Part shown: piece by piece, positions 1 to 64,000 of the stretch
How positions within the stretch are numbered: the first letter of the stretch is position 1
How the letters are laid out: every line of letters starts with the position of its first letter
Assembly (NCBI GenBank): GCA_012519055.1
Contig: JAAYQU010000043.1
Location: 1 to 64,000 of the forward strand
Direction of reading: 5' to 3'
DNA length: 64,000 nt
Source of the DNA: Bacteroidales bacterium
GTDB taxonomy: Bacteria > Bacteroidota > Bacteroidia > Bacteroidales > Salinivirgaceae
Made by a program: the position numbers and the translations under genes
The notes under the pieces: generated by a model
Databases searched by the model: none
Seen by the model: the letters and a program-made list of their open reading frames with translations, nothing else
What the model was told of the DNA's origin: nothing

Positions 1-2699
1 TAAACTTCAGGATTGACCTACCCGAAAGCATAACATTTTATCCTGATTCCAATCCTAAGGGATTTGTAAAAGAGTTTAAGAAAAGACGCACAACAATTGT
101 AGAGTCCTACTTGAAAATAACGAAAGACTTAGATTCAGCAAGTTACAACAGACGAATTAACGCATTAAAGCTTCTTGAGGAGAATATCAACTATTCCGGT
201 TCGTTAAAAATGCCGTTAAATACTGCACGTGTTCAGTTGGCACTAATGAAAGAGGTTACTAAGACCCGCAACAATAAAAGAGTCCAGCTTGAACTTATGC
301 GCGATTTTACAACGTCAACATTCGGGCATCCAAGAGTAATTAGGAAACTACTCAAAAGATTCGATATCATTGAAGTACCCGAAACCGGAGAAGAACTCAA
401 AGATCTTAAAATGGGGTGGGATTTCCACGTGCACGATCACACTTCTTATGGTAGAAAATCGCCAATGCAACTAATAATAGATGCTTTTATAAAAGGTATT
501 TCGGAATTAACTGTTGTTTATACAAACTTTAAGCACGAAAAAACAGTTGAAGAGGTGCTCGAAGCAGGGAAAATTCTTGGTATCAAAATTAATATTGGTA
601 TTGAGTTCTCTTCCGTTGTTTTCGATAAGAAATTTCATTTTATATACATATTACCGGAGTTTGCGAGCGACAAGAAAAAATTCAAACATTTTATTAAAAC
701 CTGTTCCGGTGATTTAGCTGATTTTAGCGAACAGTTAAGTAAAAATGATAAGCGTAGAAGAAAAATAGTACAACGTCTTATAGATCACTTCAACATTACA
801 TATTTACCGGTAATAAACAAAAACTATCAGCCAGATTCAATATATTATTTAGAGCCTATTCAACTGACAAATAATTCTGAATCTGACGTCAACAAAATTT
901 TCTCCTCAAGACAACTCGGCGAACTCGTTTATCCTCAGTTAAGAAAGGTAATAGAAAATCGTGCATTGCGTTTAATGGCATTAAGAAGGCGTATCAAATT
1001 GGCTCCCGAACAATTTACAAAGCAACAAATTATAGGGATAGAAGCTGAGTACAACGAAAACAAAAAATATTATGACGAACTAGACCCTGAACTGATTAGA
1101 ATTAAATATTTTTCTGAATTTGACCGCCTCGATACTGAAACAGCAGTAGATGATCTAAAAGCTGTTCATTCGATTATTAATAAAACAGGTGGAAGTATTA
1201 AGTTTATTCAGCCCGTTGAACATGGATTACAAGCAGCTATTGACATTATTATAGAGTATTGTCAGTACTTTTCACACACTGAAGTTTTTAATATTTACGA
1301 CACTATTGGAGCTAAAGAGTCCGATTTTATAACTCTTACCAATTTTATTGGTTTGATGAACAAATGCGACAAAAATGAAATTACAGAATTCCTCAATAAG
1401 AACAATTTAACATACAGTGATAAAAAGATTGATAAAGCATTACTACACCTGAAAGAAAAGAACTTAATTCCTGCCATTGGTAGTGATGCAACAGGGCGTT
1501 CAACGCTTGCGCCAGGAATGGGCTTTGTTACAGAAAACCAGTTGCAAAAAAAACAACGTAAATATTTTAAGAAACAACATTACAATTTACCTCAAGATGT
1601 TTCACAATTGGTTCATAAATATTCTCCTATTCCAAAATCAACTTTAAAACCAAAAGAGAAGGCTAACATAATATGTTTAGGTAAAGTTGACACTGAGGCA
1701 AAACATCAAATTGGCGAGGAAAAAACAGAAAAGCCTATAAAACTGACAGATGCATGGACTTACCTAAATCCAACTATCAAAAATCTAATTTTTGCCATAT
1801 TGGGATTTATTCCGGCATATATGTACTTTGGTGCTAGTTATGCATGCCTTTGGTTTTTTATTACAGGAACTCGCAACATATTTGTAGATGTTATTTCCGG
1901 CAACGGATTAATACCTACATCATGGCAATCTCAAAATATCAACTGGGCTAACCTTGCACATTCACTTTTTTGGACAGGATTTTCAGTTCCAATACTTGGA
2001 TTTGTAAAAGATCAATTCGACCTGATATGGGTATTCGAACATAGTGGAGCAGTATACGAAGGCGTTAAGTTCTTCTTTATTAATATGACGAACGGACTCT
2101 ACTTGGCATCACACAACTATCTAAGAGGATTCGACAAAGCCACTATACGAGGTAACTTGTTCCGTAGCATTATAGCGTGGCCATTTGCTACAGCTTTCTC
2201 CCCTATTGGCAATGCGTTGGGAATACCGAGTATTGTTCAGGCAAAATTCTGGTCTGATTTCGTTGCCGCACTTATCGAAGGAACAACTAAATACAACAAT
2301 GTTTTAAAACTGAAAAGTAAAATTGTTTCAAAACTAATACCTGACTTTAAAAGCGACAACGAAGAAACTGTCAATCTTGCAACTCTCGATTTACTATATT
2401 TGGTTGATGAGAGCAATAATGTTAAAACTTCTTTTTATAAACAATCTTTTGAACGTGAAAAGTTCAAACAAAGAGCACTGAATTTCTTAAAAGGGAAAAG
2501 AAGTACTTCTAAACCAAAAGATATATTTTTTTCTGTAAAACAACATTTTTTAGAAAAAGATAATTATAACAAGTTAACAAAATTTGTTATCAGCAATTAC
2601 AACAAAGACCAAAGTCTGTTTTTGCTTCAAATAATGTCGAAAAACTACGATAAATTTACGAATTGGCTATTATCATTAGAACGTAGAACTTTACTATAA
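1..2699 (+). CDS. PHP-domain protein with C-terminal membrane region (5'-truncated)
   Basis: The reading frame (first full codon at base 3) is open to the left edge, so the true start lies outside the window; a TTG at 111 is only an internal codon. About 899 residues are visible. A PHP-type metal-dependent phosphoesterase motif appears where WDFHVHDHTSYG gives the HxH pair, followed by GIEFS and, much later, IGSDATGRS, which could supply further metal ligands. The last third contains hydrophobic helices (around bases 1780-1870, 1960-2020 and 2170-2230), so the protein is probably anchored in the membrane with a soluble catalytic N-terminal part. The substrate is not recognisable. It converges on the pseudouridine synthase gene. 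PHP assignment is fairly secure; the biological role is unknown. Confidence 0.7.
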   Translation, partial: NFRIDLPESITFYPDSNPKGFVKEFKKRRTTIVESYLKITKDLDSASYNRRINALKLLEENINYSGSLKMPLNTARVQLALMKEVTKTRNNKRVQLELMRDFTTSTFGHPRVIRKLLKRFDIIEVPETGEELKDLKMGWDFHVHDHTSYGRKSPMQLIIDAFIKGISELTVVYTNFKHEKTVEEVLEAGKILGIKINIGIEFSSVVFDKKFHFIYILPEFASDKKKFKHFIKTCSGDLADFSEQLSKNDKRRRKIVQRLIDHFNITYLPVINKNYQPDSIYYLEPIQLTNNSESDVNKIFSSRQLGELVYPQLRKVIENRALRLMALRRRIKLAPEQFTKQQIIGIEAEYNENKKYYDELDPELIRIKYFSEFDRLDTETAVDDLKAVHSIINKTGGSIKFIQPVEHGLQAAIDIIIEYCQYFSHTEVFNIYDTIGAKESDFITLTNFIGLMNKCDKNEITEFLNKNNLTYSDKKIDKALLHLKEKNLIPAIGSDATGRSTLAPGMGFVTENQLQKKQRKYFKKQHYNLPQDVSQLVHKYSPIPKSTLKPKEKANIICLGKVDTEAKHQIGEEKTEKPIKLTDAWTYLNPTIKNLIFAILGFIPAYMYFGASYACLWFFITGTRNIFVDVISGNGLIPTSWQSQNINWANLAHSLFWTGFSVPILGFVKDQFDLIWVFEHSGAVYEGVKFFFINMTNGLYLASHNYLRGFDKATIRGNLFRSIIAWPFATAFSPIGNALGIPSIVQAKFWSDFVAALIEGTTKYNNVLKLKSKIVSKLIPDFKSDNEETVNLATLDLLYLVDESNNVKTSFYKQSFEREKFKQRALNFLKGKRSTSKPKDIFFSVKQHFLEKDNYNKLTKFVISNYNKDQSLFLLQIMSKNYDKFTNWLLSLERRTLL

Positions 2700-2724
2700 A
2701 AGCAATGAACAATGTGCAATTACT

Positions 2725-2744
2725 TTTTGGGCTAAAGCCCAAAA
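2725..2744. repeat. Short palindrome between convergent genes
   Basis: TTTTGGGCT and AGCCCAAAA face each other across two A residues, a perfect 9-bp inverted repeat in the 130-bp gap between two convergent genes. The stem with flanking T and A runs could end transcription from both sides. The family also resembles dispersed GGGCTAAAGCCC palindromes known from Bacteroidota. Confidence 0.5.
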
Positions 2745-2829
2745 CTCGTGTGTCTGGGAAGCAATCAACGATTTAAATGTTGTTGCTATTAATTTAACAA
2801 TCAGTCATTTAACCACTCGTCGTTAATTG

Positions 2830-4281
2830 TTAATTGCCTTTACGCGTATTTCCTACTAACATTAGCAGATGTGTTACTTCATTGGGAGTTAACATTCTCC
2901 ACTCTCCGCGTGGTAAGTTTTTCTTGGTAAGACCTGCAAAGACCACTCTGTCTAACTTTACTACTTCATAGCCCAAGCTTTCGAACATTCGTCTGACAAT
3001 TCTGTTTCTACCGCTATGAATTTCAATGCCTATTTCGTTGTTTGCATCGTTAGCGTAGCTGATATCGTCAGCGACAATAAATCCGTCTTCAAGCTCAATA
3101 CCGTTTTTAAGTTTCTCGAAGTCTTCGAGCGTAACATCTTTATTTAAAACTACATGGTACAGCTTCTTTATATTGCTTGAAGGGTGTGTTAACGCTGTTG
3201 CCATATCGCCATTGTTTGTGAACAGTAGTAATCCTGTAGTATTTCTGTCAAGGCGACCAACCGAATAAATTCGTTCTTTGGTTGCGCCTTTTATAATATC
3301 ATAAACAGTTCTGCGTCCTTCGGGGTCATCAAAGGTTGTTAATGTGTCTTTGGGTTTATTTAGTAGTAGATACACTTTCTTTTGAGGATCAAGCACTTTA
3401 CCGCGATATTCAACTTTATCACTAAGTTTAACTTTAAATCCAAGCTCTGTTACAACTGCACCATTAACTTTAATTTCTCCATTTAGGATTAAGTCATCTG
3501 CATCACGCCTTGAACAGACTCCCGCATTGGAAATAAATCTGTTTAATCTTATCTCTTTTTCTTTGCTTTGGAACGGCTTTTCTTCGTTAAAGTCGGGTTT
3601 TGAGTAACCTCTTCTGTCATCTCTGCCACTTCGTTTGCCTCTATCTGATTTATAATCAGAGGATTTTTCTCTGTCAGAGTATCTGCGCGACTTTTCGTAA
3701 CCCTCTCTCTTTTCAAATTTTCTTTTCTCGTTGTAATCCTCATCTCTTCGTCTTGTAAATTTGGGACTACCCTCTCTCCTATCCTCCCTATCAAATTTTC
3801 TGTCCTTATATCCTCTGTTTCTGTGTGTTTCAAACTTGCTATATCGGTCATTATCAGAGCCTTCTGAATATCTTTCCCAATTACCATGTCTCTCTCTCCT
3901 ATCAAATCGTCTGTCTGAATTATCTCGTCTTTCTTTGTTATCTCGTCTAAATTCATCAGAGCGTCTATCTTTTGTTACGTTTTTCTCTGACCTGCCATCT
4001 GTTCTTTTCCTTCCAGAGTCACTCCTTTCAGACTTTCGGTCAGAAAAGTCTCTTTTTTTATCCCTTCTTCTCTCTGAACCGAAATCTCGTCTATCAGGTT
4101 TACTGAAATCGCCACTCTCTTCAAAATCCAACTCTTTTTCGATATTATCCCAAAAATCAGGATCATCAAAATTAAACTGTTGTTGACTACTATTACTTCT
4201 TTTTCTCTCTTCAGAACCCCGACCTTTCTCATTCGATGATCTTCTGCTTTGACCCGAACGGTCGCCTTTTTGGTACTTCAT
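2830..4281 (-). CDS. rluB: Pseudouridine synthase, RsuA/RluB family, with long charged N-terminus
   Basis: Predicted to convert a uridine in rRNA to pseudouridine. The first ~240 residues are a low-complexity tract dominated by Arg, Asp, Ser, Glu and Lys. An S4 RNA-binding domain follows (from about residue 242, RLNRFISNAGVCSRRDAD), then the catalytic domain with GRLDRNTTGLLLF near residue 343, where the Asp is the expected nucleophile, and a C-terminal RMFESLGYEVVKLDR segment typical of RsuA/RluB/RluE/RluF. The enzyme part has the usual ~240-residue length, so the N-terminal extension doubles the protein. Such extensions are common in Bacteroidota members and may bind RNA or ribosomes (inference). 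Divergent from glmM, 73 bp away. RluB versus RluF specificity cannot be settled by eye. Confidence 0.85.
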   Translation of the reverse strand: MKYQKGDRSGQSRRSSNEKGRGSEERKRSNSSQQQFNFDDPDFWDNIEKELDFEESGDFSKPDRRDFGSERRRDKKRDFSDRKSERSDSGRKRTDGRSEKNVTKDRRSDEFRRDNKERRDNSDRRFDRRERHGNWERYSEGSDNDRYSKFETHRNRGYKDRKFDREDRREGSPKFTRRRDEDYNEKRKFEKREGYEKSRRYSDREKSSDYKSDRGKRSGRDDRRGYSKPDFNEEKPFQSKEKEIRLNRFISNAGVCSRRDADDLILNGEIKVNGAVVTELGFKVKLSDKVEYRGKVLDPQKKVYLLLNKPKDTLTTFDDPEGRRTVYDIIKGATKERIYSVGRLDRNTTGLLLFTNNGDMATALTHPSSNIKKLYHVVLNKDVTLEDFEKLKNGIELEDGFIVADDISYANDANNEIGIEIHSGRNRIVRRMFESLGYEVVKLDRVVFAGLTKKNLPRGEWRMLTPNEVTHLLMLVGNTRKGN

Positions 4282-4337
4282 ATGTTATATATTTTTTCTA
4301 TGTCGTTTAGACAAACTTTTTTCGTAAATTGCGGCTA

Positions 4338-4345
4338 CAAAAATA
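4338..4345 (-). promoter_or_regulatory. Candidate -7 element for the pseudouridine synthase gene
   Basis: Read on the minus strand this is TATTTTTG, matching the Bacteroidota -7 consensus TAnnTTTG, about 57 bases before the ATG at 4281. No convincing -33 TTTG lies at the right distance, so support is partial. Confidence 0.35.
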
Positions 4346-4354
4346 ATCAAAACA

Positions 4355-5740
4355 ATGGCATTAATTGTATCAATTTCAGGAATTCGGGGAACTATAGGCG
4401 GAAAACCCGGCAACTCACTAACTCCCATAGAAATAGTTAATTTTAGTTCAGCTTATTCTCGCTGGTTATCGGAGCAAGAACCGCACCAAACTCAAACAAG
4501 AAAAGTGGTCATCGGACGCGATGCAAGAGTCTCTGGTCCAATAGTTTCACAGTTAGTTTCCAATACGCTAATGGCTTGTGGCGTTGATATAATTGACTTA
4601 GGGCTTGCAACCACTCCCACCGTAGAGATGGCTGTAACGCATTTCAAAGCGCAGGGAGGCATAATTATTACGGCATCGCACAATCCTGCTCAATGGAACG
4701 CACTGAAACTTCTGAACTCAAAAGGCGAATTTATAAGTGGTGCGGAGGGAAATCTTCTTTTAAGGCTAATCGAAAACTCCGACTTTGAGTATGCAACATA
4801 CGATAAATTAGGTAAATACTCGACTTTTGATTTTACACAACACCATATCGACTCTATTTTAAAACTGCCTCTTGTAGATGTTGAGTCGATAAAATCAAAA
4901 AAATATAAAGTTGTTTTTGATGCAATAAACAGCGTTGGTTCAATTGCTATTCCTCCACTATTAGAACAGCTTGGTGTTGAGTGTGTTGTACTGAATGGCG
5001 AGCCAAATGGAATTTTCGCACACAATCCAGAACCTTTGGAAAAGCATTTAGGCGAAACTTTAGCAACTGTTAAGGCAAAAAAAGCCGATATGGGCATTGT
5101 GGTTGACCCCGATGTTGACCGCTTAGCTTTTATAGACGAGCATGGCGTGATGTTTGGCGAAGAGTACACGTTGGTTGCAATTGCCGATTACGTTTTACAA
5201 CATACACCGGGCAATACCGTTTCAAATCTCTCTTCATCGCGGGCTTTGAGCGATATTACGGCAAAACATGGACAAAAATATACAGCTGCGGCGGTTGGAG
5301 AAGTTAATGTGGTAGAGATGATGAAAAAAACCAATGCTGTTATCGGTGGCGAGGGCAACGGAGGAATTATTTATCCACCGCTACACTATGGGCGCGATGC
5401 TTTAGTGGGAATAGCTCTATTTCTGTCGCACCTTTCAAAATCTGGCAAAACCGTTAGTCAAATAAAACAGGAGCTACCTCTCTATTTTATGGAGAAGACG
5501 AAAGTTGACCTAAACCCCGAGACAGACGTTGATAATATTTTAAAAACCGCTGCCCAAAACTTTAAAAGTGAAAACATTAACTCTGTCGATGGCGTTAAAA
5601 TTGATTTTAAAGACGGTTGGGTACATCTACGAAAATCGAATACAGAGCCAATAATTAGAATATACGCCGAAGCCAAAAGCGAAGAGACGGTTAAAAACTT
5701 AATAGGCAAAGTGCTTGATTCTGTGGGGTTAAAACATTAA
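4355..5740 (+). CDS. glmM: Phosphoglucosamine mutase (phosphohexomutase family)
   Basis: Interconverts glucosamine-6-phosphate and glucosamine-1-phosphate on the way to UDP-GlcNAc for peptidoglycan and LPS. All four family signatures are present: the phosphoserine loop TASHNPAQWNALK (about residue 107), the metal loop DPDVDR (about 251), the sugar-binding loop GGEGNGG (about 331) and the phosphate-binding loop RKSNTEP (about 427). Length of 461 residues is normal. The opening SISGIRGTIGG is the typical Bacteroidota GlmM N-terminus and supports this ATG. Related phosphomanno- or phosphoglucomutases share the fold, so substrate is inferred from similarity of the N-terminus rather than from a diagnostic residue. 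Confidence 0.87.
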   Translation: MALIVSISGIRGTIGGKPGNSLTPIEIVNFSSAYSRWLSEQEPHQTQTRKVVIGRDARVSGPIVSQLVSNTLMACGVDIIDLGLATTPTVEMAVTHFKAQGGIIITASHNPAQWNALKLLNSKGEFISGAEGNLLLRLIENSDFEYATYDKLGKYSTFDFTQHHIDSILKLPLVDVESIKSKKYKVVFDAINSVGSIAIPPLLEQLGVECVVLNGEPNGIFAHNPEPLEKHLGETLATVKAKKADMGIVVDPDVDRLAFIDEHGVMFGEEYTLVAIADYVLQHTPGNTVSNLSSSRALSDITAKHGQKYTAAAVGEVNVVEMMKKTNAVIGGEGNGGIIYPPLHYGRDALVGIALFLSHLSKSGKTVSQIKQELPLYFMEKTKVDLNPETDVDNILKTAAQNFKSENINSVDGVKIDFKDGWVHLRKSNTEPIIRIYAEAKSEETVKNLIGKVLDSVGLKH

Positions 5741-5765
5741 GGCTTTACTACTTAATTTAAATATT

Positions 5766-6062
5766 ATGGACAATACTATTAAAGACAAACAACAGGAAGG
5801 AGATAAAAACTTAAATCTCGAAAAAATTGAGAAAAATAACACAACAAAAAAATGGATAAGGTCAGGACTTTTCTATGGTCTATTTATGCTTATCTCAATG
5901 GAAATTATCTTCCCGTTGATTGAAAATAAGGAAATTTCTCAGAAAAGAATTTTGATTGGAGTACCAATATGGCTGATTTGTGGACTTGCTTGGGGGCTTA
6001 TTATGAAATGGTGGATGAAAAAACAAGCCAAAATAAATAAAGAATATAACGAATTGGAGTAG
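5766..6062 (+). CDS. Small hypothetical membrane protein
   Basis: A 98-residue protein with a charged, Lys/Asn-rich N-terminal ~35 residues and two hydrophobic helices (roughly residues 36-52 and 64-84), ending in a basic/acidic cytosolic tail. It starts 25 bases after glmM and may be read through from it, but nothing ties it to GlcNAc metabolism. I do not recognise the family. A fragment of another reading frame follows it directly, which suggests this spot has lost or rearranged genes. Confidence 0.6.
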   Translation: MDNTIKDKQQEGDKNLNLEKIEKNNTTKKWIRSGLFYGLFMLISMEIIFPLIENKEISQKRILIGVPIWLICGLAWGLIMKWWMKKQAKINKEYNELE

Positions 6063-6083
6063 CCAATTAATATATACAGTTAA

Positions 6084-6182
6084 ATATCTAAAATAGCTCA
6101 AATTGCCACTCAGGAAAAGAGATACATAATTAGTTGTGAAAATCCCGATGGATTAGTTGAATCGGTAAATAGTGCGAAATAA
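6084..6182 (+). pseudogene. C-terminal remnant of a PH-domain-like protein
   Basis: Between the small membrane protein and cca a 32-codon frame without start codon runs from the stop at 6081 to TAA at 6180-6182. Its conceptual product ends in KRYIISCENPDGLVESVNSA. This looks like the last strand and helix of a bacterial PH-type domain (pattern of a basic strand, IISP/CENPD, then an amphipathic helix). With no start and no upstream coding sequence it is most simply the tail of a deleted gene. The family call is an impression, not a search result. Confidence 0.4.
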
Positions 6183-6224
6183 CATTTCTTAAGCGGTCTG
6201 CTTATTTCCTCCAACAACCACTCA

Positions 6225-7634
6225 CTATTCCTGAGGTTTAAGCCCAAGCTCCCCAGCCTTTTGAATAGCAAACTCCCACGCAGCTTCGTAAGTGTTCTCT
6301 ATCTTGCCCTCTATAATGGCATCTTTAATGGCATCTTTAATATCGCCAACGGTTTTACATGGAGGAAGTGAAAACGCTTCCATTATCATTTCGCCCGTTA
6401 CTGGAGGTTGGAAATTTCTTATTTTGTCTTTCTCTTCGATCTCAACTAACTTACGCCTTACTAATCTGTAATTCTCGAGATACTTCGATATTTTTTCGGG
6501 ATTTTTAGATGTGATATCCGCATCGCAAAGCAACATCAAGTCGTCAATATCATCGCCAGCTTCAAAAAGCAACCGCCTGACGGCTGAATCTGTTACAATG
6601 TCCTGCGCCAAAACAATAGGACGCATATGCAGAGCTACCATCTTTTGAACATACTTCATTTTTTGTGTTGTTGGTAGCTTCAGGCGTTTAAATATTGTCG
6701 GAACTAATTGTGCTCCAACATGTTCGTGTCCGTGAAAAGTCCACCCAAGGTTATTGTCAAATCGTTTTGTGTTTGGTTTGGCAATATCGTGTAGTAAGGC
6801 AGCCCACCTTAACCAGAGATTATCGGAGGTGCGGGCAATATTATCAAGGACTTCCAGAGTATGATAAAAATTGTCTTTATGCTTTTTCCCATTCTTAGAT
6901 TCTGCACCACGTAGCTTTTCCAATTCTGGTAAAATATGTATTAGCAACCCCGACAACGACAATATTTTAAAACCTACTGAGGGGCGCTCAGCCATTATTA
7001 TTTTGTTTAACTCGTCGCTAATACGCTCTTTAGAAAGTATATTTAACCTCTCTGCATTCTTTTTAATTGCCTCGAGCGATTTTTCCTCTATCATAAATCG
7101 CAATTGAGTCGAAAACCTAACGGCACGCAGCATTCGCAATGGATCGTCGTTAAATGTAATATCGGGGTCAAGTGGCGTTCTTATGATTTTTCTCTCCAAA
7201 TCTCCAACACCATCGAAAGGGTCAATTAACTCTCCAAAGTCATTAGAATTCATACTAATAGCCATTGCGTTAATTGTAAAATCGCGTCTGTTTTGGTCAT
7301 CTGCGAGTGTGCCACTCTCTACTATTGGATTACGGCTATTACGATTATATGACTCTTTTCGGGCACCGACAAATTCTACGTCAATATCGCCGTAACGAAA
7401 CATGGCTGTGCCGTAGTTTTTATATTGAGTTACCTCTATGTTCGGACTTATAGCCTTGGCAACTTCAACTGCTGTGTCAACACCATTACCAACAACTACA
7501 AAATCAATGTCTTTGTTTTCGCGCTTCAAGATTAAATCACGAACATATCCCCCAACAACATATATTTCAACATTTTGCTGAGCAGATACATTTTTTATAA
7601 TTTCAAATAATTTGTGAGATAAATCGAATTGCAT
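6225..7634 (-). CDS. cca: CCA-adding tRNA nucleotidyltransferase with HD domain
   Basis: Adds or repairs the 3' CCA of tRNA. The class II nucleotidyltransferase head is seen from GGYVRDLIL (about residue 27) through DIDFVVVG with the metal-binding Asp pair, followed by RRDFTINAMA and DPFDGVGDLE, and the RNA-binding segment DDPLRMLRAVRFSTQL. A downstream HD phosphohydrolase domain carries LLHDIAKP (about residue 282). Length of 469 residues fits the Bacteroidota form that joins head, neck and HD domain. Poly(A) polymerases share the head, but this architecture is usually annotated as CCA transferase. Divergent from the thioredoxin gene. Confidence 0.88.
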   Translation of the reverse strand: MQFDLSHKLFEIIKNVSAQQNVEIYVVGGYVRDLILKRENKDIDFVVVGNGVDTAVEVAKAISPNIEVTQYKNYGTAMFRYGDIDVEFVGARKESYNRNSRNPIVESGTLADDQNRRDFTINAMAISMNSNDFGELIDPFDGVGDLERKIIRTPLDPDITFNDDPLRMLRAVRFSTQLRFMIEEKSLEAIKKNAERLNILSKERISDELNKIIMAERPSVGFKILSLSGLLIHILPELEKLRGAESKNGKKHKDNFYHTLEVLDNIARTSDNLWLRWAALLHDIAKPNTKRFDNNLGWTFHGHEHVGAQLVPTIFKRLKLPTTQKMKYVQKMVALHMRPIVLAQDIVTDSAVRRLLFEAGDDIDDLMLLCDADITSKNPEKISKYLENYRLVRRKLVEIEEKDKIRNFQPPVTGEMIMEAFSLPPCKTVGDIKDAIKDAIIEGKIENTYEAAWEFAIQKAGELGLKPQE

Positions 7635-7684
7635 TTTAAATCAAATTAATGACAAACTGTCACAATATTTATACAAAGAGAGTG

Positions 7685-7692
7685 CAAAGTTA
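7685..7692 (-). promoter_or_regulatory. Candidate -7 element for cca
   Basis: On the minus strand this reads TAACTTTG, a match to TAnnTTTG, 51 bases before the cca start at 7634. A clear -33 element is not visible at the expected spacing. Confidence 0.4.
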
Positions 7693-7840
7693 CAAAGAAC
7701 TGCACTTAAAACATAATTTACTTAAAATTTGCTTTTTTTCAATCATAAGATAGTGCTAAAATTTAGTTTTATATCTCGAAAATTAAATTGGCACATTTTT
7801 TGACAAAACCATATATCTAAATATGTAAATATATAAAACC

Positions 7841-8209
7841 ATGATTGAACATTTGACATTAGAAAGTTTCAAAACAAAAGTTTTTGATTTTGAAAAGAAT
7901 AAAGATTGGAAATTTGAAGGCTCAAAACCTTGTTTAATTGATTTTTATGCCGACTGGTGTGGTCCGTGCAAAATGATTGCTCCCGTGTTGGAAGAGTTGT
8001 CGAAAGAGTATAATGGTAAACTCAATATATACAAAGTGGATACTGAAAAAGAACGGGAACTTTCTGCAATTTTTGGTATACAAAGTATTCCTTCACTACT
8101 TTTTGTTCCATTAGAAGGACAGCCACAAATGGCAGCAGGTGCACTTCCAAAAGAGACGTTAAAAAGGGCTTTTGCTGATATATTGGAAGTTAAGGAGCCT
8201 GAAAAATAA
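7841..8209 (+). CDS. trxA: Thioredoxin
   Basis: A 122-residue cytosolic disulfide reductase. The active site WCGPCK is at residues 39-44 within FYADWCGPCKMIAPVL, followed by KVDTEKE and the cis-proline region GIQSIPSLLF, so the whole thioredoxin fold is present. There is no signal peptide. The N-terminal ~25 residues are longer than in E. coli thioredoxin, as is common in Bacteroidota. It is monocistronic: a hairpin terminator lies 80 bases downstream. Which reductant or targets it serves is not visible here. Confidence 0.9.
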   Translation: MIEHLTLESFKTKVFDFEKNKDWKFEGSKPCLIDFYADWCGPCKMIAPVLEELSKEYNGKLNIYKVDTEKERELSAIFGIQSIPSLLFVPLEGQPQMAAGALPKETLKRAFADILEVKEPEK

Positions 8210-8290
8210 ATACGAAAACAACAATAAGTAATTTTTTTAAACAATAGAGTAATTGTCTTTTTCGCATAATTGCGGACAACTAATTTCTGT

Positions 8291-8335
8291 GCAGCGATTT
8301 GATTACTATATCGAAAATCAAATTGCTGCTTTTTT
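8291..8335 (+). terminator. Rho-independent terminator after trxA
   Basis: A 14-bp stem with one mismatch (GCAGC then ATTTGATT on the left, AATCAAAT then GCTGC on the right) with an 11-base loop, followed directly by a run of six T. Its place 82 bases after the trxA stop makes it the likely end of that transcript. Confidence 0.75.
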
Positions 8336-8419
8336 ATTAAATACAGTTGATAAAAAAGAACCGGAAGAAAAAATCATCAATAAACACAAATATTTGAAAA
8401 TCAGATTTTTAACAAGAAA

Positions 8420-8450
8420 TTGCATTTTTCAAATGAATTTCTTATATTTG
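8420..8450 (+). promoter_or_regulatory. Bacteroidota-type promoter ahead of the HNH-repeat gene
   Basis: TTG at 8420-8422, a 20-base spacer, then TATATTTG at 8443-8450, an exact TAnnTTTG -7 box. It points toward the gene at 8769 and would start RNA near 8457, leaving a leader of about 310 bases. Confidence 0.6.
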
Positions 8451-8768
8451 CGTTGAGTAGGAAACTGTTAGATATTACAGTTTCCAACTTTCATAAAACG
8501 AACATAACTGCTTGTTGTTCGCTGTCTACTTGAAACAGTTAGCAAGATATAAAAACGTGTCGTCCCGAATTTGACACATATTTGAGAGATTGTAAAGCTG
8601 ATGGTTGCATAACCTTAAGCCAAAAAATATAAGCATACTAAAATAAAATCTTATTTGTGCGAGCCAATTAACGGTAATTATTATTGACTCTATAGAAATC
8701 GTTGATATATTGGGAACCACAAAACTAGAGTTCTAATATTATTAAAAACACAAAAAGTACCAGATAGA
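8451..8768 (+). other. Long structured leader or small RNA region without a gene
   Basis: No convincing coding sequence lies between 8210 and 8768. After the promoter a perfect 9-bp inverted repeat, GGAAACTGT (8460-8468) and ACAGTTTCC (8477-8485), sits right at the predicted RNA 5' end. A second possible hairpin pairs CGAACA (around 8498) with TGTTCG (around 8515), and a smaller one lies near 8602-8613 (GGTT/AACC). A second GAAACAGTTAG-like sequence near 8532 resembles the first arm. The stretch could be an untranslated leader or an independent RNA; I cannot tell which. Confidence 0.35.
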
Positions 8769-9272
8769 ATGAAAAAGTACATATCAATGTCAACAGAGGA
8801 GAAGAAAGCTCTTGCCAAATCAGAGCTTATAAGGATTAGTGAACTGATAGGTAAGACCCCAACCAAGAAAGATTACAAAAAAATTAAGGACGCAAAAATC
8901 ACTTATGGCCAAATAATTTATCTGTACAAGAAATGGAATAGTGCCATAAAAGATGCTGGCTTAAAACCCAACAAAAGTCTCTTGCCATCAGATTATTATA
9001 GTGAAGTAGATAAAAATGAGATTGTTAATGCTTTTATTGATGTTGCTAACAAGGTAAAAAAAATGCCTACTTACAGAGAATTTAAAAACTATTATGATAT
9101 TTCACTTTCTCCATTTCTTAAAACATTTGGCAGTTGGAATATGGTAAAACAGCACGTTTACACTCATCATAGGGAGCGTTTAACATTCTTACCTCCGAGA
9201 ATAACTGCAAGAAGAAATAGAAGAACAAAGGCTCAAATCGAAGCTGATAGAAAAAAAGCTCGCAACCGCTGA
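8769..9272 (+). CDS. Protein with homing-endonuclease-associated (HNH) repeats
   Basis: A 167-residue basic protein. Two copies of the repeat often attached to HNH nucleases are visible: one around residues 27-67 (GKTPTKKDYKK ... YKKWNSAIKDAGLKP) and one around 98-130 (KMPTYREFKNYY ... FGSWNMVKQHVY). These repeats are small helical DNA-binding modules. No HNH catalytic motif, zinc site or other nuclease domain is present, so it is probably a stand-alone DNA-binding protein or a leftover of a longer nuclease. The C-terminus is strongly basic (ARRNRRTKAQIE). It has its own promoter and a long leader. No mobile-element gene is adjacent. Confidence 0.65.
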   Translation: MKKYISMSTEEKKALAKSELIRISELIGKTPTKKDYKKIKDAKITYGQIIYLYKKWNSAIKDAGLKPNKSLLPSDYYSEVDKNEIVNAFIDVANKVKKMPTYREFKNYYDISLSPFLKTFGSWNMVKQHVYTHHRERLTFLPPRITARRNRRTKAQIEADRKKARNR

Positions 9273-9285
9273 TTTTATTTTTTTT

Positions 9286-9340
9286 ACCATTAAGGCATTA
9301 AGAAACATTAAATTTTAAATGTTCTTAATTTCTTAATGGT
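9286..9340. repeat. Long imperfect inverted repeat between convergent genes
   Basis: ACCATTAAG at 9286-9294 pairs with CTTAATGGT at 9332-9340, and the inner ATTAAGAAACATT pairs with AATGTTCTTAAT with one bulge. The resulting ~22-bp hairpin is nearly all A/T. It lacks a clear U-tract on either side, so it may be a weak bidirectional terminator or a dispersed palindrome. Confidence 0.5.
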
Positions 9341-9360
9341 TTGACTAATGCAAAAATTGC

Positions 9361-10821
9361 TTATTCGTTGATAAATACTCGCTTTACTTCCTGATAATTC
9401 TTTACTGTTTTTTCTTCTAACAGCCACTTTATCCATCCCTCAGATGTAGTGACGGATAGAGTTTTCCCGGAGTCTTTCCTCTGGAAGTCTGCAGTAGTTA
9501 TAACGTATGAGCTTGTAGCCACACTATAGGTTTTATCCATGTTTAACGGTGTTCCATCTTCGTTTAAGAGTTCTAAATCTATCAATTTATTGTCCTCTTT
9601 TCCAACGACATAGTTCAAATGTATTCCTGACGGATACATCAAGCTATATTCATTTTGCCCGAACATATTGCTAATAAACGCCTTTAACTCATACCCCGTA
9701 AGGGTTACCGTCACAATTTGGTTACCAAATGGGTCGATGGTAAAAATTGTCTTACGGGTAATTTCACCCGCGGGAAGGTAATCAATACGTACACCTCCTT
9801 TGTTAACTACCGCTATTTCGGTTTTGGCGGTAGCTTTCAATGCATCTGCCATCCAATAGCCGAGCTCATCGGTAGTGCGAAAGTCAAATGGAGCTTTTGC
9901 AATTACCTCCATCATTTCTGGGTTGCTGTTATACTTATCAACCATGGTACGAACATCAGCTTTCTCATTGCCTGATTGTCCTATCGTAAGCAATTGCATG
10001 GAACGATTTAGTTGTCCATCAGGATAAACAGTAAAGCGAATAAGCGTAGCGTAGTCCAATCTTCTTCCAGCTTGGGTGATCATGATATCGTTATGAATTT
10101 GCTCTTTTTCAACTTTAGTGTGCGAGTGACCACCGATAATAAGATCTACTGCCTCTTTCGGAAAAGTGTTTGCTAATTTAACATCGTTTTCAAATCCAAA
10201 ATGATTTATATAAATCAGCAAATCGGTACTATCTTTCAGATACAGATATTTTTGTGCAGTTTCAAACGGATTGGTAAAACTGAAACCTACTAAATTATCA
10301 GGATGACACTCTGGCAGATTGTTTGAACCTAGGGCTAATACCGAAATGAAACCAACCTTTAAGCCATTGGGCAAAGTAATGATTTTGTATGGTTTTATAT
10401 TAAACTCCATACCTTCAGGTAAAATCAAATTTGCGCATATATGGTCGAAATATGCACTTTTAGTATGTGTTTCAAAGGTTTTTACCCCCACATCAAACTC
10501 GTGGTTACCTACTGCAGAAAGATTAAATCCCACAGAATTCATAAGTTCGATCATAGGTCGCCCTTTTTCGTGATACTGGTCGTTAACGGGATTTCCTGTC
10601 TGGTAATCGCCCGCTGATACTAACAGCATATCGGGATATATAGCACGCAGGCTATCAACCATAAATGCGAATCGTGGGAAATTGTCTATATTGGCGTGTA
10701 TATCGTTTACCGCCAGAATAACGACTTCTCTCTCTGTATCTGTTTTTTGACTTTTTCTCTTGTTCATTCCGCAGCCTGTGAATACTAGGAATAAAATTAA
10801 AATTGATAAAAATTTGTTCAT
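9361..10821 (-). CDS. 5'-nucleotidase / metallophosphatase lipoprotein
   Basis: Likely hydrolyses extracytoplasmic nucleotides to nucleosides and phosphate. The N-terminus is a lipoprotein signal with lipobox VFTGC (Cys at residue 17). The metallophosphatase domain shows ILAVNDIHANIDNFP, GDYQTGNP, GNHEFDVG and GGHSHTKV, giving the two-metal ligand set. The C-terminal 5'-nucleotidase domain contains NKGGVRIDYLPAGEIT and the FGNQIVTVTLTGYELK substrate-binding region. Length of 486 residues fits a complete two-domain enzyme; in many Bacteroidota the two domains are on separate genes. It overlaps the upstream small gene by four bases (ATGA), implying translational coupling. Confidence 0.85.
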   Translation of the reverse strand: MNKFLSILILFLVFTGCGMNKRKSQKTDTEREVVILAVNDIHANIDNFPRFAFMVDSLRAIYPDMLLVSAGDYQTGNPVNDQYHEKGRPMIELMNSVGFNLSAVGNHEFDVGVKTFETHTKSAYFDHICANLILPEGMEFNIKPYKIITLPNGLKVGFISVLALGSNNLPECHPDNLVGFSFTNPFETAQKYLYLKDSTDLLIYINHFGFENDVKLANTFPKEAVDLIIGGHSHTKVEKEQIHNDIMITQAGRRLDYATLIRFTVYPDGQLNRSMQLLTIGQSGNEKADVRTMVDKYNSNPEMMEVIAKAPFDFRTTDELGYWMADALKATAKTEIAVVNKGGVRIDYLPAGEITRKTIFTIDPFGNQIVTVTLTGYELKAFISNMFGQNEYSLMYPSGIHLNYVVGKEDNKLIDLELLNEDGTPLNMDKTYSVATSSYVITTADFQRKDSGKTLSVTTSEGWIKWLLEEKTVKNYQEVKRVFINE

Positions 10822-11015
10822 TTCTCTTTAATTATTAATTGATTTCCTTCAGTAAGTGCTCCGTCATGTGCCACGCTATTACCGTAAATGTCTTCAACTT
10901 CAGGCAAGGGTGAAGGTGCTTTTTGCTTTTGTTGGGTGTAATAGGCACGTAAGGCGTCGGCAACGGTAGCACCTTGAAATATAGTTAGTTCGGTTTTATT
11001 TACTGTTACTTTCAT
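10818..11015 (-). CDS. Small beta-grasp-like protein coupled to the 5'-nucleotidase
   Basis: A 65-residue protein whose pattern (MKVTVNKTELTIFQGATVAD, then helix, then GNSVAHDGALTEGNQLIIKE) resembles the ThiS/MoaD ubiquitin-like fold. It lacks the C-terminal GlyGly needed for thiocarboxylate or conjugation, ending in IIKEK. The ATGA overlap with the 5'-nucleotidase start shows tight coupling. It has no signal peptide although its partner is exported, so a physical complex is not obvious. The fold call rests on pattern only; the function is unknown. Confidence 0.5.
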   Translation of the reverse strand: MKVTVNKTELTIFQGATVADALRAYYTQQKQKAPSPLPEVEDIYGNSVAHDGALTEGNQLIIKEK

Positions 11016-11078
11016 TGATATTCTATTTTATGTTTAAATCTTCTGATTTTTTAGACACATCCATCGTTTTTAATTGAT

Positions 11079-12275
11079 TTAAAACTTAGTGCTTGCACCT
11101 CCGCCACCACTGCTACCGCCTCCCCAAGAGCCACTGTCGCTCGAAGAACTCCATGATGAATCACTACTTGACGAACTATCGCTAGATGAACTATCGCCCC
11201 AATCTATAACTCTTTCCGGATATTGCAGGATACGATATGTTATATCTTCAAAGTGTTGATACCCACACTTTTTACAGGTAAAAGTATAGCGTTCAGTGCG
11301 TATAAAGATATATTTTTCCGTTGTTGGCTCCGATGATATTACTTTCAAACCCTTATCACGCTTCATCTTGCCCCTCGATTGGCAAGATTCGCAAATCAGC
11401 CCCCTACGCAAGCTAATACGCCACGGAATAATGACAAATAAAAGATAAGGAATAATTACGTGTGGAAAAAAGAAAAAATATGCAGCTAACGCATCTCTAT
11501 CAAATGGTTCATAATTGATGCGCCTTTGAAAAGCATTTTTTCCACTATTCACTTCTCTCCGTCTTCTAAAATGCCTAAAAGTTATTAATACCACCCCCAA
11601 TAACGTTAAAAAAATGAACACGGGCAGAAGATACTCTTCATCACTATTTCTAAAAACTTCCTTATTGTTGGGGTCAACAAGAAGCTTTTGCACTGCTTTA
11701 AGCCCCTCTTCGAGTGCCTCGCCGTACTTGGCTTCGGTTAAGTAGGGTAGCATTATTTGTGTTTGAATTCGTTTGCAAATTGCGTCTGTCAATATTCCTT
11801 CAAGTCCATAGCCCGTTTCAAAAACTATCTCTCTATCGTCCTCTTCCAAAATAAGCAAAATGAGCAATCCTCGGTTTGTTTCTTTGTTACCTATGCCCCA
11901 AGTGTTGAATAACTGATTTGCAAAGTCGCGAGCAGAAGAGTACTTACTATTGTCGAAATTTGGCAACACCACTAACGACACTTCTACGTCTAATGTATCA
12001 CGTATTGCAGCAGCAATACTGTCTATTGCAACACGATGAGCTTCTGCAATAAAACTCTTATGGGCACTTAAGTAACGAGTAGCATTTTGAAGTTGTACAT
12101 TTGGCACATCTTCTACACGATATCTACGCACAACATCCTTACTGGCAAATGATTTTTGACCTACGATTGAACAAACTAATCCTAAGATTAGAAAAAGAGA
12201 TACAAAACTTTTTTTAACTATATAATTAGTTGCGCTTTTCATTTTTTTCATAAAGAGCAACCTCTTTATTTTCAT
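11079..12275 (-). CDS. TPM-domain membrane protein with Ser/Gly-rich tail
   Basis: The N-terminal hydrophobic segment (about residues 20-42) acts as a signal or anchor; the start may be one of the later Met codons (MKKMKSATN). It is followed by a TPM domain (about 70-200) recognisable by RDFANQLFNTWGIGNKETNRGLLILL and the EIVFETGYGLEGIL strand. A transmembrane helix is seen near residue 218-234. The cytosolic or luminal tail has two CxxC pairs (CESCQSRGK, CKKCGYQ), likely one zinc ribbon, and ends in a Ser-then-Gly-rich low-complexity stretch seen in YgcG-type proteins. TPM proteins have been linked to membrane protein quality control and, in plants, photosystem repair; the role here is unknown. 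Confidence 0.75.
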   Translation of the reverse strand: MKIKRLLFMKKMKSATNYIVKKSFVSLFLILGLVCSIVGQKSFASKDVVRRYRVEDVPNVQLQNATRYLSAHKSFIAEAHRVAIDSIAAAIRDTLDVEVSLVVLPNFDNSKYSSARDFANQLFNTWGIGNKETNRGLLILLILEEDDREIVFETGYGLEGILTDAICKRIQTQIMLPYLTEAKYGEALEEGLKAVQKLLVDPNNKEVFRNSDEEYLLPVFIFLTLLGVVLITFRHFRRRREVNSGKNAFQRRINYEPFDRDALAAYFFFFPHVIIPYLLFVIIPWRISLRRGLICESCQSRGKMKRDKGLKVISSEPTTEKYIFIRTERYTFTCKKCGYQHFEDITYRILQYPERVIDWGDSSSSDSSSSSDSSWSSSSDSGSWGGGSSGGGGASTKF

Positions 12276-12343
12276 ACAATTTTATCTCATTCATATTACA
12301 TTCAACCTCGAATTTTTATGAACTTTCATCTTTTATTGCAAAT

Positions 12344-12997
12344 TTATCTTCCTCTTGTAAATGAACCGCTACCTTTGTAGGTGTTTACAATACAGGTGAA
12401 TTCCCAGCCGCATTTCGGACATTTTATAACATGATAAATAATATCTTCAATCCAATATCCGTCTTTCTTATGTTCTCCTATAGCGCAGTTGCCTTCGACG
12501 AAGATAAAGTTTTCTTTTTCAATCAGTTCTTTAATATATTCTATGGTTTCTTCATACAATTCCGGTGAAATAAAGTTATGAACTTCTTTGATATCAAAAC
12601 AATGTAAACATGTCAAATCCGAATATTTTGTTGTACCAACCGGTTCAAAAATAATCAGATTTTCTTTTATCGCTTTGTGAGTCAACTCTACAAGTTGCCG
12701 AACATCCTTTTCTACGTCTGCATAATGAAAATAATTAGCTTTGGGAAATATCATTAAGGGCCAGAAAACATCACCGGCTTTATTCTGTACTTCTATAACA
12801 ATAAAACCGCGTTCACATTCCATGATTATCTTGTAATCGCAGGGCGAATAATGGTATTCCAGATAAAAAACGCACATTTGAACAGGTCCCCAATATTCAA
12901 CAAGTTGAACATCGCTACCAAAAATATCCAACATGATTTTATGGCAATTTTTCATGCTGTTGGCGGATGTAGATTCATCTTCAAGTATAAGTTCCAT
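12344..12997 (-). CDS. Hypothetical protein with C-terminal zinc-ribbon-like Cys
   Basis: A 217-residue, probably cytosolic protein without signal peptide or membrane helix. The N-terminal ~110 residues form a mixed alpha/beta region; the second half includes CLHCFD (around residue 132), an isolated GNCAIGEH, and CPKCGWEFTC near the C-terminus, which together could bind zinc. I do not recognise the family; the size and acidic character would also fit an immunity-type protein, but no toxin gene is adjacent. It follows a short orphan frame and the secreted protein at 13156 in the same direction. Confidence 0.5.
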   Translation of the reverse strand: MELILEDESTSANSMKNCHKIMLDIFGSDVQLVEYWGPVQMCVFYLEYHYSPCDYKIIMECERGFIVIEVQNKAGDVFWPLMIFPKANYFHYADVEKDVRQLVELTHKAIKENLIIFEPVGTTKYSDLTCLHCFDIKEVHNFISPELYEETIEYIKELIEKENFIFVEGNCAIGEHKKDGYWIEDIIYHVIKCPKCGWEFTCIVNTYKGSGSFTRGR

Positions 12998-13028
12998 AAT
13001 TCTTTTTCTTTAAAAACACAATTATAAA

Positions 13029-13130
13029 TCAACGATACATCGCCAACTCTAAACTATCCATATACTCACCTAATGACAAATTAAATTTTTGATAATCAGC
13101 CTTTTCAAATTTCCCTGCCACACATGGCAT
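13029..13130 (-). pseudogene. 33-codon orphan frame, possible gene remnant
   Basis: On the minus strand an ATG at 13130 opens a 33-residue frame ending at TGA 13029-13031, with protein-like composition (AGKFEKADYQKFNLS, EYMDSLELAMYR). It lies in the gap between two hypothetical genes. There is no clear ribosome-binding site. It could be a real short peptide or the tail of a gene otherwise lost. Confidence 0.25.
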
Positions 13131-13155
13131 AGCAACTTTTATTTAACTCATTTAA

Positions 13156-14256
13156 TCAACCTACTCCTCCCGTAATGTAAGGTGTTGCTCTTATTGATTC
13201 ACCTGTTTCGCCATTCAAAATTTCAACTGTCTCCAAACTTGGATAGACGGTATAAGAACGCCCGTTTTTTAGCTCTATTAATATAATATGATTGGCAAAT
13301 CCGTCATCGGGTGTGTAACGGTATGTTGCTTTTTTGATGTCGCTTAGTTTGCTTGGTTTAATAAACCCCTGTTCGTCTTCGCCTGCAATTAAATCGCACA
13401 AAAATTGTTCTTTATCTCCTTCGAATATGCCCATACATTGTTCCGACACGTAGCTCGGCAAAATGTACTGCATACATCTGTCAACATCGGCAGCGTTTAG
13501 TGCAGCAGTAAAGCCTTTAACTAACTGCTGGTGTGTACTGTTCTGGGTAGGATATTCGTTCAGACGCACAAATTGCTCGTTTTGCCATTTATAAATTTGC
13601 ATTTCCAATCCGTTTATATCCAGAAAAACAGATGTTCCTCGACGAGGGACATGACATGTAATCCAATTGTCGCTATAGTTAATGGCAATACTTTCTTCCA
13701 ACGAACGTTGCATTTCTTCTATTCCAAACTTTATTGTAGGTTCTACTTTCCCGTCACTATAGAGATAAAAAGAGTAACCTCCGATGCGACTGGTTGCAAT
13801 CAACTTATTGCCATCTTTTAAATTCCAATAGCACATTTCCCAACTGCTCTGGTCTTCAAATTCCAACCGGAGGTATCCATTTCTGAAATCACATACACTA
13901 ATATATTTTTCCAACTCGACAGGCTTATCCGAAGGCAGAAGCAGAAAGGCATCAGGAGGAAGCAAATCAAAGAGTGTTTTTACGTTCACCTCATCAGCCA
14001 TGGATGCCACGTCATCAACAAGTATCTCTACCATATTGCCAAACGCACACATTACATTACCAAAAGCAATCATCGCATCCCCAAACGCAACCATTACTTC
14101 ACCAATTACGTCTGTTAAATTTACAGTTGTGTCGCTAATGGCATATTCACATGTTGTTTGCTGAGCTTTTTGAGTTTTAGCATCACTGTTTATTTGTCCC
14201 CCTCCGTTGTTTGCAATCACGAATGCAAGAAATATGGTAAATACAAATGTTTTCAT
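13156..14256 (-). CDS. Secreted hypothetical protein
   Basis: A 366-residue protein with an N-terminal signal-like segment (MKTFVFTIFLAFVIANNGGG). Residues about 50-75 hold an odd internal repeat in which a four-residue AFGN/AFGD unit recurs three times with hydrophobic spacers (VMVAFGDAMIAFGNVMCAFG), which would make an amphipathic or membrane-active helix. The rest looks like a soluble beta-rich domain with a C-terminal SnoaL/NTF2-like impression (GFTAALNAADVDRCMQYILP). I do not recognise the family. It belongs to a run of same-strand exported proteins from 13.2 to 15.9 kb. Confidence 0.5.
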   Translation of the reverse strand: MKTFVFTIFLAFVIANNGGGQINSDAKTQKAQQTTCEYAISDTTVNLTDVIGEVMVAFGDAMIAFGNVMCAFGNMVEILVDDVASMADEVNVKTLFDLLPPDAFLLLPSDKPVELEKYISVCDFRNGYLRLEFEDQSSWEMCYWNLKDGNKLIATSRIGGYSFYLYSDGKVEPTIKFGIEEMQRSLEESIAINYSDNWITCHVPRRGTSVFLDINGLEMQIYKWQNEQFVRLNEYPTQNSTHQQLVKGFTAALNAADVDRCMQYILPSYVSEQCMGIFEGDKEQFLCDLIAGEDEQGFIKPSKLSDIKKATYRYTPDDGFANHIILIELKNGRSYTVYPSLETVEILNGETGESIRATPYITGGVG

Positions 14257-14296
14257 ATTGTCTGTATTTATAAATTTTAAAATATCTCAACTACAT

Positions 14297-15226
14297 CTAA
14301 AATGGCGATGTGTATCTGCTATATTTGCTTTCTTCGTCCACGATAAGTTTATCACCCGACTGTCGAACGAAAAATGTAGTGGTTGATTCAGCTGCTAAAT
14401 CATTTATTAAGAATATGTACGAATCCCCATGTTGGAACACAGCAGAAATGTCTGGTGGCATAAACTGCCCGTCGTCGTCAACATGCCATACACTCATAGC
14501 ATATCCATCTTCGCTTTCTTCAAATGTTGAGGGAAATTCAATGTAGGCGCGTTTTTCATCTGCTGTTTCAGTCATATATACACCTAAAGCTTGGTTACCT
14601 ACGTTTTCAAATTGAGCTGAAAAGAAACAATTTTGACCATTTCCCCCGTAGGAGATTACCTTCTGTGCATTCATTACTTTTCGTCCAAACTGTTTTTCCA
14701 ATGCCATAAGAGTGCTTTCATTTGCCTCTTCAATATCTTCGGGTTGTGTAAACGAAATAAGTTGGTTTTCATCTAAATAGCTCTGATTAACAAGTAATAT
14801 CGTTTCCCACACTGTTGCGTACTCACTTGCATCGGGTGGCAATATTTTGCCGTCTAAATTCTCAAATATGGCACCACGAAGATTGTCGAAGTTTTCGTAA
14901 CTGTCTCTGTAGATGTCGTTTTCCTCATCTCTGGGTTGTTTGCCTATAAGTTTTACGCGATAGATTTTGCCATTGTGTATGGCAAATTTAAGCTCGTTGA
15001 GGGAATCGATTTCGCTCGATTCTTCATCTAACCTGACAAGAAACTTACTTCCAACTTTGTTGCTGATAGCAAATTGGTAAAGTGCAGGTTGTGCCGATTC
15101 TGTTTCAGTCTCGATCTGTTCAGTCACTTGTTCTGCTGTCTGTTCATTGCTTTTTGTTTGTCCTCCTACGCAACTCAATAGAGCAAAAAACAGGAAAAGT
15201 AGCAGTAGTTTAAAATAATTTTTCAT
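14297..15226 (-). CDS. Hypothetical lipoprotein
   Basis: A 309-residue protein with a lipoprotein signal: a hydrophobic leader then FALLSC with the acceptor Cys at residue 19. A Gln/Glu/Thr-rich linker (residues ~24-45) precedes an acidic, beta-rich domain. No catalytic motif or known family is visible. It sits 40 bp downstream of, and after, no obvious shared gene family, but like its neighbours at 13156 and 15357 it is exported, so the three may act together in the periplasm or on the outer membrane. Confidence 0.55.
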   Translation of the reverse strand: MKNYFKLLLLFLFFALLSCVGGQTKSNEQTAEQVTEQIETETESAQPALYQFAISNKVGSKFLVRLDEESSEIDSLNELKFAIHNGKIYRVKLIGKQPRDEENDIYRDSYENFDNLRGAIFENLDGKILPPDASEYATVWETILLVNQSYLDENQLISFTQPEDIEEANESTLMALEKQFGRKVMNAQKVISYGGNGQNCFFSAQFENVGNQALGVYMTETADEKRAYIEFPSTFEESEDGYAMSVWHVDDDGQFMPPDISAVFQHGDSYIFLINDLAAESTTTFFVRQSGDKLIVDEESKYSRYTSPF

Positions 15227-15356
15227 ATTGTTGGAATTAATTAAATTAATAAAAGGAGCTCAAAGCATTTTTTTGGTTTTTAAAATAACAATAAACATAA
15301 GATAGAAGCCCAAAAACTGCTCTTCGGACTTCTACTTTCAAATTCTGCCTTTTTAC

Positions 15357-15890
15357 TTATTTAATACCGTATTTCTCCGCTCTGTATGGATGATTTTCTC
15401 TTAAATCATCAAACTTCAAGTACATAGGCAATACATTTATCTCGGCAGTATTGTAGTACACATCGCGGTTATATTCCATAAACTCCTCGAATCGGCTGTT
15501 AAGTTTTTCAATAAATGGAGTGAGCACATCAGCTCCATCTACTGTGGGAAATGTTTGACAAGCAAGGAGATAATTGAACTTTTCCTCTTCCGTTATTCCA
15601 TCAAGGAATGCACCGTATTTAACAACTTTGTAAATGGTGGCATCAACTATTTCGCTGCTTTCCTTGTCAAAATCAGCATTGAGCTGCGGATACTTATCCA
15701 ATAAAGCACTTAACTGTTCAATTCCTTCTACCCAAATTTCATTGAAATCATTAGCAAACTCTTTTGGGCTTAATTTGGCAATTTCTTCAGGGGTTCTCTC
15801 TTTTGTACCTGAATTTTCACCTGAACATGAGATAGCAGTTGCTGTTACCGCTATAACCATTGTTGTCAGAATCTTTTTCATTTTGCACAT
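15357..15890 (-). CDS. Hypothetical small lipoprotein
   Basis: A 177-residue protein with a signal peptide ending in the lipobox TAISC (Cys about residue 22), then a short Ser/Gly/Glu linker. The mature part is mostly helical and acidic with aromatic residues near the end (YNRDVYYNTAEINVLPMYLKFDD). No known domain is recognised. It is the first exported gene of the minus-strand group 13.2-15.9 kb. A start at the second Met (residue 4, MKKILTT) is equally plausible and gives a more typical leader. Confidence 0.55.
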   Translation of the reverse strand: MCKMKKILTTMVIAVTATAISCSGENSGTKERTPEEIAKLSPKEFANDFNEIWVEGIEQLSALLDKYPQLNADFDKESSEIVDATIYKVVKYGAFLDGITEEEKFNYLLACQTFPTVDGADVLTPFIEKLNSRFEEFMEYNRDVYYNTAEINVLPMYLKFDDLRENHPYRAEKYGIK

Positions 15891-15977
15891 TTTTTATTGA
15901 TTAGTATTTAGGTTAGATGTTAAGTTTATGAGTTGTTTCAACTCAAACAAAAACTCAATAGCTTAGCATCACTCATC

Positions 15978-16391
15978 TTATAGCAATCCAACATGTTTAT
16001 ACAATGTTTGTGAATCCTCATCATCATGCTCATCTAAAAATTCAAGTATCATAAAAAGACTTACTGTATCCATCATAAAATCTTTATCATCTCCTTCAAA
16101 AATGGTACCCACAACACTATTTAATTCATATATCTCAGTTTCACTACCATTCATTCCTTCCAAATATTGAAGAGCCATAATTCGTCTTATCTCAGTTGCA
16201 TCCTCCTCGCCAAATGTGCGATACTGCTTTATCAACGGGATGAGTTGAGCAAACGTTTTTTCACGTTCGAGCTTCACTTTCTTTTTCAAATTAGCCGTTA
16301 TTTTAGGCGATTTAACAAGGTTGTCATAGAGGAAATTAAATGCTTGTGCGGCAATATCACCCATTTTAGTTCCTAATTCTTCTGGTGTCAT
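15978..16391 (-). CDS. Hypothetical cytosolic protein
   Basis: A 137-residue all-helical, acidic protein without signal peptide. A basic stretch in the middle (KITANLKKKVKLEREKTF) is followed by a strongly acidic C-terminal half (EFLDEHDDEDSQT). Nothing in it is recognisable as a domain. Its start lies 35 bp from the end of the universal stress protein gene on the same strand, so the two may share a transcript. Confidence 0.5.
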   Translation of the reverse strand: MTPEELGTKMGDIAAQAFNFLYDNLVKSPKITANLKKKVKLEREKTFAQLIPLIKQYRTFGEEDATEIRRIMALQYLEGMNGSETEIYELNSVVGTIFEGDDKDFMMDTVSLFMILEFLDEHDDEDSQTLYKHVGLL

Positions 16392-16426
16392 CTATTTTTG
16401 GTTTTGGTTATTATTAAAACAAATTA

Positions 16427-17302
16427 TTATTGGATTCCGGGCATTTTAGAAGCATATTGTATTATACCACTTGGAATAATACTCATTACAGGAAATTTGG
16501 CACCATTAACAATATCAGCTGCAAATGAACCTAATAGAACCCCTATTATTTCAGGTTGCTGATGTGTGGTTATCAATATAATACCAGGATTTTCTTTAGA
16601 GTAATTCAACATTTTCTGTTTTCTTGATTTTCCACTGTATTGGATAACCTCTCCCGTGCATGGTGTTTCTCTTGAGGCAATAAAATCTACTACTAATGCC
16701 ATTTGGTTTTTCAGATTTGTAATCACTTTCTCATCTGAGGTTGAGACAAAGGAAACAGCTTTTATAGTTGAACCTAAAAGTTTTGCAAATCTAATAGCAA
16801 GTGGAACTTTCTCGCGTGTCTCTTTTGCCAAGTCTAATGGAAGAATTAAGTTGTTGAAATTTTTTGTTTCACAGCCTATTTTGACTGTAATTACAGGGAT
16901 ATCAGATTCCGCAACGATTCTAAGAGCATTACTACCGATAATTTTCTTCTTTATATTAGTTGCAGCTGTCGTTCCCATAACTATACAGTCTGCTTCCGTC
17001 TCTTTAGATGTTAATAAAATGGTGTCGCAAAGTTTCCCAAACAGCACGAGTGTAGAAAATTGCTCTGCTTTAATTTTTTCTGCTTCAGAAAGTATTCTAA
17101 GTTTTTCGTGAATTTTCCCGACATACATTTTTTTATCACTCTCATCAAAAATATTCCATGGGGGCATATTTTCCCTAACAACGTGCAGTGCGATAATCTT
17201 AACATCTCTGCCTTGTGCAATATATTTTGCCTGTCTTAATCCTGAAAAGGATTGATCGGAAAAATCGATCGGAACTAATATTTTAATAGTGGATTGATTC
17301 AT
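16427..17302 (-). CDS. Tandem universal stress protein (UspA family)
   Basis: A 291-residue protein made of two Usp domains. The first opens with IKILVPIDFSDQSFSGLRQA and contains CIVMGTTAATNIKKKIIGSNALRIVAESDIPVITV, which resembles the G-x2-G-x9-G(S/T) nucleotide loop region. The second domain (from about residue 150, NLILPLDLAKET) is weaker and ends with LLGSFAADIVNGAKFPVMSI. Tandem Usp proteins of this length are common in Bacteroidota and usually respond to stress or growth arrest; the ligand cannot be told here. It is divergent from the nucleoside phosphorylase with only 44 bp between starts. Confidence 0.85.
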   Translation of the reverse strand: MNQSTIKILVPIDFSDQSFSGLRQAKYIAQGRDVKIIALHVVRENMPPWNIFDESDKKMYVGKIHEKLRILSEAEKIKAEQFSTLVLFGKLCDTILLTSKETEADCIVMGTTAATNIKKKIIGSNALRIVAESDIPVITVKIGCETKNFNNLILPLDLAKETREKVPLAIRFAKLLGSTIKAVSFVSTSDEKVITNLKNQMALVVDFIASRETPCTGEVIQYSGKSRKQKMLNYSKENPGIILITTHQQPEIIGVLLGSFAADIVNGAKFPVMSIIPSGIIQYASKMPGIQ

Positions 17303-17310
17303 TTTTTTAG

Positions 17311-17339
17311 TAATTTTGAGATTTATTTCTACAAATCTA
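17311..17339. promoter_or_regulatory. Possible divergent -7 boxes between usp and nucleoside phosphorylase
   Basis: TAATTTTG at 17311-17318 on the plus strand and TAGATTTG (plus-strand CAAATCTA at 17332-17339) on the minus strand both match TAnnTTTG within the 44-bp gap. Neither has a well-spaced -33 box, so this is tentative. Confidence 0.3.
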
Positions 17340-17346
17340 CAAAATT

Positions 17347-18219
17347 ATGAGACAAATACAACAATCTGAATTAATTTTAAATCCTGACGGAAGTATCTAT
17401 CATTTAAATCTTTTACCCGAAGATATTTCAGATCTAATAATCCTTGTAGGCGACCAAGATAGGGTACCTGTAGTTTCCCATTTTTTCGATACAATTGAAG
17501 TAAAAAAACAAAATCGTGAATTCAGAACACATACAGGGACATACAAAGAACGCCGAATATCTGTAATTTCAACAGGGATAGGCACCGATAATATTGACAT
17601 AGTAATCAACGAGCTAGATGCTTTGGTAAATATTGACCTAAAAACAAGAGAGGCAAAATCCGAACACAAGACTCTTAATTTTATCAGAATTGGCACTTCG
17701 GGTGCACTTCAGGCTGATATACCTGTAAACACTCCTGTTGCTGCTACCATAGGGTGTGGTTTTGACGGTTTGTTAAATTTTTATGCCGATAGAAACAAAG
17801 TAAGTTTGCTTAAATTAGAAAATGCTTTCTTAGAACACATGAAATGGAATAAGCTACTAGCAACACCATATTTTGTTGAAGGGTCTGATTTTCTTCTTAA
17901 CAAAGTTGCCTTCGATATGGTTCAAGGCATAACCATATCAGCTCCGGGCTTCTATGGACCACAAGGACGTGTTTTGCGACTCCCGATTGCAGATAGCAAC
18001 ATTAATGACAAAATAGCCTCTTTTGCGTGCGATTCTAATAAAATTACAAATTATGAAATGGAGTGCAGTGCTATTTACGGACTGTCCAAATTGCTGAATC
18101 ATAATGCATTAACAATTTGTAACATAATTGCGAATCGACAAAGAGGTGAGTATAGCTCTGATTATAAACAACATATCGTTAAATTGATAAAAACAGTACT
18201 TGATAGATTTACAGCATAG
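17347..18219 (+). CDS. Nucleoside phosphorylase (uridine phosphorylase type)
   Basis: Cleaves a nucleoside with phosphate to free base and ribose-1-phosphate in salvage. The PNP/UDP fold is shown by LVGDQDRV (phosphate loop), HTGTYKERRISVISTGIGTDNIDIVINEL, RIGTSGALQADIPVNTPVA and the substrate loop TNYEMECSAIYGLS, whose Met-Glu-x-Ser/Glu pattern contacts the ribose. Length of 290 residues is a little above the E. coli uridine phosphorylase. Uridine is the most likely substrate by overall pattern, but purine nucleosides cannot be excluded. Confidence 0.85.
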   Translation: MRQIQQSELILNPDGSIYHLNLLPEDISDLIILVGDQDRVPVVSHFFDTIEVKKQNREFRTHTGTYKERRISVISTGIGTDNIDIVINELDALVNIDLKTREAKSEHKTLNFIRIGTSGALQADIPVNTPVAATIGCGFDGLLNFYADRNKVSLLKLENAFLEHMKWNKLLATPYFVEGSDFLLNKVAFDMVQGITISAPGFYGPQGRVLRLPIADSNINDKIASFACDSNKITNYEMECSAIYGLSKLLNHNALTICNIIANRQRGEYSSDYKQHIVKLIKTVLDRFTA

Positions 18220-18277
18220 TGTATCGTATAGCTAATGACAAATTTTTGCTGTTATTAATAAAGTAAAAATTAAGAGT

Positions 18278-20383
18278 ATGGCATCACATAAAGCATGGTA
18301 TAGAAAATATAAATCGACAATTCTCCAATTTGTACTTATTGCAATTACAACAGTTATAATTTTTGCTTTACTTCCCAGTGAGCGCTCATTTAGATATGAG
18401 TTCAGAGAAGGTGCTCCTTGGTTTGACGAAGATTTAATTGCACCATTTAATTTTCCGATATATAAAACCGAAGCCGAATTAAAAAGGGAGAGAGATAGTT
18501 TAGATAAACACTATCCACTATTTTTTAGTATCGATACTATAAAAATCACCAGCTCGATTAGGGTTTTACATAATCAAATTCACAAGGCGCTGCGTTTAAT
18601 CAAAAATCAGAGACTTGCCGATGTCCCTGAAAATATCGATTCCGTAATTTTAAATTTGGTAACAAATTATAAGTCGTACCTAGCAAATGGAGTAACCGAC
18701 ACCGCTTTCACGGGAGACAACCTAAACAGGAGTGTTATAATTATGAATAACAACCTTGCGAGTGAATATTTAGGCAAAGAGATACCTCAGAAGAGGCTTG
18801 GAACATTCCAATTTAGAAAAATGGCTCAAAATATTTGCGGTACTCAACCCTGGGTAGAAACAATGACAAGGCTGATTCCTCAATCATTGACCCAAGTCTC
18901 TTCGGTTGATTTCGATTCTGTCCTAACTAAAATGAACCTACAACGAATGCAAGACGAAATGTCTCTCTCTCGCGGCATGGTTCAAAAAGGACAGCGTATT
19001 GTTAGTAAGGGAGACGTTATTACTCAAAAAGAGTATATTGTTTTAGAGTCGCTAAAAGCTGAATATAAAAGTCGTGGTAGGCAAGATGCCACTCAGATAT
19101 GGCTTTTTGTTGGTCGTTTTTTAACATCACTAATTTCTGCAATACTGTTAATATCTTTTATGGTCTATTTTAGGAAAGAGCTTTTGCAGTATAATTCAAA
19201 ATTGGTTTTTGTTATCTTCTTATCACTTATTTCACTTACCGTCGCGCACTTTGTTGCAAAGGGTGACAGCATTGACATCTACCTTATTCCATTTGCTATT
19301 GTTCCTATTTTAATAAGAGTATTTTTTGATGCCCGCTTTGCAATACTCATTTACTCAGCACTAACTGTAATAATGGGCTTGTTTTTACCAAATCCATACG
19401 AGTTTGTGTTCACACAGTTTATTGTTGGGATTGTTGCTGTTTTTTCCCTTACTTCAATTTATAAACGAAGCCAAATTTTTTCTGCTGCACTTAGCGTTTT
19501 TTCAGCTTATGCATTGGTTTACATATCAATATCGCTAATGCAAGACGGCGATGTGTCAAAAATTGATTGGATGAAGTTTGCATGGTTTGGAGGAAATTCC
19601 CTTTTAGTTTTGTGGAGTTATCCCCTGATATACCTGTTTGAAAAAATGTTTGGGTTTTTGTCAGATGTTACTTTAGTTGAGCTGTCAGAATCGAACAATC
19701 CTTTACTTAGAAAATTTAACGAGCTGGCTCCCGGATCTTTCCAACACTCATTGCAAGTTGCTAATCTGGCAGAAAATGTTATCCTGAAAATTGGAGGAAA
19801 TCCTTTGCTTGCAAGAACAGGAGCAATGTACCATGATATTGGCAAAATGCATATGCCACAGTATTTTATTGAAAATCAGTTAAGTGGGTACAATCCTCAC
19901 TCTCAACTTTCATTTGAAGAGAGTGCAAAAATCATTATTTCACATGTTGAAAAAGGCGTTGAAATTGCAAAAAAATATAATCTACCAAAACCAATTATTG
20001 ATTTCATTAAAACCCACCATGGCGATGGAATTGTACAGTACTTTTATCGTTCACAACTAAACCTTAAGCCTGACGAAAAAACAGATGTTAAAAAATTTCA
20101 ATACCAAGGTCCAACACCTTCATCTAAGGAGATGGCGGTAGTAATGTTAGCCGATTCGGTTGAAGCTGCAAGTAGAAGCCTTAAAGTTGTTACCGAAGAG
20201 TCGTTAAACGAGTTGATTGAAAAAACTGTAAACGGTATAATCAACGCAAAACAGCTACGACACGCAGATATTACGTTTAACGACATCACTTTAGCCAAAG
20301 AAATTTTTAAAAGTAAACTGTTTAATATTTACCATGCCAGAATAGAATACCCCGAAGAGGTACAGGAACAACATAACAATTAG
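18278..20383 (+). CDS. 7TM-HD membrane phosphodiesterase (PgpH/YqfF type)
   Basis: A 701-residue integral membrane protein. After one N-terminal helix (residues ~15-32) comes a ~230-residue extracytoplasmic 7TMR-HDED domain, then about seven transmembrane helices (~275-460), then a cytosolic HD domain with GSFQHSLQVANLAE (about 485), MYHDIGKMHMP (about 517) and ADSVEAASRS. This is the PgpH architecture, which in Firmicutes hydrolyses cyclic di-AMP. Cyclic di-AMP as substrate here is an inference from the family. Starts 58 bp after the nucleoside phosphorylase. Confidence 0.88.
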   Translation: MASHKAWYRKYKSTILQFVLIAITTVIIFALLPSERSFRYEFREGAPWFDEDLIAPFNFPIYKTEAELKRERDSLDKHYPLFFSIDTIKITSSIRVLHNQIHKALRLIKNQRLADVPENIDSVILNLVTNYKSYLANGVTDTAFTGDNLNRSVIIMNNNLASEYLGKEIPQKRLGTFQFRKMAQNICGTQPWVETMTRLIPQSLTQVSSVDFDSVLTKMNLQRMQDEMSLSRGMVQKGQRIVSKGDVITQKEYIVLESLKAEYKSRGRQDATQIWLFVGRFLTSLISAILLISFMVYFRKELLQYNSKLVFVIFLSLISLTVAHFVAKGDSIDIYLIPFAIVPILIRVFFDARFAILIYSALTVIMGLFLPNPYEFVFTQFIVGIVAVFSLTSIYKRSQIFSAALSVFSAYALVYISISLMQDGDVSKIDWMKFAWFGGNSLLVLWSYPLIYLFEKMFGFLSDVTLVELSESNNPLLRKFNELAPGSFQHSLQVANLAENVILKIGGNPLLARTGAMYHDIGKMHMPQYFIENQLSGYNPHSQLSFEESAKIIISHVEKGVEIAKKYNLPKPIIDFIKTHHGDGIVQYFYRSQLNLKPDEKTDVKKFQYQGPTPSSKEMAVVMLADSVEAASRSLKVVTEESLNELIEKTVNGIINAKQLRHADITFNDITLAKEIFKSKLFNIYHARIEYPEEVQEQHNN

Positions 20384-20439
20384 ACTTTGGCGTGCCTTTT
20401 GTCGTTAACAATTGTATGTAACTAAATAGAGAGGAAATT

Positions 20440-20586
20440 ATGTGGCAAAATATTTTAGTCTTCATAATTCTTGGCTTGACAGCTTTTGTGGTGGTACGCT
20501 CGATTTGGAGTTTTTTTAAAAAATCAAACTCTACTTCGGAATCTCGCTGCGATAGCTGCAAACAAATCTGTTCACTTAATAAATAA
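20440..20586 (+). CDS. FeoB-associated-type Cys-rich small membrane protein
   Basis: A 48-residue protein: one transmembrane helix (residues ~5-22, ILVFIILGLTAFVVV), a basic patch, then a short tail with three Cys (RCDSCKQIC). This is the pattern of the FeoB-associated Cys-rich membrane proteins that often accompany ferrous iron transporters. A good ribosome-binding site (GAGGAAA) ends five bases upstream of the ATG. No feoA or feoB lies within the window. It starts 57 bases after the 7TM-HD gene, so co-transcription is possible. Confidence 0.7.
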   Translation: MWQNILVFIILGLTAFVVVRSIWSFFKKSNSTSESRCDSCKQICSLNK

Positions 20587-20665
20587 AAACCTTATAAAAT
20601 CTGATTAAGGTATAGTTTTAAATTTTTAATATTTCATATTAAATTAAAATTAAATATTACAAAAA

Positions 20666-21103
20666 ATGAAAAAAACAACATTCACTCTTTTCTTAACTTT
20701 GGTTATGATTGCATCAGGAAACACAATTTTTGCACAAAACAAACAAAATATACCTCAAAAAATTACTGAGTATGTAACAAAGCATTTCCCTGATAATCCC
20801 ATTGCTAAATTTGAAAAAGATTTTGACGATGGGCGAGTTATCTACGAAGTAGAACTTAGTGATGACACAGATTTGGAGTTTAATAATAAGATGGATGTAA
20901 TTAAAATCGACTCTAATTCAGACAGTAAAGCTTTGCCCGAAAGTGTTATCCCCAAAGTAGTTCAAGACCATGTAAAAGCAAATTATCCCAACAATTTTGT
21001 AGTAAAGTGGGAAAAAGAGAGACGGGGTTATGACGTAGAACTCAATAACGATATTGATTTAAAAATCTCCCACGACGGAAAGAAAAGTAAAATTGACAGA
21101 TAG
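20666..21103 (+). CDS. PepSY-like periplasmic protein
   Basis: A 145-residue exported protein with a Sec signal peptide ending in NTIFAQ (cleavage about residue 23). Two repeats of a small alpha/beta unit follow, each with a helix VTKHFPDNPIAKFEKD or VKANYPNNFVVKWEKE and strands YEVELSDDTDLEF or YDVELNNDIDLKI. This is the Bacteroidota PepSY-like (BLIP-like) architecture, thought to bind peptides or modulate proteases, without a proven role. The gene ends before a clear terminator. Confidence 0.75.
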   Translation: MKKTTFTLFLTLVMIASGNTIFAQNKQNIPQKITEYVTKHFPDNPIAKFEKDFDDGRVIYEVELSDDTDLEFNNKMDVIKIDSNSDSKALPESVIPKVVQDHVKANYPNNFVVKWEKERRGYDVELNNDIDLKISHDGKKSKIDR

Positions 21104-21125
21104 CTGTTAGTTAAAAGAAAAAAGT

Positions 21126-21287
21126 TGTTGCTTCGACTGTTGTTGAACTTGTCGAAGTCAACTTAAGCTCTTCATGATGGTCGCTTCGATAAAATCAGCG
21201 ACCGTTTTTACATAACACTACTAATCTAGTAGAGCTTGCCGTAAAATAATTTTACAACAAGCTCTACCTCAAGCACTCTTAAGTGCT
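21126..21287. repeat. Series of four hairpins between convergent genes
   Basis: Four successive inverted repeats fill the gap: CTTCGAC 21131-21137 with GTCGAAG 21151-21157; GGTCGCT 21179-21185 with AGCGACC 21197-21203; GTAGAGCTTG 21229-21238 with CAAGCTCTAC 21258-21267; AGCACT 21272-21277 with AGTGCT 21282-21287. Only the second has a T-run. The rest are unexplained. Confidence 0.55.
21179..21210 (+). terminator. Rho-independent terminator after the PepSY-like gene
   Basis: A 7-bp G/C-rich stem (GGTCGCT/AGCGACC) with an 11-base loop is followed by GTTTTTA. It closely resembles the hairpin at 29754-29788 in stem, loop and tail, with one compensatory base-pair change. Confidence 0.7.
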
Positions 21288-21337
21288 ATGTTTATGCGAT
21301 TAAGTTAGAAAATTCTACTGTTACTGCAGCTTTTGTC

Positions 21338-22330
21338 TTAATTAAAAGTTAGAGTAATCCCAACTGATAAAGGGTAAATTTCAGGACCCTCGCCTTTTTT
21401 AAATAGTTGCGAGAGCGAATATGTCGCGTAAATTCCAAAGTTAGAATAGCCTGCATACGCCATCAAACCATATTGTAGCGGGTTGATGTGGTAATCTCTT
21501 TTTTCAACATATTTTTTTCTTCTTTCGTTGCTTTTTAGCTTATTTTTCGAACTGATTTTTAACGAACCATAAGCACCACCCGCAATCCAAAAAGAGTCTC
21601 CTCCTAATCGAGTTTGAAATTCCAGCATCACCGGGACATTGACTGTCCAAATATTTAATTTGCTTTTATACCAATTTCCAGCCGAATCAAGCGTATAGTC
21701 TAATACAGGCTTAGTATTATCGAGTTTTGTATTGCTATTTTCAAAACGGAAGTTATTCCATTTTGTTCCAATTCCAGTAACAAAGCCTAAGTGTCTCGAA
21801 ACAAGTGGCATATTGATTTGAAACGCATTTATACCGAACTCAAATGAACGCCCTTCGTCAAGCTCTAGAAAACTAGCCTCATCAGGCAAAGTAAGACTTA
21901 ACGATTTGGTTGAAAAGAGATTTACTCCGAAATTAAGAGACGATAAATGTCCCTCAAATCTTGATTTTTTTCTCTTACGACTAGACTCTTTCCACTCATA
22001 TTTGTCTTTTGATTTGGAACCACGGTCTTCAAGTATAAGTACTTCGGTGCTACCAATTTTCAAGCGGGTAGTGTCAGAAGCATTGTCTGGATGTATTGTA
22101 ATTATAGATTTTTTTGTGCTATCTGAGATTTCTTTACCTCCGCTGGTTTCGACCCTGTTACTTGTTATGTTTGTAACAATAGCCGAGTCGGTGACATAAA
22201 CTTTTGCAGTTTCGGTAACAGTAACTTTTACGGTGTCAGCAACAGTAGCTTTTTTTGTTTCAGTAACATCCTGTGCCATGGCGGTAATGGCGAAAGATGT
22301 TAGAATTGTGCTAATAATAATTGTTTTCAT
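21338..22330 (-). CDS. Outer-membrane beta-barrel protein
   Basis: A 330-residue protein with a signal peptide (MKTIIISTILTSFAITAMAQ). A Thr/Val-rich segment with recurring VTET/VTDS units and a Lys/Arg-rich linker lead into about eight amphipathic strands with alternating hydrophobic residues (for example SLNFGVNLFST, FGINAFQINMPL, YGLMAYAGYSNFGIYATYSLSQLF), ending VGITLTFN with the aromatic terminal residue usual for outer-membrane barrels. It follows the ECF sigma and anti-sigma-like genes on the same strand and may be their target or sensor. A PorT-like family relation is possible but not shown. Confidence 0.7.
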   Translation of the reverse strand: MKTIIISTILTSFAITAMAQDVTETKKATVADTVKVTVTETAKVYVTDSAIVTNITSNRVETSGGKEISDSTKKSIITIHPDNASDTTRLKIGSTEVLILEDRGSKSKDKYEWKESSRKRKKSRFEGHLSSLNFGVNLFSTKSLSLTLPDEASFLELDEGRSFEFGINAFQINMPLVSRHLGFVTGIGTKWNNFRFENSNTKLDNTKPVLDYTLDSAGNWYKSKLNIWTVNVPVMLEFQTRLGGDSFWIAGGAYGSLKISSKNKLKSNERRKKYVEKRDYHINPLQYGLMAYAGYSNFGIYATYSLSQLFKKGEGPEIYPLSVGITLTFN

Positions 22331-22487
22331 AAGTTTATAATTTTATCAGTTTATGATCATATGGAACTTACATGCGGTACAGTTAAAAGTTTACAAAATT
22401 TCTTTCTACTTTTACCTTTTACCTTCGTAGAAGGTTGGCATGTTCGTTTCATATGTTTATAATTTTTTTGTTTCTATTTCTATTAAT

Positions 22488-23699
22488 TTACCTTCTCGTA
22501 GTTTCTATGGCAAAAAGAGGCGTTTGAAGTGCAAAATAGTATGAGTCACTTTCTTCATCATATCTACGTTCAACATCCACTCGTCTTGGGCTGCTCGCTA
22601 TTTTTTCAACACCCCATTGCACAATATTTTTAAAACTAAATCTTCTGTTAGGTTCGTTATCATCATAAATATCTTCACTTTCAGTGATATTTTCCTCTGT
22701 TTCAGGCTCATACGCAGAGGCAAGCTCCGTTTCATAAACGCTAAGCTGCATATTTACTTCTTCTGGAATTATTAACAGATTTTCTGCTAAATCTATTTCT
22801 ATACCTGATAGTTTTTCAATTTTATCTGCTCTATTAATGAACCGTTCACTCGTTTCTCTTTGTGGCTCTTGACTTTTAGTCTCTGACACAAGAACCAAAA
22901 CATTTTCCTCTACATTTTCAGTATCAACAACTTCTTTTATCTCCTCCGGCTCTGTTGTAGCAACGGGTTGATTTATAAATATGTTTTCGTTTCTATTTGT
23001 ATTACTGTTCCAAATACCAAATAAAAGTGCTAACCCTGCTGCTATTGAAGTACTGTATAAAACAATTCTTCTAATAGTAGTGCCTTTTTTGTATAGTCTG
23101 TTTTTCGAGTCGAAAGTGATATTGTAGTCGGGCTTGATTTTTAGTTTTTCAAAGTCAAACTCTTTAACTTCGCCTGCTTTATTTTCAGATATCCATCTAT
23201 TCAATTCGTCAGATTTTGAGACACTTAAATCCCCCTCTGCTCCTGCCACGGCAAATATTTGAGCATTTTCGTGGCTGATTTTATCATTTTCAAAATCAGG
23301 CAACTTATATAAAAAGGATTTTTCTTCTATTGAAGTATTGTTGTCCGACAGACGTAACTTATTGAATAAGTGAAAATTATTTTTTAAATCATCGGAACTA
23401 TTAATCCAATCTAAAAGTTCTGACTCTTTATCTTTAGGATAGTCGTTTTCAATAAAGCTTATAATTAGCTCATCAGCATTATCCTTTGTAAATTCAAGGT
23501 CTCCAATCTGTTTTTTCAGAAAAGAGTTGTCGAACTCTTCTGTTTGTGGTTTCAGTATTACTGTTGATATATTTTTAAACTCAGCCTTAATATCTGGATT
23601 TTTCAATAAAAAGGCTCTTAGTTCTGCTATTTGTTGTTCGTTTAGACATCCGTCAATATATTCAACAATGAACAACTCGTAATTATCTCGTGTTATCAT
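22488..23699 (-). CDS. Anti-sigma-factor-like membrane protein
   Basis: A 403-residue protein. Its N-terminus (MITRDNYELFIVEYIDGCLN ... LRAFLLKNPDIKAEF) is the short helical start seen in many Bacteroidota proteins encoded after ECF sigma genes. One transmembrane helix is near residues 213-231 (VLYSTSIAAGLALLFGIW), leaving a ~170-residue acidic periplasmic region rich in Glu. The gene starts six bases after the ECF sigma stop. Anti-sigma function is inferred from position and topology; no zinc-binding anti-sigma motif (HxxxCxxC) is present. Confidence 0.65.
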   Translation of the reverse strand: MITRDNYELFIVEYIDGCLNEQQIAELRAFLLKNPDIKAEFKNISTVILKPQTEEFDNSFLKKQIGDLEFTKDNADELIISFIENDYPKDKESELLDWINSSDDLKNNFHLFNKLRLSDNNTSIEEKSFLYKLPDFENDKISHENAQIFAVAGAEGDLSVSKSDELNRWISENKAGEVKEFDFEKLKIKPDYNITFDSKNRLYKKGTTIRRIVLYSTSIAAGLALLFGIWNSNTNRNENIFINQPVATTEPEEIKEVVDTENVEENVLVLVSETKSQEPQRETSERFINRADKIEKLSGIEIDLAENLLIIPEEVNMQLSVYETELASAYEPETEENITESEDIYDDNEPNRRFSFKNIVQWGVEKIASSPRRVDVERRYDEESDSYYFALQTPLFAIETTRR

Positions 23700-23705
23700 G
23701 GTCGG

Positions 23706-24191
23706 TTAAATTACAGTTTCTAAACTTCCTATATAATTTCTCAAAAACACTCTTGCCCTATAGATATATACTTTTACCTGACTTTCATTAAGTCCTGTAA
23801 TTTCTCCTATCTCCTCGTATGAGTATCCTTCGTAGTCGCGCAATAAAACAACCGATTTTTGCACTTGTGGCAACTTATCAACTGCTTGGTGTAAAATCTC
23901 TTGCAAATCAGAGTATTGAGTGTAGTCTTTTATGTGCCTGCCGGAAAATTCATCAACATGATCAACACGTTTATTTTTTCTAATATGGTCAATCATAATA
24001 TGATAGGCTGTTGTAAACAGATATGATTTCACCTTTTCGCCCGATACATTTGCCAAGTTTTTCCACAGTCGTTCATAGGCATCTTGAACTATATCGCGTG
24101 AATATTCGGTGTCTCGTAAATTCTTGAGAATAAACCTGTATATTCCGTCCGAATATTTATCTACACTTTGGTTATACTCTTCTACTGTCAT
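23706..24191 (-). CDS. ECF-type RNA polymerase sigma factor
   Basis: A 161-residue sigma-70 family factor with only regions 2 and 4. Region 2 shows YRFILKNLRDTEYSRDIVQDAYERLWKNL and TAYHIMIDHIRKNKR; region 4 shows LPQVQKSVVLLRDYEGYSYEEIGEITGLNESQVKVYIYRAR with the helix-turn-helix for the -35-like element. It heads an apparent three-gene set with the anti-sigma-like and beta-barrel genes. The signal it answers is unknown; envelope stress is a reasonable guess given the barrel. Confidence 0.88.
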   Translation of the reverse strand: MTVEEYNQSVDKYSDGIYRFILKNLRDTEYSRDIVQDAYERLWKNLANVSGEKVKSYLFTTAYHIMIDHIRKNKRVDHVDEFSGRHIKDYTQYSDLQEILHQAVDKLPQVQKSVVLLRDYEGYSYEEIGEITGLNESQVKVYIYRARVFLRNYIGSLETVI

Positions 24192-24305
24192 TTCGATTTA
24201 AGTTGCAAACAACCAATAGACGTTCTTATTAGGAAATAGTTACAAAACTTTTAGATCTTTTATAACCAAAAAAAACTAACCGACTGATTTTCAGAAAAAT
24301 AAACA

Positions 24306-24764
24306 TTATGAATTACAATTTCCACAACTACATTCTCGGTGACCTTGTATCTGGGTTCTGTAAAAAGAGAGAAAACCTGTATGCAAATCATCGCGAGTTT
24401 GTCTGAAAAGCATTAATAGGTTTTCTTTATCATCATCTGTTTTTGTAGGATCTTCGTATGCCAAATGCCAACGATTTTTAACACCATTCTCAAATTGTGG
24501 ACAGTTTTTGTTGGCACCATCTGATAAGGTTATAACATAATCAAACTGCTCAGTAACAAACTGATTTACAGATTTTGCAGTATTATTACTTATATCAATT
24601 CCAACTTCGTTCATCACTTGAATTGCAAGTGTGTTGACCTCTTTTGACGGCTTAATTCCTGCCGAAAACACTTCTAACCGACTATCAAAACTTTTAAGGT
24701 AAGCCTCAGCTATTTGGCTTAAACAATCGTTGGTATCGCAGATTAATAGGATTCTTGTTGACAT
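24306..24764 (-). CDS. ArsC-like / low-molecular-weight phosphatase-fold protein with altered P-loop
   Basis: A 152-residue protein of the thioredoxin-coupled arsenate reductase and LMW tyrosine phosphatase fold. The expected P-loop Cys-x5-Arg begins correctly at Cys9 (ILLICDTNDCLSQIAEAYL) but position 15 is Leu rather than Arg. The aspartate loop is present (HLAYEDPTKTDDD). The tail carries extra cysteines (RECSCGNCNS). No other ars gene is adjacent. Without the Arg, phosphate or arsenate binding may be lost or altered. The N-terminal start is clear from the fold. Confidence 0.75.
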   Translation of the reverse strand: MSTRILLICDTNDCLSQIAEAYLKSFDSRLEVFSAGIKPSKEVNTLAIQVMNEVGIDISNNTAKSVNQFVTEQFDYVITLSDGANKNCPQFENGVKNRWHLAYEDPTKTDDDKENLLMLFRQTRDDLHTGFLSFYRTQIQGHRECSCGNCNS

Positions 24765-24770
24765 TTTGAA

Positions 24771-24791
24771 ATTTCGGATTTCGGATTTCGG
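24771..24791. repeat. Three tandem 7-bp repeats
   Basis: ATTTCGG occurs three times in direct succession just upstream of the ArsC-like start. It is short and lies in a 48-bp gap; it could be slippage or part of a regulatory site. Confidence 0.5.
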
Positions 24792-24812
24792 AATTATCGA
24801 AAAAGGTTTATA

Positions 24813-26030
24813 CTAAAAATCATCAGCTAATCCACTGTAACGCGCCAATCCACCTTCGGAGGTTTCACGATATATTTTTGGTAAATCGTGACCTGTTTTT
24901 TTCATTGTCTCAACCACTTTATCGAAACTTATCCTATGACGCCCATCGCCTAATATTGCATAGGCATTATGATTCAAAGCACGAGCTGCAGCAAATGCAT
25001 TTCTCTCAATACAAGGTATTTGAACCAATCCCCCGACAGGGTCACATGTTAATCCAAGATGGTGTTCCAAGCCCATTTCGGCACTATATTCAATTTGAAA
25101 AATTGTACCTCCAAAAAGTTGCGTGGTCGCTGCCGAAGCCATTGCACACGCCGTACCTATCTCTCCTTGACAACCCACCTCCGCTCCTGAAATGCTTGCA
25201 TTTTGTTTTACGATTGTTCCTATTAAACCCGCAGTAGCTAAAGCTCTTAAAATCTTATGATCGGTAAAATTATGTTGCGTTTTAAGATAATAAAGAACGC
25301 CCGGCAAAACTCCACAACTGCCACAGGTTGGAGCGGTTACAATTAAACCCCCGGCAGCGTTTTCTTCAGAAACTGCTAAGGTGTATGCAAATAGTATTGC
25401 ACGTTTTTGCAAAGTTCCCTTGTAAGCATTAGCTTTTACGTGTAATCTAGCTGCCTTACGTGGCAATTTCAGAGATCCAGGTAAAACACCCTCATTCTCT
25501 AATCCCCGATGAATGGCATCTTGCATTATTTCCCACACTTTTCCCAAATAGTCCATTACATCTTTCTCGTCATATTTTTTGACAACCTCCCACATTGTAA
25601 GACCGTTGGAGTTACAGTATGCCAATAAGTTATGCATATCCTTAAACGGATAACGCTCGTTACCTTTTTCCGCTTCCGATGTTTCATCAACAATTGCTCC
25701 ACCGCCTATGCTGTAAGCTGTCCAACTGTCGATTGCCTCATTGGCTTCGTTCAACGCTTCAAATAGCATTGCATTTGGATGTCGTGGAAGAAAAACATCA
25801 GGTTTCCACACTATTTCTATCTCTTTTCCAGCATCTTTAAAGACTGTAATAATGGCGACATCTGTTAAGTGCCCCTCACCTGTAGCTGCAAGGCTTCCAT
25901 AAAGAGTAACTCTATATTTATGTGCATCTCCACATCTTTCAAGAAACATTAGCGATGCTTTGCGTGGTCCCATAGTGTGGCTACTTGACGGACCATTGCC
26001 AATTCGATATATTGATTTGATACTTTCCAT
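24813..26030 (-). CDS. sdaA: L-serine ammonia-lyase (iron-sulfur type)
   Basis: Deaminates L-serine to pyruvate and ammonia. The single chain of 405 residues carries the beta domain opening (YRIGNGPSSSHTMGPRKAS) and the alpha domain with the iron-sulfur Cys loop (VTAPTCGSCGVLPGVL) and further conserved segments (EVGCQGEIGTACAMASA, LTCDPVGGLVQIPCIERNAF). All expected Fe-S cysteines are visible. It is monocistronic by layout, divergent from the DUF454 gene. Confidence 0.92.
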   Translation of the reverse strand: MESIKSIYRIGNGPSSSHTMGPRKASLMFLERCGDAHKYRVTLYGSLAATGEGHLTDVAIITVFKDAGKEIEIVWKPDVFLPRHPNAMLFEALNEANEAIDSWTAYSIGGGAIVDETSEAEKGNERYPFKDMHNLLAYCNSNGLTMWEVVKKYDEKDVMDYLGKVWEIMQDAIHRGLENEGVLPGSLKLPRKAARLHVKANAYKGTLQKRAILFAYTLAVSEENAAGGLIVTAPTCGSCGVLPGVLYYLKTQHNFTDHKILRALATAGLIGTIVKQNASISGAEVGCQGEIGTACAMASAATTQLFGGTIFQIEYSAEMGLEHHLGLTCDPVGGLVQIPCIERNAFAAARALNHNAYAILGDGRHRISFDKVVETMKKTGHDLPKIYRETSEGGLARYSGLADDF

Positions 26031-26107
26031 ATATTATAAATTTATTGCAAATTTGGCAAAAATTTTCGATATTTTGCATGCTTGCGTTTTTCTGTTTAAG
26101 AACACAT

Positions 26108-26461
26108 ATGAAAAAATGGGTGTTTATATTTATGGGATTATTATGCACAGCAATAGGTATTGTTGGAATATTTGTTCCGCTTCTGCCTACAACCCCTCTG
26201 CTATTGGCTGCAATATTCTTTTTTACGCATAGCTCCCCAAAGTTAAAAGAGAGAATTTTTAGTTGCAGGATATTAAAAAAGTATGTAGAGCCCTATATTA
26301 ACAACCAACCTGTTCCGAAAACAACAAAAATTCGCACTATAATGTTTCTATGGTTGGCTTTGTCAATAAGTGCAATATTTGTCTGTCACAAATGGTGGTT
26401 ACTGCTAATATTACTTGCTGTTGGAATTGGAGTTACAGCACACATTGCGAAATTAAAGTAA
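26108..26461 (+). CDS. DUF454 (YbaN-like) membrane protein
   Basis: A 117-residue protein with three to four hydrophobic segments. The first 35 residues (MKKWVFIFMGLLCTAIGIVG then FVPLLPTTPLLLAAIFFF) are the DUF454 signature with the conserved PLLPTTP loop. I chose the ATG at 26108 because an upstream ATG at 26045 adds a non-conserved 21-residue leader. The 3' end overlaps the convergent MmcQ/YjbR gene by nine bases. Function of the family is not established. Confidence 0.8.
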   Translation: MKKWVFIFMGLLCTAIGIVGIFVPLLPTTPLLLAAIFFFTHSSPKLKERIFSCRILKKYVEPYINNQPVPKTTKIRTIMFLWLALSISAIFVCHKWWLLLILLAVGIGVTAHIAKLK

Positions 26462-26833
26462 CTGGTCATTTTTTAACTCTGACTGCTTTTTACGTGGCAA
26501 TTTATTGAAAACCAAATCATAAGAGTGGTCGATTAATTCAACAATCAATTTTTTAGGAACTGAGCCGTCTATGAAAATCATATTCCAGTGCCTTTTATTC
26601 ATGTGATATGCAGGCTGAATGGAGTCGTATTTCTCGCGCAGTTCTACAGAACGTTCCGGTGAGCATTTTAGAGAAATTACCAGCCTAGGTTCGTCCAGCG
26701 GTATCATAGCAAACATTTTTCCGCCAACTTTGAAGATTAAAGTAACATCGTCAAATGGAAATTCTTCTGTAGTGAAGGGCTTTTGAATACAGTACTCGCG
26801 TATTGTTTCTACATTTAATTCGTTGATTATCAT
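26453..26833 (-). CDS. MmcQ/YjbR family protein
   Basis: A 126-residue protein with the family's double-wing DNA-binding-like fold: IREYCIQKPFTTEEFPFDDVTLIFKVGGKMFAMI, then RLVISLKCSPERSVELREKYDSIQPAYHMNKRHWNMIFIDG. Length and start are normal. The family was named from plasmid-borne and chromosomal genes of unknown role; DNA binding is assumed from structure. It converges on and overlaps the DUF454 gene by nine bases. Confidence 0.88.
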   Translation of the reverse strand: MIINELNVETIREYCIQKPFTTEEFPFDDVTLIFKVGGKMFAMIPLDEPRLVISLKCSPERSVELREKYDSIQPAYHMNKRHWNMIFIDGSVPKKLIVELIDHSYDLVFNKLPRKKQSELKNDQLL

Positions 26834-26904
26834 AGCTTTTTATCTAAATAAACATACTATTGTTTAAAAGTAAACTCACGGTATAAATCAAAACAGACAA
26901 TCAT

Positions 26905-26938
26905 TTTGCGGTAATACCATTAAAAAAATTTATTTTTG
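26905..26938 (+). promoter_or_regulatory. Promoter for the TlpA-like lipoprotein gene
   Basis: TTTG at 26905-26908 and TATTTTTG at 26931-26938, spaced by 22 bases, match the Bacteroidota -33/-7 pair. RNA would begin near 26945, which supports the ATG at 27005 and rules against an in-frame ATG at 26936 that lies inside the -7 region. Confidence 0.55.
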
Positions 26939-27004
26939 CATAATTATATATCAACAACGCAAATTACAGAAAATTTATTTAACATTAAACTTATATCAAA
27001 AACA

Positions 27005-28213
27005 ATGAGAACATTTTTTTCAATATCCATACTCTCTACAATGCTATTAGTCAGTTCCTGCATTGGAGGCGAGACCGAACCACAAATAAAAGGGTCGATT
27101 TATGAAGGTGGGGAAAAAATAGTTTATTTGCTCGATTTGTCGAAAAAAGGCTCAAAACCTGATAGCGTACAACTATCAGTTAACGGTGATTTTCAATTCT
27201 TTGTGGATATTGAGGAGCCTAAAGATTTACTTTTGTATTTCGACCAGGAGAATTATTTAAGACTACTACTCTTACCCGACGAAACAGCTATAATAACAGC
27301 TGATGCCGCCGATTTACTGGCAACATACAGAGTTGAAGGAAGTCCTCATTCAGAAATATTACGTGAAGTTATGTATGCCAATTGGCTCGACAATATCATA
27401 ATAGATAGTCTTAACATGGTATATAAAACCAACGAGAATAGCCCCAGACTGCTTCAAATAATGGAACAGCTGAACTCTGAAGCAATCGTAATCAGAGATA
27501 AACAAAGAGCTTATTTAGAATCAGTTATAAAAGAGAATAAATCATCGTTAGTGTCATATGTTGCGCTATCAATGCAACTTGGAGTAAATAAGCTATTTAA
27601 CCCAACTGCTGATTCACAATGGTTTAAAATGGTGGACTCTATGGTAAATGCTGACTTTCCTGAAACAACAATTGCAAACACCATAAGAACCTTTGTCGAA
27701 GCCAATGAAACCCGTATAAAAAACAATCTTACAGCTGAACAAAGATTGGAAGTAGGTAGCGTCGCTCCGGAAATATCATTACCAAATGTAAATGGCGACA
27801 CTCTCAAACTCTCGTCACTACGTGGCAAGTACGTACTTATCGACTTTTGGGCATCTTGGTGTAAGCCTTGCCGGCTAGAAAATCAAAATCTCTTGAGAAA
27901 TTACAACATATTCAGATGGCGAAATTTTGCTATTTATCAAGTGTCGTTAGACAAAGATAAATCGGAGTGGCAGAAAGCAATACGAGCAGATTATTTAAGC
28001 TGGGCAAACGTCAGTGATCTAAAATTTTGGGACAATCAAGCAGCAAAAGATTACAACATAGAGGGAATACCTTCAAATTTTCTAATAGATCCACAAGGAG
28101 TAATAATTGCACGCGATATATACGGCGATGAGTTGACTAAAAAACTCCGAGAAATTTTCCCATATATTCCTCGTAAAGTTGTTGAACCAACAGTAAGCAC
28201 AGTGTCAGAATAG
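27005..28213 (+). CDS. TlpA-like thiol-disulfide lipoprotein with DUF4369-type N-domain
   Basis: A 402-residue lipoprotein (MRTFFSISILSTMLLVSSC, lipobox VSSC). The N-terminal ~110 residues form a beta-rich DUF4369-type domain (IKGSIYEGGEKIVYLLDLS, then DLLLYFDQENYLRLLLLPDE). A helical middle part follows and then a thioredoxin-like AhpC/TlpA domain (VGSVAPEISLPNVNGDTLKLSSLRGKYV split by the usual spacing) with the active site WASWCKPCR. The cis-proline loop is GIPSNFLI. It likely reduces or handles disulfides in the periplasm. Fourteen bases separate it from lpxH, so the two probably share a transcript. Confidence 0.85.
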   Translation: MRTFFSISILSTMLLVSSCIGGETEPQIKGSIYEGGEKIVYLLDLSKKGSKPDSVQLSVNGDFQFFVDIEEPKDLLLYFDQENYLRLLLLPDETAIITADAADLLATYRVEGSPHSEILREVMYANWLDNIIIDSLNMVYKTNENSPRLLQIMEQLNSEAIVIRDKQRAYLESVIKENKSSLVSYVALSMQLGVNKLFNPTADSQWFKMVDSMVNADFPETTIANTIRTFVEANETRIKNNLTAEQRLEVGSVAPEISLPNVNGDTLKLSSLRGKYVLIDFWASWCKPCRLENQNLLRNYNIFRWRNFAIYQVSLDKDKSEWQKAIRADYLSWANVSDLKFWDNQAAKDYNIEGIPSNFLIDPQGVIIARDIYGDELTKKLREIFPYIPRKVVEPTVSTVSE

Positions 28214-28226
28214 AATGCAGCGTTAA

Positions 28227-28982
28227 ATGATAGAAGAGAAAAAAATATATTTTGCCTCTGATGCACATTTAGGCTTTCCAAGTCTCAAAGAAGGAAGAGA
28301 ACGCGAAATGATTTTTGTTTCGTGGCTCGATTCCATAAAAGATGACGTTAGAGAGCTGTTTCTATTAGGTGATATTTTCGACTTTTGGTTTGAATATAAA
28401 CGTGTGGTTCCTCGTGGCTACACGAGAACTATTGGACGCTTAGCCGATTTTACTGACAGAGGCATAAAAGTACATTTTTTTACAGGAAATCACGATCTAT
28501 GGATACGCGACTATTTGACCACGGAGGCTGGGATTATTTTACATCGCGAACCATTTATTACCGAGTTTTCCGGCAAAACATTCTATTTAGCACACGGAGA
28601 CGGATTAGGGAAAGGCGACAGAGGTTACAAAGTACTTAAATGGATATTTACAAACCGTGTTCTACATTGGCTTTTCTCACGACTACATCCAAACTTTGCA
28701 CTTTGGTTGGCACATAGCTGGAGCAACAAAAGTCGCTATGCTAAAGGTGTTGTAGCCGACACCTTGGACGAAGAAAACGATATTTTACTAAATTTCGCCA
28801 AGGCGATAGAAAAAGAACAACACCACGATTATTACATTTTCGGTCATCGCCACCGACCTATTGATATGACTATTTGCAACGATAGAGCACGGTTTATTAA
28901 CCTTGGTGATTGGCTCACACTATTTAGTTATGGTGTTTTTGATGGTAAAGAGTTTTACCTAAAATTTTACGAAAAACAATAA
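28227..28982 (+). CDS. lpxH: UDP-2,3-diacylglucosamine diphosphatase
   Basis: Hydrolyses UDP-2,3-diacylglucosamine to lipid X in lipid A synthesis, at the inner face of the inner membrane. Metallophosphatase motifs are complete: SDAHLGFP, LGDIFDFWFEY, FFTGNHDLWI, LAHGDGLGKGDRGYK and IFGHRHRPI. Length of 251 residues is normal for the Bacteroidota enzyme. The DFWFEY and GDGLGKGDRGY segments are characteristic of LpxH rather than general phosphoesterases. Confidence 0.88.
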   Translation: MIEEKKIYFASDAHLGFPSLKEGREREMIFVSWLDSIKDDVRELFLLGDIFDFWFEYKRVVPRGYTRTIGRLADFTDRGIKVHFFTGNHDLWIRDYLTTEAGIILHREPFITEFSGKTFYLAHGDGLGKGDRGYKVLKWIFTNRVLHWLFSRLHPNFALWLAHSWSNKSRYAKGVVADTLDEENDILLNFAKAIEKEQHHDYYIFGHRHRPIDMTICNDRARFINLGDWLTLFSYGVFDGKEFYLKFYEKQ

Positions 28983-29123
28983 ACTTGCATTGTTGCATTA
29001 AACAATTAATTATATTGCCATTATTAGATACAAAAAATCAAAATAGGTTTGTCTCAATCATACTTTTTTGATAAAATAGACCAAATCATACGTAAACCTT
29101 ACCTTTCGAACTGATTTTTAATG

Positions 29124-29131
29124 TATCTTTG
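29124..29131 (+). promoter_or_regulatory. -7 box for the leucine-rich-repeat gene
   Basis: TATCTTTG, an exact TAnnTTTG match, with a weak TTTC at the -33 place (29104-29107). RNA from about 29137 would include only the ATG at 29163, which has AGGAG upstream, and not an in-frame ATG at 29121. Confidence 0.5.
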
Positions 29132-29162
29132 TTATGCTCAATTAATAGGAGAACACTTTCCA

Positions 29163-29651
29163 ATGGAACACGACGATATACTTGAATTTATTAATAACGC
29201 TAAAATCAACAATTTGCGAAGTATTGACCTGTCAAACAGGGATATAACAGAAATACCACACGAAATTGGCAAACTTACCGATCTTGAATATTTAGATTTT
29301 AGCTACAACAAAATATCAAACTTACCCCCTGAAATTGGGAACCTCACTAACTTAAAGAGTTTACTGTTGATGAAAAACGAAATAGACGTTTTACCACCAG
29401 AAGTTGGCAACCTCAAAAAATTAAAACTTTTAGATGTTAGTCATAACCGTATTACAGAACTCCCACAAACAATGGGCTCTTTAACAGAACTTAAAACATT
29501 AGATGCAAGCTACTGTTCTATTCGCACTCTTCCTGTGTCATACAACGAATTGCCGAGTTTGAAGGAGTTATATCTGGAAGAGAATCCCCTTGCATCTCCT
29601 CACGATAAAATTGCAGATAGACTTTATGCCTCTATGCACTTTCTGACGTAA
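29163..29651 (+). CDS. Leucine-rich-repeat protein
   Basis: A 162-residue protein of about five leucine-rich repeats of the 23-residue bacterial type (pattern L.YLDFSYNKISNLPPEIGNL), with a short N-terminal cap (MEHDDILEFINNAKIN) and a C-terminal cap. No signal peptide is present when the ATG at 29163 is used, so it should be cytosolic. This start is preferred because AGGAG lies ahead of it and a -7 box overlaps the earlier ATG. LRR proteins are protein-binding; the partner is unknown. Confidence 0.75.
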   Translation: MEHDDILEFINNAKINNLRSIDLSNRDITEIPHEIGKLTDLEYLDFSYNKISNLPPEIGNLTNLKSLLLMKNEIDVLPPEVGNLKKLKLLDVSHNRITELPQTMGSLTELKTLDASYCSIRTLPVSYNELPSLKELYLEENPLASPHDKIADRLYASMHFLT

Positions 29652-29746
29652 GAAAAGAAAATTTCGGGGTCGGAGAAAGTTACATTTCACGTTTTTAACA
29701 TAGCTGCAATAAGAAAAAGCAGCGAAACAAAATTAAGTTAAAAGTC

Positions 29747-29788
29747 AAAAAAGCGGTCACTTCGATAAACTTAGTAACCGCTTTTTAC
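29747..29788. terminator. Bidirectional hairpin terminator between LRR and fumarate reductase genes
   Basis: An A-run, then GCGGT (29753-29757) pairing with ACCGC (29777-29781), then TTTTT. The A and T runs on the two sides allow it to work on both strands for the convergent genes. It is homologous to the hairpin at 21179-21210. Confidence 0.7.
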
Positions 29789-29817
29789 TTATAAATTTAT
29801 AAAATTTTAACCCTTTA

Positions 29818-30561
29818 TCAATCTTTGAACTTCGCTGACAAAAACTCTCTATTTAAACGTGCGATGTTAGCAATAGTAATACCTTTGGGACATTCAGCCT
29901 CGCAGGCTCCAGTGTTTGTACAGTTTCCAAATCCAAGTTCGTCCATTTTTGCAACCATTGCTTTGGCGCGCCTTGCAGCTTCAGGTTTTCCTTGAGGAAG
30001 TAGTGCCAAGTGCGATACTTTTGCCGACACAAACAACATTGCCGAAGCATTTTTACATGCTGCAACACACGCACCACAACCAATACATGAAGCGGGATCA
30101 AAAGCAAGTTCGAAATGGTGCTTATTTACAGGAATGGCGTTTGCGTCTTGGGCTGCACCAGCATTTACAGATATAAATCCACCTGCATACATGATTTTTT
30201 CAAAAGCTTTACGATCAACTATTAAGTCCTTGATTACAGGAAAAGCTCCTGAACGCCATGGTTCTACAGTAATGGTGTCGCCATCTTTAAACTCACGCAT
30301 GTAAAGTTCACAAGTTGTGATTTTTCCTAATTTGCCGTGTGGGTGTCCGTTTATATACAGGCCACAACAACCGCAAATACCTTCGCGACAATCGCTTTCA
30401 AATGCAACAGGCTCCTTGCCTGCTTCAACCAAAGTACTATTAAGATAGTCTAACATTTCAAGGAAAGACATTTCTACAGAAACGTTGTCTAGATTATAGG
30501 TTTCAAATCTACCTTTGGCTTTAGCATTTTGTTGTCGCCATATTTTAAGTGTGATATTCAT
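29818..30561 (-). CDS. frdB: Fumarate reductase/succinate dehydrogenase iron-sulfur subunit
   Basis: Carries electrons between the flavin and the membrane heme. It has the 2Fe-2S plant-ferredoxin loop ([19 protein letters not shown] ... C), then the 4Fe-4S set [15 protein letters not shown] and the last cluster set [15 protein letters not shown], for which the pattern CxxxxxC..C is as in the Bacteroidota enzyme. Length of 247 residues is normal. Third gene of the operon after the cytochrome b and flavoprotein genes. Confidence 0.92.
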
Positions 30562-30614
30562 TTTTTAACTGTTTTTATATTTTTTAGAAATATCCAATAA
30601 AACTAATTATACAA

Positions 30615-32534
30615 TTATTTATAACTTCTCTCTTGCAACTGAACATATTCAAACTTAAGTTCTTCTTTATGCATCACAGGCTCTTGTTCCTTGCCCTTAT
30701 ATTCCCATGCAGCAACGTATGCAAAATTTTCGTCATCGCGTTTGGTTTCTCCTGAATCAGTTTGGCTCTCCTCGCGGAAGTGCGCACCGCAGCTCTCTTT
30801 TCTGTTAAGAGCATCATGACAAAGTAGTTGCGACAACTCGAAGTAATCAGCAACGCGACCAGCTTTTTCCAAATCTTGGTTAACTCCTTCAGCCGTGCCA
30901 GTAATTCTCAGGTCTTTCCAGAACTCTTGCTCAAGTTCTTTTATCAAAACTAAAGCCTTTTTTAAGCCCTCCTCGTTACGATACATACCACAGTAATCCC
31001 ACATGATTTTTCCCAAACGCTTATGGAATGATGTTGCCGTTTTGGTTCCTTTGACATTCATTAAACGTTCTACTTTATCTTTGACCTGTTTTTCTGCCTC
31101 TTTAAACTCGGGCAACTCATTTGATATTCTGGGCACACGTATCTGATCTGATAAATAGTCGGCAATTGTGTATGGTAAAATAAAATATCCATCTCCTGCA
31201 CATTGCATTAACGAGCTTGCTCCCAGACGGTTAGCTCCGTGGTCAGAGAAGTTGGACTCTCCAATTGCAAATAGACCAGGAATTGTTGTCATAAGGTTAT
31301 AGTCAACCCATAATCCGCCCATGGTGTAGTGTCCCGCTGGATAGATACGCATTGGGGTATTGTACGGTGATTCGCCTATAATTTTTTCGTACATCTCGAA
31401 CAAGTTGCCATATTTCCCTTCGATAGCTGATTTTCCTTGCTCTTTTATTGCATCACGGAAATCTAAATAAACCGATAAGCCTGACTCTCCTACTCCATAG
31501 CCTGCATCACAACGCTCTTTGGCGGCACGTGAAGCTACGTCGCGTGGAACAAGGTTTCCGTAAGATGGATAACGTCTCTCGAGATAGTAATCGCGCTCAT
31601 CTTCAGGGATATCGTTTGGATTACGTTTATCGCCTTTTGTTTTGGGAACCCAAACTCTACCATCGTTTCTTAGCGACTCACTCATCAGAGTTAGTTTTGC
31701 CTGATAATCGTTAAGAACAGGTATTGATGTCGGGTGTATTTGTATAAAACTTGGGTTTGCGAAATAAGCACCGCGCTTGAATGCGCTCCATGCTGCTGAA
31801 CCGTTGCTATTTATCGCTAATGTCGACAGATAGTAGATTGTTCCGTAACCACCTGTTGCCAAAACAACTGCATGTGCTGAGTGTCTCTCTATTTCGCCTG
31901 TTACAAGATTTCGTGTGATAATTCCACGCGCTCTCCCATCAACCACAACTAAATCTAACATCTCTTGACGTGGATACATCGTAACAGTTCCAGCTTGTAT
32001 TTGTCGTGCTAAAGCCCCATATCCACCTAAAAGACAGTGTTGTCCGGTTAACCCTTTAGCATAAAATGTGCGACTTACTTGTACCCCACCAAACGAACGA
32101 TTATCTAACAATCCGCCATAATCGCGAGTAAATGGCACTCCGATAGCGGTGTAGTGGTCGATAACATCATTGCTAACCTCAGCAGCCCTGTAAACATTGG
32201 CTTCACGTGCACGATAGTCTCCACCTTTTATCATATCGAAAAAGAGACGGAATACACTATCACCATCGTTTTTATAGTTTTTTGCAGCGTTGATACCTCC
32301 TTGTGCCGCAACAGAGTGCGCCCTACGTGGCGAGTCTTGATAACAGAATACTTTTACGTTGTATCCCATTTCACCAAGCGTTGAGGCAGCGCCCGAGCCG
32401 GCTAAACCTGTTCCGACAACAATAATGTCTAATCTTTTTCGGTTTGCAGGGTTAACAAGTTTTAATGATGCTTTATGTTTTGTCCACTTCTCGGCTAATG
32501 GACCTTCAGGTATTTTTGAATCTAATTTTGACAT
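30615..32534 (-). CDS. frdA: Fumarate reductase/succinate dehydrogenase flavoprotein subunit
   Basis: Catalytic subunit that interconverts fumarate and succinate. The N-terminal FAD-binding fold reads [19 protein letters not shown]; the covalent FAD His sits in [17 protein letters not shown]; the active-site segments include [36 protein letters not shown] and [19 protein letters not shown]. Length of 639 residues fits the Bacteroidota form. Direction cannot be read from sequence; in anaerobic Bacteroidota it works as fumarate reductase. Between the iron-sulfur and cytochrome b genes in one operon. Confidence 0.93.
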
Positions 32535-32571
32535 AACTTAATGTTTTTAAATCTTTTAATTAACATAATGC

Positions 32572-33276
32572 TTACACACATTGTTGAAATAGTCTGAAGT
32601 AAATTGGTATTATTGCAAATCCTGTTGCAACAACAACTGCAAATATCAATGCGATGGTTTTTAGACGTGGCAACCAAATATCATTGTTAAATCCTATACT
32701 TTGGAAAGCCGACCAAAACCCATGTGTTAAATGAAGTCCTAGCAGAATAGCACCCGCAATATACAATAAGCTGTATACCAGACTGCCTTTAAATAACGAT
32801 GATACCAAAAGATAACTGTTTTTCATTGTCTCGCCATTTACAACAATATCACTATAAAGTGGATCTCCTGTAAATTTCATTTTAATAAAGAAATTCATTA
32901 GGTGTAGCACTAAAAACACAGCTATTAATCCACCCAAAATGAACATATTACGTGATGCCCACGAAACACCAGCAGCAGTTCGCGATTTTGCATACCCTTT
33001 AGGTCGGGCTAACAAATTCTGAATTGTAAGGGTAATTGTGTATGCAATGTGTATTAAAAAACCAATTGCCAACACCGGCTCAACAACTTTTATTATCGGG
33101 TTTGTTCCCATAAAATTAGCAGCGATATTATACATATCACCCGTATCGTCTATCACAAGCATTAAATTTACGGTTAAATGAACCGTAATAAATGCCATCA
33201 AAAAAAGACCCGATAGCGAAACCACAAACTTTTTCCCTATCGATGAAGTTAGCAGAAAGTTCTTCATAAATTTCAA
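32572..33276 (-). CDS. frdC: Fumarate reductase/succinate dehydrogenase cytochrome b subunit
   Basis: A 234-residue integral membrane protein with five hydrophobic helices, anchoring the complex and passing electrons to or from quinone. His residues suited to heme binding occur in the helices TVHLTVNLMLV, GFLIHIAYTIT, LVLHLMNFFI and GLHLTHGFWSAF, which fits the di-heme single-subunit (type B) anchors. First gene of the three-gene operon on the minus strand. Confidence 0.9.
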   Translation of the reverse strand: MKFMKNFLLTSSIGKKFVVSLSGLFLMAFITVHLTVNLMLVIDDTGDMYNIAANFMGTNPIIKVVEPVLAIGFLIHIAYTITLTIQNLLARPKGYAKSRTAAGVSWASRNMFILGGLIAVFLVLHLMNFFIKMKFTGDPLYSDIVVNGETMKNSYLLVSSLFKGSLVYSLLYIAGAILLGLHLTHGFWSAFQSIGFNNDIWLPRLKTIALIFAVVVATGFAIIPIYFRLFQQCV

Positions 33277-33639
33277 TTTTACGATTTATAGTTTATTAAT
33301 TCTTTATTTCACATTATCACATATACCCAAGAACTATGCCTTTTTATGTGGTATTATTATATAATGTCAAAAATCTATTTCTTAATTAAATTTTGGTGTT
33401 TTGGTTTGGCGCAAATATATACAAAAAGCGCAAACAAAATTGCTTTTATAATCTGTTTGCAAACATATACAATAAATGCTTATTACAGCATTCTAAACAG
33501 CTAAAGAAAAATTAATTTTCTTCGCATTTTTGCTTAGAAAAACAAATAATTCTCCGCAAAAGTCATACTTCATATACAAAAACATTGCTAGACCTAATTA
33601 TAATACAGACAAATTTCTTTCTTCCGATAAACCAATCGC
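33277..33639 (-). other. Upstream region of the fumarate reductase operon
   Basis: No gene is visible between 33277 and 33731. On the minus strand TATATTTG (plus-strand CAAATATA at 33412-33419) fits the -7 consensus and would give a leader of about 130 bases before the cytochrome b start. The -33 partner is not well placed (the nearest TTTG sequences are about 15 bases away). The rest up to the hairpin at 33650 is A/T-rich and shows nothing I recognise. Confidence 0.35.
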
Positions 33640-33649
33640 TCAAAAGCAA

Positions 33650-33685
33650 AAGAGCAAGAGTGACATATTTGTCACTCTTGCTCTT
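33650..33685 (-). terminator. Strong rho-independent terminator of the cupin lipoprotein gene
   Basis: A perfect 16-bp stem (AAGAGCAAGAGTGACA and its complement) closes a four-base loop, followed on the minus strand by TTTGCTTTTG. It lies 47 bases past the cupin gene's stop and shields the fumarate reductase promoter from read-through. Confidence 0.8.
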
Positions 33686-33731
33686 AAACTTGAGTTTAAC
33701 AACAATCTTAGTAAATACTAACTACCAATGA

Positions 33732-34268
33732 CTAATGATCATGATCATGGTCATGGTCATGTTCAATTCCTTCTGCTCGGGTTTGATGAACTGTTCCACG
33801 TGCATGCTCAGCAGGTGCATAGATCGAATAAAGTTTCAGCGGCTTGTCACCAGTGTTTTTTAAGTTGTGCCATTTTCCAGCAGGGATAAAGAGTGCAAAA
33901 TCATCTTTTACCTCACGCTCAAAATCTAGATTATCTTCTGTATCTCCCATATACACAATTCCTTTTCCTTCTTCCACTCGAATAAACTGGTCGGTCTGGG
34001 TATGAAGTTCTAAACCAATATCCTCGCCTGGTTGTAAAGTCATTAAGGTCATTTGAATAAAATTGCCTGTCCAGAAAGCCGTACGGAAGTTTACATTTCT
34101 GCTCGTTACATCCTCGATGTCAAAAACGATAGGTTCTGCACCATAATCCACTAACTCTATCTGTTCAGTTAATTCATTGATATCAACCTCTATTGTTTCA
34201 GTTTTTGGATTACCACAGCTGGCAATAAAAATTGCAACGGAAATTAAAAATAAAGTACTTTTTTTCAT
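33732..34268 (-). CDS. Cupin-domain lipoprotein with His/Asp tail
   Basis: A 178-residue exported protein with a lipoprotein signal (lipobox IASC, Cys about 18). A single cupin domain occupies about residues 60-155: WTGNFIQMTLMTLQPGEDIGLELHTQTDQFIRVEEGKG, then FALFIPAGKWHNLKNTGD, giving His/Glu metal ligands. The C-terminus alternates His and Asp for nine residues, a likely metal-binding tail. The substrate is unknown. It has its own terminator and is divergent from the TPR-phosphatase gene. Confidence 0.75.
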   Translation of the reverse strand: MKKSTLFLISVAIFIASCGNPKTETIEVDINELTEQIELVDYGAEPIVFDIEDVTSRNVNFRTAFWTGNFIQMTLMTLQPGEDIGLELHTQTDQFIRVEEGKGIVYMGDTEDNLDFEREVKDDFALFIPAGKWHNLKNTGDKPLKLYSIYAPAEHARGTVHQTRAEGIEHDHDHDHDH

Positions 34269-34420
34269 GCTAATAAAGATTTATAAATTTGATTGCTACT
34301 ATCTATTTATGTATTAAAAATGAGAACAAGGTCTTAATGTCCAGGTTTATCCTGATTTGTAAAGATAGTAAATTATTAATTGCTAATTGAGTATGCTCGA
34401 TTTATTTTTTTAATTAATCT

Positions 34421-34451
34421 TTTGACAAGCACATTACTTTTCGTATCTTGG
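34421..34451 (+). promoter_or_regulatory. Promoter for the first TPR signalling gene
   Basis: TTTG at 34421-34424, a 19-base spacer and TATCTTGG at 34444-34451 (one mismatch to TAnnTTTG). RNA would start near 34458 and the ATG at 34471 would be about 13 bases in. Confidence 0.5.
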
Positions 34452-34470
34452 CACAAAGATTTTGAGATAT

Positions 34471-37053
34471 ATGAAAGCACTTTTTTCTGCAGTATTTGCT
34501 TTAGTGTCAATAACCTCGGCTTTTGCGATTCATCCACCTGATAGTCTTTTAAGATTGTCATTGAAAGGTAAAAACACCTACGAACAAGTAAATCTTATGT
34601 GCGAAGCTGCTGTGTGGTGGCGCGATAAAGGTTCGTTTGACAGTGCTCAGGCTGTTTTAAATCAGGCTATGACGCGTGCTAAGGAGAAATCCGATTCGGC
34701 TTCAGTAGGATTGGTATATTATCATCAAGGTGGCGTAAACTGGCGCATGGGACAGTACGAAGATGCACGAATAAGTTATCAAAAAAGCATTAGTATAAGA
34801 CAAGAACTCTCAGACGATTCCGGCGCAGCCTCTTCATATATCAACCTTGCATTAGTTCAACGCGATATAAGTAATTATGATGCTTCGCTGCGGACACTCA
34901 GAACTGCAAAGGAACTGTATCAGGAACTGAATGACAGTAGCGGATTAGCAGATGTTTTAACACTTTCGGGCGGTGTTTTCCTTAGACTGAACAATTACGA
35001 CAGTGCCTCAAGCAATTTTCACAATGCCCTATCAATCAGACACTTCATGTCTGACTCATCTTCAATAGCATCAAGTTTTACTAATTTAGCCACGCTATAT
35101 AAAACCAAAGGCGATTTTGACAGCTCGGTTTTTTATTTCAATGAGGCTCTATCCCTACAAAAGCGATTGGGGAACAAGTCAAATATCGCTTTTACCTACC
35201 TAAGTCTTGGCGGCTTGTACTGGGAAATGAAGGATTATCACAACGCCATAGACAACTATATTGAAAGCCTGAGGATATACGAAAAAGGCTCTGACAAAAT
35301 ACAAACAGCTTTGGTGCTAGAAAACATCGGGCTTATTTATCGCGATTTAGGCAACATTGACCGTTCGCTTGAATATCACAACTCAGTCCTTGAGATATAC
35401 AAATCAATCGGAAACCCTCTGCGCGAATCTATTGCACTAAATTTTATCGCCGGAGACTATTTAACTGCAAAAAATTATACAAAAGCTCTTGATTATTACA
35501 AAGCATCGTACACTATTCGCGAACAACTGAACAACAAGCAGTTAATGGCTGCAACATGTAACAGTTTAGGTATGGTGTATAAAAACTTAGATATATCTGA
35601 CAGCTCCCACTTCTACTATTTCAAAGCCTACGATTTATATACCGATTTAGGAGATTTGAGAAATCAGGCAGCAACGCTGAACAATATTGCCAATTTGAAA
35701 TGGAAAATTAACGATGTCGATTCCACAATGTACTATTTTAAAATGGCTTTAGCATCTCGCCAATTGATAATGGACGTACAGGGAGAGGGCTACACTATGT
35801 TGCAGTTTGGACAGTTCCTAATGGAAAACAAAAAGAACAAGCGTGCCTACGATATGGCTATAGGAGCATTTAATATATCCCAACAAATAAATGACTGGAC
35901 ACTTAAAAAAGATGCAAGTCTACTGCTTAGTAAATATTTTGAAACTGTCGGAAATTACAAACAAGCACACAGCTATTTTAAACTGTACAACGAATCGCAA
36001 GAGGCACTGAACCGAGATGAGACTATTAAACGGATCGCCGATATGGAGATTCGTTTCGAACACGAAAAACGAGTTCAGGCACTTGAAAGAAAACAGTTTG
36101 AGATAGAGTTAAAAGACTCGGAAATTAAACAAAAAAACCAACGCTACTACTATATGTTGGGGGCACTGGTTCTACTAATGGGCTTGGTTGTCACAGTTTT
36201 TATTGCTTGGCGACAAAAAATTCGTACAAACAAAATATTAAACCTACAAAAGCAAGAGATAGAGGCTCAACGGGATCAGATAAGCAGTCAAAACGAAAAA
36301 ATAACCGACAGCATTGTTTATGCAAGCAGAATACAAAAGGCTATGCTTCCACCTGAATCGGTTATAAACAATCTTTTCCCGGATCATTTCGTGTTTTTCA
36401 AGCCACGCGATGTAGTTAGTGGCGATTTTTACTGGGTGCACAGCGAAAATAATTATCGTGTTATTGTCGTAGCTGATTGCACTGGACACGGCGTTCCAGG
36501 TGCTTTTATGAGTATGATGGGCGTATCTCTACTAAATGAGCTTACAGGTCAATATTCAAGTTTCGATGCCGCAAAACTATTGGGAAGCCTTAGAGAAAAA
36601 GTCCGTATCAACTTACATCAAACCACATACACCGACGGCAGTAGCAACGACAGCATAGACATGGGGATGATAATAATTGAAAATTCTACCAACAAAGCAT
36701 GCTACGCAGGAGGTAATATTCCACTTTGGGTATATAGAGACAAAACCCTAACAACATACAATGCTGATAGAATGCCAATTGGAATACATATCGGAGAAGA
36801 AATGTCTTTTACAAATAATTTTGTTCAGCTTCAAAAAGGGGATACAATTTTCATGTTTTCAGACGGTTTCCCCGATCAATTTGGTGGTACAAGAAATAGA
36901 AAATTACTAGTTTCGGGGTTTAAAAAAATAATCGAGTCTATAGCTGAAACTGATATTGAAAAGCAAGCCACACTGCTTGAGAAAAACTTACAAGAGTGGA
37001 AAAAAGACACAAGACAAATTGATGATATTATTGTGTTAGGCGTAAAAATTTAG
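34471..37053 (+). CDS. TPR-repeat PP2C (SpoIIE-type) phosphatase
   Basis: An 860-residue sensor phosphatase. It starts with a signal peptide (MKALFSAVFALVSITSAFA), continues with about ten TPR units (residues ~40-500) that should lie in the periplasm, a transmembrane helix near 560-582 (YMLGALVLLMGLVVTVFIAW), a short coiled coil, and a cytosolic PP2C/SpoIIE domain (~620-860). Metal-binding motifs are intact: DVVSGDFYW, VVADCTGHGVPGAFMS, MFSDGFPDQFGG and RQIDDIIVLG. It likely dephosphorylates a Ser/Thr protein. An upstream TTG at 34462 is less likely as start because the leader begins at the ATG. First gene of a four-gene plus-strand group. Confidence 0.85.
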   Translation: MKALFSAVFALVSITSAFAIHPPDSLLRLSLKGKNTYEQVNLMCEAAVWWRDKGSFDSAQAVLNQAMTRAKEKSDSASVGLVYYHQGGVNWRMGQYEDARISYQKSISIRQELSDDSGAASSYINLALVQRDISNYDASLRTLRTAKELYQELNDSSGLADVLTLSGGVFLRLNNYDSASSNFHNALSIRHFMSDSSSIASSFTNLATLYKTKGDFDSSVFYFNEALSLQKRLGNKSNIAFTYLSLGGLYWEMKDYHNAIDNYIESLRIYEKGSDKIQTALVLENIGLIYRDLGNIDRSLEYHNSVLEIYKSIGNPLRESIALNFIAGDYLTAKNYTKALDYYKASYTIREQLNNKQLMAATCNSLGMVYKNLDISDSSHFYYFKAYDLYTDLGDLRNQAATLNNIANLKWKINDVDSTMYYFKMALASRQLIMDVQGEGYTMLQFGQFLMENKKNKRAYDMAIGAFNISQQINDWTLKKDASLLLSKYFETVGNYKQAHSYFKLYNESQEALNRDETIKRIADMEIRFEHEKRVQALERKQFEIELKDSEIKQKNQRYYYMLGALVLLMGLVVTVFIAWRQKIRTNKILNLQKQEIEAQRDQISSQNEKITDSIVYASRIQKAMLPPESVINNLFPDHFVFFKPRDVVSGDFYWVHSENNYRVIVVADCTGHGVPGAFMSMMGVSLLNELTGQYSSFDAAKLLGSLREKVRINLHQTTYTDGSSNDSIDMGMIIIENSTNKACYAGGNIPLWVYRDKTLTTYNADRMPIGIHIGEEMSFTNNFVQLQKGDTIFMFSDGFPDQFGGTRNRKLLVSGFKKIIESIAETDIEKQATLLEKNLQEWKKDTRQIDDIIVLGVKI

Positions 37054-37084
37054 TCGGAAAAAATATTAAGTGACAAAAAGAAAC

Positions 37085-37840
37085 ATGCAAGAAAAAAACA
37101 CGATACTGGTAATCGATCAAGAGTATTCGGTCGGCAACATCATTTTAGACTTAGTTAGAATACGTTACAGAAATGTACGTGCCGTTTGCTCAAACGACAC
37201 AGTTCAAATCGAAAAAATATTGACAGACGAACCGTTATGCCTAATATTTATTGATCATAAAATAGCTAAACAATCTAAGAACAGCATTACGCAAACGTTA
37301 ATCAATAATAACAGGAACAATGTTCCCATTATATTATTATCGACAAAAAACTCAGCCAAAAATACAAGTGCTGTAACAATCGCCGATACCATAGATAAAC
37401 CTTTTAAGCCTGCAACACTATTTCTGATAATAGATAAGTATGTGGATAATATTAATTCTGATGGTATTGCTTCTAAAGAATTTACAACTCCTGTATGGGC
37501 TGACTTTGAACATATTGACCTAAAAATAATGTTCGAAACTTACTCAAACGAAAGAGAAAAGGTTATAAAAATTTTGAAACTGTTTCCAGAAAGCATTAAT
37601 CCTCAATTTGCAAAAATAGATACACTTATAAGAAAAAGAAGAGCAGCTTTGCTAATTCAGGAGTTTATGTCAATTCGATCATCATTTCTATATTTCGCAA
37701 AACCAGATACAATATCAAGCATTGATAAAATCATAGGGCATTTAGAAAACAATCATATGGAAAATGTATCGGCCGAATATCAAAACCTACTCAAATTTTG
37801 GTCGAATATAAGTGCCGAAATTGATGAATTAATACTGTAA
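37085..37840 (+). CDS. Response-regulator receiver with degenerate Hpt-like C-domain
   Basis: A 251-residue cytosolic protein. The receiver domain (residues ~5-125) keeps the phosphoacceptor Asp57 (LIFIDHKI), Thr87 (ILLST) and Lys105 (DKPF), but the N-terminal acidic pair is reduced to Asp11-Gln12. The C-terminal half (~140-250) is all helical and resembles an Hpt domain, yet the helix that should read HxLKG is LIQEFMSIRSSFLYF, without His. I use the ATG at 37085; a GTG at 37070 would add five residues. It lies three bases before the TPR kinase-like gene. It may work by binding rather than phosphotransfer. Confidence 0.65.
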   Translation: MQEKNTILVIDQEYSVGNIILDLVRIRYRNVRAVCSNDTVQIEKILTDEPLCLIFIDHKIAKQSKNSITQTLINNNRNNVPIILLSTKNSAKNTSAVTIADTIDKPFKPATLFLIIDKYVDNINSDGIASKEFTTPVWADFEHIDLKIMFETYSNEREKVIKILKLFPESINPQFAKIDTLIRKRRAALLIQEFMSIRSSFLYFAKPDTISSIDKIIGHLENNHMENVSAEYQNLLKFWSNISAEIDELIL

Positions 37841-37843
37841 CAA

Positions 37844-40528
37844 ATGGCCCGTTATCTGCTATATATTTTATTGATAATTGCAAATTTATGTAGAGCTGAA
37901 GACACTGATACTCTTCAATATAGCATTACAGAACCCGATAAGTATAAATCAGTAAATCAATATCTCAAAATGGGATTAACGTTTGCTGACAAAAAAAATG
38001 ATTCGGCTCTATACTACTTTAACAAAGCAACCGAATTGGCAAAAGTATCGGCAGACACCAATACCATTATCAACACCAGTTTAGTAGAAATAAAATATTT
38101 AGAAGAGTTTGGCAAATATGCTGATGCTCTACAATGCGCCGAAAGCGTTAATAATTATTTGAATACAACAAAGTTAAACTCATCAATAATTGAATTTACA
38201 AAGACTAAAGGACGACTATATTGGAAAAACAGAGATTGGACAAAAGCTAAACTTGAATTCCAACGACTTAGGAATCTTGCAAGAAAGATATCAGACAAAG
38301 AGACCGAAGCCGTTGCAATTAACAATATAGGTTTGATTTTTAGCGAAACGGGCAATTTAGATTCTGCGTTGAGTTATCATCATCAATCACTTTTGATTTA
38401 TATGGACTTAAAGTCATATAAAAACGTATCATCAACATATAATTTGATGGGAAACGCCTGTCTGCGACTTAACAAATACGATGAGGCAATAAATAATTAC
38501 TACGAATCAAATAAATATGCGGCTCAGGCTGGCGACTCTGCTGGTATTGCCCGCAGTTTGAGCAATTTAGCCAAAGCGCAAACAAGAAGTGGAAATACCG
38601 AGAAAGCTATATCAAACCTAAATCAGGCTCTAAACATTTGGAAATCGTTAGGCAATGACGCTAATATAGCAGTAATATACAACGAATTAGGTTCAACCTA
38701 CAGAAATATAAACAACTACACACGTGCACTTGAAAATTTTCAGCATGCGTTGCAAATAAGACGTAATATTGCTGATATTCAGCAGATTGCAGCAACATTA
38801 AATAATATCGGAACTATTTATAAAGATATTAATATGCCCGAAACAGCTCTTGAGTATTACGAAGAGGCACTTACAATACATCAAAACTTATCGAACGATG
38901 CTTTAATTGCTCTCAGTCTCAACTACATAGGCGGTGTTTATTATAAAAAAGGACAATACGACCATGCCTTAGATTACTACCTTAGCGCATTGGGATACTG
39001 CGAAATAATTGGCGATAAAATTGAAAATGCACGCATTTTAAACAACATTGCAATGATGTATAAAAACTTAGGCAACTACAACATGTCATTGGAATATTAC
39101 AAAAAATCGCTTGAGCTATATCGCCAAATTTCAGATCATAAAAGAACATCGGATATTATCAATAATATTGGTAATCTGTATCTTACACAAAAACTATACA
39201 AGGAGGCAAAATCATATTTTTTACAGTCACTACGAATAAGAAAAGAGATAAAAGACTATAAAGGAGTAGCACAAACCAATTACGATTTAGCTATTGCCGA
39301 AGCAGAAAATCACAACATAACTCAAGCGATAACTTATTTACAATCAGCTTGGAATGAAAAGAGAGTTGATTTGAGTCACGAAATGAGACGTAATATTGCG
39401 CTAAAGCTCTCAGAATTATACGAAAGAAGATCGAATTTTAAAAGTGCATTGCTTTATCGTTATGAATATGAAGCGTATAATGATAGTCTTATAAATCAGG
39501 ATCTTGTTCTGAAACTTACTGAAGTAAAAACCCAATATGAAGCTGAAAAATTGAACTTTGCACGTCAGTTAGAGACAGAAAAGAAAGAAGCCGAAATAAA
39601 AGCAATAGTAAAAGAACAAAAAATGCGCGAAACTGCACTTATTAAAGAAAACCGATTAGAAAAATCTATCAGAAATCTCTTTATTTTACTTACTGTTGCA
39701 GCAATTGTTATAGCTATATTGCTTTTTTCACGTTATAGAGTTAAAAATAAGATAAATCTGAATCTGGAAAGTACAAACAAAAATCTTAACACCCTAAACG
39801 CCCAATTGGAAGAGAGTAAAAAAAATATCGAAAAAGTACAAAACACTAAGGATAAACTAGTTAACATTATAATACAAAATATTAAGCTTCCTTTTTTTGC
39901 AATGCTTCACAACGCCGAAATACAGTCAGCTAAAAGCTCTGAGAACAAATCAGACAATACAATACCAGCATTTATCCAGTCAACATCAAGCATTTACAAT
40001 CAAATAGAAAACACATTGAATTGGGCAAAACTTCAAAAACATTCAATTGAACTATATCCCGAAAGAACAAATATTTATCAGTTAATTGACGATATCACAA
40101 GCCTTTACAAATATTTATCTGACTTAAAACAAGTAGAGATAAAAAACTTGATTTCCAAAACTTTCTGTTTCAATTGCGATCCGGTAGCAGTTTCAATCGT
40201 GTTCAGTAACTTGATGTGGTACAGAATGCAATCAGCAATTGAACATGGTAAAATAACAATAAAATGCACTAACAGCGACGATTCAATAATAATTTCTATA
40301 TTTGACAATGGAGACCCGAACGAAAATAAAAAAATTGCACGGTTAATAAATATTGATGGCGATCTGGACATAGAAGACCGCGATGAGTTGTCGGAAACAG
40401 AAAAACATCTATTTTTTTGTTTAGATTTTGTAAAACTATGGGGAGGAAAACTTAATTTTGAGGTCTCATATAACAATGAATCAAAAATTGATTTTTTAAT
40501 TCCAAGTGAAACAAATATAACAACCTAA
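37844..40528 (+). CDS. TPR histidine-kinase-like protein lacking the phosphoacceptor His
   Basis: An 894-residue protein with a signal-type leader (ARYLLYILLIIANLCRA), ten or more TPR units (about 40-540), a transmembrane helix near 612-632 and a coiled coil. The dimerisation helix reads KDKLVNIIIQNIKLPFFAML, where homologous TPR kinases have SIIAHDLKNP, so the His is Gln. The ATPase-like domain (~770-890) keeps one DNG (IFDNGDPNENKK) but has no normal N-box Asn-Ala pair and no GTGLGL box. It is probably a pseudokinase that senses or scaffolds. It is paralogous in TPR region to the phosphatase at 34471. Confidence 0.75.
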   Translation: MARYLLYILLIIANLCRAEDTDTLQYSITEPDKYKSVNQYLKMGLTFADKKNDSALYYFNKATELAKVSADTNTIINTSLVEIKYLEEFGKYADALQCAESVNNYLNTTKLNSSIIEFTKTKGRLYWKNRDWTKAKLEFQRLRNLARKISDKETEAVAINNIGLIFSETGNLDSALSYHHQSLLIYMDLKSYKNVSSTYNLMGNACLRLNKYDEAINNYYESNKYAAQAGDSAGIARSLSNLAKAQTRSGNTEKAISNLNQALNIWKSLGNDANIAVIYNELGSTYRNINNYTRALENFQHALQIRRNIADIQQIAATLNNIGTIYKDINMPETALEYYEEALTIHQNLSNDALIALSLNYIGGVYYKKGQYDHALDYYLSALGYCEIIGDKIENARILNNIAMMYKNLGNYNMSLEYYKKSLELYRQISDHKRTSDIINNIGNLYLTQKLYKEAKSYFLQSLRIRKEIKDYKGVAQTNYDLAIAEAENHNITQAITYLQSAWNEKRVDLSHEMRRNIALKLSELYERRSNFKSALLYRYEYEAYNDSLINQDLVLKLTEVKTQYEAEKLNFARQLETEKKEAEIKAIVKEQKMRETALIKENRLEKSIRNLFILLTVAAIVIAILLFSRYRVKNKINLNLESTNKNLNTLNAQLEESKKNIEKVQNTKDKLVNIIIQNIKLPFFAMLHNAEIQSAKSSENKSDNTIPAFIQSTSSIYNQIENTLNWAKLQKHSIELYPERTNIYQLIDDITSLYKYLSDLKQVEIKNLISKTFCFNCDPVAVSIVFSNLMWYRMQSAIEHGKITIKCTNSDDSIIISIFDNGDPNENKKIARLINIDGDLDIEDRDELSETEKHLFFCLDFVKLWGGKLNFEVSYNNESKIDFLIPSETNITT

Positions 40529-40596
40529 TTATAAGACATATAAATCTCATGCAGTTATAAAATGACGGATACAACGAATTAACGTATAAATTGATT

Positions 40597-41826
40597 ATGA
40601 GACACCTGCTTTTATTTATAATTTTCACAATATCGCTACAATCGGGTTATGCGGAGCTAAAAGACAGCATTCCTGAAGAAGGCATAGAGCGTGTAATCGC
40701 ATTAAATGACTTAGCAAAAGAATTTCTTGATTCTGACCCTGATAAAAGCCGTGAATATTCAATAAAAGCAAGGGATTTGGCAAATGCTTTGGAAGAGTAT
40801 CACGAACTGTCTAACGCACTGAACTACATTGGATTATCATACTATAATCAAAAACAATACAACGAGGCAATTAGCTTTTTTCAACAGGCTTCGCGAGTAT
40901 CATTAAGGCTTGGGGCACGAGATAAAGCTGGTAATATTTTTCAAAAAATTGGAATGTCATACATTCTTTTGAAAGATTATCCGAAAGCAATTTTTTACTA
41001 TCAGCAAACAGTACGGATTTTTGAACAATTGGAACAAGATGACCATGTGGCAGAAACATATTTTGATCTTGGAGTAGTCTACTTTCTTGCTCGCGAATAT
41101 TCAAACTCGATAAATGCGTTGAACTCAGCTTTAAAGTTCTACGCAAAATTAGACAATCAACGAGGTATAGCACGAACTCACAGTCAGTTGGGAACAACAT
41201 ACGAAGAAACTGGAAATCTTAAAGAGGCGCTGTCGCATTTTCAGCAAGCACTTCAAATACAACAGCTTTTCCACAACAAAGATCAAATAGCATTTAACTT
41301 GAACAACATAGGACAAATTTATTTCAAGCTGAAGCAACTAGAAAAATCGAACGAAACTTTGGAGGAAGCCCTTAAGTATTGCAATAAGAATTACACAGAG
41401 CTTTATTCAAAAATTTTGCTTAATATCGGAAAGGTCAAATTCCTAAAGAGAGATTACAAAGCAGCAGAAAATGAGTATAATAAAGCTTTAGTTTTAGCTG
41501 ACAGCATTAAAAACAACACACTATTAAGTGATATTTACCACAACTTATATCTTCTTCATATTGAAACTAATGACAGCCGCAGAGCACTGGAGAGTTATCA
41601 GAAATTCGTAACATTAAAGGACTCAACTGCAATTGAAACTCCGATAATTCAAACAAGAATTAAAACTGAATATGATGACAAATATGGGGATGTTTATGTT
41701 GCAATTTTTATTGTGCTAACTGCAATTATCATATGGCTAACTATTGTTATTATTAGAATTAAAAATCAACGCGATAAAGCTTTGGAAATTCTCCGCAAGC
41801 ATAATATTGATGTTAGTAACGATTAG
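40597..41826 (+). CDS. TPR-repeat membrane protein
   Basis: A 409-residue protein with a signal peptide (MRHLLLFIIFTISLQSGYA) and about seven TPR units (residues ~50-340), then one transmembrane helix near 370-388 (VAIFIVLTAIIIWLTIVIIR) and a short basic tail. It lacks any output domain, unlike the TPR phosphatase and kinase-like proteins before it, and looks like the sensor part alone. The ATG at 40597 is preferred over the TTG at 40591. The stop codon overlaps the start of a 28-nt palindrome. Confidence 0.75.
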   Translation: MRHLLLFIIFTISLQSGYAELKDSIPEEGIERVIALNDLAKEFLDSDPDKSREYSIKARDLANALEEYHELSNALNYIGLSYYNQKQYNEAISFFQQASRVSLRLGARDKAGNIFQKIGMSYILLKDYPKAIFYYQQTVRIFEQLEQDDHVAETYFDLGVVYFLAREYSNSINALNSALKFYAKLDNQRGIARTHSQLGTTYEETGNLKEALSHFQQALQIQQLFHNKDQIAFNLNNIGQIYFKLKQLEKSNETLEEALKYCNKNYTELYSKILLNIGKVKFLKRDYKAAENEYNKALVLADSIKNNTLLSDIYHNLYLLHIETNDSRRALESYQKFVTLKDSTAIETPIIQTRIKTEYDDKYGDVYVAIFIVLTAIIIWLTIVIIRIKNQRDKALEILRKHNIDVSND

Positions 41827-41853
41827 TAAAGACGGAACATGATCCGTTTTTAC
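41826..41853. repeat. Diverged copy of the 28-nt palindrome
   Basis: GTAAAGACGGAACA followed by TGATCCGTTTTTAC: the same 28-nt design as the perfect palindrome at 45458-45485, with six differences. It can still fold through G-U pairs and may serve as a terminator for the TPR gene whose stop codon it touches. Confidence 0.6.
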
Positions 41854-41937
41854 TCAATATACTTTGATATAGGTCAATAAATCATTGATAAATGAGCAAA
41901 CATATTTACAATTTTATACGTATTATTACAAACTCAA

Positions 41938-44478
41938 ATGATAAACTTTAATCCAAATAGAATGAGACGCTTATTAATTATCCTGACATTTGCCTTAATT
42001 CCTACAACAGGATTGTTTGCACTTGACTTTTACTGGAAAGGAGGAACAGGAAAATGGAATGATCCAACTATGTGGGAACTTCTAACAGCAAAATCTAATG
42101 AAGAAGTAATTCCATCAAAAACTGACAATGTATTTATCGATAAGTCTAACAGTCATATCTTTATTGACAACAATATTGAGGTTGGAAACCTATACTGGGA
42201 ATCCGGAAAAATAACCGGAAAACCAGAAACTAAAATTTCATCATACGGAATAATTGAAATTGGGACATCCGTTGTTGATAATTTTGAAGGTGTATGGGTT
42301 TTAAAATCGGAAAAAAGAAGCACTATAAGATCTGATATCAAACTAAAAGGCTCAGTTCATATAGAGGCTATCGGAGAAGTTGTTTTGAACACTCCAATAA
42401 AAACATATTCTGATTTTGTGATTAAGAAAGGAAAGGTTACTATCAGCAGTTTAGTTGAATGTAATGTTTTAATTTTAGAGGAAAATGAAGCATATAACAT
42501 CTTAATAAACAATGCCACTATTCGTAAAGACCATTTAGTTATTCGGGATAATCCAAATCGTAAGCTAAAAATTAACGGAATAAATCTTGAAAGAGTAACC
42601 CCAAGAGATGTAACAAGAGAAGGTGAGCTGGCAAAAGGAGAAGTCTATCACTTTTGCGATAATACAAATGCCCAATTAGTCTTAAAAGCAGCAAAAGAAC
42701 CAAATGTTCCTCTACCCTATGTTAAATTTTTTGTGATTTGGTTTGATCAAAATCTTGTTGAACGAGGCACATTCACAGAAATACGCCCTACAAGTGGTCT
42801 AGAGGCAGTTGACTCTATAATTGTGCAATCTACTCATTCTCATACTCCAGACACCATAATATATTCTTATTGGCAAGTATCTTATCATGATAGCGCAAAT
42901 GCCATAGACTTGCCCCCTGCTACCTATGATATAGAAGGTACAGGTAATCGCCACTATTTATCTGAAAACAGTGTATATACAGCATATTGTGACAGCATAG
43001 TTCCAGCTACAATTGGGAAACCTAATGGTGCTATATATATGAACAAGAATGGAGCTGCTCCAGTAAAATATTCAATAGTGGGTGAAACTAATCAGGATGG
43101 AGTGTTTGAAGGCTTGGTCGCGGGCACGTACAACGTCACAGTGACGAGTGATAGCTCAACATGTATTAAGGAAACTGTAATAAACAATATCATGGTTGGA
43201 GAAGTGGAGCTAAAAAACTTGACGGCAGTTCAACTAAATGCTTCTCCCAATGCATTAGTTAACGTTCCACACACCTCTTCTTTCATTATTTTTAACCAAG
43301 GATCTTATCTTGTTGCAGGGACACAATATACAGTTCAGCTACAAGATACAGCAAATACCGTATTGGCAACTGCAAGCGGAGTAGATATAGCTTCAGAAGC
43401 ACAAGCTTCTATTGACATAACGTGGACACCAACAACAGCAGGAACTATTGGCATTAAAGGTGTTATCCTATATGCCGAAGATCAAAATCCTAATGATGAC
43501 ACCACTGCTATTGTCAACGTAACAATAACTCATCAAGAATATACTTTAACATTAGTTGCAAATCCAGCCAATGGAGGTACCGTAAACGATAACGTAAACG
43601 GCAACTACCAACAAGGCGAAAATATCACAGTGGTAGCCACACCTGCTGATGGATACTGCTTCATTAACTGGACAAAGGACGGAGTTGAAGTTAGTACTGA
43701 TGCAGAATTTGTATATACAATGCCAAGCGAAAATGTTACTTTAACTGCTAATTTTGAAGTTACATATACTGTAACATTTAAAGTTTATTATGAGTTAGGT
43801 GGTCCAATCGAAGGTGCAACTATCGTAGTTAACGGAGAGACATTAACAACCGATTCCTTAGGAATAGCTACTATTAACTTACCTAATGGAGAGTATTATT
43901 GGATATTATCCATATCAGGGTTATCTGATACAGAAGGCTCGATTACAGTTAACAATCAAGATGTTGAGATATTTATTGAGGCTCCAGCGCAACATTTTGC
44001 AATTACTTTCCATGCAGAATGTGGTGGAGTACCACTTGAAGGAGTAGCAGTTAGTGTTGACGGTGATCTTGAGAGCGGAGAGTTAACAACTGACGAACAG
44101 GGTAATGCTACAATAGAATTAGTTAATGGAGACTACACTTATACCGCTACAAAAGAAGGATATAACGATTTAAATGGTTCGTTTGTAGTTAACGATGCTG
44201 AACAAACAATTACTCTAAATATGATTGGAATTGAAGGGTTGACAGAGAATTTTTTACGACTATATCCTAATCCAGTTGAAAGCATATTAACAATAGAACG
44301 TAACAGTAGCGACGAAGTTATTATTGAGCTATATAACATAGATGGTACACTAATCGGTACAACAAAAACCGATAATGCAACAACCACTATTAATGTTGGA
44401 ACGTTAAACTCAGGTTCTTACTTTGTAAGAATAATTGGAGCTAACAAAACTATAGTACATAGGTTTATTAAGAGATAA
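41938..44478 (+). CDS. T9SS-sorted multidomain surface protein
   Basis: An 846-residue exported protein (start possibly at the ATG 41962, where the signal peptide MRRLLIILTFALIPTTGLFA begins). It opens with FYWKGGTGKWNDPTMWE, a motif common at the start of Bacteroidota adhesin-like proteins. Further on are a SprB-like repeat (GKPNGAIYMNKNGAAPVKYS), a CARDB-like region, a divergent InlB B-repeat (ANPANGGTVNDNVNG ... ENVTLTANF), two carboxypeptidase-regulatory-like beta domains (VYYELGGPIEGATIVVNG, CGGVPLEGVAVSVDG) and a type A C-terminal sorting signal (LYPNPVESILTI ... GSYFVRIIG). It should be secreted by the type IX system and attached at the surface; adhesion is likely. Confidence 0.85.
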   Translation: MINFNPNRMRRLLIILTFALIPTTGLFALDFYWKGGTGKWNDPTMWELLTAKSNEEVIPSKTDNVFIDKSNSHIFIDNNIEVGNLYWESGKITGKPETKISSYGIIEIGTSVVDNFEGVWVLKSEKRSTIRSDIKLKGSVHIEAIGEVVLNTPIKTYSDFVIKKGKVTISSLVECNVLILEENEAYNILINNATIRKDHLVIRDNPNRKLKINGINLERVTPRDVTREGELAKGEVYHFCDNTNAQLVLKAAKEPNVPLPYVKFFVIWFDQNLVERGTFTEIRPTSGLEAVDSIIVQSTHSHTPDTIIYSYWQVSYHDSANAIDLPPATYDIEGTGNRHYLSENSVYTAYCDSIVPATIGKPNGAIYMNKNGAAPVKYSIVGETNQDGVFEGLVAGTYNVTVTSDSSTCIKETVINNIMVGEVELKNLTAVQLNASPNALVNVPHTSSFIIFNQGSYLVAGTQYTVQLQDTANTVLATASGVDIASEAQASIDITWTPTTAGTIGIKGVILYAEDQNPNDDTTAIVNVTITHQEYTLTLVANPANGGTVNDNVNGNYQQGENITVVATPADGYCFINWTKDGVEVSTDAEFVYTMPSENVTLTANFEVTYTVTFKVYYELGGPIEGATIVVNGETLTTDSLGIATINLPNGEYYWILSISGLSDTEGSITVNNQDVEIFIEAPAQHFAITFHAECGGVPLEGVAVSVDGDLESGELTTDEQGNATIELVNGDYTYTATKEGYNDLNGSFVVNDAEQTITLNMIGIEGLTENFLRLYPNPVESILTIERNSSDEVIIELYNIDGTLIGTTKTDNATTTINVGTLNSGSYFVRIIGANKTIVHRFIKR

Positions 44479-44499
44479 GCTAAAACATTGAGAATAAAG

Positions 44500-44541
44500 A
44501 AAAAGGAGTCGTCTTTAAAAAAGACGACTCCTTTTTTTTTA
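44500..44541. terminator. Bidirectional rho-independent terminator
   Basis: AAAAAGGAGTCGTCTT and its complement AAGACGACTCCTTTTT flank a short A-rich loop, with T-runs available on both strands. It ends the T9SS protein gene (plus) and the pyrF gene (minus). Confidence 0.85.
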
Positions 44542-44558
44542 AAAATTGCTTTTGATTT

Positions 44559-45377
44559 TTAACACAATAGCAAATTACTCATTGTTACTTGCATTTTCGC
44601 AGCTTCCTTTTGAGCGGCTTCAGCAAAGTCATCTGATTGAGAGGCATAAATAATTTGTCTCGAGCTGTTGACGAGCAATCCGCAGTTGCTATTCATACCG
44701 TGCTGTGCAACTTGATGTAAATCGCCACCTTGCACTCCAACGCCCGGAACTAAAATAAAATTATCGGGGACTATCTTTCTTATATCTGATAACATCTGAG
44801 CTTGAGTAGCACCTACAACATACATTAAGTTATCTTTAGTTCCCCATTTTAAACTCTCTTGCACAACTTGAATGTACAACGGGTTATCATTTTTCATATT
44901 TTTCTTCTGAAAATCATCGGCACCTTTGTTTGATGTTAGTGCCAACACTATTACCCATTTGTTACTATACTCAAGAAACGGTAAAACAGAATCAGAACCC
45001 ATATACGAATTAACTGTAACAGCGTCAAAATCAAATGTTTCAAAAAATGTCTTAGCATACATTTTCGATGTGTTTCCAATATCACCGCGCTTAGCATCCG
45101 CTATCAGAAACATTGAAGGATAGTTATTACGAATATAATCAACAGTTTTTTCTAAACTTATCCAGCCGTTAATTCCGTTACATTCATAGAAGGCAATATT
45201 TGGTTTATAAGCAACTGTATATTTATGAGTTGCATCAATAATAGCTTTATTAAACTCAAAAATTGGGTCGTCATGCCTTTTCAGCGATTGCGGAATTTTC
45301 TCTAAATCACTGTCCAATCCGACACACAAAAACGACTTTTTGGCTTTTATCTGATTAACTATATCGCTGTAATTCAT
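44559..45377 (-). CDS. pyrF: Orotidine 5'-phosphate decarboxylase (type 2)
   Basis: Last step to UMP. FLCVGLDSDLEKIP at the start, AYKPNIAFYE, the catalytic Lys/Asp loop IADAKRGDIGNT and the phosphate-binding end (FILVPGVGVQGGD) are all present. The 272-residue length and the DSDLEKIP form mark the longer type 2 enzymes. Follows purM and prfA in the same direction, an order common in Bacteroidota, but separated from prfA by a gap with a palindrome. Confidence 0.92.
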   Translation of the reverse strand: MNYSDIVNQIKAKKSFLCVGLDSDLEKIPQSLKRHDDPIFEFNKAIIDATHKYTVAYKPNIAFYECNGINGWISLEKTVDYIRNNYPSMFLIADAKRGDIGNTSKMYAKTFFETFDFDAVTVNSYMGSDSVLPFLEYSNKWVIVLALTSNKGADDFQKKNMKNDNPLYIQVVQESLKWGTKDNLMYVVGATQAQMLSDIRKIVPDNFILVPGVGVQGGDLHQVAQHGMNSNCGLLVNSSRQIIYASQSDDFAEAAQKEAAKMQVTMSNLLLC

Positions 45378-45457
45378 AAATCCTTATGGTTTGATGTTTT
45401 ATAAATAACATTCTATTAATCAATTGCTAATTGATTAACGTATGCAACGTTCATAAC

Positions 45458-45485
45458 GTAGAGACGGAGCATGCTCCGTCTCTAC
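45458..45485. repeat. Perfect 28-nt palindrome
   Basis: GTAGAGACGGAGCA followed by its exact complement TGCTCCGTCTCTAC, in the gap between prfA and pyrF. A diverged copy lies at 41826-41853. Such REP-like palindromes are scattered in Bacteroidota genomes. It has no U-tract, so termination is unlikely to be its sole role. Confidence 0.75.
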
Positions 45486-45494
45486 AACTTTTAA

Positions 45495-46571
45495 CTATAT
45501 CGTACTCTCGTTAAGTTTCTCCGCATTTTCCGCTACTTGCAGCTTCTCTATTATCTCATCAATATCCCCGTCCATAACAGCCGACAAATTATATAGTGTC
45601 AAGCCAATACGGTGGTCAGTAATTCTTCCTTGTGGATAGTTGTATGTTCTAATTTTAGCCGAACGGTCGCCAGTTGAAACCATTGTTTTGCGCTTTGAAG
45701 CCAATTCATCCATACGTTTCTGATATTCAATATTGTAGAGTCTTGTTTTTAGCTCGCGCATTGCCTTGTCTAAATTTTTTAATTGCGATTTTTCGTCTTG
45801 ACAAGTCACTACAAGCCCCGTTGGAATATGCGTTAAACGTATAGCCGAGTATGTTGTGTTGACTGACTGTCCACCAGGTCCAGAACTGCAATAGGTATCT
45901 TTGCGTATGTCTTCATTTCTAATCTCAATATCAAAATCATCGGCTTCTGGTAAAACTGCAACTGTAGCAGCCGAAGTGTGTACCCTACCCTGGGTTTCCG
46001 TTTGCGGAACTCGTTGTACACGGTGTACTCCAGACTCATATTTTAAAATTCCATATACTCCGTTGCCTGTAACACTTGCTACTATTTCCTTGTAACCTCC
46101 TGATGTCCCTTCAGTTGTGCTGGTTACTTCAAGTTTCCAACCTTTTTGTTCAATAAACTTGCTGTACATTCTAAATAGGTCACCCGCAAATATACTAGCC
46201 TCATCGCCCCCTGTCCCTGCCCTGATTTCAAGAATGGCATTTTTGTCATCTTCGGGATCTTTGGGTATCATCAATATTCTGATTTTATCCTCAATTTGCG
46301 GTATCTGCTCTTCTAACAAATCTATCTCATCTTTTGCCATTTGACACAGGTCTTCATCTTTTTCCGTTGCCAAAAGCTCTTTCGAAGACTTGAGATTTGC
46401 CAAAGCATTTTTGTACTCTTTCCCTGTTTCAACAATGGGTTCGAGGTTTTTGTACTCTTTATTTAATTTTACAAATCTTTGCACATCGCTTATTACCGAA
46501 GGATCAGCAAGCTGCTGACCTATCTCCTCATACTTTAATCGAAGCGATTCTAATTTTTCAATAAGTGCCAT
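45495..46571 (-). CDS. prfA: Peptide chain release factor 1
   Basis: Ends translation at UAA and UAG. The GGQ motif that triggers peptide release is in SSGPGGQSVNTTYSAIRLTHIPTG in shortened spacing, and domain 2 shows the PxT-type codon-recognition segment near VHRVQRVPQTETQGRVHTSAATVAV. Length of 358 residues is normal. Ten bases downstream of purM. Confidence 0.93.
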   Translation of the reverse strand: MALIEKLESLRLKYEEIGQQLADPSVISDVQRFVKLNKEYKNLEPIVETGKEYKNALANLKSSKELLATEKDEDLCQMAKDEIDLLEEQIPQIEDKIRILMIPKDPEDDKNAILEIRAGTGGDEASIFAGDLFRMYSKFIEQKGWKLEVTSTTEGTSGGYKEIVASVTGNGVYGILKYESGVHRVQRVPQTETQGRVHTSAATVAVLPEADDFDIEIRNEDIRKDTYCSSGPGGQSVNTTYSAIRLTHIPTGLVVTCQDEKSQLKNLDKAMRELKTRLYNIEYQKRMDELASKRKTMVSTGDRSAKIRTYNYPQGRITDHRIGLTLYNLSAVMDGDIDEIIEKLQVAENAEKLNESTI

Positions 46572-46581
46572 ATATGGTCTA

Positions 46582-47754
46582 TTAAATATATTCTAATTTT
46601 CCAAACTCTGTTTCTATTGTTAGTTTGTTACCTTCTGACTTTGAACAGTGTCCTATAACCTTTGCTTCAAGATTGTAACTATCTGCAATATCAATAACTT
46701 GTTGAGCTGATTTAGGATTTACATATAGTTCAAAACGATGTCCCATATTAAAAACCTGATACATTTCATGCCAAGAAGCATCTGATTGTTCTTTGATTAT
46801 TTTAAACAGAACAGGTATTTCAAACATATTATCCTTTACAACATGCATATTCTCAACAAACTTCATAACTTTTGTTTGCGCACCACCCGAGCAATGTATC
46901 ATGCCGTGGATATCGGTTCTCATTACTTCGAGAATTTTTTTAACAACTGGTGCATATGTTCGTGTAGGACTAAGTACCAACTTTCCAACATCTAACCCAA
47001 CCTCTTCAATCATTTGCGTAAGTTTAAGATTTCCGCTATATACCAATTCATTAGGTACTTGTGGGGCGAAACTTTCCGGGTATTTTTTAGCTAAGTATTT
47101 ATCAAAAACATCGTGTCGAGCACTTGTAAGTCCGTTACTACCCATTCCCGAGTTGTATTGTGTCTCATAAGTTGTTTGCCCCGATGATGATAATCCTACA
47201 ATTAAGTCGCCATCTTGAATATTTGCATTGTCGATTACCTGGTCTCTTCTAATCCTTGCTGTAACGGTGCTGTCAACAATTATTGTTCTTACAAGATCAC
47301 CAACATCAGCCGTTTCTCCACCTGTAAAGTGACACGTAACACCATGCTGCCCGAGTTTTTCAATTACATTACTGGTGCCTTCAATAACTGCTTTTATGAC
47401 CTCTCCAGGTATAAGATTTTTGTTCCTTCCAATGGTCGATGATACCAAAATATTGTCAGTTGCGCCAACACATAGTAAATCATCAATATTCATAATCAGG
47501 GCATCCTGAGCAATCCCCTCCCAAACAGACAAATCGCCTGTCTCTTTCCAATAAATATACGCAAGTGATGATTTTGTCCCTGCTCCATCAGCATGCATTA
47601 TGTTGCAGTATTCAGGATCTCCCCCTAAAAAATCGGGTATAATCTTACAAAATGCTTTCGGATATAAACCTTTATCGATATTCTTTATAGCATTATGAAC
47701 TTCGCTCTTAGACGCAGAGACACCACGTTGTCCATAGCGTGATTTATTTTGCAT
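46582..47754 (-). CDS. purM: Phosphoribosylformylglycinamidine cyclo-ligase (AIR synthetase)
   Basis: Closes the imidazole ring in purine synthesis with ATP. The PurM fold is shown by MHADGAGTKSSLAYIYW, MNIDDLLCVGATDNILVSSTIGRN, CHFTGGETADVGDLVRTI and GLSSSGQTTYETQYNSGMGSNG in order. The 390-residue form with the extended N-terminus is usual in Bacteroidota. First gene of the purM-prfA set; a -7 box lies just ahead. Confidence 0.88.
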   Translation of the reverse strand: MQNKSRYGQRGVSASKSEVHNAIKNIDKGLYPKAFCKIIPDFLGGDPEYCNIMHADGAGTKSSLAYIYWKETGDLSVWEGIAQDALIMNIDDLLCVGATDNILVSSTIGRNKNLIPGEVIKAVIEGTSNVIEKLGQHGVTCHFTGGETADVGDLVRTIIVDSTVTARIRRDQVIDNANIQDGDLIVGLSSSGQTTYETQYNSGMGSNGLTSARHDVFDKYLAKKYPESFAPQVPNELVYSGNLKLTQMIEEVGLDVGKLVLSPTRTYAPVVKKILEVMRTDIHGMIHCSGGAQTKVMKFVENMHVVKDNMFEIPVLFKIIKEQSDASWHEMYQVFNMGHRFELYVNPKSAQQVIDIADSYNLEAKVIGHCSKSEGNKLTIETEFGKLEYI

Positions 47755-47775
47755 TTTTCAACTATTTTAAGTTTA

Positions 47776-47783
47776 CAAAGGTA
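47776..47783 (-). promoter_or_regulatory. -7 box for purM
   Basis: On the minus strand TACCTTTG, an exact TAnnTTTG match, 22 bases before the purM start. The -33 element is unclear. Confidence 0.45.
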
Positions 47784-47850
47784 ACCGATTTTTCTTTTTT
47801 TTCATACGTTTATAGTTTTTTCGTTTAAGATCGTATGGAACCTCTGATGA

Positions 47851-47884
47851 TTAAAATAAAAAAGAGTCCATTTTCTGGACTCTT
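47851..47884 (-). terminator. Rho-independent terminator after the biotin carrier gene
   Basis: A 9-bp stem (AAGAGTCCA/TGGACTCTT) with a 5-base loop followed on the minus strand by TTTTATTTT. It ends the carboxyltransferase-biotin carrier transcript. Confidence 0.8.
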
Positions 47885-47942
47885 GATTATATGGTTAATA
47901 CTTAAAAAATTTAACGTACTATAATTCTGAAGCACCTGATTC

Positions 47943-48299
47943 TTAATCTACATCTGACTGAGCTTCGGGGTCTTTATCTAAGTCAAACTCCATTAACAGT
48001 GCATTGTTCGGAACAACACTTCCTTTCTGCACATGTATTTTAGTGACAGTTCCATTTACAGTGCTTCTTATAACACTTTCCGTTTTCATTGCCTCAAGAA
48101 CACAAAGTCCTGTTCCTTTTTTAATAACATCGCCCTCTTTTACCAAAACTTTCAAAATATTTCCGGGTAAGAACGATCTTAAAACTCTTGGATTTGGCAA
48201 CTCATACTTCTTACGTTTTTCATACTTAGTGTGATAAAGGGTTTTATAAGCCACATCATCAATCACTAACGTTTTATATTTTACTTTTTCTTGTTCCAT
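47943..48299 (-). CDS. Biotin carboxyl carrier protein
   Basis: A 118-residue protein with a C-terminal biotinyl domain: VLKVLVKEGDVIKKGTGLCVLEAMKTE, where the Lys of EAMK is the biotin site. The residue after it is Thr rather than the usual Met. The N-terminal ~45 residues form a strand-rich linker. It follows the carboxyltransferase gene by 11 bases on the same strand, so it should carry CO2 for that enzyme. Confidence 0.85.
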   Translation of the reverse strand: MEQEKVKYKTLVIDDVAYKTLYHTKYEKRKKYELPNPRVLRSFLPGNILKVLVKEGDVIKKGTGLCVLEAMKTESVIRSTVNGTVTKIHVQKGSVVPNNALLMEFDLDKDPEAQSDVD

Positions 48300-48310
48300 A
48301 ATCGTGACTA

Positions 48311-49855
48311 TTATAACGGAGGAGTTCCATGTTTTTTACGTGGTCGTCCGTCTGTTTTGTTAGCAGAAACCTCAATAGCATGAAGCAATATCTCTCTTGT
48401 GCGTTGTGGTTCTATAACTGCATCAATATACCCTTTTGAGGCTGCTGCGTATGGATTAGCAAACTTATCTTTATACTCTTTAATTTTCAATTTACGCATC
48501 TCTTCAGGCGATTCAGCAGCTGCAATCTCTTTTCTAAATATAATATTAGCTGCACCCTCAGGACCCATAACTGCAATTTCGGCTGTAGGCCAAGCAAATA
48601 CAAAGTCTGCTCTTAGGTGTCGCGAGTTCATTGCTATATAACCTCCACCGTATGCTTTACGCAAAATAACAGTTATTTTTGGCACAGTTGCCTCACTATA
48701 AGCGTACAACATTTTTGCTCCGTGTCTGATAATACCAGCGTGCTCTTGATCAATACCAGGTAAAAATCCCGGCATATCTTCAATTGTAACTATTGGAATA
48801 TTAAATGAGTCGCAATAGGTAATAAAGCGTGCTGCCTTGTCAGATGAGTCACAATCGAGAACGCCTGCAAGATAGAGTGGCTGATTTGCAACAAATCCTA
48901 CTGTTTCACCATTAATACGTCCAAATCCAATTACTATATTTGGTGCAAAATGTTCGGCTATTTCAAAAAAGTCGCTATCGTCGACAATTGCCATAATAAC
49001 CTCACGAACATCGTATGGTTGTCTGGTGTCCGATGGTACTATTTTCTCAATTTTGATATCTTTTCTGGGCTCTTTTGGAGGGAATGATCGCGCTTTTTGG
49101 CCATTATTCCAAGGAATGAATGTTAATAGCTTTTTAATTTGTTCAAAACACTCTAATTCAGACATTGCATAAAAGTGGGCATTCCCTGATATTTCGGCAT
49201 GAACCTTTGCTCCACCAAGCTCTTCCATTGATATCTCTTCTCCAAGAACAGTTTTAATTACCTCTGGTCCTGTTATAAACATTTTCGAGATGTTTTCAAC
49301 TACAAAGACAAAATCTGTTAATGCTGGAGAGTATACTGCTCCTCCTGCACATGGTCCTAAAATTACGCTAATTTGTGGGATAACACCTGATGCAAGAGTA
49401 TTACGGAAAAATATTTCGCCATATCCTGCCAGTGAGTTAACTCCCTCTTGAATACGTGCACCGCCCGAATCATTAATCCCAATAAGTGGCATTCGCATTT
49501 TTAGCGAGTGGTCCATAATTTTAGTAATTTTTCTTGCGTGTGCAAAGCCAAGAGAACCTCCTTCAACAGTAAAGTCTTGCGCATATATACATACGGGTTG
49601 TCCGTATATTGTTCCTGTTCCGGTTATAACGCCGTCACCTGCCAAAACTTTGTTTTGCATATCAAAATCGCGTGCATCGTGCTGTACAAATAGGTCGTAC
49701 TCTTGGAATGAGTCTTTATCAAGGAGTGCGAATATCCGCTCACGAGCAGTCATCTTCCCGCGTGCCTGCTGTTTGAGACTTGCCTCTTCTCCACCGCCGG
49801 CTTCTGCTATCGCTTTGCGTTTTAGCAGTTCATTTGTTTTCTGTTTTAATGACAT
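48311..49855 (-). CDS. Acyl-CoA carboxyltransferase (propionyl-CoA carboxylase beta / methylmalonyl-CoA decarboxylase alpha type)
   Basis: A 514-residue biotin-dependent carboxyltransferase. Two crotonase-like halves are visible: GGSLGFAHARKITKIMD, MPLIGINDSGGARIQEGV and GPCAGGAVYSPALTDFVF in the first; FNIPIVTIEDMPGFLPG, RKAYGGGYIAMNSRHL and AWPTAEIAVMGPEGAANI in the second. This matches PccB and MmdA equally. In Bacteroidota it usually acts on methylmalonyl-CoA in propionate formation. No membrane beta subunit (MmdB) and no biotin carboxylase is adjacent. It is co-transcribed with the biotin carrier gene. Confidence 0.85.
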   Translation of the reverse strand: MSLKQKTNELLKRKAIAEAGGGEEASLKQQARGKMTARERIFALLDKDSFQEYDLFVQHDARDFDMQNKVLAGDGVITGTGTIYGQPVCIYAQDFTVEGGSLGFAHARKITKIMDHSLKMRMPLIGINDSGGARIQEGVNSLAGYGEIFFRNTLASGVIPQISVILGPCAGGAVYSPALTDFVFVVENISKMFITGPEVIKTVLGEEISMEELGGAKVHAEISGNAHFYAMSELECFEQIKKLLTFIPWNNGQKARSFPPKEPRKDIKIEKIVPSDTRQPYDVREVIMAIVDDSDFFEIAEHFAPNIVIGFGRINGETVGFVANQPLYLAGVLDCDSSDKAARFITYCDSFNIPIVTIEDMPGFLPGIDQEHAGIIRHGAKMLYAYSEATVPKITVILRKAYGGGYIAMNSRHLRADFVFAWPTAEIAVMGPEGAANIIFRKEIAAAESPEEMRKLKIKEYKDKFANPYAAASKGYIDAVIEPQRTREILLHAIEVSANKTDGRPRKKHGTPPL

Positions 49856-50010
49856 ATATTTGTTTTTTAGGTTAAAAAAAAAATATAGAATATCATGTGA
49901 AAAACGTTAACAATTTATTAACATTTTCATTGCAATATTATAAAACTTTTACCTGCCTGTGAAATTTTTTAATACTTATTTGACAAGTTCGAAGTTTATG
50001 CACCAGATAC

Positions 50011-51096
50011 TCAACGCGATGCATATTTGTATAAAAAGAATGTAATGATCGCGTAGACAATGTTTGGTATCCATAGAGATAAAAACGGGTTAAAACCAGC
50101 ATTTACAGCAAAAACCATTGTTATTTCCTGCATCAAAATATACGAAAATGCTAACGCAAGACCCAATCCAATATTGATACCTATGCCTCCGCGTTTCTTT
50201 TCTGAAGATATACATACCCCCATTATAGCTAAAATAATGGTAGAGAAAGGAAGCGCAAAACGCTTATGTTTTTCGATCTCATAAACAGCCACATTAGCTG
50301 TACCACTAAGTTTTTGTTTTTCAATAAATTCATTGAGTTCACGATAATTCATTGTCTCAACAATCTCGTCTCTTGAAGAAAAATCGCTTTTGTCGAAATT
50401 AACAAACGTTGTATCGAGGTAATCTCCCCATTCAACGTATTCTGATGTTGAATCAATTACTCGTATGTTATAATTGTGTATTGCCCATTTGTTTTTGGTA
50501 GAATCCCATTTAATATAATCGGAATTAATTTTTTCTTTAAGCTTCCTACCTTCAAATCGCTCTAACGAAAATCTGTATCCAATATCCATCGTTGTATTGT
50601 ACGACTGCATATAAATAAATATCCCGGGTGAAATCTGACGATGTATGTCGTTGTCTCTATTCTGATATGGACTGCTTCTGCAATACTTCTCATCGAAGTC
50701 CATTCTTTTTATGTTTGCATGCGGTATAACCCAGTTAATTAATGTAAAGGATAGAAGTGTAAGAATTATTCCACCAACGAAATATGGTCTGAGAAATCGC
50801 CGATAGCTTACACCCCCACTCAAAATGGCAATAATCTCACTATGAGTAGCCATTTTTGAAGTAAAAAATATGACTGCAATAAAAGTGAAAAGTCCGCTAA
50901 AAAGATTTACAAAATATGGAATAAAGTTAACGTAATAATCGAATATAATGGCGTTAAGAGGTGCTTTGTTTTCTATGAAATCGTCAAGTTTTTCAGAAAG
51001 ATCAAATACAACAACTAATATGACAATGAGACCTATTGCATAAAAATAGGTTGCCATAAATTTTTTTAGTATATATCTATCTAACTTGTTGAACAT
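50011..51096 (-). CDS. LptF/LptG family permease
   Basis: A 361-residue inner-membrane protein that should form part of the ABC transporter moving LPS to the outer membrane. The N-terminal helix (FMATYFYAIGLIVILVVVFD) and two more in the first 115 residues, a periplasmic jelly-roll region (~125-265) and three C-terminal helices give the family layout. Conserved elements include LDRYILKKF and the LPF/FSTIILAIMGV turn before the fourth helix. LptF and LptG are not separable by eye. It starts 27 bases after tgt, an arrangement usual in Bacteroidota. Confidence 0.85.
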   Translation of the reverse strand: MFNKLDRYILKKFMATYFYAIGLIVILVVVFDLSEKLDDFIENKAPLNAIIFDYYVNFIPYFVNLFSGLFTFIAVIFFTSKMATHSEIIAILSGGVSYRRFLRPYFVGGIILTLLSFTLINWVIPHANIKRMDFDEKYCRSSPYQNRDNDIHRQISPGIFIYMQSYNTTMDIGYRFSLERFEGRKLKEKINSDYIKWDSTKNKWAIHNYNIRVIDSTSEYVEWGDYLDTTFVNFDKSDFSSRDEIVETMNYRELNEFIEKQKLSGTANVAVYEIEKHKRFALPFSTIILAIMGVCISSEKKRGGIGINIGLGLALAFSYILMQEITMVFAVNAGFNPFLSLWIPNIVYAIITFFLYKYASR

Positions 51097-51122
51097 TTAC
51101 TTGTCAATATTATACAAATATA

Positions 51123-52253
51123 TTACAAACGTGCACTAACGCGAACAATTGTCTCTTTTTTCCACTCCTCAAATGTACCATTAATTATTTGTTCTCTAGC
51201 CTCTCTTACTAAATCTAAGTAAAACCTAAGATTATGAATAGTTGCTATTTGAAGACCTAGAATTTCTCTTGCTTGAAAAAGATGTCTTAAATATGCACGA
51301 GAAAAGTTTTGATCAACATAAGATTTGCCACTCGCATCAATAGGAGAAAAATCATTCTCCCACTTTTTATTTTTAATATTGATGATGCCGTCCCAAGTAA
51401 ACAACATTCCATTTCTACCATTTCGAGTTGGCATTACACAATCAAACATATCAACACCTCGTGCGATACCTTCTATTATATTTGCAGGAGTCCCCACTCC
51501 CATTAGGTAACGAGGCTTTTCAGCAGGTAGAATATCGTTAACAACCTCTATCATTTCATACATTATTTCGGTTGGTTCTCCAACAGAAAGTCCTCCTATA
51601 GCATTACCAACTGCACCCATATCTGACACAAACTTTGCTGCATCTCTGCGCAAATCTGCAAACGCTGCACCCTGTACAATTGGGAAAATGTGTTGCTGAT
51701 AACCATATAAAGATTCAGTACTTTTAAAGTGAGAAAAGCCTCTTTCCAACCATCTTTGTGTCAACATTAACGACTTTTTTGCATACTCTCTGTCGCAACC
51801 TCCTGGAGGACATTCATCTAAAGCCATCATAATATCAGAGCCGATAATACGCTGCTTTTCAACAACATTCTCAGGTGTGAAAAAGTGCTTAGATCCGTCA
51901 ATATGCGAACGAAACTCGACACCCTCTTCACTAATTTTTCTCATATCAGAAAGCGAAAAAACCTGAAACCCCCCGCTATCTGTAAGTATAGGTCTTTCCC
52001 AATTCATAAATTTGGATAAACCTCCTGCCTGATTGAGAACAGTCATTCCCGGACGTAAATAGAGATGATATGTATTCCCCAATATTATTTTGGCATCAAT
52101 ATCGTGCTCTAAATCCTTTTGCAAAACAGCTTTTACGGTACCTAAAGTGCCAACAGGCATAAAAATTGGAGTTGGGATCTCTCCATGATGTGTGCGTATA
52201 ATACCTGCTCTTGCGCCTACTGTTTTCTTTTCTGTTACTAATTCAAAAAACAT
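51123..52253 (-). CDS. tgt: Queuine tRNA-ribosyltransferase
   Basis: Exchanges guanine 34 for a queuosine precursor in tRNA. Catalytic Asp regions are present (ILTDSGGFQVFSLSDMR; MFDCVMPTRNGRNGM). The substrate pocket GNAIGGLSVGEP is normal. The zinc site expected near DPNCDCYTC in most bacteria reads SPIDASGKSYVDQ with no Cys, though the following NFSRAYLRHL and IATIHNLRFY are normal. I believe related Bacteroidota enzymes share the loss, but that is memory. Length of 376 residues is normal. Confidence 0.9.
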   Translation of the reverse strand: MFFELVTEKKTVGARAGIIRTHHGEIPTPIFMPVGTLGTVKAVLQKDLEHDIDAKIILGNTYHLYLRPGMTVLNQAGGLSKFMNWERPILTDSGGFQVFSLSDMRKISEEGVEFRSHIDGSKHFFTPENVVEKQRIIGSDIMMALDECPPGGCDREYAKKSLMLTQRWLERGFSHFKSTESLYGYQQHIFPIVQGAAFADLRRDAAKFVSDMGAVGNAIGGLSVGEPTEIMYEMIEVVNDILPAEKPRYLMGVGTPANIIEGIARGVDMFDCVMPTRNGRNGMLFTWDGIINIKNKKWENDFSPIDASGKSYVDQNFSRAYLRHLFQAREILGLQIATIHNLRFYLDLVREAREQIINGTFEEWKKETIVRVSARL

Positions 52254-52323
52254 GATTTACAGTGTATTGTACCTTTAACTGCTTGTAATATCAATTAATT
52301 TTGCTTGATTTAGATAAAGTCCA

Positions 52324-52331
52324 CAAAGGTA
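52324..52331 (-). promoter_or_regulatory. -7 box for the tgt-lptF/G pair
   Basis: On the minus strand TACCTTTG, an exact TAnnTTTG match, 71 bases before the tgt start, with a TTCG 20 bases further up as a possible weak -33 element. Confidence 0.5.
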
Positions 52332-52688
52332 TATTTTTTTACTAAATTTTTCGAATGTTGATTTCTCTTTACAATTCTCACCAAATAGTGTACTATATCA
52401 ATGAAAATAGCAAATTGTATTGCCTATTTGTACTATATTAGATATTAAAAAATCAAAAATCAATGATTTGACATAAATTTGAATTAAAAGCTATGTTTCA
52501 TGATTTTTTTTATATTTTTGAGATTTGATTAGAAAATTATAATAAAAGGTAGTTATGCCATATTTGTAATTTGAGGTTATATATGTAGTCAAAAGTTTGA
52601 AATATAAACTATAAATAACAAATACTCTATTATTAATAAAAATTAAATTGTATCCAACGATTAAGTTGTATTTGAGTTAAGGTTCTGT
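52332..52688 (+). promoter_or_regulatory. Upstream region of the CheR-SiaBC operon
   Basis: No gene lies in 52254-52688. It is very A/T-rich. TATTTTTG at 52513-52520 fits the -7 consensus toward the operon and would leave a leader of about 160 bases; a well-spaced -33 box is missing. The sequence GTACTATAT occurs twice around 52391 and 52430, which might be a binding site. I see no riboswitch. Confidence 0.35.
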
Positions 52689-53531
52689 ATGGTTTCAATT
52701 GAGGAGAGCAATAGATTTATTTCAGCAATCAAGAACGTTTCGACATATGACTTTACGGATTATTCCGAAATGTCATTCCGTCGCCGTATCGATAAAATTC
52801 TCATTGATAACAGGATGTCTATTGACGAACTTATTCTCAAAGTATCAAAAGATAGTAACTTTTTAGAGAAAGTCATTCAGGGAATAACAGTAAATACTAC
52901 TGAACTATTTCGTGACCCTGAATTGTGGACTACATTGAAATACAGAGTGCTTCCAGATTTTAAACAAAACAAATCAATTTTTATTTGGCATGCTGGGTGT
53001 TCGAGTGGACAGGAAATATACTCCATGCTTATTCTTCTAAACGAACTTGACATGTTTGATAGGGCCAAAGTTTTTGCCACTGACCTAAATACCGAGATGC
53101 TTGAAAAAGCTAAAAAGGGAGAATACAGATACAGATTTAACCTTAATTATTTAGACAACTTTGACAAAGTTATTAGAGAAAACCCATATAACTACGAGGA
53201 TGTACGTGACGTTCCGTATGAAAAATACTTTGATATTGATAACAGTAAAGACTCTATAACTATGAAGCCTTTTTTAAGAAATAAGGCTATATATAGAAAA
53301 CACGACTTAGTTAACGACAAAAATATTTTTTATTCAAAATTCGATATTATATTTTGTAGAAATGTTATTATTTACTTTAACAACAAGCTGCAAAATAGGG
53401 TTATTGAGATGTTTTCTAACAATCTTTACCGTGATGGTTATTTAATTTTAGGTGCACACGAAAGTATATTAGGTTCAATGGCTAACAATTTTGAAAGAAC
53501 AAAAGGCATATATAAGAAAAAGTCATTCTAA
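52689..53531 (+). CDS. cheR: CheR-type protein-glutamate methyltransferase
   Basis: A 280-residue SAM-dependent methyltransferase. The N-terminal helical domain (FTDYSEMSFRRRIDKILI) and the SAM fold are both complete: TELFRDPELW, motif I HAGCSSGQEIYSM, then VFATDLNTEMLEKAKKGEY and FDIIFCRNVIIYF before the last strands. It should methylate glutamates on a receptor-like protein, but no chemoreceptor, CheA or CheW gene is in the window. First gene of a long plus-strand operon; the next gene starts three bases on. Confidence 0.88.
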   Translation: MVSIEESNRFISAIKNVSTYDFTDYSEMSFRRRIDKILIDNRMSIDELILKVSKDSNFLEKVIQGITVNTTELFRDPELWTTLKYRVLPDFKQNKSIFIWHAGCSSGQEIYSMLILLNELDMFDRAKVFATDLNTEMLEKAKKGEYRYRFNLNYLDNFDKVIRENPYNYEDVRDVPYEKYFDIDNSKDSITMKPFLRNKAIYRKHDLVNDKNIFYSKFDIIFCRNVIIYFNNKLQNRVIEMFSNNLYRDGYLILGAHESILGSMANNFERTKGIYKKKSF

Positions 53532-53534
53532 TTT

Positions 53535-54365
53535 ATGATACACGACATTGGCATAGTTGACACAAAAAAAATTATAGCTGCAATAAACGATAAATATGAT
53601 ATCGATTTTAGTGGTTATGCACTTACTTCGTTTAAGCGTCGTATATTGAAAGTAATGAATGACAATAATTACTCATCAGTAGTTGACTTTATTAATCGTT
53701 TGGAGACCGACCCCAGACTGTTTGAAAAGTATCTCTCTGAAGGCTTAGTTGACACAACCGAAATGTTCAGAGATCCTTCATTTTGGAGAGATTTAAGAGA
53801 TGTTTATTTGCCTGAACTTTTAAAAGCACATTCAAACATTAAAGTTTTAATGCCTGGCATTTCATCTGCAGATGACGTCTACAGCTTAATGATATTAATA
53901 AAAGAATCAAACCTTCAAGACAAAGTAAAAGTACTTGCAACCAGTTTAAGTCAATTAAGATTAGACGACCTGAACAACAACGTGTCATATGACATACGTA
54001 AAATGGAAAATTCTGAGGGCAATTATAAAAGATTTACAGATAGTAATGAAATTTCAAATTATTGTACTACTGAAGGTAATAGGGTAATAATGGACAGAAC
54101 TTTACTTGAAGGTGTCGAAACAAAAAAACACAACTTCGTTCAAGATGATCCTATTCCAGGACATCACCTTATATTGTACAGAAACAGAATGATATACTTA
54201 AATGCAACTACCCAAGATACAGTTTGTCAAACACTTTTTGATAGTTTGGTTATAGGTGGCATTTTTTGCATAGGATCAAAAGAAAATATTGATAGTTCGC
54301 CAATTTCTCGAAAGTTAACATGCTTAAATCAAATAGAAAAAATTTACAAAAAACGTAGCGTATGA
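53535..54365 (+). CDS. CheR-like protein with broken SAM-binding loop
   Basis: A 276-residue paralogue of the preceding CheR. The order of motifs is kept (FSGYALTSFKRRILKVM, TTEMFRDPSFW, VLMPGISSADDVYSLMIL, LILYRNRMIYLN) but the SAM loop GCSSGQE has become GISSADD, the acidic residue after the next strand is missing (VLATSLSQL instead of FATDLN), and the CRNV element is YRNRM. It is probably catalytically dead and may regulate or pair with the active CheR. It overlaps the CheB gene by four bases. Confidence 0.75.
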   Translation: MIHDIGIVDTKKIIAAINDKYDIDFSGYALTSFKRRILKVMNDNNYSSVVDFINRLETDPRLFEKYLSEGLVDTTEMFRDPSFWRDLRDVYLPELLKAHSNIKVLMPGISSADDVYSLMILIKESNLQDKVKVLATSLSQLRLDDLNNNVSYDIRKMENSEGNYKRFTDSNEISNYCTTEGNRVIMDRTLLEGVETKKHNFVQDDPIPGHHLILYRNRMIYLNATTQDTVCQTLFDSLVIGGIFCIGSKENIDSSPISRKLTCLNQIEKIYKKRSV

Positions 54366-54928
54366 TGTCAAATTATAGAGCAGTTATAATTGGTGGAAGT
54401 GCTGGAAGTTTTCAGGTAATAACACGAATATTATCATCATTACCTATGAACTATTCTTTGCCTGTTTTCCTGTGTTTACACAGGTTGAAGCATGTTAGAT
54501 CTGGATTTGTGGAAGCTCTGAGTATAAAGTCAAAACTGCCTGTTGTAGAACCAGATGATAAAGATGCTATCAAACCTGGCATAATATATTTGGCTCCTGC
54601 TAACTACCATATGCACATAGAGTTAGGAAACAGGTTTTCATTATCAACTGAGGAGCCTGTTAATCATAGTCGCCCTTCAATTGATTTGTCTTTTATGTCG
54701 GCAGCATATAACTATAAAAGAAAGCTTGTGGGGATAATTTTATCAGGGGCAAACCGAGACGGAGCAGTTGGATTAAAAAAAGTAAAAGAAAACGGTGGAC
54801 TAACCATTGTTCAAGACCCTGTAGAAAGCCAGGTTCCAACTATGCCAAATGCTTGTTTGCAAATTATGAGCGTTGATTATAAGTACTCAACAACGGAAAT
54901 AATCCGTTTTTTAAATAAAATAGGATAA
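54362..54928 (+). CDS. cheB: CheB-type methylesterase without receiver domain
   Basis: A 188-residue catalytic domain only. The triad is in place: Ser13 in GGSAGS, His40 in CLHRLKH and Asp133 in LSGANRDGA, with spacing like classical CheB. The absence of the regulatory receiver means it cannot be switched by CheA phosphorylation and must be controlled otherwise, or always be active. Start ATG overlaps the preceding stop region. It should remove methyl groups added by the CheR. Confidence 0.85.
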   Translation: MMSNYRAVIIGGSAGSFQVITRILSSLPMNYSLPVFLCLHRLKHVRSGFVEALSIKSKLPVVEPDDKDAIKPGIIYLAPANYHMHIELGNRFSLSTEEPVNHSRPSIDLSFMSAAYNYKRKLVGIILSGANRDGAVGLKKVKENGGLTIVQDPVESQVPTMPNACLQIMSVDYKYSTTEIIRFLNKIG

Positions 54929-54941
54929 CTTTGTAAACATT

Positions 54942-55697
54942 ATGGAAAAGATAAAAAAATATAAACGACAGCTATCATATCTGTTTTTATTATCAGTAAT
55001 ATTGATACTGTGCAATATCATTGTTTTTGACTACTTTAAACATTATTATAAATTCGCAACAGCATCTCTTGTTTTGCTTATAATCTTAATTGCGATAATG
55101 TACTTTAAAGTCAAACGTATGTTCGAAGTAATAAAAACAGAGCATATTAAATATACAAACAGTCTTTTACCTGAAAATGTAACAATAAAACAAGTTGTAA
55201 ACACTGAAGAATACAAAAATAAGGAACAAATTGAACAGAAACAAAGCGATTTCGACAGTTTAATCGAACAGTTTAACAAACTAAACGATCCTATTGAAAT
55301 AGCCAAAACATTCCTATCACGTATGGCTAAAGAGTTTGATATAGTTCAAGGGCTGTTTTACCAATACAATAACGACACAGAACTTTTTGAACCAATAGCT
55401 GACTACGCTTTTTATGGAGAAGAACAACCTGCTCCTTTTGGTTTTAGTGAAGGACTAAATGGTCAGGTTGCTAGAGATTGTAAAACACTATATTTAAGCG
55501 AACTACCTGATAATTATCGACAAATCATGTCAGGGTTAGGCAAAGGCGAACCAAAATACATTATTATCATTCCAGTAGTATCAAATGATAAAAGTGTTGC
55601 TGTTGTGGAATTAGCTTTATTCAATCATTTAAACTCTAAACAAATAACAATATTAGAGAAAATTCTTAACAACCTTTGTGAACATTTCGAAAAATAA
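54942..55697 (+). CDS. Membrane GAF-domain protein
   Basis: A 251-residue protein with two adjacent N-terminal transmembrane helices (about residues 9-29 and 34-56), a short charged coiled coil (~70-95) and a GAF domain (~100-250; FLSRMAKEFDIVQGLFYQYNN, GLNGQVARDCKTLYLSELPDNY). No enzymatic domain is present. The GAF resembles that of the following phosphatase, so it may heterodimerise with it and act as a second sensor. The ligand is unknown. Confidence 0.75.
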   Translation: MEKIKKYKRQLSYLFLLSVILILCNIIVFDYFKHYYKFATASLVLLIILIAIMYFKVKRMFEVIKTEHIKYTNSLLPENVTIKQVVNTEEYKNKEQIEQKQSDFDSLIEQFNKLNDPIEIAKTFLSRMAKEFDIVQGLFYQYNNDTELFEPIADYAFYGEEQPAPFGFSEGLNGQVARDCKTLYLSELPDNYRQIMSGLGKGEPKYIIIIPVVSNDKSVAVVELALFNHLNSKQITILEKILNNLCEHFEK

Positions 55698-55744
55698 AGT
55701 AGCTTTGTAAAAAACGTTAAAACATTTTTAAGTAACATAATCAT

Positions 55745-58369
55745 ATGAATTTCAAGCGGTCAAAACAAGTGCGAAAAATGCTTCTTGGTAGTGGATCTGA
55801 AACAGGATTTCCAATTGGCATTGTTCTTCTTGGCATGGCTTTTCCCATCATAGCATGGATTATAGAATTTATTATTCACGACCAAGAAATATCAATTTAT
55901 GGTTTGGTTCAAATACATATTTACAATCCTTCTTTGATAATAATAGATCTAGCACCTTTAGTTCTCGGTTTCATAGGATATCGTATTGAAAAGGTACTTC
56001 AAGCAAGTGAAAACTACTACAAAAACGACATTCAACAAAAGGAAAATACAATAAATCGTAATATTCAAATTGCAAAAAACATAGGTGAAGGCAATTTTCA
56101 AATAGATGATGTAATTATTGATGAAAAAGACATACTTGGACACTCTTTGATACGAATGAGAGACAATTTACTCTCTACTGCAAGAAAAGAAGCTGATCAA
56201 GGATGGATAGCAGCTGGGAAAGACCAAGTATCTGAAATACTTAGAAAGTACAATGATATTGAAAACCTAGCCTATCGAACATTAGTTTCATTAATTGAAT
56301 ACATAAAAGTCACACAAGGTGCATTTTATATCTATGACGAAGAGCACCAAACCCTTACAAATATAGCTACGTACGCTTATAACAGAAAGAGACAAATTAA
56401 TCAGAAGTTTAAAATTGGAGAAGGTATTATTGGTCAGGCTGCTTATGAAATGGACACCATTTACCTGAAAGAGATTCCTAACAACTATGTAACAATAACA
56501 AGCGGACTACTTAAAGATCAAAAACCAAACAGCATCCTTATAGTACCACTTATAACCGATGAAAAGCTTCAAGGTGTATTAGAGTTTGCCTCACTATCTA
56601 ACGATTTTACACGCCTTTCGATTCGCTTTTTACAAGAACTGAGTGAGATAATAGCACGAACTTTATTTAATTTAAAAGTAAATGCTAAAACAGAACGGCT
56701 GCTTCATGACTCACAACAAATGACCGAAGAACTTAAGGAAAATGAAGAAGAACTTCGTCAGAATGCAGAAGAGATGCGAGCTACACATGAAGAGCTTGAA
56801 CGAACAAATACCAAACTTGAACAACAAATACAAGAAGTAGAAAACTCACAAAAGAGGATACATTCACTATTAGAGAACGCTTCGGAAGTAATATCCATTT
56901 ACAACGATTCTCAACAATTAACATACGTTTCGCCGTCAGTAATAAATATCTATGGTTTTACACCCGAGGAAATGATAGAAGGCAAGGACTTTGACAGGCT
57001 CACATCAAAGGGGTACACCGACATAAAAAACATGTTTCAAACATTACTTAAAGAGCCAGAAAAACCAGTAGTCGTACAATTTACGTACATGCGCAAAGAC
57101 GGTAAAAAAGTCTATATCGAATCAGTTGGAAGAAATCTTTTACACGACCCTGCAATACAAGGGATTATCCTTAATTCACAGGATATAACAGAACGCAGAC
57201 GAGCTGAAAAAGAGGAGCGAATGAAGAGCAAAATGCAGGCTTTATCAGAAAATTCGCCCGATATGATTATGCGATTAAACCTGTCAGGTCAGTTCTTCTA
57301 TGCCAACCCAATAGTTAAAATATTTACTGGTGTCGACAATAAAACAATACTTGGCAAAAATATAGAGGAAGTTGATTTTAATAGTCAAATAAAAGAGTTT
57401 TTTATAAAAGCATTAGCTGAAGTTGGAAAAACATCTCAAAAACAGAACTACGAAACTACTTTCCCAACCAATTTTGGAGACAGAATTCAGCAAGTAAGTG
57501 CCATACCAGAGTTCAGCGAAGAAAAAGAGTTAGAAACAGTTCTCATTGTAGCTCACGACATTACCGAGCAAAAGAAAAATGAGAACGAGATTAAAGAGAA
57601 AAATAAAAATATTACAGAAAGCATAAATTACGCTGAACGAATACAAAAAGCACTACTTCCCGATACTAAATTAGTACAAGAATTTTTACCCAATTCATTT
57701 ATTTTTTATCTACCCCGCGATGTTATTAGTGGAGACTTCCCGTGGTTTTTTGTAAAAGATGACATTATCTACATTGCTGCTGTTGACTGTACCGGTCACG
57801 GTGTTCCGGGGGCACTATTATCATTTGTTGGATACTTTTTATTAAACAACGTTGTCGATCATGACAAAAATATGAACGCTGCCGAAATTTTAGATACGTT
57901 CCATCTAAAAGTCAGATCAGCTTTAAAACAAGATATGGAAGGCGCAAATGCTCGTGATGGTATGGATATTGCATTTTGCAAAATTAATTTAAAAACTAAA
58001 AAGCTCCATTACGCAGGTGCACACAGACCTCTATATTTTCTAAGAGACAAAAAACTAAAAGAGTTTAAAGGGAATCGCAAAGCCATCGGAGGTATACCTA
58101 TTGGAAGAAGGCCAGAAGAACCTTTTACAAATCACGAAATAGACCTTCATAAAGGCGATAAGGTTTTCTTTTTCTCTGACGGATTACCCGACCAAATAGG
58201 AGGCCCCAATAATTACAAATACCAGCCGAGAAGAATACGTGAATCAATTACAAATTATCATAATTACAGCATGAAACAATACCTTGACTACTTTAGCAAG
58301 GATTTTGTTGAGTGGAAAAGAGAAAACAAACAAATAGATGATGTCTTGTTAATAGGCATAGAGTTTTAA
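55745..58369 (+). CDS. GAF-PAS-PAS-PP2C (SpoIIE-type) phosphatase, SiaA-like role
   Basis: An 874-residue membrane-linked phosphatase. Two transmembrane helices (about 20-40 and 58-80), a HAMP-like linker (~95-145), GAF (~160-315), a coiled coil (~320-370), two PAS domains (~375-485, ~500-610) and a PP2C domain (~630-874). The PP2C motifs are DVISGDFPWFF, AAVDCTGHGVPGALLS, FFFSDGLPDQIGG and QIDDVLLIG; the usual GDFYW is GDFPW. Directly followed by SiaB- and SiaC-type genes, it should take the SiaA role, dephosphorylating the SiaC-type protein. The N-terminus differs from Pseudomonas SiaA. Confidence 0.85.
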   Translation: MNFKRSKQVRKMLLGSGSETGFPIGIVLLGMAFPIIAWIIEFIIHDQEISIYGLVQIHIYNPSLIIIDLAPLVLGFIGYRIEKVLQASENYYKNDIQQKENTINRNIQIAKNIGEGNFQIDDVIIDEKDILGHSLIRMRDNLLSTARKEADQGWIAAGKDQVSEILRKYNDIENLAYRTLVSLIEYIKVTQGAFYIYDEEHQTLTNIATYAYNRKRQINQKFKIGEGIIGQAAYEMDTIYLKEIPNNYVTITSGLLKDQKPNSILIVPLITDEKLQGVLEFASLSNDFTRLSIRFLQELSEIIARTLFNLKVNAKTERLLHDSQQMTEELKENEEELRQNAEEMRATHEELERTNTKLEQQIQEVENSQKRIHSLLENASEVISIYNDSQQLTYVSPSVINIYGFTPEEMIEGKDFDRLTSKGYTDIKNMFQTLLKEPEKPVVVQFTYMRKDGKKVYIESVGRNLLHDPAIQGIILNSQDITERRRAEKEERMKSKMQALSENSPDMIMRLNLSGQFFYANPIVKIFTGVDNKTILGKNIEEVDFNSQIKEFFIKALAEVGKTSQKQNYETTFPTNFGDRIQQVSAIPEFSEEKELETVLIVAHDITEQKKNENEIKEKNKNITESINYAERIQKALLPDTKLVQEFLPNSFIFYLPRDVISGDFPWFFVKDDIIYIAAVDCTGHGVPGALLSFVGYFLLNNVVDHDKNMNAAEILDTFHLKVRSALKQDMEGANARDGMDIAFCKINLKTKKLHYAGAHRPLYFLRDKKLKEFKGNRKAIGGIPIGRRPEEPFTNHEIDLHKGDKVFFFSDGLPDQIGGPNNYKYQPRRIRESITNYHNYSMKQYLDYFSKDFVEWKRENKQIDDVLLIGIEF

Positions 58370-58407
58370 TTGAAAGTTTAAGAAATGAATACAAATATCA
58401 AATTGTT

Positions 58408-58992
58408 ATGGATAGTAAAATAGAAATTAAGGAATTTTTAGAGTTTGTGTATAGTTTCTATAAAACTATGCGTGACCACCAAGTTGTTTTAGTTTACGAA
58501 GGCATTGTTACACACCAAGTTATCAAAGCATTTACTTCTTTAACGGAAACAAGTATGGAAACTCAAATGGAAGCTCCTTCCACACTAAAGAGAGTTTTCC
58601 ATGTCATGGTTGAATGCTTACAAAACATTAGTAAACATGCCGAATGTCTCGAAGAAAACATCTCTAATGTACATAAAGACGGCAAGGGTATTTTTTTGCT
58701 AAATAAAAGTAGCACTAATTATACTGTTACTACAGGCAATGTGGTTGGTAAAGACAAAATATCATCTATAATAACATTGATTGACCACATTAACTCCTCA
58801 GACAAAGAAGACTTGAAAGAGTTATACAAAGAAAGAATTAAAGAGGGTCGATTGTCAGAAAAAGGAGGTGCAGGTTTAGGATTTATTGATGTTGCCAGAA
58901 AAACCGGAAGTGAACTAAATTATCACTTTCTACCAATAAATGACGAGTACTCGTTTTTCATATTCTCAACCGAAATATCAAGAAACAATTAA
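58408..58992 (+). CDS. siaB: SiaB-type protein kinase
   Basis: A 194-residue protein of the SiaB (DUF6272) family, with a histidine-kinase-like ATPase fold. It shows an N-box-like helix (FHVMVECLQNISKHAE) and a Gly-rich region (SEKGGAGLGFIDVARKTG) that forms the ATP lid. In Pseudomonas SiaB phosphorylates SiaC on threonine. Place between phosphatase and SiaC-type gene supports the same role. Confidence 0.82.
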   Translation: MDSKIEIKEFLEFVYSFYKTMRDHQVVLVYEGIVTHQVIKAFTSLTETSMETQMEAPSTLKRVFHVMVECLQNISKHAECLEENISNVHKDGKGIFLLNKSSTNYTVTTGNVVGKDKISSIITLIDHINSSDKEDLKELYKERIKEGRLSEKGGAGLGFIDVARKTGSELNYHFLPINDEYSFFIFSTEISRNN

Positions 58993-59007
58993 TTAATCAA
59001 CATAACC

Positions 59008-59391
59008 ATGGAAGTAATAAAAATCATTAAAACAGACGATACGCCAAGTATTACACTTGATGCACAAAATGATCTTTTTGAAATTTCAGGACGTTCACTA
59101 CCTGAGGATGTTGCAGCCTTTTATGAACCAATACTCGATTGGCTCGAAAGATACTCAAAAGACCCTAACGATAAAACCGTTTTCAATTTCAAATTAGTAT
59201 ATTTTAATACCGCATCATCAAAACTATTACTCGATATTCTCTTGATACTCGAGGAAATTTACGAAGCAGGCAACGACGTACTAGTCCGTTGGCATTTCCC
59301 TGACGATGATGAAGATATGGAAGAGGCGGGAGAAGAATATGCAGATATCGTTGAAATTCCGTTTGAACAAGTTAGTTATTCTATGGATTAA
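59008..59391 (+). CDS. siaC: SiaC-type regulatory phosphoprotein
   Basis: A 127-residue DUF1987 protein. The N-terminal strands and the LVYFNTASSKLLLDILL helix carry Thr68, the same position as the phosphorylated Thr68 of Pseudomonas SiaC (known from the family literature as I recall it). The C-terminus is strongly acidic (DDDEDMEEAGEEYAD) and then regular. Phosphorylation should decide which partner it binds. No SiaD-type diguanylate cyclase follows; the next gene is a transporter, which may be its target (inference). Confidence 0.85.
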   Translation: MEVIKIIKTDDTPSITLDAQNDLFEISGRSLPEDVAAFYEPILDWLERYSKDPNDKTVFNFKLVYFNTASSKLLLDILLILEEIYEAGNDVLVRWHFPDDDEDMEEAGEEYADIVEIPFEQVSYSMD

Positions 59392-59427
59392 TTAAGCTTG
59401 CTAAATAACCATCAAACACATTAAGGT

Positions 59428-62400
59428 ATGAGTGAAGAAATTCTCAAAGCGTTGATGCAACTTTTCGCCCTCATTGCTAAACAAGATAGCGGTGTTGCTA
59501 GTAACGAATTGATTTTTGTGAAAAAATTTCTAACGTCACAGCTAAACCACGAAGCTGTTACAGAATACCTTAATCTGTTTTACGAACATGCAGACATAGA
59601 CCCGAACAATATCAACAACCAAGATAAAGAGCAGCAATTAACATCTGTCAGAGACTCAGTAAGAATTCTTGGTATTTGTAAGAAAATTAACCGGCGACTT
59701 ACCCAAAAACAAAAAATAGTTGTTCTGGTACGTCTATTCGAGCTTGTAAATGCTGATAAAAAATTTACCGAACAGCGGATGGCTATCATCAACACCGTTG
59801 CCGAAGTATTTAATGTAACTTCTGAAGAATTTCAAAGTACAGAGCAATTCATTATTGATGATCCACAAACAATAAGCAACAGTAACATTCTTAGAATTAG
59901 TAGCAAACCAACTATCGAAAACGATGAGTGTAAACAAATTGAAACAGAAGAGCTAGATGAAGATATACTTATTCTTCAAATTAAAAGTGTTGAACTATAT
60001 TTCTTACGTTACACAGGAACTGAAGAGATACTACTGAACGGATTGCCAATTAACAATGAAAACATATATATCTTCGCCAACGGGAGTTCAATCAGGCTAC
60101 CTAAGGGAAAACCAATATACTACTCCGATGTTATATCTCACTTTTTAGCAGACGTAACTTCTGCACATATTTCTTTTAATGTTGATAATGTAGGGTTCAA
60201 ATTTCCAAATGGAACTATTGGTTTAAGGAACATCTCTATTTCAGAAGAACAAGGAAGACTTGTTGGAATTATGGGTGCCAGCGGAGCAGGTAAAACTACA
60301 TTGCTTAATTTATTAACAGGTTTGCAGAGTCCATCAACAGGAACTGTAAAAATAAACGGTATAGACTTACATGCCCAAAGCGAGCAACTTGAAGGTGTAA
60401 TTGGCTCAATTCCACAAGACGACCTTCTTATCAGTGAGCTTACTGTATATGAAAACTTATACTATAACGCAAAACTATGTTTCAAAGATTTGTCAAACGA
60501 AGAGATTGACAAACTTGTACTCAAAACTCTAAATAGTTTAGGTCTATTAGAACGCAAAGACCTTAAAGTAGGATCTCCACTTAACAAAGTTATTAGTGGA
60601 GGACAAAGAAAACGTTTGAACATTGCACTTGAATTAATTCGCGAACCATCTATACTATTTGTTGACGAACCAACATCGGGATTATCATCAAGAGACTCGG
60701 AAAACGTTATGGACCTTTTACGTGAACTCGCACTTAAAGGTAAATTAATTTTCGTCGTAATCCACCAGCCATCATCAGACATATACAAAATGTTTGATAG
60801 AATGATAATTTTAGACACTGGCGGATATATGATATATTATGGTAATCCTGTAGAGGCCGTTTCGTACTTCAAAACCATTGATAACCAAATTAATGCCGAG
60901 GTTGGAGAGTGTCCTACTTGCGGTAATGTCAACCCTGAGTTAATATTCAATGTGATTGATGCACAGGTAGTTGATGAGTTTGGAAGATATACAGGTAATC
61001 GCAAAGTAAGTCCCGAAAAGTGGGAAGAATACTATAAGGAGAGTACCAAATACGAGCGAATTGATGATGTTAAGCAAAAACCTCCAAAAACGCTTAATAT
61101 TCCTAATTGGTTTTCGCAATTCAAAATTTACACAATAAGAGACGTATTATCTAAAATTAGTGATAAACAATACATTATAATTAACCTATTGGAAGCCCCA
61201 CTATTAGGTTTTATTCTCGCATTCATAATTCGTTATATAGAACCCGACTCTGATACATACGTATTCAGAGTAAATAGTAATATCCCCATATATATCTTTA
61301 TGGGACTTATCGTAGCCATATTCCTTGGGTTTATAGTTAGTGCCGAAGAGATATTTAAAGACCGGAAAATACTTAAACGTGAGGCGTTTTTAAACCTCTC
61401 AAGATCAAGCTATTTAGCAAGTAAAGTTGTAATACTATTTGCTATTTCAGCAATTCAATCAATTCTATTCATATTAATTGCCAATCCAATTCTAGAAGTT
61501 CAAGGTCTTAATTTTGAATATTGGATGACACTATGGACAATAGCTGCATTTTCTAACATGCTCGGCTTAAACATATCATCTGCATTTAACTCAGCTGTAA
61601 CTATTTACATTTTAATTCCTTTACTAATGATACCACAAATGGTATTAGGAGGTGCAATGTTCAGCTTTGATAAATTAAACAAAGCTATTGGCAGCGTTGA
61701 TAAAGTACCTTTGATTGCAGAGTTTATCCCGTCGCGTTGGAGCTACGAAGCACTTATGGTTAAACAATTCAAAGACAATGAATTTGAAAAGTTCTTTTAC
61801 GAATATGATAAAACAATAAGCAACGGTGACATAAAAGGAACAAAATGGACGGCAGAAATACGTCAACGAATAGACGAATCATTAACTGGTATTTTTTCTA
61901 AAAATGAAGATAGAATTAAGAAAGCCGAAAAAACCTTGAAGTTAATACAAAACGAAATTGGACGAGAGTTAGAGACAAATCCACACGTTGAGTTTGGCTA
62001 TCTTGACGAACTTACAATCGAGAGTTTTGACGCATTTGTTGCAGACCAAACACTTGATTACCTCAGTCGAGTAACTGATTATTACGAAATAGAGATTGCA
62101 AAAGCAACAAAAGCCAAAGAAAATATTATCATAGCATTAGATGCGAAAGATCCAAGTATCTACATTAACCAACAAAATAAATATCATAATGAAGCGGTTG
62201 GAGATATTGTAAAGAATATCTACGTAAAACAAGTTGTGGAATCTGACGGAAAACTAATCAAACAACGTGACCCCATTTTTAGAATATCAAAACCAGACAA
62301 CTTATTTAGTTTCAGAACACACTTTTACTCTCCCAAAAAACACTTTATGGGTGCTTACTTCGATACATTTTGGTTCAATACAGTAATAGTATGGTTAATG

Positions 62401-62583
62401 ACAGCACTGATGTATGTCACTCTATACTACGATCTTTTGAAAAAAGCTATCGACTTAAACATTGGAAAAGGAATTAGTAGGCGGTTATCAATGATTAACT
62501 TTAGCAAATTAACTAAGCCAATAAAAAACAGAGTAGCAAAAATTAAACTTCCAAGAATAATAATACGATTTAGAAAAAAATAA
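59428..62583 (+). CDS. ABCG-like ABC transporter with TerB-like N-terminal domain
   Basis: A 1051-residue fusion. Residues ~1-140 form a helical TerB-like domain (LMQLFALIAKQDSGVASNE), ~175-245 a beta region similar to FHA-type modules, then an ABC ATPase with Walker A GASGAGKTT (~285), signature ISGGQRKR (~389), Walker B ILFVDEPTSG (~408) and H-loop VVIHQPS. A CPTCG pair lies near 495. The membrane half has about six helices (around 590-615, 628-650, 670-690, 705-730, 735-760 and near 990) with a large helical insertion at ~790-960 before the last one. Layout ATPase-then-membrane matches ABCG exporters. Its cargo is unknown; it sits directly after siaC. Confidence 0.82.
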   Translation: MSEEILKALMQLFALIAKQDSGVASNELIFVKKFLTSQLNHEAVTEYLNLFYEHADIDPNNINNQDKEQQLTSVRDSVRILGICKKINRRLTQKQKIVVLVRLFELVNADKKFTEQRMAIINTVAEVFNVTSEEFQSTEQFIIDDPQTISNSNILRISSKPTIENDECKQIETEELDEDILILQIKSVELYFLRYTGTEEILLNGLPINNENIYIFANGSSIRLPKGKPIYYSDVISHFLADVTSAHISFNVDNVGFKFPNGTIGLRNISISEEQGRLVGIMGASGAGKTTLLNLLTGLQSPSTGTVKINGIDLHAQSEQLEGVIGSIPQDDLLISELTVYENLYYNAKLCFKDLSNEEIDKLVLKTLNSLGLLERKDLKVGSPLNKVISGGQRKRLNIALELIREPSILFVDEPTSGLSSRDSENVMDLLRELALKGKLIFVVIHQPSSDIYKMFDRMIILDTGGYMIYYGNPVEAVSYFKTIDNQINAEVGECPTCGNVNPELIFNVIDAQVVDEFGRYTGNRKVSPEKWEEYYKESTKYERIDDVKQKPPKTLNIPNWFSQFKIYTIRDVLSKISDKQYIIINLLEAPLLGFILAFIIRYIEPDSDTYVFRVNSNIPIYIFMGLIVAIFLGFIVSAEEIFKDRKILKREAFLNLSRSSYLASKVVILFAISAIQSILFILIANPILEVQGLNFEYWMTLWTIAAFSNMLGLNISSAFNSAVTIYILIPLLMIPQMVLGGAMFSFDKLNKAIGSVDKVPLIAEFIPSRWSYEALMVKQFKDNEFEKFFYEYDKTISNGDIKGTKWTAEIRQRIDESLTGIFSKNEDRIKKAEKTLKLIQNEIGRELETNPHVEFGYLDELTIESFDAFVADQTLDYLSRVTDYYEIEIAKATKAKENIIIALDAKDPSIYINQQNKYHNEAVGDIVKNIYVKQVVESDGKLIKQRDPIFRISKPDNLFSFRTHFYSPKKHFMGAYFDTFWFNTVIVWLMTALMYVTLYYDLLKKAIDLNIGKGISRRLSMINFSKLTKPIKNRVAKIKLPRIIIRFRKK

Positions 62584-62694
62584 TTAGTATATTTAGGCTT
62601 TGAAAAAGTTAAAATTAAGTACATGTTTTAATATAAATATATATAACACAGCAAATCAAATCATTAAACAGAAATACTACAAAAGAATATATCT

Positions 62695-63627
62695 ATGAAT
62701 CGGATTATAATTTACTCAATAATTATCGCTATTGCTGGATATGGTTGCGGAGGATGTAATAACAACAAAACAAGTAGCAATACTGATATTTTCAAATCTA
62801 TAGTAGAAGAGAGTGATGCATTGGATTCTATGGAATATGAAACATCTGAAACCACAGAAACTCTACAAATTCTGCAAAATATATCCTCGTCACCCGTTGA
62901 AATGGCAGCCCTTTTACAGGCAACGGGAGTTCCGTTCAACGAAAACTACATAACAAGCATTGATGATGTTGACCGTTACAACACAGACTTTAAACGGGCA
63001 CTTAACCTCGGTATTTTTGGTGCAGACTTGGGATATTTAAATATGTATAGAAAGACAGGTCCGGTTATGACCAATATGCGAGCTATACGTAAATTAAGTG
63101 AAGAGCTAAGAGTACAACAATTCTTTGACTTTAATACAATACGCAGATTAGCCACTAATAATGAAAATCTTGATTCATTAATGTACTTATCTGTATCAAG
63201 TTTTAACAACATGGACGTTCACCTGCAAAAAACAGGACGTTCTGAAGTTAGTGCTTTAATAATTTGTGGAATGTGGGTAGAAGGTATGTTTATTGCTACA
63301 CAAGTTATAAAAAATGCTCGTCAAAACACAGAAGTAATTGAACGCATTGGAGAACAAAAGACTATAGTTGAAAACTTAGTAGATATTCTTTCACACTATA
63401 AGAAAAATCCACAATATGCGCAATTACATAAACACTTTTCACGTATTTTGGACTCTTTTGATGGTGTAACCAAAACTATTGTGCAAGGAGAAGGCAAGGA
63501 AGTTGAAATTGACGGTATTTTAGTTTATATTCAAAACGAAACATCATATGTTAACGTACCCGAAAAAACTTTAGACAACATTATCAAGTCAATTGATGAG
63601 GTTAGACAAGAAATAATAAATATTTAA
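62695..63627 (+). CDS. Hypothetical lipoprotein
   Basis: A 310-residue helical protein with a lipoprotein-type signal (MNRIIIYSIIIAIAGYGC, Cys at 18, followed by GGC). The mature part starts with a Ser/Glu/Thr linker and continues as an all-helical domain with no known motif. It lies 112 bases after the ABC transporter in the same direction and may assist it in the periplasm. Conserved neighbours would help: it is one of two exported proteins that close the visible operon. Confidence 0.6.
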   Translation: MNRIIIYSIIIAIAGYGCGGCNNNKTSSNTDIFKSIVEESDALDSMEYETSETTETLQILQNISSSPVEMAALLQATGVPFNENYITSIDDVDRYNTDFKRALNLGIFGADLGYLNMYRKTGPVMTNMRAIRKLSEELRVQQFFDFNTIRRLATNNENLDSLMYLSVSSFNNMDVHLQKTGRSEVSALIICGMWVEGMFIATQVIKNARQNTEVIERIGEQKTIVENLVDILSHYKKNPQYAQLHKHFSRILDSFDGVTKTIVQGEGKEVEIDGILVYIQNETSYVNVPEKTLDNIIKSIDEVRQEIINI

Positions 63628-63679
63628 GTAATAAGTTACTATTATAGAAGAAATCAAAATTAAGAAAAACAGATTACCC

Positions 63680-64000
63680 ATGAGGCAGATATTTCTCTTA
63701 TTAATAATTGGTTTAGTATTATCGGCAAATACCACAATGGCGCAGAGTGATGAGTTAGTTAATTCCTGTGCGCTCAATATTGGAAATGCCACATATTTGA
63801 AAGATTTCAAATATAAAATGCCACAAAGTGCTGTTAAACCACCACCATCTACAAAAAACAGTATCGTATTAAACAAAGGCACAATATATAAGTTCAGTAC
63901 TTGTAATGCCGATGGATACGAGGGAAAATTGATTGTTGAAATATTTGATGGTCCAAATAAATTGGTATCAAATCTTAAAGCAGATGGAGCAATTGATAAT
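63680..64000 (+). CDS. Exported hypothetical protein (3'-truncated)
   Basis: From the ATG at 63680 the frame is open to the right edge (107 codons). It begins with a Sec signal peptide (MRQIFLLLIIGLVLSANTTMAQ). The visible mature part has two Cys (VNSCALNIG, FSTCNADGYEG) and beta-strand character. The gene is 52 bases after the lipoprotein gene on the same strand and probably belongs to the same operon. No family is recognised. Confidence 0.7.
   Translation, partial: MRQIFLLLIIGLVLSANTTMAQSDELVNSCALNIGNATYLKDFKYKMPQSAVKPPPSTKNSIVLNKGTIYKFSTCNADGYEGKLIVEIFDGPNKLVSNLKADGAIDN

Follow-up and report, generated by a model that had tools for sequence, protein, structure and literature searches.

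We favor, with some reservation, the interpretation that this cluster is a partner-switch controller of an exporter, fitted with a chemotaxis-type adaptation module without a chemoreceptor, in which methylation of a coiled coil would act through SiaC on the exporter. We propose more tentatively, as a case not quite evenly balanced, that CheR1, a pseudo-CheR2, a receiver-less CheB and GAFm are a portable four-gene cassette, freed from chemoreceptors, that would reversibly methylate Glu residues on the coils of the phosphatase and of companion sensors, giving the exporter a gating methylation memory. The cluster is more than a chance arrangement, as its gene order recurs over many families.

The window, which is the whole 64,000-nucleotide stretch that was analyzed, contains all ten genes of the operon proposed in the first-pass annotation, in place and on a single strand (Table 1). 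From gene 1 to gene 10 the intergenic gaps are 3, -4, 13, 47, 38, 15, 36, 111 and 52 bases, of which 111 bases is the largest. The window takes up almost all of a contig from a genome that is probably Salinivirgaceae. The EXP2 frame overruns the window edge and has its stop at contig position 64111.

Table 1. Features of the cluster in the host contig.
Feature	Position	Strand	Description
CheR1 gene	52689..53531	+	CheR-type protein-glutamate methyltransferase, motifs intact
CheR2 gene	53535..54365	+	Degenerate CheR paralogue
CheB gene	54362..54928	+	Catalytic domain without receiver
GAFm gene	54942..55697	+	Two hydrophobic stretches, charged linker, GAF domain
SiaA-like phosphatase	55745..58369	+	Hydrophobic N-terminus, GAF, coiled coil, PAS, PAS, PP2C/SpoIIE
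Candidate methylation helix in phosphatase coil, aa 326-352	56720..56800	+	
SiaB-type protein kinase (DUF6272)	58408..58992	+	
SiaC phosphoprotein	59008..59391	+	Thr68 codon at 59209-59211
TerB-FHA-ABCG exporter	59428..62583	+	Pfam, AlphaFold2 model and structure comparison
EXP1, apparent lipoprotein	62695..63627	+	Cys18
EXP2, small exported protein	63680..64000 within window	+	143 aa

The order was checked, as set beforehand, for confinement to this genome, and was found across many families. We read 111 loci, chosen around the orthologous transporter, and PP2C followed by SiaB precedes the transporter in 93 of them. SiaC and the transporter come next in all 93 (91 plain, two with a doubled SiaB), EXP1 and EXP2 lie downstream of the transporter in 83, and CheR2, CheB and GAFm are directly upstream of the PP2C gene in 52. 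SiaC also stands directly before the transporter in three further loci that have no PP2C gene (L064, L086 and L184). The transporter or a paralogue was matched in 194 of 395 genomes in a sample of the class, and many Bacteroidales share the cluster.

CheR1 matches PF01739 with 142.5 bits (Pfam) and has the CheR structure 5ftw as its best PDB sequence match. Its SAM motif reads GCS(S/T)GQE in 18 of 23 aligned rows, with near variants in the other five, and the ATD Asp is retained in all 23. CheR2 also matches PF01739 (63.5 bits) together with CheR_N (40.6 bits; both Pfam), and its rows retain TEMFRDP or close variants. The first-pass annotation had called this paralogue dead, which agrees with the GCSxGxE motif being complete in none of 21 aligned rows (mostly just the SG(D/E)E end is left); the ATD Asp is gone from 20 of these rows, and its presence in the exception, L073, qualifies the description. 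Judged by its motifs, CheR2 is probably a non-catalytic partner or targeting subunit. In the 188-aa CheB, PF01339 (165.5 bits) is the sole Pfam domain, with no receiver domain found by Pfam; the sequence aligns to 3sft and 1chd, and G11, G12, S13, H40 and D133 each reach at least 90% (A1). GAFm is a GAF_2 protein (39.6 bits, Pfam) with hydrophobic stretches at aa 9-34 and aa 34-64, which usually accompanies CheR1-CheR2-CheB and is labelled in seven of nine unlinked cassettes.

Pfam assigns GAF, PAS and SpoIIE/PP2C domains (SpoIIE 70.3 bits) to the phosphatase, which scores 168 bits against NF038263 SiaA, below the family cut-off of 700; the PP2C motif Asp residues are present in all 94 aligned rows. 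Its coiled coil, as read from the sequence without a prediction program, carries four Glu pairs at a spacing of 7 (328/329, 335/336, 342/343 and 349/350 in the window protein). Such heptad-spaced pairs resemble the methylation helix of MCPs, and the MCP hairpin domain PF00015 is absent from the phosphatase, from three scanned sensors and from the host contig. A regular expression for the pairs, composed after the pattern had been seen, matches 95 of 143 phosphatases, 53 of 91 sensors and one of five GAF/PAS fragments, with no matches in the remaining labelled families; the single match among 1146 other ORFs is an unlabelled sensor. One of the four host MCPs matches it, two more match a looser form and one has no match.

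The constraint on these pairs changes in a single lineage, a clade whose loci no longer include CheB. We compared 22 phosphatase rows from this clade with 62 rows with CheB, the two groups being equal in mean identity (0.549 and 0.541). Among 852 columns ranked by loss of conservation in the CheB-less clade, E343 is 2nd, E329 4th, E342 8th, E349 9th and E335 10th; M344 falls from 0.97 to 0.82, and the coil leucines L330, L337 and L351 are nearly unchanged. Among 33 tree clades tested, at least four of the eight pair columns enter the top 20 only in the CheB-less clade and three sets nested with it. Against the preferred reading, the shift comes from one lineage; in it the other three pair columns (E328, E336 and E350) show no loss, and of the ten columns that lose most, five lie outside the coil. 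The motif is missing from both phosphatase and sensor in 8 of 61 CheB-bearing loci, is present in three of the seven phosphatases read from chemoreceptor-free genomes, and is retained in three loci of one family whose CheB is unlinked (L070, L134 and L137). Also against it, 22 of the 23 genomes of the CheB-less clade carry a short, presumably receiver-less CheB elsewhere, and the enzyme is therefore unlinked rather than lost. With correction for the tree, CheB differs between the members of about six well-supported independent pairs; on average the motif follows CheB in 1.4 to 1.7 of these, does the opposite in 0.0 and stays as it is in the others, which is not significant. The earlier proposal that methylation tunes the GAF sensors or the phosphatase is thus favored by the shift of Glu-pair constraint with CheB linkage and left without significant backing by the tree-based pair test.

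SiaB matches DUF6272 and, at 163.8 bits over a cut-off of 85, NF038262 'SiaB family protein kinase'; 6kko_A is a phmmer match. SiaC matches PF09345 (141 bits) as well as 6kko_C and 6k4f_U, and Thr68 is kept in all 94 rows. Pfam finds no GGDEF domain among the ten cluster proteins. In the transporter, Pfam finds TerB, ABC_tran (PF00005) and ABC2_membrane (PF01061), the last two above cut-off, and TIGR00955 gives 262 bits, below the family cut-off; the layout is TerB at about aa 1-144, an FHA-like fold at about 150-240, the ABC ATPase at 266-417 and the ABC2 membrane part at 564-781. The FHA-like fold, an addition to the first description, is predicted from an AlphaFold2 model and structure comparison: Foldseek gives several rows a probability of 0.97-1.00, but with E values of 0.03-0.2 and none below 0.001, and VIA-align gives Z of 6 to 7.6, a range the tool warns about (for example 5yyx, Z 7.3, rmsd 2.2, 78 aligned). 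The lipobox C18 of EXP1 is invariant in 26 aligned sequences, and helices make up most of the protein, next to a small beta part; structure comparison found no clear match for it. A signal peptide is apparent by eye in EXP2, and Pfam and NCBIfam give no family for either protein.

CheR1 and CheB could instead be ordinary chemotaxis adaptation enzymes, sited here by chance and acting on the MCPs of the genome. The host has four MCP-like proteins (matches on contigs C49, C13 and C14) and a CheA/CheW-type operon on C1, where one CheW match falls in a CheA-sized frame (CheA carries a CheW domain); cross-talk is possible there, which counts against our reading, and MCP and CheW are both matched in 30 of 38 transporter genomes, host included. 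However, family searches found neither CheW nor MCP in the same remaining eight, and all eight keep CheR and CheB, seven with CheR2 and CheB inside the cluster and the eighth, G066, with CheR-CheR-CheB elsewhere; the short CheB is the only CheB match in G018, G093, G014, G053, G043 and G066. Furthermore, the host chemotaxis operon encodes its own CheR as well as a CheB-like protein of 395 aa, the beginning of which resembles a receiver by eye, and the cluster CheB is without one. In general, then, nearby chemoreceptor genes do not account for CheR/CheB, and this second check, like that of the gene order, leaves the first-pass proposal unrefuted. The absence of chemoreceptors and CheW reported for the window extends to the contig in family searches; in the host, neighboring sequence could be read for chemoreceptors as far as the end of the contig, which lies 583 bases beyond the window. 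We regard the chemotaxis explanation as improbable; the cluster persists in genomes in which searches detected no chemoreceptor, and the enzymes therefore probably adjust the phosphatase and partner sensors. An accidental neighborhood or assembly artefact merits hardly any credence. The relatives are often draft or metagenome assemblies, but the order shared by many families includes genomes that are one contig (G115, G312 and G195), it recurs in a second collection (with assemblies partly identical to the first), and in eight genomes outside the order Bacteroidales the coordinates place CheB on the same strand upstream of the transporter.

It is rather unlikely that the Glu-pair coil is left unmethylated and serves CheR2, GAFm or an extra sensor as a surface for docking or assembly, with the enzymes having another target. 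The surface of the coil did change where CheR2-CheB-GAFm left the cluster, yet CheB and CheR persist elsewhere, and both the resemblance of CheR2 to a non-catalytic subunit and the CheB-bearing loci lacking the motif favor docking; opposed to this are the spacing and E-E-M context, which match the MCPs of the host genome, and the intact catalytic motifs of CheR1 and CheB. Doubtful as well is the idea that SiaC does not act on the neighboring transporter, the operon serving co-expression only and the transporter being driven otherwise. The host genome has 11 SiaC copies, and SiaC may therefore have other partners; five orthologous loci, with at least 5 kb upstream, have no Sia gene beside the transporter (L074, L176, L179, L182 and L187), and 16 of 28 paralogous loci lack the SiaB-SiaC pair within the stretches read, some of them short. 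This is countered by SiaC directly preceding the transporter in every PP2C-SiaB locus and the three without PP2C, and by SiaC-SiaB adjoining 12 of the 28 paralogous loci, all 12 in opposite orientation. The suggestion that SiaC controls the transporter gains from this adjacency and loses from the transporter loci without Sia genes.

CheR/CheB methylation of receptors is a textbook mechanism of bacterial adaptation, in which the substrate is assumed to be a chemoreceptor. A chemoreceptor, CheW and CheA are all part of alternative-function chemosensory pathways, whereas the cluster has no chemoreceptor or CheW and eight relatives have no MCP or CheW match genome-wide. The likeness to such pathways (e.g. 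Wsp) is that CheR occurs there outside flagellar taxis (PMC3447774). In Pseudomonas aeruginosa, SiaA and SiaB are described as acting on T68 of SiaC, and SiaABCD shares with the cluster an adjacent PP2C phosphatase, SiaB kinase and SiaC with Thr68 (PMC7647112). Unlike SiaABCD, the cluster shows no diguanylate cyclase in the Pfam scans, has the exporter and two exported proteins after SiaC (an ABC transporter, not SiaD, follows in the 93 PP2C-SiaB loci, which were chosen around the transporter), has GAF-coil-PAS-PAS as its sensor part, and has CheR1, CheR2, CheB and GAFm upstream. PPM phosphatases of the RsbU type are likewise described as switching through coiled-coil linkers (PMC12143880), but the cluster has no RsbT-like gene among its annotated proteins and adds methylation enzymes and Glu pairs on the coil that separates GAF from PAS. 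In Mycobacterium tuberculosis, Rv1747, reported to be regulator-bound, carries FHA domain(s) on the same polypeptide as an ABC transporter (PMC5549992), as the exporter appears to do, whereas the latter has TerB, one FHA-like domain (a fold-level likeness) and SiaB as the associated kinase.

The genes, their conserved order, the catalytic residues, the Glu-pair pattern with its shift in constraint, and the retention of the enzymes where no chemoreceptor was detected are observations; in the preferred model we infer methylation itself, the roles of CheR2 and GAFm, the contact of SiaC with the transporter, and a cargo. Signals would be received by GAF and PAS domains in the membrane phosphatase, in GAFm and, as many relatives have one, in an additional GAF-PAS-PAS sensor that lacks an output domain. 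With the probable help of CheR2, CheR1 would methylate the Glu pairs of the coil after the GAF domain, and CheB would strip the methyl groups, perhaps gated by GAFm in place of a phosphorylated receiver. Charge neutralization would alter the packing of the coil and with it PP2C activity, so that the switch would have a memory. Together with SiaB, the phosphatase would then determine the phosphorylation of SiaC Thr68. SiaC in turn would act on the exporter through its TerB-FHA part, and the exporter would work together with EXP1 and EXP2.

Genomes in which no chemoreceptor was detected but which keep CheR and CheB, mostly linked to a phosphatase with relatives that bear Glu pairs like those of a methylation helix, make adaptation chemistry on other signaling proteins directly testable. 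If the model is true, the outputs of the SiaC partner switch would extend beyond cyclic di-GMP, and a likely control point would be named for a widespread uncharacterized exporter family.

The ten genes stand as the first-pass annotation had described them, all on the same strand and never more than 111 bases apart, in a window that takes in bases 1-64000 of a 64583-base contig (host genome 2.7 Mb, 53 contigs). CheR1 has intact motifs and CheB retains its conserved Ser, His and Asp; Thr68 of SiaC, the motif residues E, Q, N and H of SiaB and the motif Asp residues of the PP2C phosphatase are each present in 94 of 94 rows. CheR2, the degenerate paralogue, has a complete SAM motif in 0 of 21 rows and is missing the Asp of ATD in 20 of 21. 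The transporter opens with a TerB domain (PF05099; best VIA-align row 2h5n_B, Z 8.9, rmsd 3.6, 114 aligned), and an FHA-like domain comes next. A Foldseek search with the AlphaFold2 model of the exported protein EXP1 (mean pLDDT 81) yielded nothing under E 0.75, and the model's top VIA-align row (9cc4_C, Z 8.1, rmsd 3.1, 110 aligned) is uninformative for a helical protein.

Coordinates of the features and genomes referred to in the text
Feature	Position or genomes	Description
EXP2 gene end	contig position 64111	beyond the window edge
Exported-looking protein	window 41938-44478	846 aa; C-terminal end similar, by eye, to a Bacteroidota secretion sorting domain
Glu pairs of the phosphatase coil	residues 328/329, 335/336, 342/343, 349/350	between GAF and PAS; hydrophobic residue after each pair
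Giant phosphatase-like proteins	L020:801-10443	1231 and 1243 aa, similar to the window phosphatase; beside a third, partial one; opposite two tandem SiaC genes and a 368-aa SiaB-like protein
CheB upstream of transporter, outside the order	G689, G546, G406, G601, G739, G407, G547, G496	

The transporter or a paralogue occurs in 51 of 119 genomes of the same order at E<=1e-60, in 160 of 393 genomes at E<=1e-150, and in at least 194 of the 395 genomes of the class sample. We read 139 neighbourhoods, picked around transporter matches and labelled by means of ten profile HMMs derived from the first set; 111 fell in the orthologue score range, and in 93 of these the phosphatase is followed by SiaB. 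The order phosphatase-SiaB-SiaC-transporter holds in 91 of the 93 and is not restricted to this genome; the other two (L083, L171) have a doubled SiaB. EXP1-EXP2 lies downstream in 83 of the 93 loci and CheR2-CheB-GAFm directly upstream in 52, among which CheR1 comes immediately before in 25 and with one further gene in 20, in most cases a large GAF-PAS-PAS sensor that lacks an output domain (three such sensors were scanned in Pfam). The 18 orthologue loci without phosphatase-SiaB comprise three with SiaB-SiaC-transporter and no phosphatase, one with SiaB-transporter, one with SiaC-SiaB in opposite orientation, five without any Sia gene and eight with too little upstream sequence. A chance neighbourhood is rejected by this recurrence of the gene order across the loci read. 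Outside the order, coordinates alone place CheB no more than 6 kb upstream of the transporter, on the same strand, in at least eight genomes, in one of which (G496) the intervening 1.3 kb cannot accommodate the whole gene set; and a locus from a record titled Cyclobacteriaceae (L278) reads CheR2-CheB-GAFm-phosphatase-SiaB-SiaC-transporter-EXP1-EXP2. SiaC-SiaB adjoins 12 of 28 paralogous transporter loci. Paralogous TerB-ABCG loci with the pair in opposite orientation are L091, L093, L095, L097-L100, L103, L105, L192, L195 and L197, several of which have an EXP1-like gene ahead of the transporter.

Chemoreceptors are a rival candidate substrate for the CheR and CheB of the cluster. The host does carry them: contig C1 has two CheW-family matches, one within a CheA-sized frame, that adjoin a CheR and a 395-aa CheB-like protein, and MCP signal-domain matches lie on contigs C49 (two), C13 and C14. 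Across 38 genomes with the transporter, the host included, CheW matches were found in 30 and MCP matches in 30, and the same eight genomes had neither. Seven of these eight (G018, G093, G047, G014, G053, G043, G026) carry CheR2 and CheB in the cluster, with CheR1 beside them in four; the eighth (G066) has CheR-CheR-CheB away from the cluster. The short-type CheB is the sole CheB match in six of the eight genomes, G047 and G026 having a second. All eight assemblies are drafts, 90 to 99% complete, which leaves room for single misses. Because these genomes have CheR and CheB and lack MCP and CheW matches, chemoreceptors are rejected as the sole substrate; enzymes of the cluster type need not serve chemoreceptors.

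The host also has an expanded family of Sia phosphoproteins: 11 SiaC genes, on contigs C31, C47, C1, C16, C5, C49, C10 and C13 and in the window (L016-L023), seven of them without an adjoining SiaB-like gene in the stretches read. These stretches hold three SiaB-like genes, the window included, and the genome has two TerB-ABCG genes.

A candidate methylation site lies in the phosphatase itself, whose coil between GAF and PAS carries four heptad-spaced Glu pairs (see table). We wrote a regular expression for the pattern once it had been seen and applied it with identical sequences counted once. It matched 95 of the 143 phosphatases, 53 of the 91 large sensors and 1 of the 5 GAF/PAS fragments. 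No member of the remaining labelled families matched, and the single hit among 1146 other ORFs was an unlabelled sensor. The strict form missed L278, where the phosphatase coil keeps AEEMQATQEE. One of the four host MCPs matches it, two match a looser form only and one matches neither; in MCPs this region is the methylation helix. In one family (L072, L148, L153, L163, L177) an additional larger CheB, with a receiver found by Pfam in L072, adjoins an extra sensor, and the strict motif is absent from the phosphatase and present in the sensor, as if the methylated protein had been swapped from the one to the other.

The motif is commoner where CheB is at the locus. Among the 93 loci, 61 have CheB anywhere within the stretch read, on either strand, and 32 do not; the latter include four with too little upstream sequence (L152, L167, L171, L181) and L161, despite a receiver-bearing CheB at that locus. 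The phosphatase carries the motif in 46 of the 61 loci vs 4 of the 32, and the phosphatase or sensor does in 53 of 61 vs 8 of 32 (Fisher p about 4e-9 for either comparison, kinship ignored). A four-pair score of at least 3 was reached in 45 of 61 loci with CheB, the window included, vs 3 of 28 without, after five exclusions that also applied to the pair test (L152, L167, L171, L181 and L140, the last counted with CheB in the 61 vs 32 counts and the column comparison).

Because most CheB-less rows belong to one clade, we compared column conservation between 22 rows of that clade, L166 left out, and 62 rows with CheB, two groups whose mean identity is equal. The ten columns of 852 with the greatest loss of conservation include five of the eight that form the pairs (E343, E329, E342, E349, E335; hypergeometric p about 4e-9, the motif having been chosen in advance from these very data); E328, E336 and E350 have no such loss, the other five top-ten columns are located elsewhere in the phosphatase, and the core leucines of the coil are unchanged. 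Among 33 tree clades tested, at least four pair columns reached the top 20 for the CheB-less clade and for three sets nested with it, and for no other. The constraint on these Glu residues was thus lost in a single lineage, alongside physical unlinking of CheR2-CheB-GAFm, and not through many independent events. A tree-based paired test (FastTree, local support only) fell short of significance, for which at least six pairs with a motif difference are needed: of about six pairs, an average of 1.4 to 1.7 had the motif changing in the same direction and 0.0 in the opposite one. The simple reading that the motif was lost because CheB was lost is weakened by that result and by the 22 of 23 genomes of the lineage that retain a short CheB at another place, three of them on the same contig; the enzymes therefore probably act on another target there.

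Nine unlinked loci (L224, L225, L226, L229, L256, L257, L259, L268, L275) were picked by eye among 80, where most other loci without SiaC or transporter stop at a contig edge. CheR1, CheR2 and CheB are together in all nine. GAFm is labelled in seven, is missing in L256, and in L226 is probably an unlabelled 294-aa GAF-like protein. That GAFm mostly travels with the three genes suggests a functional tie to the methylation enzymes, for example as an input replacing the CheB receiver. The L259 cassette faces a transporter cluster on the opposite strand, a SiaB-SiaC pair lies a few genes upstream of the L268 cassette, and the remaining neighbours seem, by eye, unrelated; the Glu-pair motif is absent from the genes adjoining the nine cassettes.

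In P. aeruginosa, SiaA and SiaB set the phosphorylation of SiaC at Thr68 (PMC7647112) and SiaC binding activates SiaD; the authors of the latter work suggest that DUF1987 proteins modulate adjacent proteins (PMC8457831). PPM phosphatases are activated by coiled-coil linkers through dimerisation (PMC12143880). Taken together, these lead us to hypothesize that methylation of the phosphatase coil would set phosphatase tone and that SiaC would relay this state to the exporter next to it, with the TerB-FHA part of the exporter as the natural docking site, giving a putative chain from methyl transfer through the phosphatase to SiaC binding. The earlier proposal, that methylation tunes the GAF sensors or the phosphatase and that SiaC controls the transporter, is partly supported and has become sharper. 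Among the matches listed, we recognised no paper that connects CheR/CheB to SiaABC or to any other PP2C partner switch, which is weak evidence of absence for a search whose scope ended short of subscription journals and preprints. The component families are already known. What is new, on the strength of the arrangement, its conservation, its persistence without a detected chemoreceptor and the Glu-pair coil, is partner switching with a chemotaxis-type adaptation module.
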